Assembly: GCA_029717555.1 (NCBI GenBank) | Contig: JAMDHS010000112.1 | Span: 1-62,341 of the forward strand | DNA length: 62,341 bases | Reading direction: 5' to 3' | From: Peribolospora baueri | Lineage: Eukaryota; Basidiomycota; Peribolosporomycetes; Peribolosporales; Peribolosporaceae | Part shown: positions 1 to 62,341 of the stretch, in pieces | Numbering within the stretch: the first letter of the stretch is position 1 | Layout of the letters: each line of letters begins with the position of its first letter | The notes under the pieces: generated by a model | Database searches by the model: none | The model's input: only the letters and a program-made list of their open reading frames with translations | Told to the model about the DNA's origin: nothing | Position numbers and translations under genes: made by a program

Positions 1-363
1 CGGCTACTGGACGGGGAATGGAATGGACGATCGATGTACTTGTTGCGAGAGCTCGATGGGCAAGAAGAAAACAGCTGACCGCAGCCGAGTAGCCGAACAG
101 CCGAACAGCCCACCGAACGCAACTCGACGTCGTTGCCAAGACGCTTCGACCGGCGAAATGGCTACCAGTTGTCGTCCCTCATAGACGACCCCGAGCTCGA
201 GGTGCGCTGTCACTGGACGGGACGTACGTACGCTCTCTCAAACAAGAAACGACCGTCGACCTATATATTTATGTGTGTGTGTGTGACAGAGTGATGAGGT
301 GGCGTTCCAAGTTTCAGACAACTGCAGTCTCAATAGAGTGCATCACAAAGCTCAATCCTCCAC
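1..363. other. SCO1 downstream flank
   Basis: No gene is seen here. A short (TG)n run lies near 272-284. The rest is probably 3' UTR and terminator of SCO1, but no clear polyadenylation signal was picked out. Confidence 0.5.
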
Positions 364-1737
364 CTAGTCCTTCCTGAAGCTTCCGCCCTGCTTCACCCAC
401 TCGTCCACATACGCCCTCGTCTTTCTTTCCACCTCCTTCTCGCTTGAGCTCTTCCCGAACGCGTCGACGAACTGACCGTTGGGGTCCATGAGGTAGAAGA
501 AAATGCTGTGGTCTACCAGGTAATCGTCCCCCGGCTTCGCGTTCGGCGGCGTGGAGAAGTAGACTCGATAAGCTTTGCAGGCCGCCTTCACCGCGTCGTA
601 CGTGCCCGTCAAGCCTACGAGGCGAGGGTGAAAGTCTGCCGACAGAGTAAAGTGGAGTGTTTCACAACACGACGTTGATTATTAGCGTCGATCGTGAAGT
701 TGATTCAAAGAGAGAGCGCGAAATGCCAGGGAAACGCACCTTGGATGTATGTCTTCACCTGGTCGACAGTGTCCCGAGCAGGGTCGCATGACACAAACAC
801 GGGTGTTATGATGTTCCCGTAGTCCTTGTCTGCTCGAACAAGGCGCCAAGAAAGACATCAGTCGGCTACTACCAAAGGCAGTGACGATAGACAGAATGGA
901 CAAAAGAAACGAGAAGGGAGGCAAGATTGACAAGAGTGCAACACATACCGATGGCGGCCACGACTTCGCTCATCTTGTCCAGCTCCTCGGGGCAGATGTC
1001 CGGACAATTGGTGAAGCCGAAATAGATCAGGCTGAACCTTCCAAGAAGGTCCTTGTCCGTGAAGGGTTTTCCATCCTGCGTCGTCAGTTCGAAGGGCCCG
1101 CCTATGCGCGGGCGGCCTACTTTTGCTGAGGCAGTTTCTTGCCCTGGACCGGCCAGAAAGCACCAGCGACGCAGACGGTCAGGAAGAAATGTAGGCACGT
1201 TGGGGAAACAGCGGCAGGAGAGTGATGGGACTCACGCTTCCGCTCCTCCAGCTTCCTCTTTTCGTTCTGGAAGTAAACGTAGAGGCCGATGCCGGTGATG
1301 ACGAAGAGGACGCCCGCCTTCCAGTTGAAGGGCTGCGTCAAAAGCGTAGGACAGGAGAACATGAGAAATGAGCACGCGTGCGCGTGTTGCGAGAGTAGCT
1401 TGAAGCAAAACCCCCGGTGGCGCCTTCTTGCACTCACGCCGATGTTGGCCTTATCCCTAACCTCATCCTGGCTCGTCACATAGGTTCTCCTCCATTGTTT
1501 GGAGTTCAAGCCAGGGAAATAAGCGGACAAGGAGCTGCGCTTCGTGAGACGGCTCTCCGAAGAGCGACATGGAACGACCGAGGCAGAAGAGGCAGCGCAG
1601 GAGGAAAACGACAAGGATGAAGATGAAGATGCCGTGAGGGGGGTGTGATCGGCCACAAGTCGTCGCCGAGCGAAAAGGGTGGCTCGGCTAAAGGAGCGAA
1701 CCTGAGCGGCGGCGAAGAGTGTCCGAGGCGTTGTCAT
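364..1737 (-). CDS. SCO1: Sco1-type copper chaperone of cytochrome c oxidase
   Basis: Mitochondrial inner-membrane protein that delivers copper to the CuA site of cytochrome oxidase subunit II. My splice model has five exons (1438-1737, 1236-1332, 949-1143, 740-829, 364-635) and gives 317 aa, typical for the family. The N-terminus is rich in Arg and Ser, like a mitochondrial presequence. One membrane segment follows WKAGVLFVITGIGLYVYF. The thioredoxin-like domain contains the copper motif CPDIC (in FGFTNCPDICPEELDK) and the distal copper-binding histidine in YLVDHSIFFYLMDP. The ATG at 1735-1737 is the only in-frame start before the presequence. The gene diverges from ARS2 and the two share a 788-bp promoter region. 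Family is certain; exon edges are read by eye. Confidence 0.95.
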
Positions 1738-2525
1738 GGTCCGTCGTACTGGCCTTGCTGCTCGACCTCGACGACTTACTTGGGTTGGTGAGACGGAGCC
1801 AGGAGGAAGCGGACGTCAGATGCCGGGAAGCGATCGGAAGCCGGCGCATAGTATATTTCGTGTACGGCCGTAAGCGGTCGTTTACACATAACTCCGTTGT
1901 CGCCGCTGACTCGTGATCTCGCTCCATCCGCGACCACTCCTTCTTGCCATCCATCATCCACCGTGTCGACCTCGCTCTTCTCTTGTCCTCGGTGAGTCTT
2001 CCTTCGCGCCGACGACATCAGAACAGACCGACAGGCGCAGTTGGAAGCCTTCTTCCCCTCCTTTTTCTCTTTGCCTCCCACGCATTCGTCCCTGTTTCGT
2101 GTCTCGGTCGCGTCCTCGCTCCTTGCTGGCGGGCGTGTACCCCGTCGGCGTCCCTCTTGCCCCCCCGCAACACCATCCCACCCGCCCCGACCATCCTCCT
2201 TGACCCCTTTCTCTTATCCCTCCCTCTGCATTCATTACCTTCTTTGATTCTTCTTTCCGTTTGCCACTCCGTTTCCGCATCTGTTTACGATATTATCGCT
2301 TCCATCGTTCTCGTCACTCGGCCTCGTCCACCGCCCACCATGATCCTGACGATGCTGCCTCTTTCTGCCCTCGCCCTCTCTCGCCCGGACAGGTAGGTCT
2401 GCCAGGTCAAAGGCCAAAGGCCAAGGAACCGGGGCTTTTGAGCCGCGATCATCGAGCCAAAGCATTACCTTATCCCCACCCAATCAGCCATCCATCCGTA
2501 GCCTCGCCTTCCGGTCGCTGCCGTC
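1738..2525. promoter_or_regulatory. Shared SCO1/ARS2 divergent promoter and leader
   Basis: This 788-bp gap separates two divergent start codons. The plus strand from about 1920 to 2400 is strongly C+T-rich, as are most leaders upstream of ATG codons in this window. The stretch could hold an intron in the 5' UTR of ARS2 (a donor-like site follows TCCTCG near 1990), but this was not resolved. No TATA box was recognised. Confidence 0.5.
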
Positions 2526-5500
2526 ATGGGAGACTCTTATCGCCCTGGAGAGTCGCGCCGTCATACCCGTTCGCCCTCTGCAGTGGCTCCATTGGCCGCG
2601 CCCATCGCAGCTCTCATGTCCATGTCCGCACCATCGGTAGGAGGGGCGGGACCTCTAGCCGCCGCGCCTCCCATGGATTACCGGGAGGCTTACCGTCGGT
2701 ACGAGGCTATGGGCGCTCTCGGCGGTCCTGGAGCGCCCATGGCGACCAGCATGCACTCCGATTGGAGCCCTAGTAGAGATAAAGGCAGCGTCGACTGGGA
2801 AAGGGAACGAGATCGAGCGCCGTGGCCGAGAGAGCGCGACTGGGATACCGATTTGGACCGCGAGAGGGCTTGGGACGAATACGAGAGGGAGAGGAGGGAG
2901 AGGGCGTGGGAGAGATGGGAGTGGGAGAGGCAGAGAGAGCGCGATTATGGTGAGGACCTTCACGGCCGTTTGTTCTGTTCGCGGTTGAAAACAGGCATAT
3001 TGGTGCTGACGGCGGCTATCACGCTACCTAGACCATCGCAAGCGACCTCGCTCGCCCACCCCTCCACGCCGTGGTCGTTCTCGTTCCCGCTCTCATGATC
3101 GACTCGATTCGTACGCATACTCCCGCGACCGTTTTGACGACTGGGACAGGGAGCGTGGTCGCTACGAGGATCGGAACAGGGAACTGGAGAGGGCGTCAGA
3201 TCGGGACAGATACGAGCCGCGGCCTCGGTATAGCGACCGGAGAGAGAGCGATAAGGACCGAGAACATTTGACGGCTTTGCCGGGCTCGTATGGAACGCCT
3301 GGAAGCGATTTCGGTGCGTTCAATTCTCTGGATCCAATGCGAGTTGGCTGTCACTAACTTTCGTTTCCTCGGCGGTTCCCTCAGGACGTTACGCTGGTCC
3401 GGGCGGTCCTAACTCACTCCCGAGTGGCTCTCTTTCCGGTATGGCTCGGGCGCCCTCGTTCGATCCCATGTCATCGCCAAATCTCTTGACCTTCCGCGCC
3501 TTTGCAAGTTACATGCGCCCTTCTCTTCCCTCCTCCGTGGGCAACAACGACAGCGCATCAAGCGGGGCGCTTACGGCGAGTTACCAAGCGTACCGCCAGC
3601 GCTTCCAAGCCCGTCAGCTCTGGAAGTTCTTCGAGCAACGCAAGGAAGAAACGTGGTTCAAGGAGAAATACGGCCTTGGCGAGGCGGAGAAGGAGCTGAG
3701 GAGGCGCACGAAGGCCGCGGGAAGGAAGGGTCGTAAGGAGGCTTGGAAGGCCAGGATGGAGCAGGAGGGCGAGGTGGAAAAAGTCAATTTCGACATAAAC
3801 GGTGAGCTTTCGATGACGACGTCCAAAGTAAGCATATTGTCTGACTTGTGGGACTGCTCTCTTGAAAAGGAGGTGCTCCACCCGCTCTTTCTAATCGCTT
3901 GGGCGAGCCGATGGAGCTAGTGGCTACAGTCGGCAACGACGCCGGGAACGATGCAGCAGATTCTTCCGCTGTTGGCACCGGTGGCGAGGGCGAAACCGGC
4001 GAAGGCGACGACGATGGTGCGCATTCCACTCCTTCCACCCCGGCCCACGGTGGCAAGGGAGCCGACGAGTCGGTCAAAGCGCAGATGGACGAGGGCAAGG
4101 AGCGAAAGGGCGACGCAGAGGCGGATTTGCTTTCCGTCCCTGCGGATCCGTGGCAAATTTTGATCAAAACCATTCCGCCGGACCTGAGCCGTGACAAGCT
4201 GGAAGAGGTGAGCGGATCCCAGTTTGAGTCTTTTTTTCCCTACCCCTCCATGCTAACGACGGCCGTACCCGCCGCGTCAGGTCTGTCGAAGCTTCGATGG
4301 TTTCCGCTATCTCGCTCTTGGAGAACCGAACTCGTCCAAAAAGTTCCACCGCGTGGGCTGGGCGCAGTACGAGCCTGGCACGGACATGGAGGCGGCTGTG
4401 TCCAAGCTTGACGGCTCTCGGATCGACAACTTCACCCTCCACCTCGGCCTCTCCGTCCGCCCTACGAATGCAAGACTTCGCACGACGGCTGAATATGCCA
4501 ACGCGTCGAGTAGATTGGAGAAGGACATCGACCAGGCCAAGAGCATCGTCGAGGCGCTCGAGAAGGAGGACAGGGAGTTCCTCGGCGACGCGCTGGAGCC
4601 TGTCGGTGCTGAAGTCCAGGAGAGCGGTCTGGCGCTCATAGAGGCCGTCGCTCGTCGGCATGGCGTCCCTGAGCGTTCTGCCGATCAGTCGATGAAAAAG
4701 GAAGACGTGAGTGTCCGTCGTGTCGGGACCGTTGGTCTGTGATGATGATCGATGCTAGCTCTCGATGCTAACTCCCGAACTGTTCACACGATAGCTGAAA
4801 AAACTGCTCGATCTGCACATCGACTACCTTCGATCTGTGTATCACTGCTGCTACTACTGCGTCGCCGTGTGCGACTTTCCCGAAGAGCTCATACGCAAGT
4901 GCGCCAAGCACGTGCGCAAGGTGCCACCGGAGGGTACGAGCGTGGAAGAGAAGCGCGCGGGCACGGGGGACGAGACGTGGGCAAGGAACATTGATGATAA
5001 GGTGCGGCTGATCACGGAGAGGGATCAGGTGGATCCCACGAAATACGGCGGGAAGAGCTTTGACGCGTGAGTCTTGAGTTCCCTCCTATCCTCAAGAACC
5101 CGTCGAAGACGAAGTTTGGGTTTTCGCTGACCACGGCCTTGTTGTCGTTGTTCCCCGATTTCGTTTCACAGCGAGCTGGCCAAAATCGCAGCACCATACA
5201 TCAAGCAAGAGGACGACGAGAAGCATCGTTGTAAGGAGTGCAGCAAGCTCTTCAAGGGAGCGCAATACGTTGAGAAGCACATTTTCAACAAACATAAGGA
5301 CCTCCTAGGAGACTTTCCTGACGTGGTGAGCGTTCGAGTCTCTTGTCGTGCTCTCTGTTCTTGGGTGCGCAAGGGCAAGCTCTGATCATGCGGCGGCGTT
5401 CAACCTCGGTCATACACATCTCCAGTTGGCCTACTTTAACAACTACGCGCTGGACTCAACGCGAGCGCCGCCGTCGATGGCTCCAACGCCGACGGCTCAG

Positions 5501-5995
5501 CCACCGGCGATGATGGCCAACTCGATGGCAGCAGGTGCGGCTGGAATGATGATGGGTTTCCCTGGTATGGGCTCGTCCGGATTCTTCTCTGCTGCCTTCC
5601 CCATGGCACCTTTCACGGCAGCCAACGGGGGGGCGGCGGCGTCCATGTCGCCGTTTGGCGCGCCCGCCGCTTCGCCTCTTGCGAGCCGGATTGGCGGAGC
5701 ACCGCTGCGGCTGAACGATCGGATCGGAGGGATGATGATGCCGAGCACGACGCCGGGAGGGGGTGGCATGGCGGCCAACGGGGGGAGCCCGGCTGGAATG
5801 TCCATGTCGATGCGCTCCGGCCTTGGTCCGTCGTCGTCGAGCTCGGCTCCGCCGCCGCCTCCGATGGACCCGGCGACGGTGGCGGCGGTGACGGCGCAGA
5901 GGCCGCTCGACCCTCGGGCCAAGGCGCAGCAGAGGGTCAGCTATCAGGACCTGGACAGCGCGGCGGAGGGTGAGGTGGGCGAGTTGAATTACTGA
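2526..5995 (+). CDS. ARS2: Ars2/SERRATE-type zinc-finger RNA effector
   Basis: Homologue of arsenite-resistance protein 2 (SERRATE), a nuclear scaffold that links the cap-binding complex to RNA processing and decay. A low-complexity N-terminus with Arg/Glu/Asp repeats is followed by the DUF3546-type helical region (YQAYRQRFQARQLWKFFEQR, near 3580-3780) and the conserved centre around LHIDYLRSVYHCCYYC (4800-5070). The diagnostic C2H2 finger is CKECSKLFKGAQYVEKHIFNKH (C-x2-C-x12-H-x4-H), near 5230-5300. The tail is Pro/Ala/Gly/Met-rich and ends at TGA 5993-5995. There are several short introns, for example 3805-3870, 4208-4280, 4707-4793, 5070-5171 and 5325-5424. The start is an ATG preceded by a C/T-rich leader. 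The family call is firm; exon edges are approximate. Confidence 0.9.
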
Positions 5996-7424
5996 CCGCG
6001 GGTCCGTCGGGTTGGGCTAGGGTTAAATGTGAAGTGTATCTACGATGTGTTTGTTGTCCTTCCTTTAGTCCGGCGCGCGCTGGGGATGTGGCGCGGTGGA
6101 ACGGATGAATCGAGGGGTCTTTCATTCAGTTCGCCCAACGACACGACGGGAGGTGTCTTGTTGGTCGACGAGAGGCGGTCCCACGTGGTTAGATGATGCA
6201 GATATTGCGTAGCTGCGGCTGCGGCTGCGGTTGGCGATGGAAGCGGGGCAAAATGAAAGTCGGTGAAATGAAGGGCGCGGGAGAAGAGGAGAGCGGCGAA
6301 GGGCGCGTCGGCAAAGTCGGCCGACGGTTGGCCCCTCCGTGGCGGCTAGGCCACTCTGCTCTGAAATATGTGCTCTCCTCAAGCGCAGCACGCACGTAGA
6401 CTGACCACGGACGGTGCTCGCGGGCGCTCGAGCACGTACGTACTCGACTGGGCTCGACTCGGTCCATGTCCTTCTCGGACGAACGGGCGGCGGCGGCGGG
6501 GAAGGAGGACGAAGGCAGGGGGAAGAAGGCGGAAGGACGGAAAAGAAAGGCGAGACGGGGAACGTGAGGGAACTGGATGGGCGGCCATGTACAGCCCTCC
6601 GAATCGAGCGGGGTACCGACCATGTAGCGGAGGTGGTGGAGGCGACGTGGGTGAGTTTGTGGGTCCCGCTTCGCTCAGTCTCCCTTCGTCTGAAGGATAA
6701 CCCAAGCGGTTATGGTAGGCGGCGCCACCATCACGGGCCCCGGCGAGTTTCGCTGAAGTGAGGCGACCGAAGCGAACGACGGCGAGTCGACTAAGCTGGC
6801 CAGATTGGGCTGGTTCGGGCTTTGTTTAGGGTGGAAGATTGGAGGGCGAGGAGATGGCGTTGTGAAGGAGGGATGGAGAGAGTGGGCGAGGTGGGCGAGT
6901 ATGTGCGTCGCCGGGCGGTGACCGAGCAAGGCCGAGCGCCGCGCCTACCGTCGTGAGCCGGGCAAGTATTGGCGGGTGTCGAGTCGATCCGAGCCGAGTC
7001 GCGTCGGTGAGAAGGTGGAGTGGTCGTCGGGTCGGCGAGGAAGGGGGAGGAGAAGGAAGAGGACGACGGTGACGGGGACGGGGACGAAGCGGGAGAGTCG
7101 GAAGATGGAGGAGAGACCGATAAGGATAGGCAAGGACAGGTGGAGGGCAGGCAAGGATAGACACGCGACAGCGACGGCGACGACGACGACGACGAGAACA
7201 AACGAACGAACGACGAACGACAACAACAACGTCGAACGACGGTGACGGTTGTCAGCAGACCACCAACACCGTCCTTGCTCGATTGACATCCTCGCCCTCG
7301 CCGCGCCCACCACTCTGTACTGACATTCCTTGCTCTCCCAGCTTTGTCCTTGCTCTCGCTTGCTCGCCCTCACTCGACTCCCCCGTCACCATCCCGCTCT
7401 CCATCCAACTAGCTCTTCAAGAAA
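5996..7424. other. Intergenic region, no gene seen
   Basis: Between ARS2 and the Zn2Cys6 gene. Open frames here show no domain and are compositionally biased (Arg/Gly-rich or Ser/Pro-rich antisense). The section 6970-7250 is purine-rich with GA and CGA runs; 7290-7420 is C/T-rich and is the likely leader of the downstream gene. Confidence 0.5.
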
Positions 7425-8806
7425 ATGGACGACCGCACCATCAGCCCCGCCCACGACACAAGTTGCGGCCCCCCGACGTCCATGCCTCCGACTCGCACTC
7501 CGCCGCCGCCCCCGCCGCCACAGGCGCAAAGAAGAGGGACCCTCTCCGTCGACACCAAGCCTGCCGCTCCTGCCGCCGTCGAAAGCTCAAATGCGATGCC
7601 CAGAGACCGACGGGCGGCACATGCGCGAAGACTTGGTCCGCCTACCAACCTGCCGACAATGCTGCCGCCGTAGCACCTCCTCCCTGTGTCTACGATACCC
7701 CCTCTCTCCCTCACTTCCTCTCTCCCCACGCCGCCGACCCCACGACGAAGGACTCACGAGGTTGGTACCGAGGAGTTCGAGGTAGTTCGCGCCCTCTCGC
7801 ACTCCCTCTCGATAGTGATAAATTGCTCGTTGCGCGTGGAAATCGGCGAAAGAGAGGTTGGCTGATTTGGCTGTCGGCTTGCCGCCTTCGGACATGTGGG
7901 ACGCGATGCGCCCCGGACTCTCGGTGCCGCCAAGTCCATGGCGGCCTGGGCCCAGGCTCAGACTCGGCTGAGAAGGGGTCTGCGTCGTTGAACCGGGAGG
8001 ACAGGCCGAACGCGTCGATGGCCCACCCGAACGTCGTGCTCGCCGGTCCCGACGTGGAGGAGGGCTTGAAACAAAAGGCGAGGGAGGGCGTGGACATGGC
8101 CAGCGCGGCGGCCGCACCCGCTGACGGTTTTGCCCGAGTTCAACCAGACTCGTCGGCGTCGTGCGGTGACAGTGGCGCAGCCACGGCCTCCTCCGCTTGG
8201 TCGTCCACGCCGATGATGAGCGTCGTCGAAGCTCGCGTGAGCGCGACCAGAGGGATGGTCAGCGGCCCAACTAGTCCGACCCCGGTGGAAGACCCGGTGG
8301 TGGAGCAGCAACAGCGACAGGCTTGGTTCATGGCTCATCAGTACCAACAGCAGCAGCAGCAGCAGACGACGTCCCGCCAGGCGCAGGCGTACGATAGGGC
8401 GACGGCGATCCACGTCCCGTCGAGGGCGGAGCCGCAACAGGCTCAGATCCACCAAGCTCCTCCCAAGGTCTTTTCCTTCGCTCCCCCCAGCGCCCACGTA
8501 CCTCGGATTCGAGGGCATGGACTGCTTCCCAGGCGTGGAGACGCCCGCATCCGCGCCTGGCCCCCCTTCAACCCCTCGCATGCGCCGCCCGTGACGTGGG
8601 ATTGGACCATGTCGCTTGACCAGGTGTGAAGGCCTTCTTTTCTTCCTACCGTTTCGTCCTTCCCTCGTCCTCTGGCTGGCTGACCATGCGCTCCGCTCAC
8701 CTGACCCTCTCGATACAGCAACCACGACCTTGACGGTGTGCGTTCGGAAAAAAAAAAATTCATGCAAGCCGCCGGACTAGACCCTCCATCCTCTCGGGGT
8801 AGGTGA
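7425..8806 (+). CDS. Zn2Cys6 (Gal4-type) transcription factor, one cluster cysteine replaced
   Basis: Fungal binuclear-cluster regulator. ATG 7425 joins the DNA-binding domain in frame only if an intron at 7462-7523 (62 nt, GT...CAG) is removed. Spliced, the protein runs MDDRTISPAHDTSAKKRD and then the cluster CRSCRRRKLKC. Cysteines fall at residues 26, 29, 36, 46 and 67 (PPPCVYD). The fourth expected ligand, residue 43, is Gly (codon GGC 7613-7615, where TGC would be usual). The rest is low-complexity with a polyGln tract (8343-8366). The end is probably reached through a frame change near 8390-8490 and an intron at 8591-8719 (GTGACG...ACAG), giving a tail with EKKKFMQAAGLDPP and TGA 8804-8806. 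The middle exon structure (7750-7960) is unresolved. Family is clear; the full model is tentative. Confidence 0.7.
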
Positions 8807-9863
8807 CCTGACTGGCCATCCTTCGCCTCCTTTTCCATCTCAACCCGCTGATCGCTCCCACATCGCCGTTATTTTATCGTCCATTCATGCCTCGGTCGTC
8901 CGTCCTTGGAATGGCCGACGGGTTGGCACAGAAACGTTGGCTGGGATGGAGCTCGACCTACGTTCGGTGGCCAAAGGACGGACGGTCGTTGGCGGCGAGT
9001 GAGTTAAGTGGCGTTTGTCCCCGCTAGTGCGGGCATTGTGCGGAGGCGAAGCCAGCTCACGGTGGGCAAATTTTCTTTCTTTCTACGCCCACGAGTATAA
9101 GACGAGTCCATCTTCACCGTTTGTACGTACGTATGCGCGACCGAGACCCGGGCGCGAAGGTCTGCGAAGCTTCCTGCTTCCTGTCAGTCCCCTTCCTAGA
9201 CGCCGGGTTGTAACGTGGTTGTTCATCTTCGGGGAGCGCGAAGGGATGCTCTCTGCCAACCGAGACAGAGCCGAAGACTAGCCCCTCCTACTGGTCTTTG
9301 AAAGTTGCCTGCGATGATCGGGCGACGCAAATTCGTCGGCCTCCGACTGTGTGACTGCTCGACGAGGGGCCCGACGACGTACGTTCGCTTTTTGGGAGAT
9401 CCTTCGAGACGATAAGATAGGCTGATAGGCCCGGACGATGTGGGGCAAAGATGACGACATCATGCGGCTAACGCTATCGGTAGGCGAAACGAAACCTGCC
9501 GAACCGGCTAGGTAGAGTTGAGGCGGGGCTTTGGAAAAGGTTTGATAGGGCTAAGGAGGCAGCGACGTTGCATGCTTTTTTTTTTTTTTTTTTGCTCGCG
9601 TCGGTCTCGTTCCTGTGAGAGTGGAATGACTTAAAGTTTCCAAAATGTCTTTTGGTTGCGAAAATACGAGTCCGCATCGTCGACGGTTCGGTTGGTCCAG
9701 GCGCGGAGAACGAGATGGCCGATTGCGCATCGATGGGCCTATTCCGCACCTCGTGTGCGTAGCTACAGGATATAATGCTCGCCGCGCGAAACGGCGCAGA
9801 TATGGCTGCCATCTAAAAGGAGGGACTGCCCGACCGGATAGGTCGACGCAACCGGACCGGACC
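8807..9863. other. Convergent intergenic region
   Basis: Lies between the 3' ends of the Zn2Cys6 gene (plus) and the carboxylesterase gene (minus). No coding region was recognised. A T-run of about 17 nt lies near 9577-9593. Confidence 0.5.
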
Positions 9864-12800
9864 TCAGCGGCCGAACTGCATGGCCACATCGACGCGATTG
9901 ATAAAGTCGATGCCTTTGGCGCGGAAGCCGTCCTTTTCGATGAACGTGCCGCCTTTCGTATCACCCGGGGGATGCGAAGAGGACACGGGAGGTGTGGTGT
10001 GGGGCGGAATGGCAGAATGAGCCACCACCCGGTTACCAAATGCCATCGCCGGCCGACGTTTTTGTTTTTTTTTTTTTCGCAAAGACGTTGGCCATTCAGC
10101 CCCTCGAGCTCGACGCTCACCTTCGGTAGAGTTGCGGTAGACAATGTTCTGTCCTCCCTGCGAGTACTCAGGCCAGTGCGGTGCGCCATCGACTGTCGAC
10201 GTCCGAGTGGCCGTGCGTACAAGCGAGCGGGGGAAGAATTTCAGCGGCGAGTAACGGAGACGGTCCCCTATTAGATTGTCACATCGCTACTCCCTGTTAT
10301 GGTAGCCCCCCAGCTCACCTCCGTTCAAGTTAGGGTCGAGGTGATTGGCAAAGCTGACCCAGCTGCTCTGCATGAGCGCGGCCAGGTAGAGGTCCTGAGG
10401 CGAGTCTCCGCGAGGGTTGTTCGTCTGGGCGGAGGTGAGGGGCGAGTCAAAGACGTAGGGAGCTGCTTGTTCATTCGTCCACGGGTGTCGTTCAGTCCGT
10501 GAGCGAACGATTCCGGAAGACGCGATCGACCGTTGGTCGCAGCGGAACTCACTCTCAACAAAGTGGGTCACTGGTCATCCGGAGAGGTAGGACCGCCCGG
10601 GGAGACGAGCAAAATAGGAAGCTGTCAGCGACGGTCAGAAGCGCAAATTTGGTTTCCGCACGGCGACGTCGATTCCAACCCCCACCCCACCGGGCCTGCG
10701 CACCTCCTACATCAGGAGCTTGGTAGAACGGCAAGTGATCGAAGCGATACGAGAAGCAAGGCTGGGTCTTGCTCATGATCTGCATCATGTTGCGCCGTGT
10801 GCCGATCATCGTCAGGTCACCAAACTGCGTGCATGCATGGCCCGGTCGTCCAACGGAACGAAGAAGGGAAGAAGCGTGAGTGCCTTTTGTCCAAGTGAAG
10901 CCGACGAACGGAGCTAGTCCCTTCATTCGGAAAAGCTCCGGGTATCGAGTCGGAGTATAAAATGGCAGAGGCGGGAAACCAACGCACAATGGCCTGGCTC
11001 TTCTTATCCAACTTGCCCCCACTCGCGGCGGGAAGATCGCCGGTGCCAAAGGGACATCCCTGGGCCGGGTCGTCAGGGTATAGTGCGACGAGCTCGTCGA
11101 TCGTGGAGTTTTGTGCACGACCGGATGAGGCGGCTTTGTCGGTTCGTACAAAACGACGAGGTAGGAAAGGGAGGAACGGAAGGGTGAGATGGGCGGGGAC
11201 GGATGAAGATCTGACGCTTCCATCAACGCCTCTCACCGTGCAGCGCGTCCTTGAGCTGCTGCTCGGTGTTCACTCCGTGCGCTCCGAACGCTTGTCCTTC
11301 GTCCGTGTTAGCGCCAGCGAGGACGGCGACACCTTTGACGTACCTCCCCAGACTGAGGAGCACGCTAGGGTAAGTGGCGATGAGTTGGCCGTCGATGACG
11401 GGGTAAAAGTCGCCGTAGGCTTTGGCGTTGGCCTTGGCGGCGGCGAAAAAACCAGAGTAGGGAGCTTTGCGTAGGCAGGAGACGGACGCGGAGGAGGGGC
11501 TCAACGGGCAGGAAAGGTTTTTAGCGATCAAGTCGTACGACGGTTGGTAGCTGACGGCGGAGAGAAAAGCGGAAAGGGATCAAAAGGTGGGCCAGGTCGT
11601 ATGAGCGCGACTTGATGGTGGCGGAGCATACGCAGGATCGCTAGGACGTGGAACACGTAGCGCTCACAGGGCCGGAGTCTCATATCGGAGTGTGGTCGGA
11701 TTGCCGGATCTTGATGGACGCGGGAAGCATCGCAGTGGCACCATGGCGGAAAAGGGGGATTTAGCACGTCCCTTTCCCTTCTAACCACGCTCCCGGATAG
11801 GACAGCCAGACTCACTCCATGATGGCGGCCCTGAACAACTTTTCGTCCTGTGCGACGAGATGGATTCCAATCGACTCTGCACCCGCGCTCTCTCCCCAGA
11901 TGGTGATCTTGTTCGGGTCGCCACCGAAGGCTTGGATCTGCGGGACGCAGGAAGGGGCCGATTTCCAAGGGAGGTGAGCATCGTCGGAGAAGGACATGGG
12001 GCGGCAAAGGATGGAGAAAAGACCCACGTTGTTCTTGATCCAGTGCATTGCGAGGCGCTGTTGTCACGAAGCCATGTCGCGTCGAAGGACGCAGTTTGCG
12101 TAAGTGAACTATGAGCTCAAATCATTGACGCACCATCCTCGTTTTGAAAGACGGCGTGAGGGGCCTGTGAGGCCAAAGGGACAAAGAACGAAAAAAAAAA
12201 AAAGGCGACTGCCGGCGCACCTGATCCCACAAGCCAAGGTTCTGCACGCCCTCATCCTCGACCTGCTGTCCGCTGAGAAAACCGAAAGCGGAGACGCGGT
12301 AGTTGAACGAGACGAAGAGGACTGGCTGTTTCATCGCTTCGGACGCGCGGTGGACTAGTAGATTGGCCCGCAAGCGGAGGAACGGGGTTTGGATGGACGA
12401 GCGGAGGGACGGGACGCTTGAGACGTTGTGCAGACAAGAGCAGGGATGGAGTAAAAGGTTGAGCGTAGAAAAGCGATGGCGTACCGATGTAGGAGCCGTT
12501 GTAGCGAATGTCGGCGCTCCCGCCCATCTTGAAGCCGCCACCTAGAACGGGGGGGGGAGAGGGAAGGAAAGAGGAGCAGGTGGAGTCAGTTCGACTCACT
12601 GCTTCGGCAGACGAGAACGTTGGCGACCTCACCGTAGATCCAAACCATGACGGGAAGGTTATCCCCTGCTTTGACATTGTCAGGACGGATGACGTTGAGC
12701 GTCAGGCAGTCTTCATCGAGGGTATAGCTGAGCGGTGGGGCAGGTCGAGTGTGATGGATGAGAAGAGGGAGGTGGAAAACGGCGAAAGGGACTGTGAGAG

Positions 12801-13176
12801 GAAGGACAAGGGGACGCGGAATGGAGGCAGTGACTGACCCGACGTCATCGCCGCCTGTGCCGGGACAGATAGGCCCGTAAGCCTTGGCGTCCTTCGTGGC
12901 ATTCTTCTGGCCTGCCCTCTTCGCCCCGGAGGAGGAGGAAGTAGTCACAGCGCGAGGCTTCCTCAGCCGGTAATCGCCGACGGGGGGGAGGGCGTAGGGC
13001 ACTCCACCGAAAAAGTGCTGAGAGAAGGTGGGGAGCTCGATGCCGGCGTAGGTAGTGCCGTCGGAGAGTGTGGCTGAGGGACCGGAAACGGAGGAGGGGG
13101 AGTAGTTGGCTGCGCGGGACGAGGAGAGGAGAGCGAAGAGGAGGAGGAAGACGGCCTGAAGGATGGCGAGGGCCAT
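9864..13176 (-). CDS. Secreted type-B carboxylesterase/lipase
   Basis: Extracellular alpha/beta-hydrolase of the carboxylesterase type B family; hydrolyses carboxylic or lipid esters. ATG at 13174-13176 opens a signal peptide (MALAILQAVFLLLFALLSS). A longer in-frame reading would need a non-ATG start. Conserved blocks in order: FFGGVPYALPPVGDYRLRKP, EDCLTLNVIRP, VMVWIYG, FVSFNYRVSAFGFL and GGDPNKITIWGESAGAESIG. The catalytic serine is in GESAG, the acid in AGANTDEGQAF and the histidine in VTHFVE followed by APYVFDSPLT. The stop is TGA at 9864-9866. At least ten short introns interrupt it, some with A-runs (10064-10079, 12190-12203). It diverges from the alpha/beta hydrolase at 13874. The substrate cannot be told from sequence. 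Confidence 0.88.
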
Positions 13177-13873
13177 CGTGGGCGACTCGTGTGGATAAGG
13201 AGCGTGGGGGGTGGATGAGTGTGCGGGGTAGGAGATTAGTGGAATAGGTGAAGACAAGCGAGGCGACTCGGGCGTGGAGAAGGAGCGTGGGGGCGGAAGT
13301 GGGCGACGAGGCGTGTGGAGTATAAATTAGTGGAGCAGGTGAATACAGAAGAGAGCGTCGGAGATGGAGGAGAGAGGAAGAGGCGACGTGGTGATGATCA
13401 CTTGCGATCGTTGCGGTCCATCATCCATCCATCCATCCATCCTGTCTTCGTGTTCATGCTCTCCATTCTTGCCCCGCAGCGTCGCACAAGGCTCGGAAAT
13501 GGCTGGACGACAACGACGAGGAGGACCGGGCGACAACGTGTCATGCACGCCGACGATCCTTCTCGTGCGGCAAAGTGAGACAAACAGGAACGCTCGCTTT
13601 CCCCATCCATCATCCACTGACCAGCGTTCCTCCAGCCGACGTCGAGAACACAGGAATCGTAGTTGTCGCCCATTCTCCCTCGCACGGCACCGACGCGGCA
13701 ACGACGGCTCGGACGCGGCGGGCGCGCGCGGGGAATAGCGCCCGGCCATCAGATAACGGGAAAGACGGAAAGGAAGGCGTCTGTCTATTCGGCCGTCGTA
13801 TATAACCACGATCGGACGTCGTCGCCTCTGTCCCGCCGCCGTCTATCTAGCGACAACACGACGCCCACCGAGC
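13177..13873. promoter_or_regulatory. Divergent esterase/hydrolase promoter with TATA box
   Basis: This 697-bp gap lies between two divergent starts. TATATAA at about 13799-13805 sits about 70 bp before the ATG at 13874 and is a good TATA box for the plus-strand gene. A (CATC)n microsatellite lies at about 13420-13441. A TATAAAT near 13320 may serve the esterase, but its orientation is ambiguous. Confidence 0.55.
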
Positions 13874-15269
13874 ATGCCCGTCGCCCAGTTGCCCGCCGCC
13901 GACAGTCACTCCGCCGCCGTCCGACTCGCCTACATCGACAGCTGGAACCTGGACGACGGCGACCGCGGTCCTGTTCCCCGCGTCCAGGGCCGCGCTTATA
14001 CCACCATTATCGCCTTGCATGGCGCTGGCTTCGATCACGGTAAGCGGGGGCACATGCGAGTCGGCGGTGCGACATGACGTGACGTGCTGAGCCGTCCGTC
14101 CGCTTCCCGTCCCTTCCTCAGAGGCCTTCCGGCCGCTCGCCCGGGTCATGCCGCCGACGGTGCGCTTGCTCGTGCCAAACCAACGCAGCTACCCAGGTTC
14201 GTCTGCGGCTTACCTTGGCGACGGCGTGACCGACATGCCCGTCGACGACGCTTCCTCCAAGCCCGACCCCGACCTCGACGCCGACCCCGCTCCCGCACGA
14301 GCCGTACAGCCGCCACGCAAGGCCGAGGTGGCCAGGAGGTACGCCGAGGACGTGGCCGGCTTTGTCCGTTTTGTCGTCGACGAGCTCGGCGTACCGTCTC
14401 GTGCCGTCTCTGAGAGCGGCAGCGGGAGGGAGGGCGGCGTGGTCTTACTGGGTTGGTGAGCGTCGGTCCGATGACAAACAAACAAACAAACAAACAAACA
14501 GACTGACTGACGACGATGACCACCTGCCGAACGCGCGGACAGGTCAAAAGGCACGGTTCCGCTGCTATCCATCATGCTCTCCCTCCTCCCATCCCGTACC
14601 AAATCCAACCTCAATCCATCAGCCCACCTGGCGCCTCTCCCACCGACTCTCCAAACGACGCTCGAAAGCCACGTGCGGGCGATCCTCCTTTACGAGCCGC
14701 CTGGATCGGCTCTCGGCCGCGTGCCCACGCCGGACTATACGGCGGCGATGAATGGGCCAGGGTACGAAGAGTGGACGAAGGAGCGGTTTGCCAATGCGTT
14801 CCGGCAGTTTATCCTAGGCGTAGCCAAAGAAGAAGAAGTGGAAACGGAAAAATCAGGATCCGAATCCGGGGCGGAGACGATCCGTAGGTCATGGCACCCA
14901 GAGTGCGTCGCACACGCCTTCTCGTGGAACGTCGGCGTGACGCCAGACGAAGGGGCTGCGCTGTGCCACAAGGCGTTTACCGAGGACGTGCGTCTCGGCG
15001 ATCGGGAGGTGGGCGTGGGGTACCTGTACGGCACCGCGTCGCCCGAGTACGTCCTCGATGCGGTGCGCACCGTACGATCCTGGATCGTCGAGCAGAAGCA
15101 GGAGCACAGCGGGGACAAGAAGAGGAGGAGGAAACTCGCGTTCGTCGAGATGCCGGGATTAGACCACTTTGCGATGGCCAAGGACCCGCGCGGCTTTCTG
15201 CGCTTCGTCCTGCGCGCTTTGGCCGAGGCCGAGGCCGAGGAGGCGACGGTGGTGAGCGGCGGGGCATGA
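13874..15269 (+). CDS. Alpha/beta hydrolase
   Basis: Cytosolic-looking alpha/beta-hydrolase-fold protein of 408 aa in three exons (13874-14039, 14122-14455, 14543-15269). The oxyanion-hole strand is TTIIALHGAGFDHEAF. The nucleophile elbow, assembled across intron 2, is GWSKG (G-x-S-x-G). The catalytic histidine is probably in MPGLDHFAMAKDPRGFLRFV near the end. No signal peptide is seen. Intron 2 carries a (CAAA)n run (about 14474-14501). The ATG at 13874 has a TATA box about 70 bp upstream. The substrate is unknown; nothing nearby points to a pathway. Confidence 0.85.
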
Positions 15270-15495
15270 GGGAGGAGGGAGGGAGGGAGGCGCCCTGCCG
15301 CTCGCTCGCTGTCTTGTGACGAACGTAGCTATCGATCGATCGAGACGGCTAAGCGCCGCCGTCGTCGTCGTCGTCGTGGCAAGCCGGTTGTGGGAGGGCT
15401 AGAAAGGGCTGCTCTGCGTGTTCTGTTATCGTGCATGGGACGACAACGAGTAGTATACAAAAAGGCGCGAACGAACGAACGAAGGGCGATGATAA

Positions 15496-17210
15496 TCACC
15501 TGCTAGGCCTCGAGAGATCGGCCCTGGAATCGGTCCTGGAAGAAGCGGAGGCGGAGGCAGAGGCGGAACCGGACGAAGGAGGCCTGCTAGCACCGCCAGG
15601 CATCTCCCTGCTCCTTGCCACCCTGTCCAACAAGCCGCTTGCGCTCCTGTGCGTCCCCTTCCTTCCTCCCGAGCCAGACCCTGTCGCCGGCGGAGACCCG
15701 GCACCGGCGCCGGTACGGCCGCTGCCTACCGTTCTCCCGACGTGCGGATGAGCCTGTGCTCCGCGAGCGTCGCCTCCCCGTTCTCCTCGAGGAGAGCTGC
15801 CGGGGACCGTCTCGGCGGGCGTGCCGCGCCTGTGAGCGTACACGTCCGGAACGCGCACGTCCGTAGCGTCGCCCTCCACGAGCCTCACGGTCGCATTGTC
15901 GGCGATGGCGAGCGGGGCGTCCTGGCGGATGCCAGATGGGACGGCGGGTACGGAGTCGATGCCTCCCCAGTAGGAGGCGCCTGGGATGAGCAGCCGGTCC
16001 ATGGTGGAGCGGAGGGCGGAAGGGGGAGGGAGGGCGGTGCCGGACTTGGTGATCGCGGAGCGAGGTCGTTCTGCGAGCAGGTGGGCTAGAGAGCGGGAAA
16101 GCGTACGGGCTGGGCAGGAGGGACGAGTGGATGACATGGTGAGCACACACACGGAAGGAGGCGAGGAAAAGACCGTTCGACTCGGTCACTCACCCAGGCT
16201 TTTCTCCGCTTCCCCAGGCGCAAGCGACCCTCGTCCCTCGCGCAGTCTCCAAGTCTGCCACTCCTGCAGGGCGCGAAGAACGGCGGCGTTGTCGGCCAAC
16301 CGGGCGGTCGTCCGTTCTTCTCGATCGAGGTCGCGCAGGCCCGAGGTTAGGAGGGCGGGGTCGAGTCCGGCGGATTCGAGTCCGGCGGATTCGAGTCCGG
16401 CGGATTCGAGTCCGGCGAGGTCGAGAGCGTCGGGGGTAGAGTCGACGGCTGCGGCCGGAGACGGGGAAGAGGGCGGTCGGAGGTGATAGGATTCGAGGCC
16501 GGCGAGCGAGGACGGAGCGGTGGTCATCGTCTCTTCCGTGCTTCCTCGGGACGCCCTCCTGTTGAGCGGAGCGACGACGACTTCGTCGTCGTCGTCGTCA
16601 TCGCCCTCTCCAAGAGTTCCCCTAGGCCTCCCCCACGACTCATCCAACACCTTCCTCCTCTTCTCCTCCCTCTGCTCCATCTCCAAACTCTGCTCCAGAC
16701 CAAGGGTTGCCTGGGCAGAGTCGTAGGTCGGGGCAAAGCTGGCATAAGGCGAGTAGTAGAGGTGACGGACGGAGGCAATGTTGGGCTCGACGCCCTGCCA
16801 GCCGGAGTGGCGGGGCCGCTTGAGGGAGGTGTGGCGGTGGACGCGCGAGCCAAGGTGGGGCGGGGGCATGGAGGCAGAGAGGGAGGCGAGGGCGGAGGGG
16901 GCTACGGAGATGACGTCGGCGAGGCCTGGGGAGGTAAAGGTAAGATGACGGAGTCAATGGTGAGTCAGAAGGGAGGCGGACGGCGGCCGTGGTCAGGGAA
17001 CGGGCGAGCGCAGACACTACACTCACCGGTGTCCAAGTGGACGACATCGCGATCATGGAGGTCGACGGCGCTGGTAAAAAAGTCACCGGCGGGCAGCTTG
17101 ATGTGCAGCGCGTACTTGGCCGGGCTCGCGGGGGAAGCGGACGTCGAGGCGGAGGTAGAGTCGAAGAGAGGGCCGTCGTGCCGCTCTTCCTCCTTGACGG
17201 TGGTCACCAT
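15496..17210 (-). CDS. Uncharacterised protein with AGLES repeats
   Basis: I do not recognise this gene. The model of 501 aa has three exons (17027-17210, 16194-16925, 15496-16085) with consistent phases and canonical splice sites. The start ATG at 17208-17210 has an AAGATGG context. The N-terminal part, with ALHIKLPAGDFFTSAVDLHD, looks like a small structured domain. It is followed by a Tyr/Ser stretch (LYYSPYASFAPTYDSAQATL), an acidic run (GDDDDDDE), and four copies of an AGLE(S/D)-type repeat encoded by 15-bp DNA repeats. The helical segment LADNAAVLRALQEWQTWRL follows, and the tail is Ser/Gly/Arg-rich. No signal peptide or membrane segment is seen. A nuclear protein is plausible from composition only. 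Confidence 0.65.
16361..16419. repeat. 15-bp tandem repeat, about 4 copies
   Basis: The unit TCGAGTCCGGCGGAT is repeated head to tail inside the gene on the minus strand and encodes AGLES-like pentapeptides. The length is a multiple of three, so copy-number change would keep the frame. Confidence 0.9.
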
Positions 17211-20200
17211 CTTGTCGTGCCGTCCGAATGGAAGAATGGACGCGGTCGGTGTCCGAGGTGGGTGTGGAGGCGACGATGGAAGGACGACGTGCCGCAGTCA
17301 CGTGCGCGGCGGTCGTGACGAAGGAGACCGAGGACGCCGGCGGGCTCGGACGGCGATGATGGCGATGATGGCGATGGACGTGCGTTGGACGGCGTGGTTG
17401 TATGGCGACGGAGCCATCTCGGACTGGATTGATCACATCATGCGGTCCGTCGGTCGATCTCATCGTCCGTACGGTCTCCTTCGACGACGACGAGGATGAC
17501 TGTGAGTCGTAGGAAGGCGAGTGCGACGTTGGCGATCTATTTTGCATATCTCGATGCATTCGAGGGTGCATAGGACGTGCGCAGGCGGCCATCGTGTCGT
17601 GTCGGTCGTCGGTCGCTGTACGTACGTACGTACAGTACGTGCAGGATGTACATATGTGCGCACCTCCTTTTCCTGTGATGCGGTCGCGGGGGGCGAGCGG
17701 GGTTCGGGAGATTAACGTACATGTATGTATGTATGCGCAGGACGGGTTGACTATGTTAGTTTAGTTAAGGACAGGAACGTGGCTCCTGTGAGTAGAGAGC
17801 GCACAGGGAGCGCTGTGTGTCTGTGCGTGTCTGTCCTCCCGTCTTTCCGTCTGTCTGTCACCAGGACGGGCGTGGGCATACGCTGCGCTGCGCAGCGGAA
17901 AAAGGGGAGGCGATGAGATGAGATTGCCGACGGATGTGGTCACTTGATTCGAGCGGGGCGCGAAGAAGCAAAAGAAAGGATAAGGAACGGAAAGACGAGG
18001 CGGAGGCGGGAAAAGGAAGGAGGGGAGGGGGACGGCGGGGCTGCGGAGTTAAGGAGCAGGACCCGCTTCGACGGAGGCTGGCTGGCTGGCTGCTCGCCGG
18101 CTGGATGAACGGTTCCTACAGACAAGTGCCGCGCTTCCGGACGGGAGACGGCGGCGGCGGCGGCGGCGCCCAGCTCTTTGGCCCGCCGCGGTCTGCGACC
18201 AGTTACGGTCAGCAGCGTGAGTTGCGATCACGTGATGCAGCGAAAGAGAGGTTCGTTTGCTATGTGCTGTGTGTGTGCCGTCGGGTAGTAAGCAAGCGGG
18301 CGGGCGACGTCGTGGTGTATGTGCGTCGGGCGTAGTCCTGCAGTACTCGTCCGCTTTGCAGTGCCGTGGGGGTCCTCCGGTTCCTGGGCTGTTTGCTGCT
18401 TAATTCACTTCATCCATCTGTCCATCCATCCATCCGTCCATCCCTCAGCGGTGCATGGGGGTGAGCGGCGAGAAGATGAGCGTGAGGACAGAAGAATGGG
18501 AATGACGAGGGAACGGGAATGACGAGGGCGATCGATGTGCGAGCGATCCAACGTTCTTTTTCATCATCATCATCATCATCTCATCATCATCAATCCACCC
18601 ACGTCGTCCCACCCTCCTTCCCTCCCTCGCTCACTTACGTTGATCCTCATCCGACGCAGCCCGCGACGGCCCCGGCGGGGGTTCAATTGGCGAGCGAGCG
18701 GGGCGTGGCGTCAGAAGAGGGGACGGGATGGATGGATCCGGCGAGTGAGTGGGTTATGTATGGAACTGCATTGCGGTCGGGGCCTAGTCCTTAAACGGGG
18801 ATACTTGCTTACGTACTGTATTGTATTGTATTGTACTGAACCCCGCGCCAAGCTAGTTCGCTAGCTAGCTACTGTAGCTAGCTAGTCGCGCTTACGGTCG
18901 AGTATTGGTATTGTCTGGCTAGTATTGTAACGTAGTCCTTCTATTACGGCCGCTACCCTTCCCTTGCCGAGCGAGCCCAGCCAGTAGTAGCCAGTAGCCC
19001 ACGCCAGCGTCCGTCCGTCCGTCCGTCCGTCCTTACCTCCGCCCATCCGGCCGTCCCACTCCAGCGCCTGGGAGAGGGAGGGGATCCAAGGAAGGCCTAG
19101 ACCGCCTCGCTTGGCTGTCTGCCAGTCCAGTCCATCCGTCGTCGGTGTGTGAGTGTGTGTGTCTGTCCTTCCTGGCGCGCCGCATGGCGTTCTCGGTCGG
19201 TCGGGCCGTCGGTCGTCGGCGTGTGTTCTTTGCCTTGCCTTGTCTGGCTAGTTAAGTCTGCATTCGCTGGTCTGGTCATCGGTCTGGTCTGGTTCGCTCG
19301 CTAGTCCGTCACTCACTCAGTCCGTCGTTTGTCCACACGCTCCTTTCCTCGCGTAGTCCACGAGTCTAGTCTGCCCGCTGCCAGCCATCAATCAGTCAGT
19401 CAGCAGCAGGCAGTCGGCCGCCGGTCGCGTATTCACGGCCAATCTTCACCTTCGCTCCATCCCATCCCAACCTCGCGACTTTCGACTCGCCCCCATTTCT
19501 CTACGCCCCTCATTTTCCTTCTTTTTCTTTTTCCTTTCTCTTCCTCGCTCCTCCCTCTTCCATCTCCGACCCCTCCTCCCGCCTCGCCGCGCCGCGAGCC
19601 CCCACCGGTCCCCGCGTGGAGCCAGCCCAGCCCATCCCAACCCAACCGACGAGCGAGCAAGCGAGGAAGCGAACGCAGCCCAGCCCACTCAACCGCTCAC
19701 TCGAGCCCACCCCGATCCCGGTGTAAGTGCAGTCCAAGTCCAAACCTCAACACTCATTCGCGCGCGCTACCTTTGCCTGCCTATCGCCGCCGCCGCGTCG
19801 CACAACCAACTAACCCAAGTCCGCGTCTGTCCACCCACCGACCAGGCCCAACCACCGTCTCCTCTTCTCCTCTCTCATCTCATCTCCTCCCCATCCTTTC
19901 CTCTTCACCACCATCCCCGCCGCCGCCGCCGCCGCCGCCGCCTCCTCCTCCCTCTCCACTACCACCCCCTTCCCCTCCGCCCTCCCTCGCCATCCATACC
20001 CCGCCCACCTCTTCCTCCCTCCCTACGCCCACAACCGCGCTCGTAGCCGAGCTAAACACCCCCCCGACCTTGCGTTAGCCCCCTCCGCCTACCCCGGTTC
20101 AGTCGCATCGTCTCGTCGCCTTCCCCTCCCTAGCGGCAGAAAGGACGGCAGAGATAACTGGGCGAGTCGTCTTTGAGAGTTTGCGTACACCGTGAGCGTC

Positions 20201-20744
20201 CTCCTTTTTCCCTTTTTCTTCTTTTTTTCATTTTTCCCCTCGCTCTTTCTCGTCATCATTCAGTCTTCCGTCCGTCGTCTCGACGCTGCTTCGTTCGACC
20301 CTTTTTTGCTCTCCCCCCTTTCATCCATCCTCTTCCTCCTTGCCCCCTTCCTCCTTCCTTCTCTCGCCCCTCGAATTTACTCTCGCCTCCCTTCGGCCCC
20401 GTCGCGCATGAACGGCCAACCGCAGGCCTCTATTTACTCCTTCCTCCGTCTTCTCTTCCCCCTTCTCTTCTCTTCCGCCCCTCGGCCGTCCTGATCGGAT
20501 CACTCACATCCGCTCACATCCATCCAACTCACTCACTCTTCTTCTCGCCCTACGTCCACTCCTTTCCACTCCTCCTTCACATCACATCCTCCTCTTCTCC
20601 CTCAACATCCACCCTCTTTTCCTCATTCTCTCCGCCCGACCCCCACCGCCGTGCCCTCTCTCCGCAGCCTCCACGCCTGGCCACATATCCCCCCTACGCC
20701 GCCGCCTTTGCTGCTCCTCCCAATCCTTCCCCACCGCCTCGGCG
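17211..20744. promoter_or_regulatory. 3.5-kb gene-free region upstream of the APSES factor
   Basis: No gene was recognised. The region has many simple repeats: GTAC/ACGT runs (17615-17640), CATC/GTCC tetranucleotides (18412-18445, 19008-19033), (TCA)n (18558-18590), GCC runs (19917-19943) and a perfect hairpin (18861-18885). From about 19,330 to 20,740 the plus strand is almost continuously C/T-rich, as expected for a long leader. StuA/EFG1-type genes are known in other fungi for very long 5' leaders and complex upstream control, so this is probably promoter plus leader of the gene at 20745. Transcription itself is not visible in sequence. Confidence 0.5.
18861..18885. repeat. Perfect 11-bp inverted repeat, 3-nt loop
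   Basis: CTAGCTAGCTA (18861-18871), loop CTG, then TAGCTAGCTAG (18875-18885). It lies in the gene-free region about 1.9 kb upstream of the APSES start. Function unknown. Confidence 0.9.
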
Positions 20745-23027
20745 ATGCTCGAAGCGCCCACACAAGGCGTCAACGGCACACAGCCTCCCCCGGCCTCCGC
20801 GCCCCCCGTCTCCAGCATGCTCCCAGTCCAACCCCCCCAACAGCAGGCCTACACCAACTTCTTTCCCCCCTATGTCGTGACCAGCTCCCCCATGGGCCTC
20901 CCCCCCTCCTCCGCCCCCTCCGCTGGTCCTTCCCCCGCCGTCGCCACCAGCCCTCACACCGCCACCTATCCCCCCATCTCCTATCCCGGCAGTCCCGGCT
21001 ATCCTCCTGCCTCCTACTCGTCCACCGCCAACCCACACTCCACCTATACTCCCTCATACCCCGCCCCTCAGCCTTACCCCCAGTTCGCCCCCGCCAGCAA
21101 CACCCAGGGCGCTCAGACTGCCGCTTCCATCGCCGGCCAGCACGCCACCAACTTCTCTCACCCCGGCTCTTCCGCCAACGCCGCCCACGGCCCCACCGGC
21201 TCCATGCAGCCTCCCTCCGGCTACCCGCCAGCATCCATGGCCAGCCCCGGTGCTCCCATGGGCGGCGGCATGATGACCTACGGCTCCATGTCCCCCGGCG
21301 CCATCGGCGCGCCCTACGGCGCGCCTGCCATGGCCCCACAGCCCACCCACATCGCCGCTCCCGGCTACGGCTCCTTGTCGCACCACTCGACGGCCGCAAT
21401 AAACCCGTACGGCTACTCGCATCATCCCCACCACCACCCTCACACCCACCATGCCCACCAACCCATGCACGGCCGACATCGCGTCACCACCACATTATGG
21501 GAGGACGAGGGCACGCTCTGCTTCCAGGTCGACGCCCGGGGCGTTTGCGTCGCGCGAAGGCACGGTTAGTGTGCCCCGCCGTTTTGGCCGGCCCACCCGT
21601 CTTCTCACTCGCCTTGCCTTTGCCTTCACCCTGCAGACAACAACATGATCAACGGCACCAAGCTTCTCAACGTGTGCGGCATGTCCCGCGGCAAGCGCGA
21701 CGGCATCCTCAAAAACGAAAAAGAGCGCATCGTCGTCAAGGTCGGCGCGATGCATCTCAAGGGCGTCTGGTGCGTCGTTTGAGGTCCTCTCCGCCCGTTC
21801 GTCCGTCCACCCACGCGGCCGCGCGTGTATGCGTGCGAGCGTGAAAAAAAAACGACTTGTGTCAGCTAACCTGCGTTCTATAATGCGCGTGGCCCTTCCT
21901 CTTACCGCTCTCACAGGATCACGTTCGAACGTGGAAAACAGCTCGCCGAGCAGAACGGCATCGCCGAGATCCTCTACCCCCTCTTCGAAACCAACATTTC
22001 TTCCTTCCTCTACCACCCCGACAATTACCCGCGCACCGCCGCCGTCATGGCCGCCGCTCAGGAGCGCCACCAGTCCCGACAGCGCACCGCCAACGGCAGC
22101 CCCGGCGCCGCCGCTAGTACGTCGACCGCCCCCGGCGCCGCTCCCATCGGCAGCATGGCTGCTCCGCCCCCTTTGATCCGTGCCAACACCACCCCCCTCG
22201 GCTCCGGTAGCTCCGGGTACAGGGTCGGCGAGGTCTCCGGCGCTGGCAGCTTTGCCTCCGGACTCACTCACCTTCCCTGGCAAAACCACGGCGTGAGCTC
22301 CGCTGGCGACCTCTCCTCCTCCGTCACCCAGCCCGGCGCTCCTGCTTCTCTCACTGCCCACGTTTCCCTGCCCGAACCCCACTCGGCCTCGTACGCCCAC
22401 CAGCCGTCCTCCATGCACTCCGGCATCCTTCCAGGCCTCACCGGACCCCTTCCGCCCCCGCCGCAACAGCAGCAGCCTCAGCCTTCGACTTTGCGCCCCC
22501 TCCCCCCCGACCGTCGGCACTCTATGCCAGTCACGCTCAGCCAGATCCAGAACCACGACGCGGGCAACGGATATACGGACCCGCGACCCACGGCCGGCGT
22601 CAAACGCGCCTTCGAGGACGACGACGCGGGCAACAAGGACCCGTATGCGGCGACCTACGACCCGGCGCAGAGCGCTTACCATCACCACTCGGCCAACGAC
22701 GGAACGACCAATGGTGTGTCCGTGTCGTCCATGACGGGCGCCAAGGCCATGGGTCCCAACGGACCGTCGCCCACGGCGGCATCCAAGCGAACCAAGTACG
22801 AACCCGATGCCCTCTCCGACGTCTCTGGCCCTCGTGACTCGCTCTCCAGGAATTGGGCCACTGGATCGGCGTTCGATACCGGCTCGTCGTCGTCGGTGGG
22901 CGCGGGACCAGTGTCGAAGCACGACTACCGGGACGACGCGTTCGTAACCGCGGCGGGCGCAGGCGCCGGTGGCGTCGCCCAGGGCGTTGGTCGTCCCAGG
23001 CCTGTCGGCGAGAGCCGCGCTCTGTGA
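20745..23027 (+). CDS. APSES-domain transcription factor (StuA/EFG1 type)
   Basis: Fungal bHLH-like regulator of morphogenesis and development. It has 687 aa in three exons (20745-21564, 21637-21769, 21917-23027); both introns fall inside the DNA-binding domain and all phases agree. The N-terminus (about 250 aa) is Pro/Ser/Tyr-rich with a His-rich run ([15 protein letters not shown]). The APSES domain starts at [20 protein letters not shown] and runs through [40 protein letters not shown] and [20 protein letters not shown]. The C-terminus is disordered, with [15 protein letters not shown] and a basic SKRTKYEPD patch that could be a nuclear signal. The ATG follows a long C/T-rich leader. The family is certain; the exact orthologue (StuA versus EFG1/Phd1/Asm1) is not. 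Confidence 0.93.
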
Positions 23028-24370
23028 CTGGCCGGAAAAGGGGGGGTGGAGGGGGCCAGGCCGCGAACGGATGGTGGTGGCCTGACTGGGAGCGCTTACG
23101 ACCGGCGTTGGGATCGTTCCTTGTTTTCCGCCTCACCGCCGTTCCTCCATGGTCCTCGAGCTGGTAGCTCTCGTCCCCGTTCTCCTGCTCTCACCTCCCC
23201 CCACCGCCTCGGCCCGCCCGACCGTTCGTCCCTTTATGCCCATTTTTCGTCATGCCCTGTCCTCTCGCCTCCGTCGGCCAATCGTCCGACCTCGAACACT
23301 TCTCTCTTCCTTTTCGGTCTCAACCTTGCGTTCAGGGACCGTTCCCCTTTCGTCCAACTTTCTTCGGTCGGTTCTCCTCCCTTTTCCGCTATCCGCACCA
23401 TGCTTTGGGCTTAATTTCAGTTCCTCCTTCCGTCCCCAGCCTTCTTTTCTTCTTCCTTTCGTCTTTCGCCATACAGTATCTATTTCGAACCCCCCCCCCC
23501 CCTTCTTCCGTCGGCTCGCCTGTGCCTTCGCTTTCAAGCTCATCCAGCTTCTTTCCTCTTCGTCGCTTTGCGCTCCCTCGCACATCCCAGGGCGAGACGT
23601 CCGTCCAATCTCTTTGCGGGCGCGGCGCGGCGCGACCTTTTTTTTTTTTTTTTTTTTTTCGATCTACTACCCTCTTCTTGTTGGATCGTCACCGGGCGTT
23701 TGGTGTCTTCCTTTCCTCTGGTCTAGGTTTCGTTCGGCTCGATCCGAAAAAAAATGCCTCGCCTTTTGTCTTCCCCTGTCTTCTCCCGTCTCTTCTCCGT
23801 TCCATCTCGTGCTATGTCCTATCGTCCTCCTCTCCCCGCGCCATACCTTTCGTGCGTATTCTTCCTTTTGTCCGTAGGCTTCCCTGTCAGTCATTTTTCA
23901 CCGTCGTCTTTCTCTCCGTCTCTTCTTCGTGCGCCTTGCCTCTCTCTCTCCGGCCCCCACTCCTGTTGAAATACCATGAGACGTTGCACACTGGTCAGGT
24001 CCGGCAAGGCGTGCGAGGCCTAGACGTAGTCCCACCCTCGCCCAGCGAGAGGGGAGTGGAGAACGACGGCGGACGACTACGCGCGTGCCCGGATGTGCGC
24101 TGCCGGGCTCTTGCTCTCGGCTGCGGTAAACGGCAGCGGTAAGAACATTGTCGGGTTCATCGTTCCGCGGGCCGCGAAGGCGAGAGCTCTCCAGGCAGGA
24201 AGGAACACGAGCCGAGGCAGGCTACTTGTATTTGTCGTTTCGTTCGTTCGTTCGTCGTTCGCCCGCCGTCGTGTCGTCCTCCTCCTCCTTCTCGCCTCTT
24301 CCCCACTACCTCTTCCTCTTCACCACCTTCTCTTCACCACCTCGCACCCATCCAATCCCCTTTATTCACC
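23028..24370. other. Intergenic region, C/T-rich
   Basis: 3' flank of the APSES gene and leader/promoter of ERG6. Long open frames on the plus strand (for example 23149-23877 and 23252-24142) are Ser/Phe/Pro/Leu-rich products of the C/T bias and show no domain. A T-run of about 22 nt lies at 23639-23660. No gene is seen. Confidence 0.55.
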
Positions 24371-25784
24371 ATGGCCCCCACAGCTACAAACCCCGTAAAA
24401 GGCACGCGCGACCACGAAGGCATCGAAAACTATACCAAGTTTTGGCAGAGGGACGCCAAAGACGATTCGGAGGTGGATAAGGAGAATCGGTTGGATCAGT
24501 ATACTGCTGTTATTAATGGTGTGTTGCGTTGCGTTGTGTTGCGTTACGTTGGATGGGGAGGTGTAGAGAGGGAGATTGGAAGGGAAATGCGTTTGCGTGG
24601 CGCTTGCTGACCTCGTCTACCGGCTTTTCAACACGCCGTCCGTCGCTCTTAGGCTATTATGATGGCGCGACTGCCTTCTACGGTGAGTTGTTGTGCAGTC
24701 TCTTCTGAAGCCTACCCCCGCCAGTTTCCTGACCGGCCCGCCTTGTTTTGTTTGTTTGTTAAGAGTACGGCTGGGGCCAGAACTTCCACTTCGCCCGCTA
24801 CTACCCCGGCGAGGCCTTCTTCCAGGCCATCGCCCGGCACGAGCACTACCTCTCCGCTTCGATGGGCCTCAAGCCGGGCATGCGCGTCCTCGACGTCGGA
24901 TGCGGCGTCGGAGGTCCCGCCCGCGAGATTGCCCGCTTCTCCGACGTGCACATCACCGGCCTGAACAACAATGCGTACCAGGTCGCAAAAGCCCAGGCGT
25001 ACACTGAAAAGGCCGGCCTGGCGGGACAGGTCAACTTTGTCAAAGGCGACTTTATGAAGCTCGACGAGCAGTTTGGCGAGAACACGTTCGACGCCGTTTA
25101 CGCTATCGAAGCTACCGTTCACGCTCCCAACTTTGAGGGCATTTACGGCCAGATCAAAAAGGTCCTCAAGCCCGGTGGAGTGGTGAGTGAGAACGGCGGC
25201 TCGTCCAGCGTTGTTCGCGACGCTTGCTCACGTCCTCCACCTTGACACCTCTGCCCCAGTTCGGCGTGTATGAGTGGTGCATGACCGACGCCTGGGACCC
25301 TTCGAACCCGGACCACAAGAGAATCGCACACGGCATCGAAGTCGGCGACGGCATTCCTGAGATGCGTAACATTGCCAACGCCCGCAACGCCCTCAAGGAG
25401 GTCGGCTTTGAGGTCGTCCACGAGGAGGATCTCGCGGACCGACCGGACAAGATCCCGTGGTACTACCCTCTCGAAGGCGACGTTCGCAAGGCCCAGACGA
25501 TGTGGGACTTGGTCATGGTGTGGAGGTGAGCCCTTCCGTCTCTCGTTTTCACCACCCTCCGCCTTCTCATCCGATTTACCTTTTCGTCTCGGTTCAGGAT
25601 GACCGCTTTTGGCAAGTTTATCACCCAGAACGCCGTCTGGGGTCTCGAGAAAGCGCGCTTGATCCCCAAGGGCTCTTATGACGTTGGCGAGGCGCTCAAG
25701 ACGGCCGCTGACGCGCTCGTCGAAGGCGGCCGGACAAAGCTCTTTACGCCCATGATGCTCTTCATCTGCAAGAAGCCCGAATGA
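24371..25784 (+). CDS. ERG6: Sterol 24-C-methyltransferase
   Basis: Ergosterol-pathway enzyme that methylates C-24 of the sterol side chain using S-adenosylmethionine; usually at the ER or lipid droplets. It has 349 aa in five exons (24371-24518, 24653-24682, 24764-25182, 25260-25525, 25598-25784). Exon 2 is only 30 nt. Diagnostic blocks: the sterol-binding motif [19 protein letters not shown], the SAM motif [35 protein letters not shown] and [11 protein letters not shown]. The C-terminal domain has [15 protein letters not shown]. The start is an ATG in the context CACCATGG after a C/T-rich leader. Length and motifs match the family. No sign of damage. Confidence 0.96.
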
Positions 25785-26192
25785 GCGCCCGTACGGCGCG
25801 CTCGTCTCGACCACTTTCCTTTTGGTTCCAACCTTTCCTTTGATCGCAAGCGTGATCTCCGATGGACGTCCGTTCTCTTCGCCCTCCGTCATCCTCCCCC
25901 ACGATGTGGCAGTGCAGTTACGGCCGGCAGATACCCGACGGACGCTCGTTCTTGTCCCCGCTTCTTTCCAATCCGCCATGTACATACCCACCTAGACCAT
26001 CCCTATTTCTTCCAAGGCCCCCCGTGGACGGCCGCCACGCTCCTTCTATTCTGTTTGCTTTCAATACGGTATCAGACAATCTATCCCCGTTTCAATGTCC
26101 CCGGGCACGACGTCCGTGACGCATCTTCTCTTCTGCGGACGCTTGGCGCGTCACATGCGTCATCCCTTCGGCCGCCATATATATCATTATCA
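25785..26192. other. Convergent ERG6/dehydratase 3' region
   Basis: This 408-bp gap lies between convergent stops and probably contains both terminators. An ATATATATC run sits at about 26178-26186, next to the dehydratase stop. No gene is seen. Confidence 0.5.
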
Positions 26193-27705
26193 TCACCACT
26201 CGCGAATCGCCCCATCCGGACCCCTCCAAACCGGGTTGCGCCAGGAAAAGTCGGCGTGCTCGTCAGCGCTCTTGCGGACGAGGGCCTCGTCAATGTCGAC
26301 GCCGAGGCCTGGGCCGGTGAGGAGGTCGATCATGCCGTCTTTTACTTTGAATACCTCCGGGTTGGTGATGTATGTCAGCAGGTCGTAGTCGCCTTTGTTG
26401 TAATGCATCTGGCAAAAAGCGGGCCGCAGAGAGTTCCGGGGAGTGAGCGACAAGCGGGCTGCGGAGAAGAAGGGCAGCCGAACCGCCCACCTTCCACGAC
26501 ATCTCAGCGATCAAAAAGTTGGGCGTAGAAAAAGCAATCTGGAGCGAAGCGGCAAAGGCGAGTGGGCCGAGTGGGCAATGAGGCGCGAGGCCGACGTCGT
26601 ACGCTTCGGCCATGTTGGCGATCCTTCGCGTCTCGGAGATGCCGCCGGCGTGGGCAATGTCTGGCTGGATGATGTCGATGCAGCCGGATTGCAAGTAGGG
26701 GCGGACGTCCTGTCTGGTGAAGAGCCTCTCGCCGAGGGCGATGGGGATCGTCGTCTGTTGGTAGATCTTCTCCAGCTCTTCGTGATGGCCTGGCAACAGC
26801 GGCTCTTCGATGAACAGCGGCCGGTGCGGTTCGAGGGCGCGAGCGAGCTGCTTGGCCAACGTCTTGTGCACGCGCCCGTGAAAGTCTAGGCCGACGTCCA
26901 TGCCGATCGACTTTACTTCTTCCACACGCTTCACCGTCGCATCCAGAGCGTGAGGCGAGTCGAGCCAATCGAGCGACTCGACCGCGTTCATCTTGACGGC
27001 GGTGAAACCCTGCTGCTTGCGGACCTTGGCCTGCTCGAGCACGTCCGACGGCCTGTCGCCGCCGACCCAGCCGTAGACACGAGCGCGCTCGCGGACCATG
27101 CCCCCTAGCAGCTGCCATACGGGAACGCCGAGCGTCTTGCCTTTGATGTCCCAGAGGGCAATGTCCAGTCTGCGGTCGGTCGAGCGATGCAAGGGAGGCA
27201 GCGGGAGGAGAATATATGTGTGTGTGAGCACGATGGAACGCTGTCGCGATAATCGATGATCGATCATCACTCATGCTCACAAGACGCTCACCCAGAGATG
27301 GCGCTCATGAGTACCTCTCCGCCGCGGTAGAAGCGATGGCGGTAGGCGGTTTGATAGATGTCTGTGGGCACGTTTGGCCAAGGATCATTGAGCTCGAGCG
27401 ACGACGCCGGCCTTGGACTGGACTGGACTGGACTACGCCCGCTCGCGCGCGCACCCACCTTCGATGTTCGCCGGGTCCCACCCGACGAACCTCTCTCTGA
27501 GGTCAGCAAAGGAGCCTTCGACGGCCTCGGAGTGGCCCTCCAGCGTCGCCTCTCCCCAGCCGACGATGCCCTTCTCCGTCCCGACCCTGACAAAGAGCCA
27601 TCGTGGACAGACGCGAAAGGTGTCTATCGACTTGATCCTGTCGCTGTCCGGTCGGAGGAGGCCCTTGTTATATGTGTCCGTCTGCTGTGCGTTGTTGTCG
27701 GGCAT
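26193..27705 (-). CDS. D-galactonate dehydratase-like enolase-superfamily enzyme
   Basis: Mandelate-racemase/enolase superfamily acid-sugar dehydratase, closest by eye to D-galactonate dehydratase (D-galactonate to 2-keto-3-deoxy-galactonate). The ATG is at 27703-27705 and the stop at 26193-26195, with introns near 27280-27180, 27460-27360 and 26520-26410. The N-terminal cap contains VRVGTEKGIVGWGEATLEGH. The barrel carries FTAVKMNAVES, the metal-ligand strand DVGLDFHGRVHK, then FIEEPLLPGHHEEL, ALGERLFTR, DIIQPDIAHAGGISETRRIA and the catalytic-His block VGLAPHCPLGPLAFAAS. No other sugar-acid gene is nearby. Related acid-sugar dehydratases share these motifs, so the exact substrate is inferred. 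Confidence 0.88.
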
Positions 27706-30700
27706 GCCGAGAGCGAGTGCAGAGAGCTAGCTGTGGAGGAAACGATGGCGGGGGTGTGCGTGGCGTAGTCGAACGGGGGCGCTGAGGCGAAGCGACAAGC
27801 AGCGAGAGGGGACATCCATCCTCGCTGCTTGCCTCGAACGGTGCGGGAGCAAGACGCGTTGCTCTCCCCGCCCTCTCCACACCTGCTTGCTGTCCGGAGC
27901 TCGGACCGGCGAACGGACCGCGGACGGTCGATCCAGCACAGCACATGCCGGTTTTCCGGCGTAAGAAGGGCGATCCTCGCTAGGAGGCGGTCCCGTCGTC
28001 GCGACGTCATATCGTTCATTGTGACAACGGCCTTGCTCATCACGGACGACCTGGGCCGCGTTGCGTGCCCGCACGAGCGTGGCTAGGCACCGTAGTCTGG
28101 TCTAGTCGTCTTCTTTCTTCTTTGTCGTCCGCCCACGAGCTCGCTCGTATATATGAGATGTGAGGGCCTCGTGTCATCTCGACAAGCCAAAGAAGGGCCG
28201 CCTCCCACACCAGCCGCGACCTATAGCGTCCCACGTACATAGTCTATCAGGACGCGCGCTGGCCCCCTGCAACAGAAAAGAGAGAGCGAGAGAGAGAGAG
28301 GCGTCGCGCGCTTTCTCCACCTCGTTCCAGCGCCGGTCAAAGCCGAGCAGATCGTGTGGGGAAGGCAGGCTGCCCGCGACCCGTACGACTCCTGCGTGTG
28401 GAGGAAGTGGAGGATGTCCGCATCGTTCCTCACCGGTGGCACGGCGAACGTCGCCTATTCTATTCTCCGCGGCAGCGGCTAGCCGCCGTATGTACCGCAG
28501 TTAGCCGCCTACTCGTCCCCGTAGGCGGCCAGGCGACGGCGTCGTCGTCGTGGTCGTCGTACACAGATAGCAGCGGCGTAGGCACCTAGGAGGTGTGCTT
28601 GCCATCGACGGGGCCGTCTACAGTGGCCGGATTTCTTTTTTCAGCGCGAAAAAGGGAGGAGACACGCAGGTCGCGTCTTCGTCTCACACTCTGCACTTGC
28701 GACTGCTTGCACGAGCTGTCCATTGAGAACCAAGTCGGCGTTCCAAGACCTCGCTCATCCTCTTCTCGGGCCCCCCGCCGATCCTCGGTCCTACTTTCCT
28801 AACAGAGGTGGGTGGGGTGGCTGACATGGCCTCTGATCGCCCTGCATGAGGCGAGAGAAGAGAACCGATTCGCGCTTGTCTGATCCACCCAGATCGTCCG
28901 TCTCCCATCACCGCGCGCTGAGTTGCGAGCCGCTGAGGAAGACGTGATGACGTGCGCGATGGATGGCGTGGATGAGCGGTGATGAGACCGGCTGGCTTCA
29001 TTTACCTGCGTTGAGAGCCGCTTTGTCCTCCGTCGTCTGCCCTAGACGAGAAGGACGCAAGCCAAGCGAGCGTTTTCTACTCACGGTCCCACCGGACGTC
29101 GGCCTACCGCGCGCCGACGGTGGTCGTGCGTGATCTAAGCGTCGTCGCCTGAGCTAGGTCGGCGACGGTGGTCGCCTGCCTGCCGTCGACTTCCGACGTC
29201 GTTCGGCGTCCACACGAATCGATTATTCATTCCGTTCCTGCCCGCTCCCTCCCGCTCGCCGACCGGTCGGCGGCGGCACGGCACGTCCTTCTTTGTCCCG
29301 TCCGGCAAGCCCGTCGCCGGCGTCATGTCAGCATCCACGTGGTTGACGGGGAAGGACGTCTCCGTCGGCGAGCACCTTGGACCGCCAATGCGGTCGACGG
29401 ACGGCCGGCGTCTTAACGTCGAGCGGGGACGTCGACGTCTTTCTTTCCCTCATTCCGCTTTCGTGTGTACCTGCCTTGCCTCCTTCATTCTTCGATCGCC
29501 GTCTGAGACGGAGGCAAGGGCACCGACCACGTGAGGAATGAGAGAGGAGGCGTCGACGGTTTATTATTATCTGCTTCCCTTTCGTTTGTTTGCCGTCCAT
29601 CCAACAGTCCATCCAATCATCCAATAAACCATCCATCTATCTATCTAGCCATCCATCGAACAATGCCACGCCGTCGTGGTTGTAATCAATCATGTTTCTG
29701 GCCTGCATGCCTCCGTCGATCCTCTCTCATTTCGTTTGCGATTTGCCCGATCGATCGATTACTTACATCCGCTGGGTCGTGGCCAGCCCGGTGGGCCGGG
29801 CTTGGCTTGGCTCGCATCATAATCCTGTCAGGATATGTCATGCCGCGCCCGGGTTCGGGATCGGTTGGGCAAAGCTTGGCGACGGAACGAGGTCGAGATC
29901 GGCGACTCCAGTGTTGCTTGCTAGCAAGTCTCGGCATGGTTGTTGACGGGCCGTCCGTCCGTCCCGGACGTCCGTCTGTTACGCGCCGACCCGATGTGGC
30001 CCGGGCTGGTGTAGTCGGGGCAGCGCGGCGTTGCGGGTGTCCGTCCGTTGGGCTCTTGTTCGCCGGGTGCTGACGTCAGCAGCGGGCCGGGAGAGATGTG
30101 GTGCCGCTGCGAAGGCCGATCATCGGATGTGTTGTGGGGAAGACGAAGTACGGCGACTTATTAGGCCAGATGAAGGTGGCGCGCACCGACGAGCTACGCA
30201 AGCGACGGCGATGGCGAGCCAGCCTGCGTCCACGCGCTGCGTAATTCAACCGAAGCGGATGCGGGTCCGCCAGCGAGAGCGACAGTCGTCGTCGCCGTCG
30301 CCGTAGCCGGACGAGGTCGGGCGGGCGAGACGAGACGAGGCGAGGCAAGATGAACGACTCGACGTGACACGAAGGACATGACACGAACGACGGGCGGAGG
30401 CCGGCGGCGGCCTCAGGTCAGGGCCGGACTCGCCGTTTCAAGAAGGCATCCATCATCGAACAAGGAAGGAAGAAAAGAAGGCACACCCGACGGACGACTG
30501 ACTGACTGCTGGCTGCCGTGTGGGAAAAGGAAGCCTGACGAATCCTTCCATCCCATCCGTTTCATACACGCAAGACAGAGTGGACCCGGTCGTACGCGAT
30601 GGATTGGCTTCCCTTTCGCTCGCCGTCTATCTATCTCTCTGTGCAAGCCTTGGCCATCCTCGCTCCTCGCTGGATCATCATCGATCATCTTCCGTTGATT

Positions 30701-30956
30701 CTCCTCGGTTCGCCTTGTGATGACGGCGCGACGACCGCCACGGCCACGGTCGGGTCGAGCATACTTATTTCGCCCGGCCAGTCGCCCCACCGCCCATGTA
30801 CCTCGTCTCTTGCTTCCCACCCATCCTCCCTCCTACTTCTCCCGACCCACGCCACGCAGCTCGCCGTGCCCCACCCAGTCGATCACCGGCCCTCCCTCCA
30901 CCTGCGACTACTTAAACCCTCGCTAGCCCCTGCCCCGCTCCCTCTTCCTTCCCACC
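27706..30956. other. 3.25-kb region with no recognisable gene
   Basis: The many overlapping open frames here are short, Arg/Ser/Pro-rich and show no known domain. The sequence holds CATC-type microsatellites (29592-29660), short GA runs (28278-28302) and (GCC/GTC)n runs. It includes the dehydratase promoter at its left end and the FDH promoter and C/T-rich leader at its right end (about 30,780-30,956). A non-coding RNA or a rapidly evolving gene cannot be excluded. Confidence 0.5.
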
Positions 30957-32668
30957 ATGATCCGCAGCTCCCTCCTTCGCACCCTCCCTACTACTCTTCG
31001 CCCCACCGCACCCTCGCTCGCCCACTCCAAACCCAGACTCTTCTCTACCTCCCAGCCCAACATGGTCAAGGTCGTTGCCGTTCTCTACAGTGGTGGCAAG
31101 GCCGCCAAGTGAGTCCAGTCCCGTAACTCCTCCACCTTTCCCTCTCCCGCCATCCCTCGTCGCCGCCTGCCAGCGACCCTGAACGCTCGCTCATCCCACT
31201 CGACCCTTTTCCTCCCTCTTTTCACTGCGTCCCCCCTCCCCCAGGGAAGAGCCTCGCCTCCTCGGCACCATCGAGAACCAGCTCGGCATCGCCGACTGGC
31301 TCAAGCAGCAGGGCCACGAGTTCATCGTCACCGATGACAAGGAGGGCCCCAACTCGGTCTTCCAGAAGGAGGTCGTCGACGCTGGTGAGTGCCGCACGCC
31401 CGCCGGTGCCACCCTCCGTCTTTACCCCCCGACCGTCGATCTCGGAGTCTGATCGCATTGCGCTGCTTCCGCCTCCCCTCCACAGACGTCCTCATCACCA
31501 CCCCCTTCCACCCCGGCTACCTCACCCGCGAGCTGATCCAGAAGACGAAGAACCTCAAGCTGGCTGTCACCGCCGGTGTGGGCTCCGACCACATCGACCT
31601 CAACGCTGCCAACGAGAAGAACATCACCGTCGCTGAGGTGTCCGGCTCCAACGTCGTCTCCGTCGCCGAGCACGTCATGATGAACATCCTCCTCCTCGTC
31701 CGCAACTTCGTCCCCGCTCACGAGCAGATCGAGAGGGGTGACTGGAACGTGGCCGAGGTCGCCAGGGACGCTTACGACCTCGAGGGCAAGGGTGAGTACC
31801 TACCTCACTGGCCTTAGACGGACTGGGCAACGTGTATGCGAACGTCGGCGTCCGCTGACCTGACGTGTGTGTCGCAGTCATCGGCACGATCGGTGCCGGC
31901 CGTATTGGCCAGCGTGTCCTCCACCGCCTCAAGCCCTTCAACCCCAAGGAGCTCATCTACTACGACTACAACGCCCTCCCCGCCAACGTTGAGAAGGAGA
32001 TTGGCGTCCGCCGCGTCACCGATCTCAAGGATTTCCTCGGCCAGGTCGACGTCCTCACCGTCAACTGCCCGCTCCACGAGCAGACCCACCACCTCATCAA
32101 CAAGGACACCATCAAGCACCTCAAGAAGGGCTCTTGGATTGTCAACACCGGTCCGTGTCGCACACCTCTTCCTCCCACCGCTCTTATGGCCTCTTTATGT
32201 CTACCCGCTTTGGCTGACTCCCTATCGGCTGCCTTCATTATCCCTCTCTTCCAGCTCGTGGCGCCATCTGCGAGGCCGACGCGATCGCAGAGGCTCTCAA
32301 GTCTGGCCAGATCCGTGGCTACGCCGGTGACGTTTGGAACAAGCAGCCGGCACCCAAGGACCACCCGTGGAGGACGATGAAGAACATCCACGGTGGTGGT
32401 AACGGCATGGTTGCTCACTACTCTGGCACCACCCTCGACGCCCAGAGGCGGTACGCCGAGGGTACCAAGGATATCTTGGACCGCTGGTTCAAGGGCCAGG
32501 CCCAGGACGCTCAGAACGTGCGTTTTTCTTCGGATCACTCGTTTCATTCTATCTGGCCGAAGTGGACCGCAGACGCTGACTTACCCATGACGCCGTTCTG
32601 TGCCCTCATCTGAACAGATCATCGTTGACGGCGGCAAGTACGCCACCAAGAACTACGGCCAGCGCTAA
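30957..32668 (+). CDS. FDH1: NAD-dependent formate dehydrogenase
   Basis: Oxidises formate to CO2 with reduction of NAD+. It has 394 aa in six exons (30957-31108, 31245-31384, 31486-31791, 31878-32150, 32255-32517, 32618-32668), phases all consistent. D-isomer 2-hydroxyacid dehydrogenase fold with [36 protein letters not shown], the Rossmann motif [28 protein letters not shown] and the active-site block [20 protein letters not shown]. The first 35 residues ([16 protein letters not shown]...) look like a mitochondrial presequence. A second in-frame ATG ([16 protein letters not shown], near 31062) is where many cytosolic fungal FDHs begin, so dual targeting is possible. Confidence 0.95.
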
Positions 32669-33522
32669 GTCAGTCTATCCGGCCCAACCCGTCTTGCGCG
32701 CGCGAAGGATCCATCCTGCTTTCCTCTTTCTTCTTCCTCGCCGTTTCCTTGTTGTATGACGTAGGGTCGAAAGATGAAGATGAATGTTCAGGAATAATCG
32801 GGTGCTTTGGAGAAGGGAATGAGAATAAATCAATTGCTATACTATTCGACCGGTTGTCGATTGCCTGGCCCGTGCGTTTCCATGTCACGTGCAGTCACTC
32901 GTCTGTGTACACATAAAGCGCATTGCAGCAGTGCACGTGCCAATTGAATGGTTACTGGCTTCTGTTTGCGCCATTCGACAAGCGTCGTGAGTCAAGTCGT
33001 CTTGCCTAGAACCTCGTCTCACAAATTTCACAACTACACCGTGATGCGATTGGATGAGCCTTTAAAGTGCCCGTAACGGATGCTGTTGAGCTTCTCGAAA
33101 AACTCGACAGCACGGACGACAGGGTGAGTGAGCAAGGATGATCATCTCTGGCAGCGAGTGCACGGGTCTAAAAAGCCCACCCCGGTCCTACCGCCCGCGC
33201 GTCCGAGCCGCCCACGGCCTTGCTATCGGGCAAGAGAGAGGAACGAGCAGGGAAAGAGGAGATGGGGAGCACTATGCCGTGGGGAGAACGGAGCGAAGGA
33301 CAGGAAGGACGACGGGCGAAGGGGGCGAAGAAACCAGGGAACCGGACTGAGATCGACAGCTGCCGCAGCAGGAGCCAATTTGCTGCTGGCGACCGGACCG
33401 GGTTGAGAGGGTCGCGAAGACTGTGGTGGGTGGTGAAATGGCTTCCCTACCTCCATCTCCTCCCCATCCAGTTGTCTTCCTCGGCTGCTCAGGCGCCGGT
33501 TCCTGCAGGAGGTTGGCCAGAG
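32669..33522. other. FDH1-ALG7 intergenic region
   Basis: 3' flank of FDH1 and promoter of ALG7. An open frame continues in phase upstream of the ALG7 start from about 33220, but it encodes low-complexity residues and no extra domain. No gene is seen. Confidence 0.5.
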
Positions 33523-35869
33523 ATGACTGGCTCGATGCGTCCAAGCTCGTCGCCCACGTCGCCCGCCTTGTCACTCCCAGATGGGGGGCGTCGTATCTCC
33601 AAGCTTGTCCTTTCCTCTGTCTTCGTCCTCACCACCGCCCTCTCCCTCCCACTCGTCCTTCTCCCCTTCCTCTCCCCCCACTCCAACCTGCCTCCACCTT
33701 TCTCGCTCCTCTTTTCCTCTATCCTCTCCCACTTTCCCAAACTCCCACCTCCCCCCGAATGGCTCGTAAATCTCGACGCCCGCCTGCCAGGACTGTGCCC
33801 GGCGATCGGCTTCTCGGTGCTCGCCGCTTGGGCCACCGGCCTCCTCATCCCGATTCTGGGGCAGACGTTTAAAGAGGCCGGGTTCAAGGGCAAGGATTTG
33901 CTGAAGAAGGAAATGAAGGAAATGTGCGTCGAACGAACTTGATTTCCCCCCCGACGGCGGATCGAGCTTTCTCAAGAAGCGATTTTGTGACAGACTGTTC
34001 GCTCGTCTTTTGCTTTTTCTTTCTTTCTTTCATTCTTTCTCTCTCGGTTTTCTTTACAGTCCCGAATCGATGGGAACGGTGGCTGCGTCGGTGTATCTGC
34101 TCCTCCTCTTTATCTTTGTTCCCTTCCGTTACTTCGGCTCCTTCTCCTCCTCCCTAGACCCGGACTCGTCTCCCCGCTATCTCACCTCTTCCTTTGAATC
34201 GTTGAGCCGATCTCCGGCCATGGCGGCCGTCCAAGGGCTCGGAGCAAGGCCAACAGGTGCCGCGGGAGAGACAATCAACAGCTTGCTTTCCGGCCTCGGA
34301 GTCGGGGTGCATGACGGAGATCCGACCTGGGAAGGAAGGATGGGCGGCCGCGGAGGTTTCCCTCATCATGAGGTGGGTAGCCGTTCGCCTGCTGCTCAAT
34401 CCTCTGGCTCTTTCTAAAGCTCATAGATTACTTTTTTTTGCCTTCTGTCTTCCTTCTCGTCATGTTCCGCGGTCACAGCTTGCCTCCTTCCTCTCGAGCC
34501 TCCTCTCGCTGCTTACCGCCACCTTCCTGGGCTTTCTTGATGACACCTTTGACATCCGATGGAGGTACAAGCTACCCATCCCCATCGTCGCCTCTGTGCC
34601 CCTTCTCGTCGTCTATTATGCCGGAATGGGCGGCACGCACGTCGTCATGCCCAACTTTGTCCGTGCATGGGTGGGAAGGGTGATCGATCTCGGTCAGTCC
34701 TCAGTCATTCATTGATCCTCCGCGCCGTGCCCCATCCAACTTCTTCTTACCGGCCTTTCACCTCGCTCTTGCGTGCACTAGGCCCGTTTTACTATTTCTA
34801 CATGGCCCTCCTCTCCACATTTTGTACCAACAGCATCAACATCCTCGCCGGTATTAACGGCGTCGAGGTCGGCCAGACTCTCGTCATCGCCCTCTCCGTT
34901 GCTCTCAATGACCTGCTCAACCTCGATTTGATCGGCGGGAAAAGTGTCACTGGCGAGGCCGTACGACGACATTTGTTCAGTCTATACTTTGTGATGCCCC
35001 TTATCGGAGTCTGTCTGGGTTTGCTATGGCATAACCAGTGAGCTCGTTCCCTACAGGTGTCCCAGTCTTCTTTTCCCGTCTTTCTAACTCGTCCCGTGCC
35101 GTCCACCCTACTCCAACACGCTCACAGCTATCCGGCTCGCGTTTTCCCCGGCGACACTTTCTGCTATTTTGCTGGAATGGCCTTCGCCGTGGTGGCCATC
35201 CTTGGCCACTTCTCAAAGACCATTCTCCTCTTCTTCCTGCCACAAATATTCAACTTTCTCCTCAGCGCGCCTCAGCTGTTCGGCATCGTCGAGTGCCCGA
35301 GACACCGATTGCCCAGGTAGGTGAACGGGTTAACGGCTCGACGATGATGAAAGATCGAAGCTGACGGTCTTGCTTCATTTCACACGAATTGCAGACTGGA
35401 CCCGTCGACAGGCCTCCTCCAACCTTCTCTCGTTTATTTCGAACGCCCGCCGTCCCGCCTCACCTCGTCCACGCTTACCCTCTTTTCCGCCCTCGGTCTC
35501 GTGCGTCTTGAGCGGCTGGGCGCCCCGTCGTCGGCGTCCACGGGCAATCCCTCAGTCCCTGGCAGCAGCACTGCCACGAACAGAGGTCTGGCGAATTCGA
35601 ACAGCTTTGCGAACGGCGAGGCGTACACCAAGCCAAACTCAGCAAAGCGGGATGGCGCCGCCAAGTTGCCTCCAGCCGGCGGTCGAGGACGAGGCGTGAT
35701 CCTCTCTTCGACCAACTTGACGATCATCAACTTTGCCCTCGTACGACTAGGACCCATGCGCGAACCCATGCTTTTCGCTGCCATCATGGCCCTCCAAGTG
35801 TTCGGCACCGTCGTGGCTTTCGGCGTGAGATACGGGCTCGCGGGGTGGGTTTACAGCTATAGCTCATAA
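33523..35869 (+). CDS. ALG7: UDP-GlcNAc:dolichyl-phosphate GlcNAc-1-phosphotransferase
   Basis: First enzyme of the N-glycan lipid-linked oligosaccharide pathway; multi-span ER membrane protein. Model of 615 aa in six exons (33523-33923, 34060-34372, 34479-34692, 34782-35037, 35128-35316, 35395-35869). Family blocks: [38 protein letters not shown] (Asp pair), [52 protein letters not shown] and [11 protein letters not shown]. It is longer than typical enzymes (about 400-490 aa). The extra length is mainly a Ser/Gly-rich insert in exon 2 (about 70 aa, between the FRYFGSF helix and HHELASF) and an Ala/Ser/Gly linker in exon 6. I chose ATG 33523 because the sequence upstream lacks family features; farther ATGs remain possible. 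Confidence 0.92.
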
Positions 35870-35986
35870 TGAAACATCAGCTTTCGTCGAGCTCTTGGGG
35901 CCCCATTAGTGAAATTCGTTGTAGTGTTACACGGAGAAGGACCTTCGACTCGCAGCGCCAGGGTATACCCCGCCACCGCTTCCCCT

Positions 35987-38451
35987 TCAGTGATCCACAT
36001 GCAGCTCGCGACCCATGACCAGCTTGGCCTCCGCTTCGTCCGCCAGCTCTTCTGTCTCGTCATGGTTGTCAGACGGATGGAAGCTGCCAGAAGGCGTTCG
36101 TGACAAGCGCTTTTCGTCAAAGGCGGCGGTGTCGGCATCCGTCCAGAATGTGTAGGAGCTGGTACAGTCCAATGCGAGTGCACAGATGAGCAGACGTCCT
36201 GCCGCACGCACCTGACCCAGCAAGGACTGATCCTGACTTACGTCTTGGTGACCTGATAAGCCCCAGGCCGGATTTCCACCAACTCGCCTTGCTGGATCTC
36301 CACCTTTGGAATCTCCGAGGGTACGGTGCCAGTAAGGTAGGCGATGAGGCAACGCAGTACGCTCGCGTGACCGATGATCAGAAGGTCATCCTGTTCTCGT
36401 TCGATCTCGCAAATCACGGGCTCGAGGCGGACGGAGAGGTCGTGATAGGACTCGGCGCGGGGATAACGATGGGAGTATGGCTATGAGGATGGGACAGTGG
36501 CGCGAGTTAGAACCTTAAAGAGGTTTAGGGAAGCAGGTTTGGGGAGGGCAAAAGGGACGACCAACCTCCTGCAGCTTGCGGGCCCATTCGTCCGGATACC
36601 GCGCCTTGATCGCCTCCTCACTCATCCCGTCAACGACACCCGGGTTGATCTCGCTCAGCTGGCTGCGCTGAATCACCCGGTAACCCGCGGCCCGGAATGG
36701 CAAGGCTGAATTGTGCGAGCGTCGACGTGTAGAGGTCCAAACCTAGCCGAGTCGTTCAAAGTTGAGGCACATAAGTCCACGATAGCGATGAGCTCGACGC
36801 GCCCGAAAAAAAGTAAGAACTCACTGTCAGGCGTCTGACCTCCGGCACAGAGCTGTCGAGCTCGTCCCCGGCCTTTTTGGCAGCCGTTTTGCGATGCTCG
36901 ATGAGGAAGTCTTTCAGCCGTTCGGCATAAGCTTTTCCAACCGGCGATAGATCCGCGTCGGCCTAAGTTGGGGACACATTAAGATGGGTCATAAGCTTCC
37001 GTATTCCGGCTGAGCATAAGAGTCGAGCACCGACCTTGTAGAGGTGCTCAATAGTCGCCTTTCCGGCCTGCATGGCACATGAGGATGAACGGATTAGCGA
37101 CAGACTTCCAGCTCCGGGCAAAGCAGTCTCACCCTGGCAAAATAGATGGTTCGGGCCTTATTATGGATGTTCATGAGGAAGAAAGCGACTCTAGACTGGA
37201 AGCACAAAAAATGCAGAGAGAAACTTTACGTCACGACTGTGTATTGCACGGGCGCCTTATAGGACAACAGGCAGCATACCTGCAGATAGCCTTGTATGTT
37301 GTTGACGATGATTTGCTCGCCCACCTGATGATTCAAAATGCCGACCGTGAACGGGAGGGCTCGTCTACCCTTCAATGAACGAGACCAAGCACGCACATTG
37401 ACCACCTTGATGTAAGGAAAGCTGGGATTCTCGATGGGCTCGTAGTACTTCTCGTGCCCCTTGATGCGTGTCCAATAATCCGCTACTGCTTTCTCTGGAT
37501 CCCAACCGACGTACTGCACAAGACGATGTATACACGGCATTTCAAAAGGCGGAATGCATCAGACCGATCGATAGACGCCGCGGCCACTCACGTCCGGGCT
37601 TGAAATCTTGACGCTTCTGATATTTGTTTCGATGATCGCCTGATCGTCACATATGGATTCTGAGCACGCACCGCCGGGTGGGAAGCAGGGTGAGGCCTTT
37701 TTCTTGAGGCTAGCCGCAGGCGCGACTCACCTAGGAACATGACATGGACTCCCATCTTCCCATATCTCTCCCGAAGCCTGTACCTCGTACTCTGCAAGCC
37801 ATTGTTCGCATCGTATATGACTAACTGCCCGCCGTCCAAAAAAAACTTCTCCACTTGGGCGTCCAATCCGTCCTATAGAAGCAAATGAAACGCGCAGACC
37901 AAGTTGAGCGCATAAGATAGCATAGCACGGAGCAATGAACGTACCTGGATCTTCTTGCGGAGAGCGATCGTCTGCTCCGACTTGGGACCTGTGCAGCAGG
38001 CGCGGGCGCGGCGACTGACGTTTAGGGGCCATGAAAGATTGCGAGGCCCAGGGGGCAAGAACAGATCCATCGTCCTTAGCTCACCACTCTTAAAGTAGTC
38101 AGACGGCACGGACTCCGCGCCGCCCAGGGCCTTCCTGCGATAGTCTCCAAGGGAGAGCACGGCACACTTGACGCCGATCCATTTGAGATAGCGTTCCAGG
38201 GAGTGGCTCATGTGAGTCTTGCCACGAGCCGGCAACCCGACTGTAACAAGCAAGATCTTTCCAGCATGGTAGAGCTACGCGTGATGGGAATAAGAGGTCA
38301 TGAGCTGAGAGGCCAGGTAGGGCAGGCAAACCCCACTCGTCTTGAGCTGGCTGATCTCTCTCACCTGCCCGGACTGGGTTTGATAGAGTGGTGCGGCCCT
38401 GATCAACGACCGAGGAAGATTCAGTAACGACCGCACAGGTCCTCTCAGCAT
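35987..38451 (-). CDS. 6-phosphofructo-2-kinase with inactive-looking bisphosphatase domain
   Basis: PFK26/PFKFB family, making fructose-2,6-bisphosphate, the activator of glycolysis. The kinase domain starts at [20 protein letters not shown] (Walker A GLPARGKT), then [72 protein letters not shown] and [14 protein letters not shown]. The phosphatase-like domain has [10 protein letters not shown], spliced to [11 protein letters not shown] and then [16 protein letters not shown]. The family's RHGE is therefore R-A-G-K, lacking the phospho-acceptor histidine. The later blocks [20 protein letters not shown] and [17 protein letters not shown] keep their Glu and His. At least ten short introns. The start at 38451 ([10 protein letters not shown]) is uncertain; an in-frame ATG at 38598 is also possible. 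Shares a short divergent promoter with SPE2. Confidence 0.88.
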
Positions 38452-38750
38452 TTCATCCCGACAGCCATGGACGCGAGAGAGCCCAGCGCTCACATGCTCT
38501 TTCCTGAACGACGTTCCTGGAGGGTGTGAGTGTGGGTGTGTCGCGACAGTGGTACCCGAGTTCGATCGAGGACGGAGGCACACTGGCTGCCGCAGCATTT
38601 GAGACGGAGAACAGCGGGGGTTGCACCCAACGGCTGTGCCTGCAAGAACTTCTTACGTCCACCCACTTTGACTACTTCGACTGCTTCGTCTCCCTCACCC
38701 GTATATCGACTGACCACTCGCGCAAGAGGGCCCACAGCAAAGCTGCGGAG
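38452..38750. promoter_or_regulatory. Divergent PFK2/SPE2 promoter with possible uORF
   Basis: About 299 bp between the two likely start codons. On the plus strand, ATG 38467 opens a 20-codon frame (MDAREPSAHMLFPERRSWRV) ending at TGA 38527-38529, ahead of the SPE2 start. It counts as a uORF only if the SPE2 transcript begins upstream of it. GTATAT at about 38701 may be TATA-like. Confidence 0.4.
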
Positions 38751-40292
38751 ATGGCCGGGGTTGCCTCCTCCTCCTCCGTCGTTTCCTCTCTTGCACCGTC
38801 TCTCCCTACCGCCACTGCCTCCGTCGGCAAGGCGCCGTCGGCGGAGCAGCAGGTCGAGTCTGGGCCGTTCGAAGGACCGGAGAAACTTCTCGAGCTCTGG
38901 TTCGCCCCTTCACCCGCAGAGACTGTAGGAAGCGATGGAAGAAAGTACAAGGACGCGACGTCGGCCTTGGAGAAGAGGACGGGACTGAGGATTGTTGCCA
39001 GGGAGGTGTGGGAGGACGTGCTGGATTTGGTCTGCTGCAAGGTCTTAAGCGTCGTGCAAGGCGACGAGCTTGATGCCTTGCTTTTGAGGTGAGCTTTGCA
39101 CGCTTCCAGATCTCTTGATACAGAGATAATGACCACCGTCCTGATGATTATACATCCTCCAGCGAGTCGTCCATGTTCATCTACCCTCACAAGCTCATCC
39201 TCAAAACTTGCGGTACGACCACGCTGCTTCTCGGTCTGCGTCGACTCCTCGAAATTGCTGCAGGAATCTTTGCAAGCACCCCGTCCTTGCCCAAAGATCT
39301 CAATTCGTCGAGTGCCAACGGTGCTTCTGTTGGCCAAGACGGCGATAAGAGCAGTGCGGATCAGGACCGCGCCCTGGGCACTGTTGTCTGGCGCTGTTTC
39401 TACTCTCGCAAAAGCTTTATGTTCCCGGAACGCCAAAAGGGCCCTCACAAAGACTGGATGCTCGAGGTGGCCTCGTTGGACAGGTTCTTTGGTATGTGTC
39501 TTTCTCTCTTTAGAGCTCATTGGGCAGATTGGATACTGATCCGTCGTCGCGTCATCGTACTACTTTCCAGCCGACGGGGCAGCTTACACCGTTGGAAAGA
39601 TGAATGGGGATCACTGGCTGCTGTACATGTCTTCTTCTTCCCCCAGCTCTCCCGGGCGTGACATCGTCCGACTCCCGTCCGAGCCACCCACTTCGCTCCA
39701 CACCACATCGCCCAGCTCGCCATCTCCACAGGACCAGACGCTCGAGATTCTGATGACACATCTTGACCCGAGCGCCTGTTCGCCTTTCTATTTCCCGCCT
39801 TCAAATGGAGAGTCATCTAAGTCGGGCGCCGTCCAGGGTCAGACTCTCTCCTCCCAACTGGACATCACCGGGCTCTTCCCTGACGCGACGCTCGATGCCT
39901 ATGCGTTCGACCCGTGCGGATACTCGGCCAATGCTGCGCTTGGCGAGGGCTATTGGACGATCCACGTCACGCCGGAGGAGCAGTGCTCGTTCGCATCCTT
40001 CGAAACCAACCTTGTCCCATCTTCCGCCTCCGCTGCCGCTGGAGGTCCGGCGGACGTTCGCGCATTGGTCTCTCGCGTGATCGACATCTTCAAGCCCGGT
40101 CGGCTGACCATCACGCTGTTCCTGAGCTGGGAGGAGGGAGAGGAGGAGGGAGAAGTGGAGAAGGGCAACGACTTGCACCGCTTCGGCCTCCAGGGGTACG
40201 TCAGGAAGGATCGGATCGCTTACGAGTTCGAAGGGTACGACCTTGTCTACGTTTGTTTCGAGAAGGAAGGCTTTGTAGCGTCAGAGCGATAG
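38751..40292 (+). CDS. SPE2: S-adenosylmethionine decarboxylase proenzyme
   Basis: Makes decarboxylated AdoMet for spermidine and spermine synthesis; a self-cleaving pyruvoyl enzyme. It has 462 aa in three exons (38751-39088, 39163-39491, 39571-40292). Motifs: [14 protein letters not shown] near the N-terminus, then [20 protein letters not shown]. Processing is expected between Glu and Ser of that SESS block to give the pyruvoyl Ser. Later blocks are [54 protein letters not shown] and [19 protein letters not shown], with a catalytic-type Cys in DPCGYSAN. The exon 1/2 junction falls inside the processing site. ATG 38751 is the only ATG in frame before the conserved region. Confidence 0.95.
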
Positions 40293-41729
40293 TACTCGCT
40301 TCGCTGTGTCGCTGGGATAGACAACATTGGGAAGGAAAAGACTTGCGGGCCACAGTTGCCTGATGACCTCGATACCATCGGCGTTCGTGAGCACGTTGTA
40401 TATAATACCAGAGCGGAGGACAACGAAAACGTTGACCGCCTGTCCGTCTGACAACGTATGGAACTTTGTTGTCGGGGGAACCACGTGCGGAGAAGACTTA
40501 CTCGATCTTCACTCTTTCCTTACCGTGGGGTCGCTCGTTTATTCTCGAGCATGTTCGACCTGCTCCATTCTGAGGAATGACAAGAACGCGTACAAATCGT
40601 ACTTGGCCTCGGTATGGAGCAATGCTCTCAAAGAGCGACGCTCCGTTCGCCTCGTTTCATGTGCTCTCATCTTTCTCTCCTCCCTCTACTACGCTGATAT
40701 GTTGCCTCTGTCCTGCCAGTTCAAGTCTTCGTGACGGAGTGAGTGCAGCCTTCTTCGAGCCACGCTACGCGCTAGGTGAGCGTGATGGAAAGACATCGTG
40801 CATTTTGGATTACCACCTCATGTGGAAGCGCTACACGAGCACGTCGAGCGAACCCTCTGGCGGAAAAAGACATGCTTACGGTTCAGACTGCTTCTCTGGG
40901 CACAAGTGCTGGTGCCCTTCTCGGCGATACACCGAAAGCTATCCAACCAGACTGAACATTTGCACGACCCTGGCTCATGACCATGGCCGAGGTGCGATCG
41001 GTAGAATTTGACATATGATGCCGATTACTCTTACGCAGGAGGATGCACACAAGCTATGGAAGCTGAGCGAGGACCTCGTTGGGCAGAAGTTCTGAGGTTG
41101 TGAGGGCGCCTCGCAATAGCTTCTAGATCTCGACGTCCTGGTGCCCCGAAGGGCCCATGCGTTCTTCGGCCTCGTTGTGTGCGCCTCTTCGCTCTCAGAG
41201 ACGGACCATGTGATCATCGGGAGCTGACAGATTCGGGGTTAATAGATAATCTTGCTTGATAGGAATTGAAACTGGATTATCTTATCCAGATCTTGAACGG
41301 ACGCACCCTGGGAATGGTTTTGCGAGCCCTTTTCGAGTTCTCGCGCTCCCGGTGCACCCTCTCGGTTGTGACGCGTAGAATTGAAGCCAGAGGCGACGAT
41401 TCTGCTTCCGCCCGCGAGGTGTTGGCCGACGCCGCCGAGACCGTTGTCGGAAATTCTGCGTTGCAGAGTGCAGATCTGCTCCAATCAGGTATATGAGCCT
41501 TTGCCTGCACCTCTTCTTTCCACACAACCAAAAGGTGACCAGGAAGTACGGAGGTACACAGCTGATGGATGCGCGTTTGCCAAAGTCAACCTGCATCGTC
41601 ACTGTGAGTATAAAGCCGAGATCATGGATAACACAAAAGATCAGGTAAGCAGCAGATCCAGCAACCTCCTATCCTCATCAAGGCAACCCATCTCTCTAAC
41701 CGTCATCCTGCTTCGTCTCCATTACCACC
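40293..41729. other. Intergenic region, lower GC
   Basis: 1.4 kb between SPE2 and the broken dehydrogenase gene. By eye it is less GC-rich than its neighbours. Small open frames (for example in 40327-40734 and 41266-41496) show no known domain and mostly lack an ATG. A small palindrome, CTGGAT-6-ATCCAG, lies at about 41271-41288. Possibly relic sequence; no gene is supported. Confidence 0.45.
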
Positions 41730-42356
41730 ATGTCCTTGGACGGCCCCATCACGGTCGTGATTGGCGCCTCTCGCGGGATTGGCGCTGCACTAGTGAAAGA
41801 GCTGAAGGCCAAGGGGCACCATGTGGTTGCGACGATGCGAAAGCCGACTCCGGTGGAAGGCGTTCAGGTCATTCCGCTCGACATTACCAGCGACGAGTCT
41901 GTCAGTGCTGCCGGCAAGGAGATTAAGCAGGCGGTGAGCGAGCGGGGCGGCAGCGGAGGAGACATTGTCGTCCTTCGGCCTGACGCGTTTTTGGTTTCTC
42001 CGTCCTTCCCTCTCTCCTTCGACCTGTCGTGCTTAAGGACACGCTGATCATCAACGCCGCAGTGGGCGAGGACGAGAAGCTGCTCGGGATCTCCAGTGAG
42101 ACGCTAACCAAGTGTCTGGATGCGAATGTCGTGGGCCCGCATCGCATAGTGAAGGCCTTCCTTCCTGCCCTTCGGGCGCGCAAGACGCGCAAGATCGTCA
42201 TCATTAGTAGCATGTCTGGATCCAAAGCTGTGCAGATTGACAGCAATTATGCCTTCGCTGGGCCGTACGCTGTCTCCAAGGATGCGGTCAATATGATCGC
42301 CATCCAGCTTCATAACGAGTTGCACAAGTCCGAAGGCTTCATCAGTGTGCCGTTAA
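41730..42356 (+). pseudogene. Short-chain dehydrogenase, 5' part (split by inversion)
   Basis: N-terminal 174 codons of a classical SDR in two exons (41730-41933, 42038-42356). The cofactor motif is VVIGASRGIGAALVKEL (TGxxxGIG-like), followed by DTLIINAAV (NAG-like) and KIVIISSMSGSK. The active-site pair is YAVSK in FAGPYAVSKDAVNMIAIQL. The reading stops at FISVPL plus one base, at a clean donor GTGAGT (42357). No C-terminal exon follows. The expected continuation, PGWVNTDMGRKVSDV to the end, is found at 52767-53003 on the minus strand with matching phase. The coding part has no internal lesion, so breakage looks recent or is structural (inversion or assembly). Read-through past the donor would give an unrelated tail ending at 42496. 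Confidence 0.85.
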
Positions 42357-42396
42357 GTGAGTTGTGTCTGGGCGGTCGGGAGGGAGAGTCGCGAAC

Positions 42397-42521
42397 CTTA
42401 GCTGATGAAGGGCCGCGTAGGGCATCGAAGAGGTCATGTGGCCCACATCGAGCAGCACCTGGAACCGCTTCTTCCCTTCCTCCTCCGAGCCGTTGAAGAA
42501 GGAGATCGCGACGACTGCAGG
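42397..42521 (-). pseudogene. FAD-linked oxidoreductase, internal exon (split by inversion)
   Basis: The minus-strand frame reads PAVVAISFFNGSEEEGKKRF, then VLLDVGHMTSSMPYAALHQL. This is the segment between the FAD-binding domain and the berberine-bridge-enzyme-like C-terminus of BBE-type flavoproteins. The exon starts after an acceptor (CCACAG) at about 42522 and ends at a donor AAG|GTTCGC at 42396, only 40 bp from the SDR donor facing the other way. The next exon (phase-matching RTIATHGDRKAF) lies at 53047 on the plus strand. Upstream, a weaker piece (TFGVLVRSPQ) may belong, but the N-terminal FAD domain is absent between here and the golgin-like gene. Confidence 0.75.
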
Positions 42522-42799
42522 CTGTGGGGAACGGACGAGGACGCCGAAGGTCTATCTGTTTGTGGTGTTGGTCGGCATGTCCAAGTTGGCAGGAGGGCGG
42601 TACGTCGGGGCGCCGCTCGGCTGCGGCGGGGCCGGCTGCGGCGGGGCCGGCTGCGGCGACAGGGCCCGCCGAGGGATGGAGTGCGTTACTTGCGTGTCGA
42701 CCGAATCTACATCCACCCAGTTCTTGACGAGCTCATTCCAACTTCCTTGCCCGCCCTACCTCTTCTCACACAACCCCTCCCGCCTTGGCGAACAGAAAT
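42522..42799. other. Promoter of the coiled-coil gene, with 15-bp repeat
   Basis: About 280 bp between the oxidoreductase relic and ATG 42800. It contains GGCTGCGGCGGGGCC repeated about 2.7 times (about 42618-42657) and a C/T-rich run (42735-42790) as leader. Confidence 0.5.
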
Positions 42800-45707
42800 A
42801 TGGTGGACCCGTCGCCCGAGGATGCAAAGGCGAGGGCAGAAAAGGTTGCGAGAGCCAAGGCGCAGGTTGGTGTCCGGTGCTTCTCCGTCCGCCGACCTCT
42901 AGGGTTGCTGACATGTGGGCACGCTCTTTCTTCGATGCGCGTAGCTCAAAAAACACCAGAAGAAAAAGGCGGGGGGAGCCAAGGCCGGTAACGCGGCATC
43001 CCCTTCTCCCTCAGCGAGCACGATATCGCCCGGCTCGGCGCCGACGATCGCCGAGTCCTCGAATTCCGGAGATGGAGGGGCAGAGATGACAGATGCTGGC
43101 GCGAAGAAGCGGGAGGAGGAAGAAATCGCTTTGAGAGACACGTCGTCTCTATTTCCTGCCGACGATGCCGGTCAGGACGCCGACTCAGACCGCGCCTTCT
43201 TCTCCTCGCCTCCCATGTCCGCCTTGGCGTCGTCGCAGGGCTTTGAAGGTCAGCATCAGAACCGATTCGAGGGCAAGCCCGACGCCGAATCTCTTGGCGT
43301 CGAGATCGCCCGCGCGGAGCAGCTTGAAATCGATTCTCTGAGGAAGGAGCTAGCGGACAAGCAGGCCGCCATCTCGGTCCTCGTGTCCGAAAAGTCTGAG
43401 CTGAGCGCCAGGGCCGACGAGCTAGAAGGGCGGCTGGAGGAGCGAGAGGCGGCGGCGAAGGAGGGAATGGATGAAACGGAACGGTTGAGGAAGGAGCTGG
43501 AGGCGATGAAGATAGAGAAGGGTGAGGCCGAGGGGAGACTGGCCGAGGAAAAGAAGACAGGGGAAGAACAAAGGGACAAGGTGAAAACCTTAGTGAGTGC
43601 CGAGCCAGACTCGTTGTCACTACCCGTGCCGTGCATCCCCCATTGTTTCTCACCGTTCTCTCCGTGCTTCACTGTCCCTCGCCGTGTACAGGAACGCGAG
43701 CTTGATGTCTCTCGACGACAGGCGACGGAACTCCGCTCGACGATCACTTCCAAAGATCAAACAATCGCTGATCTCGAAGAACGGGCTTCTTCAACGGAGG
43801 AGGTGGATGGCCTACGCAAATCGCTCGCTGGCGCGGAGGACCGCGTATCCGGCCTCGAGGCCGAGCTCTCCCGCCGGGCGCAGACCTTGAGCGACCTCAA
43901 GGAGGAGCGCGACAAGCTCGAACGAGAGGCAAAGGCCGCCAAGACGGAAGGGGACGAATGGCAGCAAAAGCTTAGAGCTGCCAATGCAGAACTGGACGGG
44001 GCCCGAGAGGAGCTGGCAACGACCCGAGGTAACCTCGATGAGCTGACGGGCAAGCATAAGACCGTGTCATCCGAGCACGAGACGGTTAAAGCCTCCCTCG
44101 CGGCCGCGCAGACGGAGATCGAGGAGCACAAGAGCACGATCGCCACGCACGCCGATTCGCTCAGGGCCGCGCGAGACGATGCTTCCGCCGCTCACAAGCG
44201 CGCCGACGCCGCCTCCAAAAAGGTGGATGGCCTGCTCGTCGACAACGAGCGGCTGATCAAGAGCCTGGACGAGGTCAAGGAACGGGTGGGACAGCTGACG
44301 GCCGAAAAGGCCGAGCTGGGAGACCGGATCGAAGGACTAGAGCGTAGGATACGTGAGACGGACAAGGCGTCTCAGGCGGACAAAGAGAGGGTCGAAGGAC
44401 TGGAGCGAAGGCTACGGGAGGCGGACAAGGCGTCTCAAGCGGATAAGGAAAGGGTCGCTCAGCTGGAGGAAGGCTTGGAGAACAAGCAGGGCGAGCTTGG
44501 CGGTCAAATTGCCGAACTTGAGCGGAAGCTAGAGGCCGTCCGGGGCTCGTTGGCGGAGAGGGACTCGGAGGTGGACAAGCTTTCGACCGATCTTACGAGG
44601 CGGCAAGAGTCTCTCGACGCCACGTCGGCCAACCTCGCGGAGGCAAAGACGCAGGCCGAGCGGTCACGGGAACAGATCGACAAAGTCGAGGCTAGCCTCT
44701 CAAAGACGCAGGCCGAGCTAGACGCTGCAAAAGGCGAGGTCGGCGTCCTGACTCGGTCCGTTGAGGAGCTCAAGGAGGAGCACCGCCAGGAGACGGGCCG
44801 TCTGCAAGCAGAGCTGGACGAGGCTCGCGCGGCTGCTCGTGCAGCAGACGGGGAGCTCAAGGCGATGGCTGAGGCGAAGGAGAAGGAGAAGAAGGAGAAG
44901 GAAAAGGAAAAGGCCAACGGGGCCGTCGCGGAGGGCGGAGACATGGTGGCAAGGGACGTGTTTGACTCGATGATGCAGCAGCATGAGCTCGACCTCTCGA
45001 CGGCTCGATCTCAAGTCCGCTCCCTCGAGGCCAAGGTGTTTGCCGCGGAAGACACGAGCCATGGCTTGCGTCGCCAGCTGGGCGATCTGACACGGCAGCT
45101 GGAGGAGCTCAAGAAGAGCAAGGCCACAGTGTCTCCGTCTCCGTCTCTCGTTGGCGGCGATTCGCTCTTCGTCCCCGCCTCCGCTCCGATGCCGCTCGCC
45201 TCTTCCTCACGTTCTCACCGTCGTTCAGCGACAGCGATGAACCTGCCCACGCTGTCCGAGTCGCTCGAGTCGACACCTTCGCCGTCCTTTCTCCGCTCTC
45301 CGGCGCCAGGCCTGACGCCGACTCGCGCCCGAGGCATCCGCACGCAGTCGCCGTCAGAACTCAACTTGCCCCCGGAGACGCGTCACAGGAGAAGAGAAAG
45401 CTTGGGCATGCTCAAGGCGCGCATCGAGGATGAGCAGGGCTTCGGTGGTTTCCCAGGATCGCCCTCTCCGCTTTCTGGCTCGGGCGCTCAGACCCCTTCG
45501 ACGGGGGTGACGCCGCAGACGACTGCGAGCGGAAAGCCGTTCAGTCCCAATGTGGAGGTCACAGAGGACGGCTACGTCGGCGCCAAGCCTTTGCCCGTTC
45601 TCAGCTCGGGCACAGACGTCCTCGCGACGACGACCAAAAGGCAAGGCCTGCACCCCGACGCGCTGTTGTACTGTAGTTGCTGTCAAGGGGACCTGTTCGT
45701 CATCTAA
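42800..45707 (+). CDS. Golgin-like long coiled-coil protein
   Basis: Cytoplasmic coiled-coil protein, probably a membrane tether or scaffold. It has 909 aa in three exons (42800-42865, 42945-43592, 43692-45707). The basic N-terminus, ARAKAQLKKHQKKKAGG, resembles the start of GM130-type golgins. Residues of about 105-650 are nearly continuous heptads rich in Glu, Lys, Ala and Leu (for example ERRLREADKASQADKERVAQ, a repeated segment). A Ser/Pro-rich region with RHRRRESLGMLKARIEDEQG follows. The C-terminal end is LHPDALLYCSCCQGDLFVI, which is not a GRIP domain. The true start is ATG 42800, since the in-frame codon upstream is TTG. The second intron is a multiple of three without a stop, so retention would insert 33 residues. 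The golgin label is inferred. Confidence 0.75.
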
Positions 45708-45922
45708 GCCATCAAGGAAGAGTCGCACGGAACGGTTCTTACGTCTCCTTCACGCGTGACGTGTTGCTCGACCGCCGATTGCATTAATCCAAAAGGAGAG
45801 GGGTAAAAGTCTAGGTGTCCGGATCACCTCATGCGGAGCATCTTATGCTCTTAGAAGTACGTGATTACGATGGAAAACGTGATATATAGAGCGGCGGAGG
45901 ACTGCTGACGGGTGACGACCGT

Positions 45923-48735
45923 TCAAAGCGTGTAGACGAATGCAGGGTGACAGTCACCAAGCTTTGCGTGGACCTCTTCCTCGTTCAAACCCTGCTCCTT
46001 CAACGCTTTGACCTTTCCGTTCCGCTTGCCATCCCTCCTGGCCTTGTTCTCGTGCCAAAGATACGCCTCGAGCACGAGCGTCAGCGCGAAGCCGACGACA
46101 TTGAGTGCCAGGTTCACCTCGTGTCCCTTGCGGTAACGCGGAGCGCCCGAGTCCTGATAGATCCACGTGCTGGTGATGCCGCCACTGCAAGTTAGGACGG
46201 GTGGAAGACGGATGAAAGGTTAGATGAGGCGTCAACACGGTCATCACCGATTGAAGGGATTGAAATACACGAACCAGTTGGTGAAGATGATCCTGCGACA
46301 GAGAATGCGACGCCGAAATAGAGGATTTGCTCGTCAGCCGGAGTATGCGCTAAAAAACTAAAAAAAAACTAAAAAAAAAATAAAAAAAAAAAAAAAACGT
46401 ATACTCACAAAGAGGCGATGGCCGTCGCCCTCTTGTACTATGACGGACGGAAGGCAAGCGTTAGTCTACGGGGTGCCACTCCAGCCTGTGACGAGAAGAG
46501 CGCGTTGTGAGTGACTCACATGACCAGCCGTGTTGTTCGCCATCCAAGCGAGACCACAGGCAGGCCAAGCGAAGGCGCCGGAGACTGCGTGCGAAGCAGG
46601 AAAATTGTGTATAATGAAAGGCGGAGAGGAAGCGGATCGGTCAGTCATAGATAGACCTTGGTGACGACGCACAGGTCCCTGAAGATTGAGAACTCACCCA
46701 GCAAGAATGTGGCGCCATACTGGACGTGGCTGTTGGAACTAGCGTATGCCATGGAAAAGCCAATGATCGACAGTGCGAAGCAGAAGAGTGCGGCAGTCGC
46801 GCGCTGCTTGAAACGGTCCGCGTAGATGGCCGTAACGATGGTGACTGAGAACAGGAGTCATGTTAGAAAGGGAACGAATATCCACTGAGGCCTGACTGAT
46901 GGGCGCACCGACGAAAGCTGCCGCGAAAGGAGGAACCGTGAGCAGCTGCGCGTGCGTGGCAGTATAGGTGCCAAGGCCCTTGACGATGGTCTGACGAGTC
47001 ACGAGACGAAAGCGTCAATGGAGGTCCGAGGGGACTACTGGGATGGGTTGATAGAGTTCGAAGGCATACCGGGAGGAAGAACGCGGCTGAATACACCGAC
47101 GTCGCATCACAGTATCCTTGAAAACATAGGAGCCAGACAATGGGAGACTTGTAGGCGTCGAGGACGTAGCGCCATTCGAAGCTGTGTCGCGTCGGGGGCG
47201 GAGCGGATTGAAATGCCGAGGTCAACACACCGCGACTCACGCACTAGACTCGATGGGGCTCACCGGTCGCCGGAGTGTTCGTCCGCCGCCGCAGGTACGA
47301 CGCTTTCCTGCTTCTCCTCCACCTTCTCTCCGGTCTTCACGTCCGCAGGCTGGACGCCAAACCCATCCTTGCCCGACGTCCCCTGGCCGAGGTCTTCCGC
47401 CTTTGCGCGCGCCCAGTCCATCTCGAGACGACGGACGGCGAAAGCGCGTTCTTCAGCGGTAAGGAACTTGGCCGTGCCGGGGGAGCGCGGAGCGAGGAAG
47501 AAGGAGCAGACGCCAAAGAGGACAGTGAAAATGCCTTGAGATGGGAGAAGGGAGACGAGGAAACGTCAGAGTTCGCACGGCTTGTTTCAGACGGGGATAT
47601 GCTCACCTTCCAGGATGAAAATCCAGCTCCATCCGTGCAGTCCCGCCCTGCCGTCCAAGTTGCTGATCGCGGCGGCGAGAAGACCGGAGAAGGCGCCTGA
47701 AAGAGAAGCGGCAGAGAAGAAGAGACCTTGTCGTAGCTGGAGCTCGTGGCGCTTGTAGAAAAAGGTGAGCCAGACGGAGATGCCGGGGAGAATGCCGCCT
47801 TGGGGGTGGGTAGGGAAGGAAAAAAATGGAATGCCATTAGATGAGCAGCTTGGCTCCGACGGGCGCCAGAAGGAAGAAAGACACGTTAGGCAAACCTTCA
47901 GTGAGGCCGAGGAAGAAACGAACGACGTAGAGACCGGTGCGGGATGTGACAATGCTGAAGAGGGCAGGTCGGAATGCCGAGGATACGAGGACGAAACGGT
48001 GAGATTCATCTCAATTACATAAAAAGAGACGAGGACGAGGCGTACCCTTGCAATGTGGCGCAAACGCCCCAGCAAGTGACGAGGAAGGGCAGCCAGAAGT
48101 TAGCACCGACCTTCTTGAGGACGAGGTTGGCGGGCACCTCTCCGACGATGTAAGGCACGTAGAGGATGGTGAGAGCGACGCGGTAGTCGTGAGAGGAGAG
48201 GTTGAGCTCCTTCTGCAGGCCGTCTAGACGCGCTTGACCGATGTTTGTCCGGTCGAGGAAGGAGAGAAGGTAGAGCTAGTGGTGTGGGAGGGCACGGGGA
48301 GGGAAGACGGGGTAGAAGGGGGGGAGAAGGAAGGACCGCAGGGTTAGAAGGACTGGAGTGGGAGGGCAGACGCGAAAAGAGCTCACCATCGTAGCCAAGG
48401 GGATGACCGTCGCGTCGAACTGAGCGGCGAAGCGAAGCATGCCAGAGCGATGAGAAGAAGGAGGATGAGCTAGCCGGCTCGACGGCGGGAACTGGCGTCA
48501 CGGGTCGCCAAACTCGTCGGCTGCGCACCTTGGCGGCGATCCTCCTGTCCATCCTTCTCTCCTCGGCGGGTGACATGAGCACCGCGTCCTCCCCGCCATG
48601 TTCGCGCCCCGATCCATCGCTCCTTCCTTCCGTCACCGTCGCTTGCGGGTTGGGGGAGCGAGAGCGGTCCGTCTCCGTCGGAGCGGGAGCCTCCGCTGGA
48701 GCCGTGCCGGGCTCAGGGTCGTGCTGGTGTGCCAT
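45923..48735 (-). CDS. MFS transporter, allantoate permease (DAL5-like) family
   Basis: Plasma-membrane anion:cation symporter-type MFS protein of the fungal allantoate/nicotinate/vitamin permease group. ATG at 48733-48735, stop at 45923-45925, with about a dozen exons. The hydrophilic N-terminus ends with EERRMDRRIAAKV. Blocks: LYLLSFLDRTNIGQARLDGL, TILYVPYIVGEVPANLVLKK, GLYVVRFFLGLTEGGILPGI, FFYKRHELQLRQGLFFSAAS and GLHGWSWIFILEG, then a central loop with FLTAEERAFAVRRLEMDWAR. The second half has FEWRYVLDAYKSPIVWLLC, FAWPACGLAWMANNTAGH and RIIFTNWFVYFNPFN. The tail is KALKEQGLNEEEVHAKLGD. One intron contains a long A-rich run on the plus strand (46356-46397). The substrate is not predictable. 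Confidence 0.9.
46356..46397. repeat. A-rich low-complexity tract in an MFS intron
   Basis: Runs of A broken by single C or T, lying in an intron of the minus-strand transporter, where it reads as poly-U-like sequence close to the acceptor side. Likely length-variable. Confidence 0.85.
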
Positions 48736-49546
48736 GGCGGATCGGAGGGAGTGAGGGGGGAGAAGGAGAAGGGAGGAGGAAAGGATGGCGGATGGTGGGG
48801 GGAGGAAGAAAAAGGATGATGAGGGGAAGAAGACTGCGGAGAGGGCGATGGAAGGGGACGGCGGGCCGGGCGGGGAAGTGTGAGTCTAGGAAGACGCCGT
48901 CCGGCACGTGGGCAAAAAAATGCGCGTCGAGCGCAAGACGAAGACGACAGGAGATGACGACGCAGGCTCGGAATGCAGAGGAGTTAACAAGAGTCATCGG
49001 TGTCGAGAGGCAGAACGAACGAGCAAACGAACGAACGTCTTCCTTCGCCGCAGACGTTCATGTCGAGATGTAACACCACCTCTCCTTCCTCCTCACCGCC
49101 GTCGCTCTGGCCGCCATCGCGCCCTCGCCTTGCTCACCCCGCTTCTCCTGACTCGACCGCTTGTTACTTTTTCTTCCTCTTCCCCCACATTCCGCCTCCG
49201 CATCTTGTCGATCCGTCAGCCGCAGCACGGCACCTTCTCACGCTGACAGTTTTTATCTCGGCAAGTGGAGGTGGCTTTGGCACGTGTATGCATCTAGAGA
49301 AAGGGAGAAAGAGAGTAAGAAAAAAAAAAAGAGGGCTTTCTTTTTCAACTCGCTGGACGGCATAGCGAATCACAATCCCTTTGCCATCATCTTAACAAAC
49401 AGTCTCATCCGCCGTCTTTCTTGACCTATGACGCTCTCAGACCTCTCGAATTGCACGACACAGAACGAAACGAGATTCCAATCCTCCACCGCCTGGAGAA
49501 GGAGTAGCGCACAATGAACAGAAGAAAAGCAGTTAAAAATGTTTTT
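48736..49546. other. HSP90 3' region and MFS promoter
   Basis: Tandem minus-strand genes are separated by 811 bp. It contains the purine-rich (minus strand C/T-rich) leader of the MFS gene at about 48740-48890 and an A/G-rich stretch at 49296-49332. No gene is seen. Confidence 0.5.
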
Positions 49547-52236
49547 TTAGTCGAGAGCCTCTGCGGGGAAGGAAAGAAAGAAAGATGAAAGAAAGGGCAT
49601 GCACGTGTCAGTCACGTCAACTGTCATGTCACCAGATCGTCGGCCGGCATTTCGGACACTCACCCATCTCGTTGCTCTCCGCGCCCGTCTCCGCCGGCGC
49701 CTCGACGGGAGCAGGGGCGGAAGGCTCGTCGATGGCCAAGCCGAGCGAAATCAGCTTGAACAACCTGTCGGCGAAGCTGGACGGCTCATCAAGCGAGAAG
49801 CCACCGGTGAGGAGGGACACCTCGAAGAGAAGCAGGGTCAGGTCCCTGACCGTGGCGTCGTTCTTGTCCTTGGCCACCTTGTCCTTGAGCTCCTTGATGA
49901 TCGCGTTGCTCGGGTTGAGCTCCATCGTCTTCTTCGACGCCATGTAGGACGACATGCTCGAGTCGCGCAGCGCCTGGGCCCGCATGATGCGCTCCATGTT
50001 GGACGACCAGCCGAACTGACCCGTGACGAGAACGCACGGCGAAGTGGTCACGCGGTTCGACACAACCACCTTCTCCACCTTGTCGCCAAGGATCTCCTTA
50101 ATGGCCTTGCACAGGTCCTCGAACTGCTTGGCCTCCTCCTCGCGCGCCTTCTTCTCCTCCTCCGTCTCCTCCAACTCGAGACCCTCCTTGGACACGCACA
50201 CCAACTTCTTGCCCTCGAACTCCTTCAGCTGCGTCACCGCGTACTCGTCGATGGGGTCGACCATGAGCAGCACCTCAAAGCCCTTCTTCTTGAGCGCCTC
50301 GAGGAAGGGAGAGTCGCGCACGCTGCTCAGCGACTCGCCGGTGAGGTAGTAGATCGACTTCTGGATCTCCGGCATCCGAGTGATGTAGTCTGCGGGAAAG
50401 ACGGACGCGGTGGTCAGTCAGCGACTCGGCCATACCCGCGAGAGACGATGCTGCGCGCACTCACCCTTGAGGCTGGTCAGCTCATCACCACTCTTGGTCG
50501 AGTGGAAGCGGAGGAAGGAGGCCAGCTTGGCACGGTTGGCAGAGTCCTCGTGGATGCCAAGCTTAATGTTCTTGCCGAAAGCCTCGTAGAACTTGTTGAA
50601 GTTGTCCTTGTCCTGGGAACATGAACGTCCGATAAATACACAATCAGCCCTCACCTTTCCGGCCTCGGAATGCCCAAACAACACAGGGAAAAGCATCCGA
50701 TTCGGCAAAGCACACTCACCTCCGCGATCTCGTCGAACATTTCGATGGTCTTCTTGACGACGTTCTTGCGGATGACCTTGAGGATCTTGTTCTGCTGCAG
50801 CGTCTCACGGGAGATGTTGAGGGGGAGGTCTTCAGAGTCGACAATACCCTTGATGAAGTTGAGGTACTCGGGAATGATGTCCTCGCAGTCATCCATGATG
50901 AAGACGCGGCGGACGTAAAGCTTGATGTTGTTGCGCTTCTTCTTCGTCTCGAAGAGGTCGAAGGGAGCGCGCTTGGGAACGTAGAGGATGGCCTTGAATT
51001 CGAGCTGGCCCTCGACGGAGAAGTGCTTGACAGCGAGGTGGTCCTCCCAGTCATTCGAAAGCGACTTGTAGAAGGAAGCGTACTCATCGGCGGTGATGTC
51101 CTGAGGGTTACGAGTCCACAGCGGCTTGGTCTTGTCTGTGGTAGAGAAACAGAAAACAATAAGCGTCCTGCCTCGCCATGTTTTGGACATGCGCCACCGA
51201 GCATACTCACTAAGCTCCTCGTTCTCCGTCTGAATCTCCTTGATCTTCTTCTTGCCCTTCTTCTTGTCCTCGTCCTCAGCATCCTCGATCTTCGCCTTCT
51301 GGTCGTCATCCTCGGCCTTCTCCTCCTCCTCCTCCTCGACCTCCTTCTCCACCTCCTTGGTCACGACGAGCTGGATGGGGTAGCCGATGAACTCGGAGTG
51401 CTTCTTGACAATCTCGCGGATCCTCTTCTCCTCGACGTACTCCACCTGGTCCTCCTTGAGGAAGAGGCGGAGCTCGGTACCGCGGCCAAGGGGAGGGTTG
51501 GTGGTGTCGGGAGTGATGGTGAAGGTGCCACCGGCGGCCGACTCCCAAATGTACTGTTCGTCGTCGTTGTGCTTGGTGATGACCTGAACGCGCTCGGCAA
51601 CGAGGTAGGCGGAGTAGAAACCGACACCGAATTGACCGCTGTGGAAAGGAAGAAAAACGGAACGTCAGCACAGAGTGTGCGAACGCGGCTTTCCCGAAGC
51701 TCTGGATCGACTCACATCATGGAAATGTCGGCGCCGCTGCTGAGAGCCTCCATGAACGCCTTGGTGCCGGACTTGGCGATCGTACCAAGGTTGTTGACGA
51801 GGTCGGCCTTCGTCATACCGATACCCGTGTCGCGAATCGAAAGCACCTTGTTCTCCTTGTCCGGGGTAATGCGGATGTAGAGCTCCTTCTCATGCTCAAG
51901 CTCCGCGGGGTTCGTCAGCGCAGCATAGCGGACCTTGTCGAGCGCGTCCGAAGCTGTAAGGAGGGCACAGGAACGTCAACGTACAGTGTTAGGATACGGA
52001 CAGGGGAGAAGACGAGTACCGACGCCGCCGACGCTCGCACACTCACCGTTAGAGATAAGCTCTCGGAGGAAAACATCCTTCTGGGAGTAGAAAGTGTTGA
52101 TGATGAGGTCGAGCAGCTGGCTGATCTCAGCCTGGAAGCTGAGTGCGGCGCACGGGGGTGGGTAACACAAACGGTCAGAACGGACGTGACCTTTGTCGTC
52201 GTTGAGGAGAAGTACTCACCCAAAGGTTTCGGCCAT
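49547..52236 (-). CDS. HSP90: Cytosolic molecular chaperone Hsp90, ending in MEALD
   Basis: ATP-dependent chaperone of about 700 aa. The first exon encodes MAETFG (ATG 52234-52236), followed by [55 protein letters not shown] and [17 protein letters not shown] (nucleotide site). A charged Glu/Lys/Asp linker (about 51230-51360) precedes [35 protein letters not shown] and the dimerisation region with [20 protein letters not shown]. The last intron ends at CCGCAG (49561-49566 on plus) and the final 14-nt exon (49547-49560) completes NEMEALD-stop. The usual TPR-docking end of cytosolic Hsp90 is MEEVD. It lies inside the inferred inverted segment and appears intact. Confidence 0.96.
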
Positions 52237-52766
52237 TGTGAGAGCGGTTCTAAAGGATGAAGGTCTGTGAGATGAGGCCGCGTCACGATTACAGTAAAGT
52301 GTAAAGGAGTTTTGGGGACAGAGGATTCGAGGTGAGCGAGTGTCTTGGGCTTTTGCGTGGAGGAGAGAGGCAAATGGAGGCAACTGCTACTGACCGGAAG
52401 TGGTGAAGGAAAAGGAAGGTGAGGGAAGAAATACTCGCTCTGTCCTCGTCCGCCCTCGTCGCTGCATTTTCCGTCTCACCGCATCAGGCCTTCGAGAAGC
52501 ATCCAGAGCGATCATCCGTGTAAAGCCGCTTGTCGCCGCCTAGCCGTCAATGCCGTAGCTGACTACCGCGGCCTAATCTTTCTCGCTGTGAGACAATGGT
52601 CACGCATCCTTCCAGTCGTTTGTCCTGTCGCCTGTCTTGCTTGCGACGGAAAGCTCGAGAACTTTGTCTACTTGTCCCCTCGGCTATATGTCCCCTTGTC
52701 TACTTGTCTACATGTCTACAGGTCCCCGCAGCTCTCACTCTGGCGCCAGCGACTCTCCACTCCGTA
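52237..52766. promoter_or_regulatory. HSP90 promoter region
   Basis: 530 bp between the HSP90 start (minus) and the relic SDR 3' end. It contains a heat-shock-element-like array (52490-52509). A repeated CTTGTCTAC(TTGTCTAC/ATGTCTAC) run lies at 52695-52722. No gene is seen. Confidence 0.5.
52490..52509. promoter_or_regulatory. Heat-shock-element-like array upstream of HSP90
   Basis: Four alternating 5-bp units, CTTCG-AGAAG-CATCC-AGAGC: two perfect nTTCn/nGAAn units and two with one mismatch each. It lies about 255 bp before the HSP90 ATG. Hsf1 binding is inferred from the motif and the gene identity. Confidence 0.5.
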
Positions 52767-53003
52767 TCACCATGGGAGCTCGGGGCCGTCCCATCCGAAA
52801 AAGTGAGCGCTGTTCTCGAGTTTGAGTCCTTCAATGACCTTGACGATGCCCGAAGCGCACGTCTCCGGTGTGATTCCGCCTCCTCCGAGCACGTCGCTGA
52901 CCTTCCGACCCATGTCGGTGTTCTGATCGCAAGGGTAGAAGAAAGACAAATAAAGAACATTGCACGCTCAAAAGGTCACTGCTACTCACCACCCAACCCG
53001 GGT
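52767..53003 (-). pseudogene. Short-chain dehydrogenase, 3' part (split by inversion)
   Basis: C-terminal exons of an SDR: a 14-nt microexon (52990-53003; encodes the end of N plus PGWV), a 67-nt intron, and the last exon 52767-52922 (NTDMGRKVSDV, GITPETCASGIVKVIEGLKL, AHFFGWDGPELPW and stop). The acceptor ATAG at 53004-53007 on the minus strand begins mid-gene; no 5' exons lie to its right. Its phase (missing one base) matches the donor at 42356/42357. Joined in thought, the two parts give a normal-length SDR of 230 aa. No internal lesion is seen. Confidence 0.85.
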
Positions 53004-53046
53004 CTATGTCGTTACCGTGGTCATTTCAAATATCAACACGCTTCAG

Positions 53047-53660
53047 AACCATTGCCACGCACGGTGATCGCAAGGCATTCAAGGCCGCTCGCTGCCTTTT
53101 CCCTCCCGGACGCGGCGCTATTCCAAATGTGAGCGCGACCCCGGCCTGCGTGCCCTCCCGCTCGCTCTCCACGGCTGACCCCCCGCCCTCGCCTCGCCTT
53201 CCCCTCCCCCGTCCCCTGGTTGGCCGTCGTGCCGGCGCAAACAGGCTGTTCAACAACTACGTGCATCTTCTTAAGGAAGTCCCCGACGCGGGCCAGACGG
53301 GCCTACTGATCGAGCTGCACCCCTACGCCGCCGTGCTGGCGAACCGCAGCAAGTGATGCTTTGCCAACCGCTGTCGGTTCTACAACATGAACATTGCCGC
53401 GCGTTGACGTCGCCGGAGAACGACCGGAGGATCCGCGACTGGTCGCGGACCCACGCCGAGGTGGTTCGGGCGGCGGAGAGCCAGCGTCCTGGTTCGGAGC
53501 TCCCCTCGGGACAAACCAAGGGCTACGACAACTACGGCCTGGGGGACGAGCGGGTTCGCGACGTGTTTGGCGAGAACTACGAGCGCCTGGGCAGCTCAAG
53601 GCGCACTACGACCCGGAGATGCTTTTCAACAAATGGTTCCCCATTACACCGGCTGCATAG
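53047..53660 (+). pseudogene. FAD-linked oxidoreductase, C-terminal part (frameshifted)
   Basis: BBE-type flavoprotein C-terminus beginning after an acceptor (CTTCAG, 53041-53046) with TIATHGDRKAFKAARCLFPP. It continues with RLFNNYVHLLKEVPDAGQTG and LLIELHPYAAVL, then CRFYNMNIAAR, TSPENDRRIRDWSRTHAEVV, GYDNYGLGDERVRDVFGENY and YDPEMLFNKWFPITPAA (TAG 53658-53660). The conserved blocks lie in different frames. At least three single-base losses are apparent, near 53355 (GATGCTTTGCC), 53404 (CGTTGACG) and 53592 (CTGGGCAGC). All are next to short G or T runs, so they could be true decay or long-read homopolymer errors. The N-terminal half is not here. Confidence 0.8.
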
Positions 53661-56153
53661 AGTTCCGCTCCGCTCCCACCCTCCCCCGTCCTCTACCTTT
53701 TCGCCCCGGCTAACCCTGTCCTCCTTCGAATCCGTTGGAGAGAGGCAGGTCTGTGATGTAGTCCATCGAGACATGTGCTTCGTTTTTATAGAATAGAAAA
53801 AAAAAAAAAAAAAAAAAAAAAGGCCTTGGGTCCCGCGCTCGCTTTTCCTTCCCGCTCCCGCCGCCGCCGCCGACCCTTCCCTCCCCTCTCCCCCCAAATC
53901 CACTCCACCCCGCCCCGCACTGTCGGTCATTGTGAGCCGCCGCCGCCGCCGCCGCTGTCGCCGCCTTGCAAAGCTATCGAGCGTTGAGACCGGGAAAAAA
54001 AAGAAAAAGGCACGAGAACGAGAACGAGCGCAGTAGCAGTAGCAGCAGCAGCATTTCGTAATAGTAGCAGGAACAAAAAAAAGAAACAGAAACGGAAACA
54101 GTTGCTGAAGCAGAAGCAGAAGCAGAAGGTAACAGCGCGATTCGTACAAAGTCGGGACGCGGGCGACGGACGGGACGTGCATTTTTTTCTTTGCTCGGCA
54201 GGAGGGACGGACAAGGCAGATGTACTTTTTTCCTTCTTCTTCTTTGTTTCACTCTTTTGACTACGTGTACGCGTACGCCACAGCCGCGGTCGGCGCAAGA
54301 GAGAGAGAAAGGAAAAGGGAAAATGAGAGTCGATGTGGGGAGACGGGCGGAGGGAGGGAGGGACGGGAAGGAGGGGGGCGGGATGGAGAAGAAGGGAGGA
54401 CGGGAAAGGAGTGGGTCGGCCCACCTGTCCACCTGCCTGCCTGCCGGCCACGATGGTCCAGAACAACGATTTGCTGCGGCACCACTGCGGCCGTCGTACG
54501 ATGAGAAGACGGAAAGATACGGCGTGTGCCAAGGGAAAAATACGGAGAGCGAGAGCGGAAAGATACGGAGTGTGCCAAAGAGCGAGAGCGAGACCCGGAA
54601 AGGAGCGCGAGAGCGACGAACGGGAGACGGTGGCGGACAGAGACCGGGAGAGAGGCCGGAGAGAAAGAAAGACTAGGTGAAGGTGGGGAAAGACGAGCGG
54701 CGTAGAGGGCGGAATTGTCAGAACCCGTTGCCCGAACCCGTCTTGTTGCCGAAGCACAGTACTGTGCCGATGTAGCGGGTACGAAGATGGAAGTCCGAGT
54801 GCAGACCGTCTCGGGGTTTGTACATATGGAGCAGCGGGGCGACGGTGCGCACGCACGCGACCGGAGAGGCGCGGGGGAGCGTGCGCGACGTACCGTACTG
54901 CTCTCCCGTTAGGTTGAAGAATGTCTCTAAGGAAATGCGTATGATTTGCACCGAGGGGCATGATCGCCGACGTGGGCGGTGGATAACCAGAGAAGCCCGT
55001 TACGCCCACTAGCACGCGAGGAGGTTTAAAAGGGTTCTGGAGTGTACCTGCCCCAGGTTCCAAGCCAAACGCCCACCGATCGCTCTTTCCCAAGGACAAA
55101 TAGCGTCGCAATCCGAGGGAGAGACGTATCAAGAGGGCACAATCTCTCACCTGGCCTCCCACCGTTAGCAAATCAATCCACTGCGCAAGCCTTCATGCCA
55201 CGCAACGCACTGCTCGTGCTCCCACAGCGATGACTGAACTCGGCATTTCGAGGCTTACGGAAGGTTAAAACCAATGGTTGACAAGGGTTGTCGATTGGAC
55301 AGAGTTGGAGCTGGTCTACGGCGATAAGCCGCCAGGACGACGTTAGACTTGGATGTCGTACCAGCCTTTTGCGAGCGGCCAGAAGGAATATTCCTCGCGC
55401 CAACCACACTTCGGTCGGCCCTAAGCTGATGTCCTGCATCTCACTAACCTAACCGAACGAACACGCCTTACCAACCGCCTTTACTGAAGGTGCAATGCTG
55501 AGGGTGACCAACCAGTCGACGCTCTGCATTCAACCCGGTCGTTCCCGCATTCTCCTCTTCCCCACACGCACCTAGTTTTCGCCTTCATTCCGCCGTCTCC
55601 CCTCGTCGGCCTCACGGTCTCCCTGATTTCGTGGCCACCGCGTTTTCCTCTGCTATTCGTCTCCACTTCTACCAGTATCCAGCCATTCGCCCCAGCCTAT
55701 TATCATAGCTTCCCGGGTTCCAACCTTGCCACCTTCTTTGTGGGACTGCGTTATCGATGACAGGTGAGCGATGTCGCCGGCAGGGACAGAAAGGCAGTCG
55801 TATATCCGTTCAAAAACAAACTTTGGAAGCGATCCAGCTAGGCAACTTGCTCCAGCGAGCGTGTCATGACTACATTCTCGATCGCGAGGATCTACCCAAA
55901 CAAAGGGAGACCACGTCGCTGGCGCGCGAAAGGCGACACATCTGCCCTTGATGTCTACGTTCATACATTATGCGTCATAGCAGACCGAGATCGACGATCG
56001 TGCAGCGTGCTATGTGATTTAGATTCTCTGAACCTTCTACATCCGTTCGGTGTTGGTCAACCGCATCGTGTACTAATGACGGTCGAGCGGGGCTCAAACT
56101 CTTCCCCGCTCACCATCCATCTTCGCTTACATCTCAACACTGCCCTCATCTGG
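53661..56153. other. 2.5-kb gene-poor region
   Basis: Contains an A25 run (53797-53821), a GCC-repeat run (53857-53960) and purine-rich sequence (54000-54670). A long minus-strand open frame (53927-55171) is low-complexity at its C-terminal half, shows no domain and has no convincing ATG, so it is not called. From about 54,950 to 56,150 GC content is lower and no gene is recognised. Confidence 0.45.
53797..53821. repeat. A25 homopolymer
   Basis: Uninterrupted run of 25 A, about 135 bp after the oxidoreductase relic. Confidence 0.95.
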
Positions 56154-56303
56154 CTATATCGGCCTAGCGTCTTGATTGAGTTTATCTAGGAAGGGTGCTA
56201 GTGCATTGCTTCTTGGGCAACGGAATCCTCCTTGCGTTGGTTCTTGGGCGGCGGTGGACGCCGAAACAAAAGCGAGCAAGACGGCTTTGCTGATGAAATT
56301 CAT
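56154..56303 (-). CDS. Possible small secreted protein
   Basis: A 49-residue frame starting at ATG 56301-56303. MNFISKAVLLAFVSASTAA is a good signal peptide with an AxA-like cleavage site, followed by QEPTQGGFRCPRSN and ALAPFLDKLNQDARPI, stop 56154-56156. The minus strand just upstream (56,304-56,400) is C/T-rich, like leaders of real genes in this window. There is a single cysteine and no known family. It could also be the surviving first exon of a larger decayed gene, since the surroundings are relic-rich. Confidence 0.35.
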   Translation of the reverse strand: MNFISKAVLLAFVSASTAAQEPTQGGFRCPRSNALAPFLDKLNQDARPI

Positions 56304-57289
56304 CGTAGCAAGCGGACGATGGAAACGAGGGCGACATGCGAGATGAGGAGCGGTCAAGGGACAAGGACGCGGTAGGGAGACGCCTTCACGAATCGCCTAT
56401 ATTTTAATCTCTATTATTTATGCCTTTCAGGGCGATTCAAGTTTTACAGGGCTTTTTAGGGGACGCTAGCATCATTCGCAACGCGGGCCGCATCGCAACG
56501 TCCAAAGGTGGAGGTGGAGTTCTCCGAGCTTTACCTAAATGCCCAAACCCAAACTACACTTGGCGCCATGCCCTTTGAAGCAGAGCTGTCACCGCTGGGA
56601 TGTCAAGAATTGGGTCACGATAGGGCTGGGGACTGGGACTGGAAACCTCCTACCGTCCTTAGCTCAGGTCGCTAGACAGAGAGGGGACAAAGGATGGGTC
56701 GATGGTGCCAGTCCTGGGAGCTGACAGCTCGGGCTGGAAAGGGGAGTGTTGGGAGCTGAGGCTGGACAAGGAAGACTGGGCAGGAGAGTAGGCAGGGGAA
56801 AATTTAGGCATGACAGGTGCAAAAAGCTGGGGAAGGAAACGGACAGAGAAGAACCTGAGGACGGAGCCAGGTGACAGGTGGGGATCTCCGGGAAGGGCGG
56901 GGAGACATGGAATGGACCTGGGCGGCCCGGACAACTGGGAGGGGTTGGAACGTTAAGTTCCATCAGTGCGGATGAAGTTTTATCTATGCGACTAAAGTTA
57001 ATGCCGATGACGAGGGGGATGCAAAGCTTTGTCAGGAGACGAACTGTGGAGGATGGCCGTGGTCCAAATCGACAAGATCGGCCTTCGTCGCTCCGATTTG
57101 CGAAGACATGTTGGAAAGGATGGCACTCGCGCAACGGCTCGGCTGTCCGTGCAAACGTGCGCACTCGTGTCCTGACTCTGCCAAGCCGACCCAAGCGATA
57201 TCCGGCAGGAATATAAAAAGCGAAATCAGCTGAACCGACCTTTCCCCAGCGCACCCACAAACGGGGCAGCGGAGTTATGACGGGAGATG
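56304..57289. other. Region between small frame and PEX5 relic
   Basis: No gene is recognised. The part 56,700-56,930 is purine-rich on the plus strand. The remaining PEX5 TPR repeats expected here are not found in any frame. Confidence 0.45.
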
Positions 57290-60095
57290 GACTCATATCA
57301 GGCTTGACGAGCAGAGCGGATTGCAAGCAGTCTACCGCCTTGTCATAGTCCTGTCGACAGTCCCATCAGAATAGAAACGGTCAGTGCTTCGGTCCGGAAG
57401 AAACGAAACTGCCAACCTCTACAGACTGGCATGCCTTGCACTCCCTTCGCTAGTGTTGAACAAGACGCCCAATGCGATCTCTACGTCCACGTTCACCTCT
57501 CCGACCGGAGCGCTCCTGGTCAGCTGCATAAGCAAGCCGGTCAGGTCGAGGTGCTTGGATGCTTCCGCGCTCCCGCCGTCGCCTAGTTCGAGGGGCGAGC
57601 TCTCGCCGCCGACCTCTAAAGGTTTGGGGCGGCGGTGGACCTGGCCCGGTAAGCGCGGACGAGGTCGGCGTAACGGGGATTGTGCTCGATCCACCTCTAT
57701 GGCCTCATACGCGCTTGCACGGTCATTCTCGTTGGTGTAACTGACAGCGAGGGGGCGGGTCGGACGGGTCGAGCTCGACGGCGCGACGGAGGGCGCGGAT
57801 GGCGAGGCCCTCTCGCTCATTGGCTTGCCTGTACTCCGAGCTCGAACCACGTCGATGCGTCCGCCGGATCGCGTTGAACGGCGGCTTGGCGCTCTAAAAC
57901 AGTCTCGGCGACCGAGTCGGGGCCGCGGCCGGCGTGGCGAGCGTGGTGGAAGGTGGTGTCTTTTTCCAGGTATGGGTTCTGACGCTGGAAGGGATAAGCG
58001 CGGTCCTGGTCCCGGTGCGACACAGGCCGGATACCAGCCGATGCTGCCTCGAAGGCATCCCAGTCCCTCTGAAGCGTGTCCTACTCCGCGCCTGAGGGCC
58101 AGGCGCCTGAGGGCCAGGCACACCTCTTCTTTGAGTGCCTCTCCACCGCCTTCCCACAAAGTCCTCGTCCTCCCATCGCTCCTATTCGTCCTCCTTGTCC
58201 TTCTCCTCCCACTTTTCCGTCGCACCGGAAACGCGCGTCGACATACCATGCCTGGACGACTCGGCGCGGAACTTGGACGCTGCCTCCTCCAAGAGAGCGT
58301 CTTCATCATCTGACTTTTGGATCCCATCTCCATCGCCCTGGAACTGCGCGCCAGACCTCCGACGAGCCTCCTCCCTCTCGCGCTCCTGTACGACAGCGTC
58401 TTCATCGGCCCAAAGCTCGTTGAGCTCGCGTCGGCCCTCCAGCTCCTGTGCAAGAGGGAGTGCGGACGGAATGCCGGTCGTCCTTCCCTGCTGGGCAAGC
58501 TGTCCGGCCGCAACGTATTCGCCCAGCGGCAGGTCTCCGCATCTGGGGCGTTGCTTGGTTCAGAGACAGGCTGATGCATCTCGATGTCCTGTCCAAGGTC
58601 TCTTGCCTTGCCCTTTCCCTTGGCACCTCCAACGCCGTCGCTGACGCCGGCAGAAGGTGACCCCTGTCCTTTCTCGACCATCTCGTTGCCCTCTATAGTG
58701 ACCTGTTTATCCCTGATCTGCTTCATGAGGCCCAGGAAGGCGCTCTTGCCGAATTTGGGGTTCTGTTCGTGCTCGACAGACGAGACCAGAAGTTCGGCAG
58801 TGCGTGCCAGCTAGTCCCTCTCCTCGTCGTCATTGAAGTCTTGCCTGGGCGGCGGGGCGCTGTCTCAGCGACGACGGGAGCGGCTTGCGCGAGCGCATTT
58901 AGGGCCTGGACGGGTGAGGTGGGCCCTTGGTCCCCTTGCATCTGCTCGTGCGCCATGAAGGCCTCATCCTACGAGGGATCTGCGTGTGCGTGTGCATGTG
59001 CGTGTGATATGTGCCATGCGCAGAAAAAGGTCATCAGCTCGCTGGGTCGACCTTTGCACATCGGGACGCGATATCGCTCACCCAATCCCAATCTCGTCAT
59101 TTCCTTGTCCAGTTCATCGACCGCCGCAGGCGACCTGGACCCCGCTTCGAGCATGCGATCCCTCATCACGCTGTTCTCCCTCATCCATGCCTCCTGACGC
59201 TGCTGCCTGTACATGCCTTGCATCATCCTTGCCCTCATCATGTCCTCCTCCATGTTCCTCATCGCGTTCACGCTCGCCACGCCATTTCCACAGCGCTGGC
59301 TATCCCAGGAGAAGCCCTCGGAGATGAAGTCTGGAGCGCACCGGGCGCTGAGCGGTCCTTGTTGATCTCACTATGACCTGCCGGCAGCTGGACGAGTTCT
59401 GCTTCAGGAAGTCGGCCACCCATCCGGCGTTTCCAAATCCCACTCCCGTCGTCGCACCGGGGCCTCCGCCGAATTGATGGTGTGAACTCGCGCCAGCGGC
59501 TCTTGCGGCGAGGAAGGCGTCCTCGAAGTCTTCATGCGACGCCGGATGCGGACCCTGTTGGTGCTGCCCCTGAAATGAGAGTACTGGAGTGGCGACGGCG
59601 TCGGGTTGGAAGAGACAAAGGCATGCGGAGGAGGCGAAGGTGACGGCAAGGTTTGCAGACGAGTCTGATCGAGTGGGGACGGCGTCCCGGGCCCGAAGAA
59701 GCGAGAGGCATCGGTGTCTTGCCCAGATGAAGGGGCACGCTGGGCGGAGCGGAAGGGCTGTGAACCAACAAAAGTGCGGTGGTAGGGTGCAAAGAAACGG
59801 CGATGCTACAAGAGGTCAGCGTCTATTAAGCGGACTACGCTCACCGCGGACGAGGGCCCGGCTTGAGGGACAAAGCGATCCTGCGGAACGGTAAGGAATA
59901 GAGGCGTATGATGAGCGATGGTATCAGAGCGCGACGTAGAAAAGTCGCTCCAGCCGCTTTGTCTACCATGCCCAGCAGGATCCGCATCTCACCTGCTGAG
60001 TCCCAGGGATCCTGACCAAACGTCTTGGCGAAGCCCTGCAGCAGCTTCGACGGCCCGCATTCAGCGCCGCCGCTTACGAGCTGGGAGAGCGACAT
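57290..60095 (-). pseudogene. PEX5: Broken, truncated PEX5 (peroxisomal targeting receptor) copy
   Basis: Relic of the PTS1 import receptor. The start is recognisable: ATG 60093-60095, MSLSQLVSGGAECGPSKLLQ (with the conserved N-terminal Cys), KTFGQDPWDSA. Then come a WVADF pentapeptide motif (59,420), NAMRNMEEDMMRARMMQGMY, SSVEHEQNPKFGKSAFLGLM, GEYVAAGQLAQQGRTTGIPS, LQRDWDAFEAASAGIRPV, NPYLEKDTTFHHARHAG and the TPR region with AVQRDPADASTWFELGVQAS, LAVSYTNENDRASAYEAIE, VDVEIALGVLFNTSEG and YDKAVDCLQSALLVKPD. Successive blocks lie in different frames: shifts near 59,570, 58,570, 58,060, 57,770 and 57,700, plus an in-frame TAG near 58,180. Homology stops after KPD at about 57,300, so the last TPRs are missing. 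PEX5 is normally single-copy, so an intact gene should exist elsewhere. Confidence 0.8.
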
Positions 60096-60470
60096 GGCGA
60101 GCACGGCGGCGGGAGCGCCTGCTGCGGCGACCCGGTCAGTCCGTCAGTCAGTCCCCCCTTGTCCCCCTTCCTCCGCACCCCCACGTCGGACGATTGCATA
60201 CGACTGCTGGGAAGGCTTTCCGCCAATCATCTTCCAGACCAAGTCGATGCGCCCTCGCTTGCGCACTGACTCCTTCTCCTTTTCTTCTTTATCTATCCTC
60301 TTTCTTTCTTTACAGCCGTCTCGATCTGCTGACGATGCCACTCCGTGGGCCCTCCTTTTTCAAAGCAGCGTCTCAGCATCGCCTTAGTTAACGCTCTTCG
60401 GTTGACCGGGAACGTAGTGCTGCTTCCTCCTTGTCCACGTTTACCACCCTCCCCCTCTCCCTTCCCTGCC
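60096..60470. promoter_or_regulatory. Region upstream of PEX5 relic and secreted-protein gene
   Basis: 375 bp between divergent starts. C/T-rich on the plus strand from 60,262 to 60,320 and before ATG 60471. No TATA box was recognised. Confidence 0.4.
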
Positions 60471-61288
60471 ATGAAGAGCTCGCCTCTCCTCTCCTTCGTG
60501 GCCCTGACCCTGGCCATTGCTACTGCTCAGCCCGCGACGGCTGCAGCGTTGACCAGCGTTATCCCTTCCTCCCATGCGGTTGGCAGCGCAGTCAGGCGCG
60601 GTGGCGATAATGTCCCTCTCGGCTCTGGCAACCAGCAGTCTAACGGTTCGGGCAATGGCAACGACAAGAGCAACTTTTCCGGAAACGCCAAGGCCATGCA
60701 GATGGCCCACGGCGGCATGGTGCGTTTAGTCCTTTAACCTACATATTCCACCTTACCTCCCTCCTTACTGTCAATTGATCTTGGTGTCCTTGCTTCGGCC
60801 GAAACGAGCAGGGCGGCAAGGGCGGTTCGGGCCATAACGCTGCCAAGGGCTTCCACAAGGGCGGCTTCGGCGTCTTCTCAGGCACCGGTCTCGCCATGGG
60901 CGGCAATGGTGGCAAGGGCGGCATGGGCGGCATGGGTGGCAAGAACAAGAACAAAGGTATATAATCTGTCGAGGATTTTTTTTGAATGAAGTTGGGCTTT
61001 CCATGGGCTCATTCGGTTTCCTGTGCCCGTGTTCCTCATTTGTGTGCCCTTCTAGGCGGCCTCAACATCTTCAATACCTGGGACAATGGCGTCGATGGCG
61101 GCTCCCACCGCGCCGCTGTCGATCCCCCCATCGTTAGTGGTTCCATGACGGTCTCGGCCCCCATGGCAAGTTCCCTCTTCACGGCATCGGCAAGCGCGGT
61201 GGCAATGATGTCAAGCGGCGTGGCAATGGCAAGTGGAGCAAGTGCGGTAACGCTAAGTCCAAGCGGATTGCCAACGGTGTCTTTGTGA
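60471..61288 (+). CDS. Glycine-rich secreted protein, possibly decaying
   Basis: ATG 60471 opens a signal peptide (MKSSPLLSFVALTLAIATA). Exon 1 (60471-60719) continues with Ser/Asn/Gly-rich sequence including VRRGGDN. Exon 2 (60812-60956) encodes GGKGGSGHNAAKGFHKGGFG and ends in GGMGGMGGKNKNKG. Exon 3 starts at 61056 (GLNIFNTWDNGVDGG). As read, exon 3 stays open to TGA 61286-61288. A more protein-like frame in its second half (GKFPLHGIGKRGGNDVKRRG, WSKCGNAKSKRIANGVF) is one shift away, and its end is a clean donor at 61285. A shift near a C6 run (about 61125) is therefore likely, either a mutation or an error. No known family. Confidence 0.5.
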
Positions 61289-61380
61289 GTCTTCTGCACT
61301 CTCTGTTTCCTTCCTTCGCTTCCTCTCTCGAGGTTTATGCCGACCAATCATGTTTCCGCATCCATCTCATTGTGGTACAG

Positions 61381-61526
61381 GGCGGCAAGGGCGGCTCGGG
61401 CCACTACGCAGCCAAGGGCTTCCACAAGGGCGTTTGGACTTGGTGACGGTAACGGTGGCATGGGCGACATGGGTGGCAAGAACAAGAAACTTGGGCGGCC
61501 TCAACACCCTCTTTGGCGGGAACTGA
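61381..61526 (+). pseudogene. Degenerate duplicate exon of the glycine-rich gene
   Basis: After an acceptor-like TACAG (61376-61380) the DNA repeats exon 2 of the upstream gene: GGKGGSGHYAAKGFHKG matches GGKGGSGHNAAKGFHKG. A frame change then follows. The matching DNA continues (GGCATGGGCGACATGGGTGG) and into a copy of the exon 3 start (GCGGCCTCAACACC), without the intervening intron. TGA at 61444-61446 or 61524-61526 depending on frame. It could be a fourth exon of the same gene or a failed internal duplication. Confidence 0.55.
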
Positions 61527-62341
61527 GCGTCTCGCCGGACTCCATCCCGTGCACTCTGCGACTGCGCTCCTGCTCTTGTCGGCGGTTAGCAGTATCGGAT
61601 CTTATCTAGACTGGCAGAATGATGAGCAGCCAGACGTTGTCACCGGACGTACACGCCACTTAGGTCGCGATGGCGGCTTGTTCCGTCTGTTCGTGAGAAA
61701 AAACGTACGATATCGTACCACACGGTGCTCACTCCACTCAAGTCTTTGTGGGAGACGCTATTCATGGCAGCCTTATCGAAATGTGTCCTTCGATACCTGT
61801 CTAGATTGCTTGTACAAGATGCCGACTTGTCTCTAACGCCGCCTCCGATCCGGGGGTACTGTCACACCTCCGCTCATGTCAGGGATCGCTCCCTACTCAG
61901 GTCGTCGGGTGGCAAGGCAGGAGGAACAGAAGGGGTTGCACCAGGAGTCGACACCGAACCGAGACAGGAGGAGGAAAGAGAGCAAGGGAGCAGAGAGGCA
62001 AGACAAGACTCAAGGACCTGAGCGGTGACAAAAGTATTCTTAGCTTGGGGGAAAGGAGAGGTGGAGGCCCTGTCGGGCCCTCATATATATTCAAGGCAGT
62101 CGTGTCATCTCGGATCGGAGGCGGCGTTCATGACAGTCCCAGATCGGAGGCGGCGTTCGTGACACACTTACTTGTTCCCCGCCGCAGTCCGATCGATCAG
62201 ACGGCAGTCCCGAGAGCTCTGGTCGCTGATGAGAACCAGCTGATGGAGTTAACGTCGGAGAGCGGGAGAGTTACTCTATCTATGGTGCAGATGTACCATT
62301 CTCTACCGTTGCAGCCTCTGCATGCGAAAGTGTAGCGGTAC
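61527..62341. other. Window end, no gene recognised
   Basis: Contains the inverted-repeat pair at 61835/62128 and a TATATAT run (62085-62092). No open frame shows a domain. Confidence 0.5.
61835..62128. mobile_element. Possible small repeat-bounded element (MITE or LTR fragment)
   Basis: An 18-bp perfect inverted repeat, AACGCCGCCTCCGATCCG (61835-61852) and its complement (62111-62128), bounds 294 bp. A further direct copy of the right repeat follows at about 62141-62158. On the minus strand the right end reads TGTCATGAACGCC with a TATA-like ATATATAT about 45 bp inside, which also fits a fragment of an LTR. No target-site duplication is evident and no coding parts are present. Class undecided. 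Confidence 0.3.

Follow-up and report, generated by a model that had tools for sequence, protein, structure and literature searches.

We found that a block of about 10.6 kb (~42408-53033) has very probably been turned over by a single balanced inversion, which is the simplest account of four gene pieces lying at its two ends. The four pieces are real and are paired as one balanced inversion predicts: there are two breaks, and each cut gene has its missing part at the opposite break in the right orientation. The inversion cut a short-chain dehydrogenase/reductase (SDR) gene inside an intron and a second gene, a FAD (BBE-type) oxidoreductase that is a decayed relic, inside an exon. A preliminary description of this DNA had proposed the ~10.6-kb inversion with both genes cut in introns; the inversion is supported and so is the SDR intron, but the cut in the oxidoreductase lies in an exon of a decayed fragment. 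The window, the whole stretch of DNA that was analyzed, is an entire contig (C14, 62,341 bases) of a 22.1 Mb assembly. The features discussed below are collected in Table 1.

Table 1 Features at and between the two breaks, and the second SDR copy. Positions are those of the window unless another contig is named.
Feature	Position	Strand	Basis or remark
SDR exon 1	41730..41933	+	joined frame and homologue alignment
SDR exon 2 (last of 5' half)	42038..42356	+	joined frame and homologue alignment
Cut SDR intron, 5' part, 51 nt	42357..42407	+	homologue-placed break, intron lengths
Left breakpoint	42408..42410	.	within ~3 bases; oxidoreductase homologue alignment
Oxidoreductase relic, left piece, ending ...MPYAAL	42408..42524	-	homologue alignment
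Tandem array near left break	42618-42658		distance 210 bp
Coiled-coil protein gene, 899 aa	42802..45707	+	gene model
MFS transporter gene, 509 aa	45923..48735	-	rough gene model
HSP90 gene, 692 aa, 7 introns	49547..52236	-	gene model
Tandem arrays near right break	52664-52727 and 53179-53217		distances 305 and 147 bp
SDR exon 4 with stop	52767..52922	-	joined frame, genome search, homologue alignment
SDR microexon, 14 nt	52990..53003	-	joined frame
Cut SDR intron, 3' part, 28 nt	53004..53031	-	homologue-placed break
Right breakpoint	53031..53035	.	within ~4 bases; oxidoreductase homologue alignment
Oxidoreductase relic, right piece, beginning NTLQN, with stop and frame breaks	53035..53660	+	homologue alignment
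Diverged partial SDR copy (upstream region, exon 1, 20 bases of exon 2)	L008 (C145:266500-276000), 4574-5583		

The two SDR halves (41730-42356 on the plus strand and 53003-52767 on the minus strand) join in phase to encode 230 residues with no stop and no lesion. The proposed SDR donor at 42357 (plus) and acceptor at 53005-53004 (minus), the 14-nt microexon and the matching phases are all confirmed, and the stop-free 230-aa frame bears out the earlier remark that the halves carry no internal lesions. The joined protein matches the classical SDR family (PF00106, E 9.2e-26, 91 bits against a cut-off of 26.6), and differs from it in having its gene divided into two parts, one on each strand. A protein search returned 135 hits at E <= 0.001, and the 15 best of the 120 listed share 50-55% identity with the query over 97-100% of its length. 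The joint falls at residue 175, adjoining an invariant PGWV, and 14 chosen homologues are collinear across it in the alignment. Identity to these 14 proteins is 52% for the 5' part and 49% for the 3' part, compared to 53% and 53% between the homologues; thus, neither half looks decayed.

The position of the second cut was given by the oxidoreductase homologues. A protein search found ten, with the consensus ...PYxxxNxxQN[PA]... followed by MATHGDRK in most. The left piece matches through MPYAAL (near 42408), where the matching ends, and the right piece carries, upstream of the supposed acceptor, NTLQN (near 53035), a frame break and then IATHGDRK. In the homologue alignment MPYAAL and NTLQN are consecutive residues of one conserved exon, and 1 or 2 bases are assignable to neither side of the cut. 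NTLQN, which was spotted by eye prior to scoring, obtains 15.87 bits on the homologue columns, a score reached at one of the 124,652 window positions on both strands, namely its own. Continued beyond the break, the left piece scores -6.03, a value reached by 21,544 positions, and the joint of the earlier intron model scores -4.53. The putative oxidoreductase donor at 42396 (minus) and acceptor at 53046 (plus) are therefore not its splice sites, as the homologues place the cut in an exon. The SDR intron consequently takes in 42396-42407 and 53004-53031.

Comparison of intron lengths agrees with these corrected breakpoints (~42408 and ~53032), which leave a single SDR intron of ~79 nt (51 + 28), a normal length. 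The remaining two SDR introns are 104 and 67 nt, and the 21 introns modelled in the three genes of the block, in a gene model that restricted introns to 30-159 nt and was weak in its MFS part (score 25.4), span 64-152 nt. Among these are the seven HSP90 introns, each with the donor GTGAGT and 75-107 nt long. The two introns of the earlier model would have totalled 81 nt (39 + 42). The homologue columns and the intron lengths together led us to reject the intron model for the oxidoreductase. The gene model also places the coiled-coil, MFS and HSP90 genes between the breaks, as first described.

The oxidoreductase pieces resemble BBE-type FAD oxidoreductases (PF01565 + PF08031) in that nine homologues can be aligned with them at 34-50% identity, but they differ in that no FAD-binding part occurs in the window, where five homologues were searched, and the remainder is broken. 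These five match convincingly only from ~residue 240-250 onward, one of them with a weak extension to residue 218 across a stop, so ~240 amino-terminal codons are missing. Searches of the assembly found no close copy of the amino-terminal part, thus another, unexplained event is needed to account for its loss. When the pieces were scanned apart, one reached 13.5 bits for the BBE domain (PF08031) against a cut-off of 20.6 and the others gave nothing; a search of the genome with PF08031 matched two other contigs only (C167 and C91), the window not being among the matches. The right piece contains an in-frame TGA (53354-53356), frame breaks near 53040, 53404 and 53590, and probably one further frame break between 53128 and 53245, while by eye no lesion was seen in the short left piece. 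The oxidoreductase is therefore a 5'-truncated, decayed relic and no working member of the BBE-type family.

The uneven distribution of lesions bears on the order of events. The right piece of the oxidoreductase carries 4 or 5 lesions and the SDR gene none. Under equal exposure, the probability that all lesions fall in the right piece is P = 0.031 (4 lesions) or 0.013 (5), and the Poisson probability of no SDR lesion is 0.004 (4) or 0.001 (5), with lesions counted by eye, ~504 coding bases assumed and lengths approximate. Since the right piece has a stop and frame breaks and the SDR gene has none, the inversion is probably younger than the oxidoreductase decay, and it is in this relative sense alone that the event can be called young, as it had been. 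Thus, the oxidoreductase probably died first, or the SDR gene is still kept by selection. We consider the SDR gene itself to be, probably, a newly dead gene.

We examined the surroundings of the breaks for repeats. An inverted-repeat scan of 41000-54500 gave 67 pairs, and among the 25 longest there is none at the breaks themselves. One pair in this set (20 nt, 85%) flanks the block, at 456 and 119 bases from the breaks; at these distances it does not explain them, and inverted repeats were rejected as the cause. Tandem arrays lie within 305 bp of the breaks, which is no more than expected in this window, because 54% of its positions are within 500 bp of an array (55 arrays, merged by hand from 75 rows), and they were likewise discarded as an explanation. 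By eye, the two breaks share a match of 3-4 bases, too short to weigh. Our best guess is that the broken ends were rejoined with almost no loss.

The same observations bear on whether the block was simply assembled in the wrong orientation, with the SDR gene intact in the living cell. Halves without decay are what would be expected of a whole gene, and the assembly consists of 178 contigs, of which this one is short (62,341 bases). Against this, the window contains zero N, the 25 longest of the 67 inverted pairs include no long repeat at the breaks, and a genome search with each junction found one match in the assembly, the junction itself. We therefore regard a false join as unlikely and retain an inversion in the genome as the preferred reading.

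Next, we compared the pieces with the rest of the assembly. The SDR search matched four places, three in the window and a copy of exon 1 on another contig (C145, 84%); the three longer SDR exons have one window match each, and a genome search found no complete SDR gene elsewhere in the assembly. The oxidoreductase pieces matched three places, all within the window, and the homologue P0121 matched ten, of which three are in the window and seven show 29-44% identity. The C145 copy corresponds to window 41015-42057 with 74.5% identity, and in exon 1 the two share 180/204 bases (dN 0.079, dS 0.296, NG86), a pattern that points to coding constraint, for much of their history, on one SDR copy or both. 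After 20 bases of exon 2 the C145 copy breaks off abruptly, and a convergent NmrA-like gene, itself carrying an in-frame stop, adjoins it; in a genome search for the partner of this junction, the NmrA-like piece matched itself only. With the C145 copy truncated and the window copy split, neither SDR copy found is whole. Upstream of the truncated copy on C145 lies a longer dehydrogenase gene, of which the last exon alone is found in the window, where it stands isolated at 41033-41092 (TQEDAHKLWKLSEDLVGQKF, 75% over 20 residues, E 2.2e-4).

An earlier duplication of the SDR gene, of which the diverged, truncated 5' copy on C145 is a sign, would fit a history in which the four pieces arose by separate duplications or translocations instead of one inversion. 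We judge such a history very improbable. The genome searches found no second close copy that completes either an SDR half or an oxidoreductase piece, and in each of the two pairs the pieces meet at the cut without a gap or a repeat of more than a few bases.

We propose that, under a single inversion, the ancestral order would have had the SDR gene and the oxidoreductase relic both on the plus strand, one at each end of the block. One break would have fallen in the second intron of the SDR gene. The other would have hit an oxidoreductase exon, in a gene whose amino-terminal part and reading frame were probably gone by then. The block with the coiled-coil gene, the MFS gene and HSP90 would then have been turned over and its ends rejoined with few bases changed at most, leaving the two SDR halves on different strands with over 10 kb between them. 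As a kind of event this is ordinary, gene-breaking inversions being ordinary genome change.

A further possibility is that the inversion is real and the SDR protein is still made, the ordinary spliceosome joining two half transcripts, so that the gene would be a fresh trans-spliced gene near its origin. Frame and splice sites are kept in both halves, whose identity to homologues (52% and 49%) is close to that between whole homologues (53% and 53%); however, a young break accounts equally well for the missing decay. The half introns share <=4 complementary nt, and the longer flanks (444 and 397 bases) share 9 nt, which was reached in 36 of 60 shuffles. No match to a branch-like pattern is present in the 3' half intron, while the 5' half has CTGAT at 42402. 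Complementary tracts are not required everywhere for trans-splicing, and for this reason we keep the reading, unsupported as it is, as an extremely improbable one. An open-literature word search of titles and abstract starts returned no fungal gene split by inversion and trans-spliced, which does not prove that none exists.

The closest parallel to such a gene is the split HSP90 of Giardia, where, in the available text (PMC8494341), the gene is divided in an intron with the halves apart and the splice sites kept, and the two transcripts are complementary to each other over 26 nt. In contrast, no complementary tract was found between the SDR halves here. The gene model shows an unbroken HSP90 within the block, and this HSP90 is irrelevant to the comparison. 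As an inversion, the event resembles the fungal intrachromosomal inversions described, for example, in Dothideomycetes (PMC3516569, available text), in that genes are reordered within a chromosome. It differs from that account in that the breaks cut genes and that simple repeats do not exceed expectation around the breaks, and the fungus studied here appears to belong to a different phylum.

The inversion preferred here is resolved to a few bases and split a gene almost or entirely without loss of sequence. It occurred in a fungus with no close HSP90 relative among the matches listed, where named fungal HSP90 proteins are 78-84% identical among the 120 listed. That HSP90 search scored 7998 candidates, of which 4667 passed; apart from two plant proteins, the named entries in the list come from basidiomycetes, so the fungus is probably a basidiomycete, a placement that goes no further than the phylum. 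The inversion also serves as a caution, since splice-like motifs that face each other can be mistaken for an intron within what homologues show to be an exon. Should the SDR gene still be expressed, it would represent a rarely seen first step towards a trans-spliced gene.
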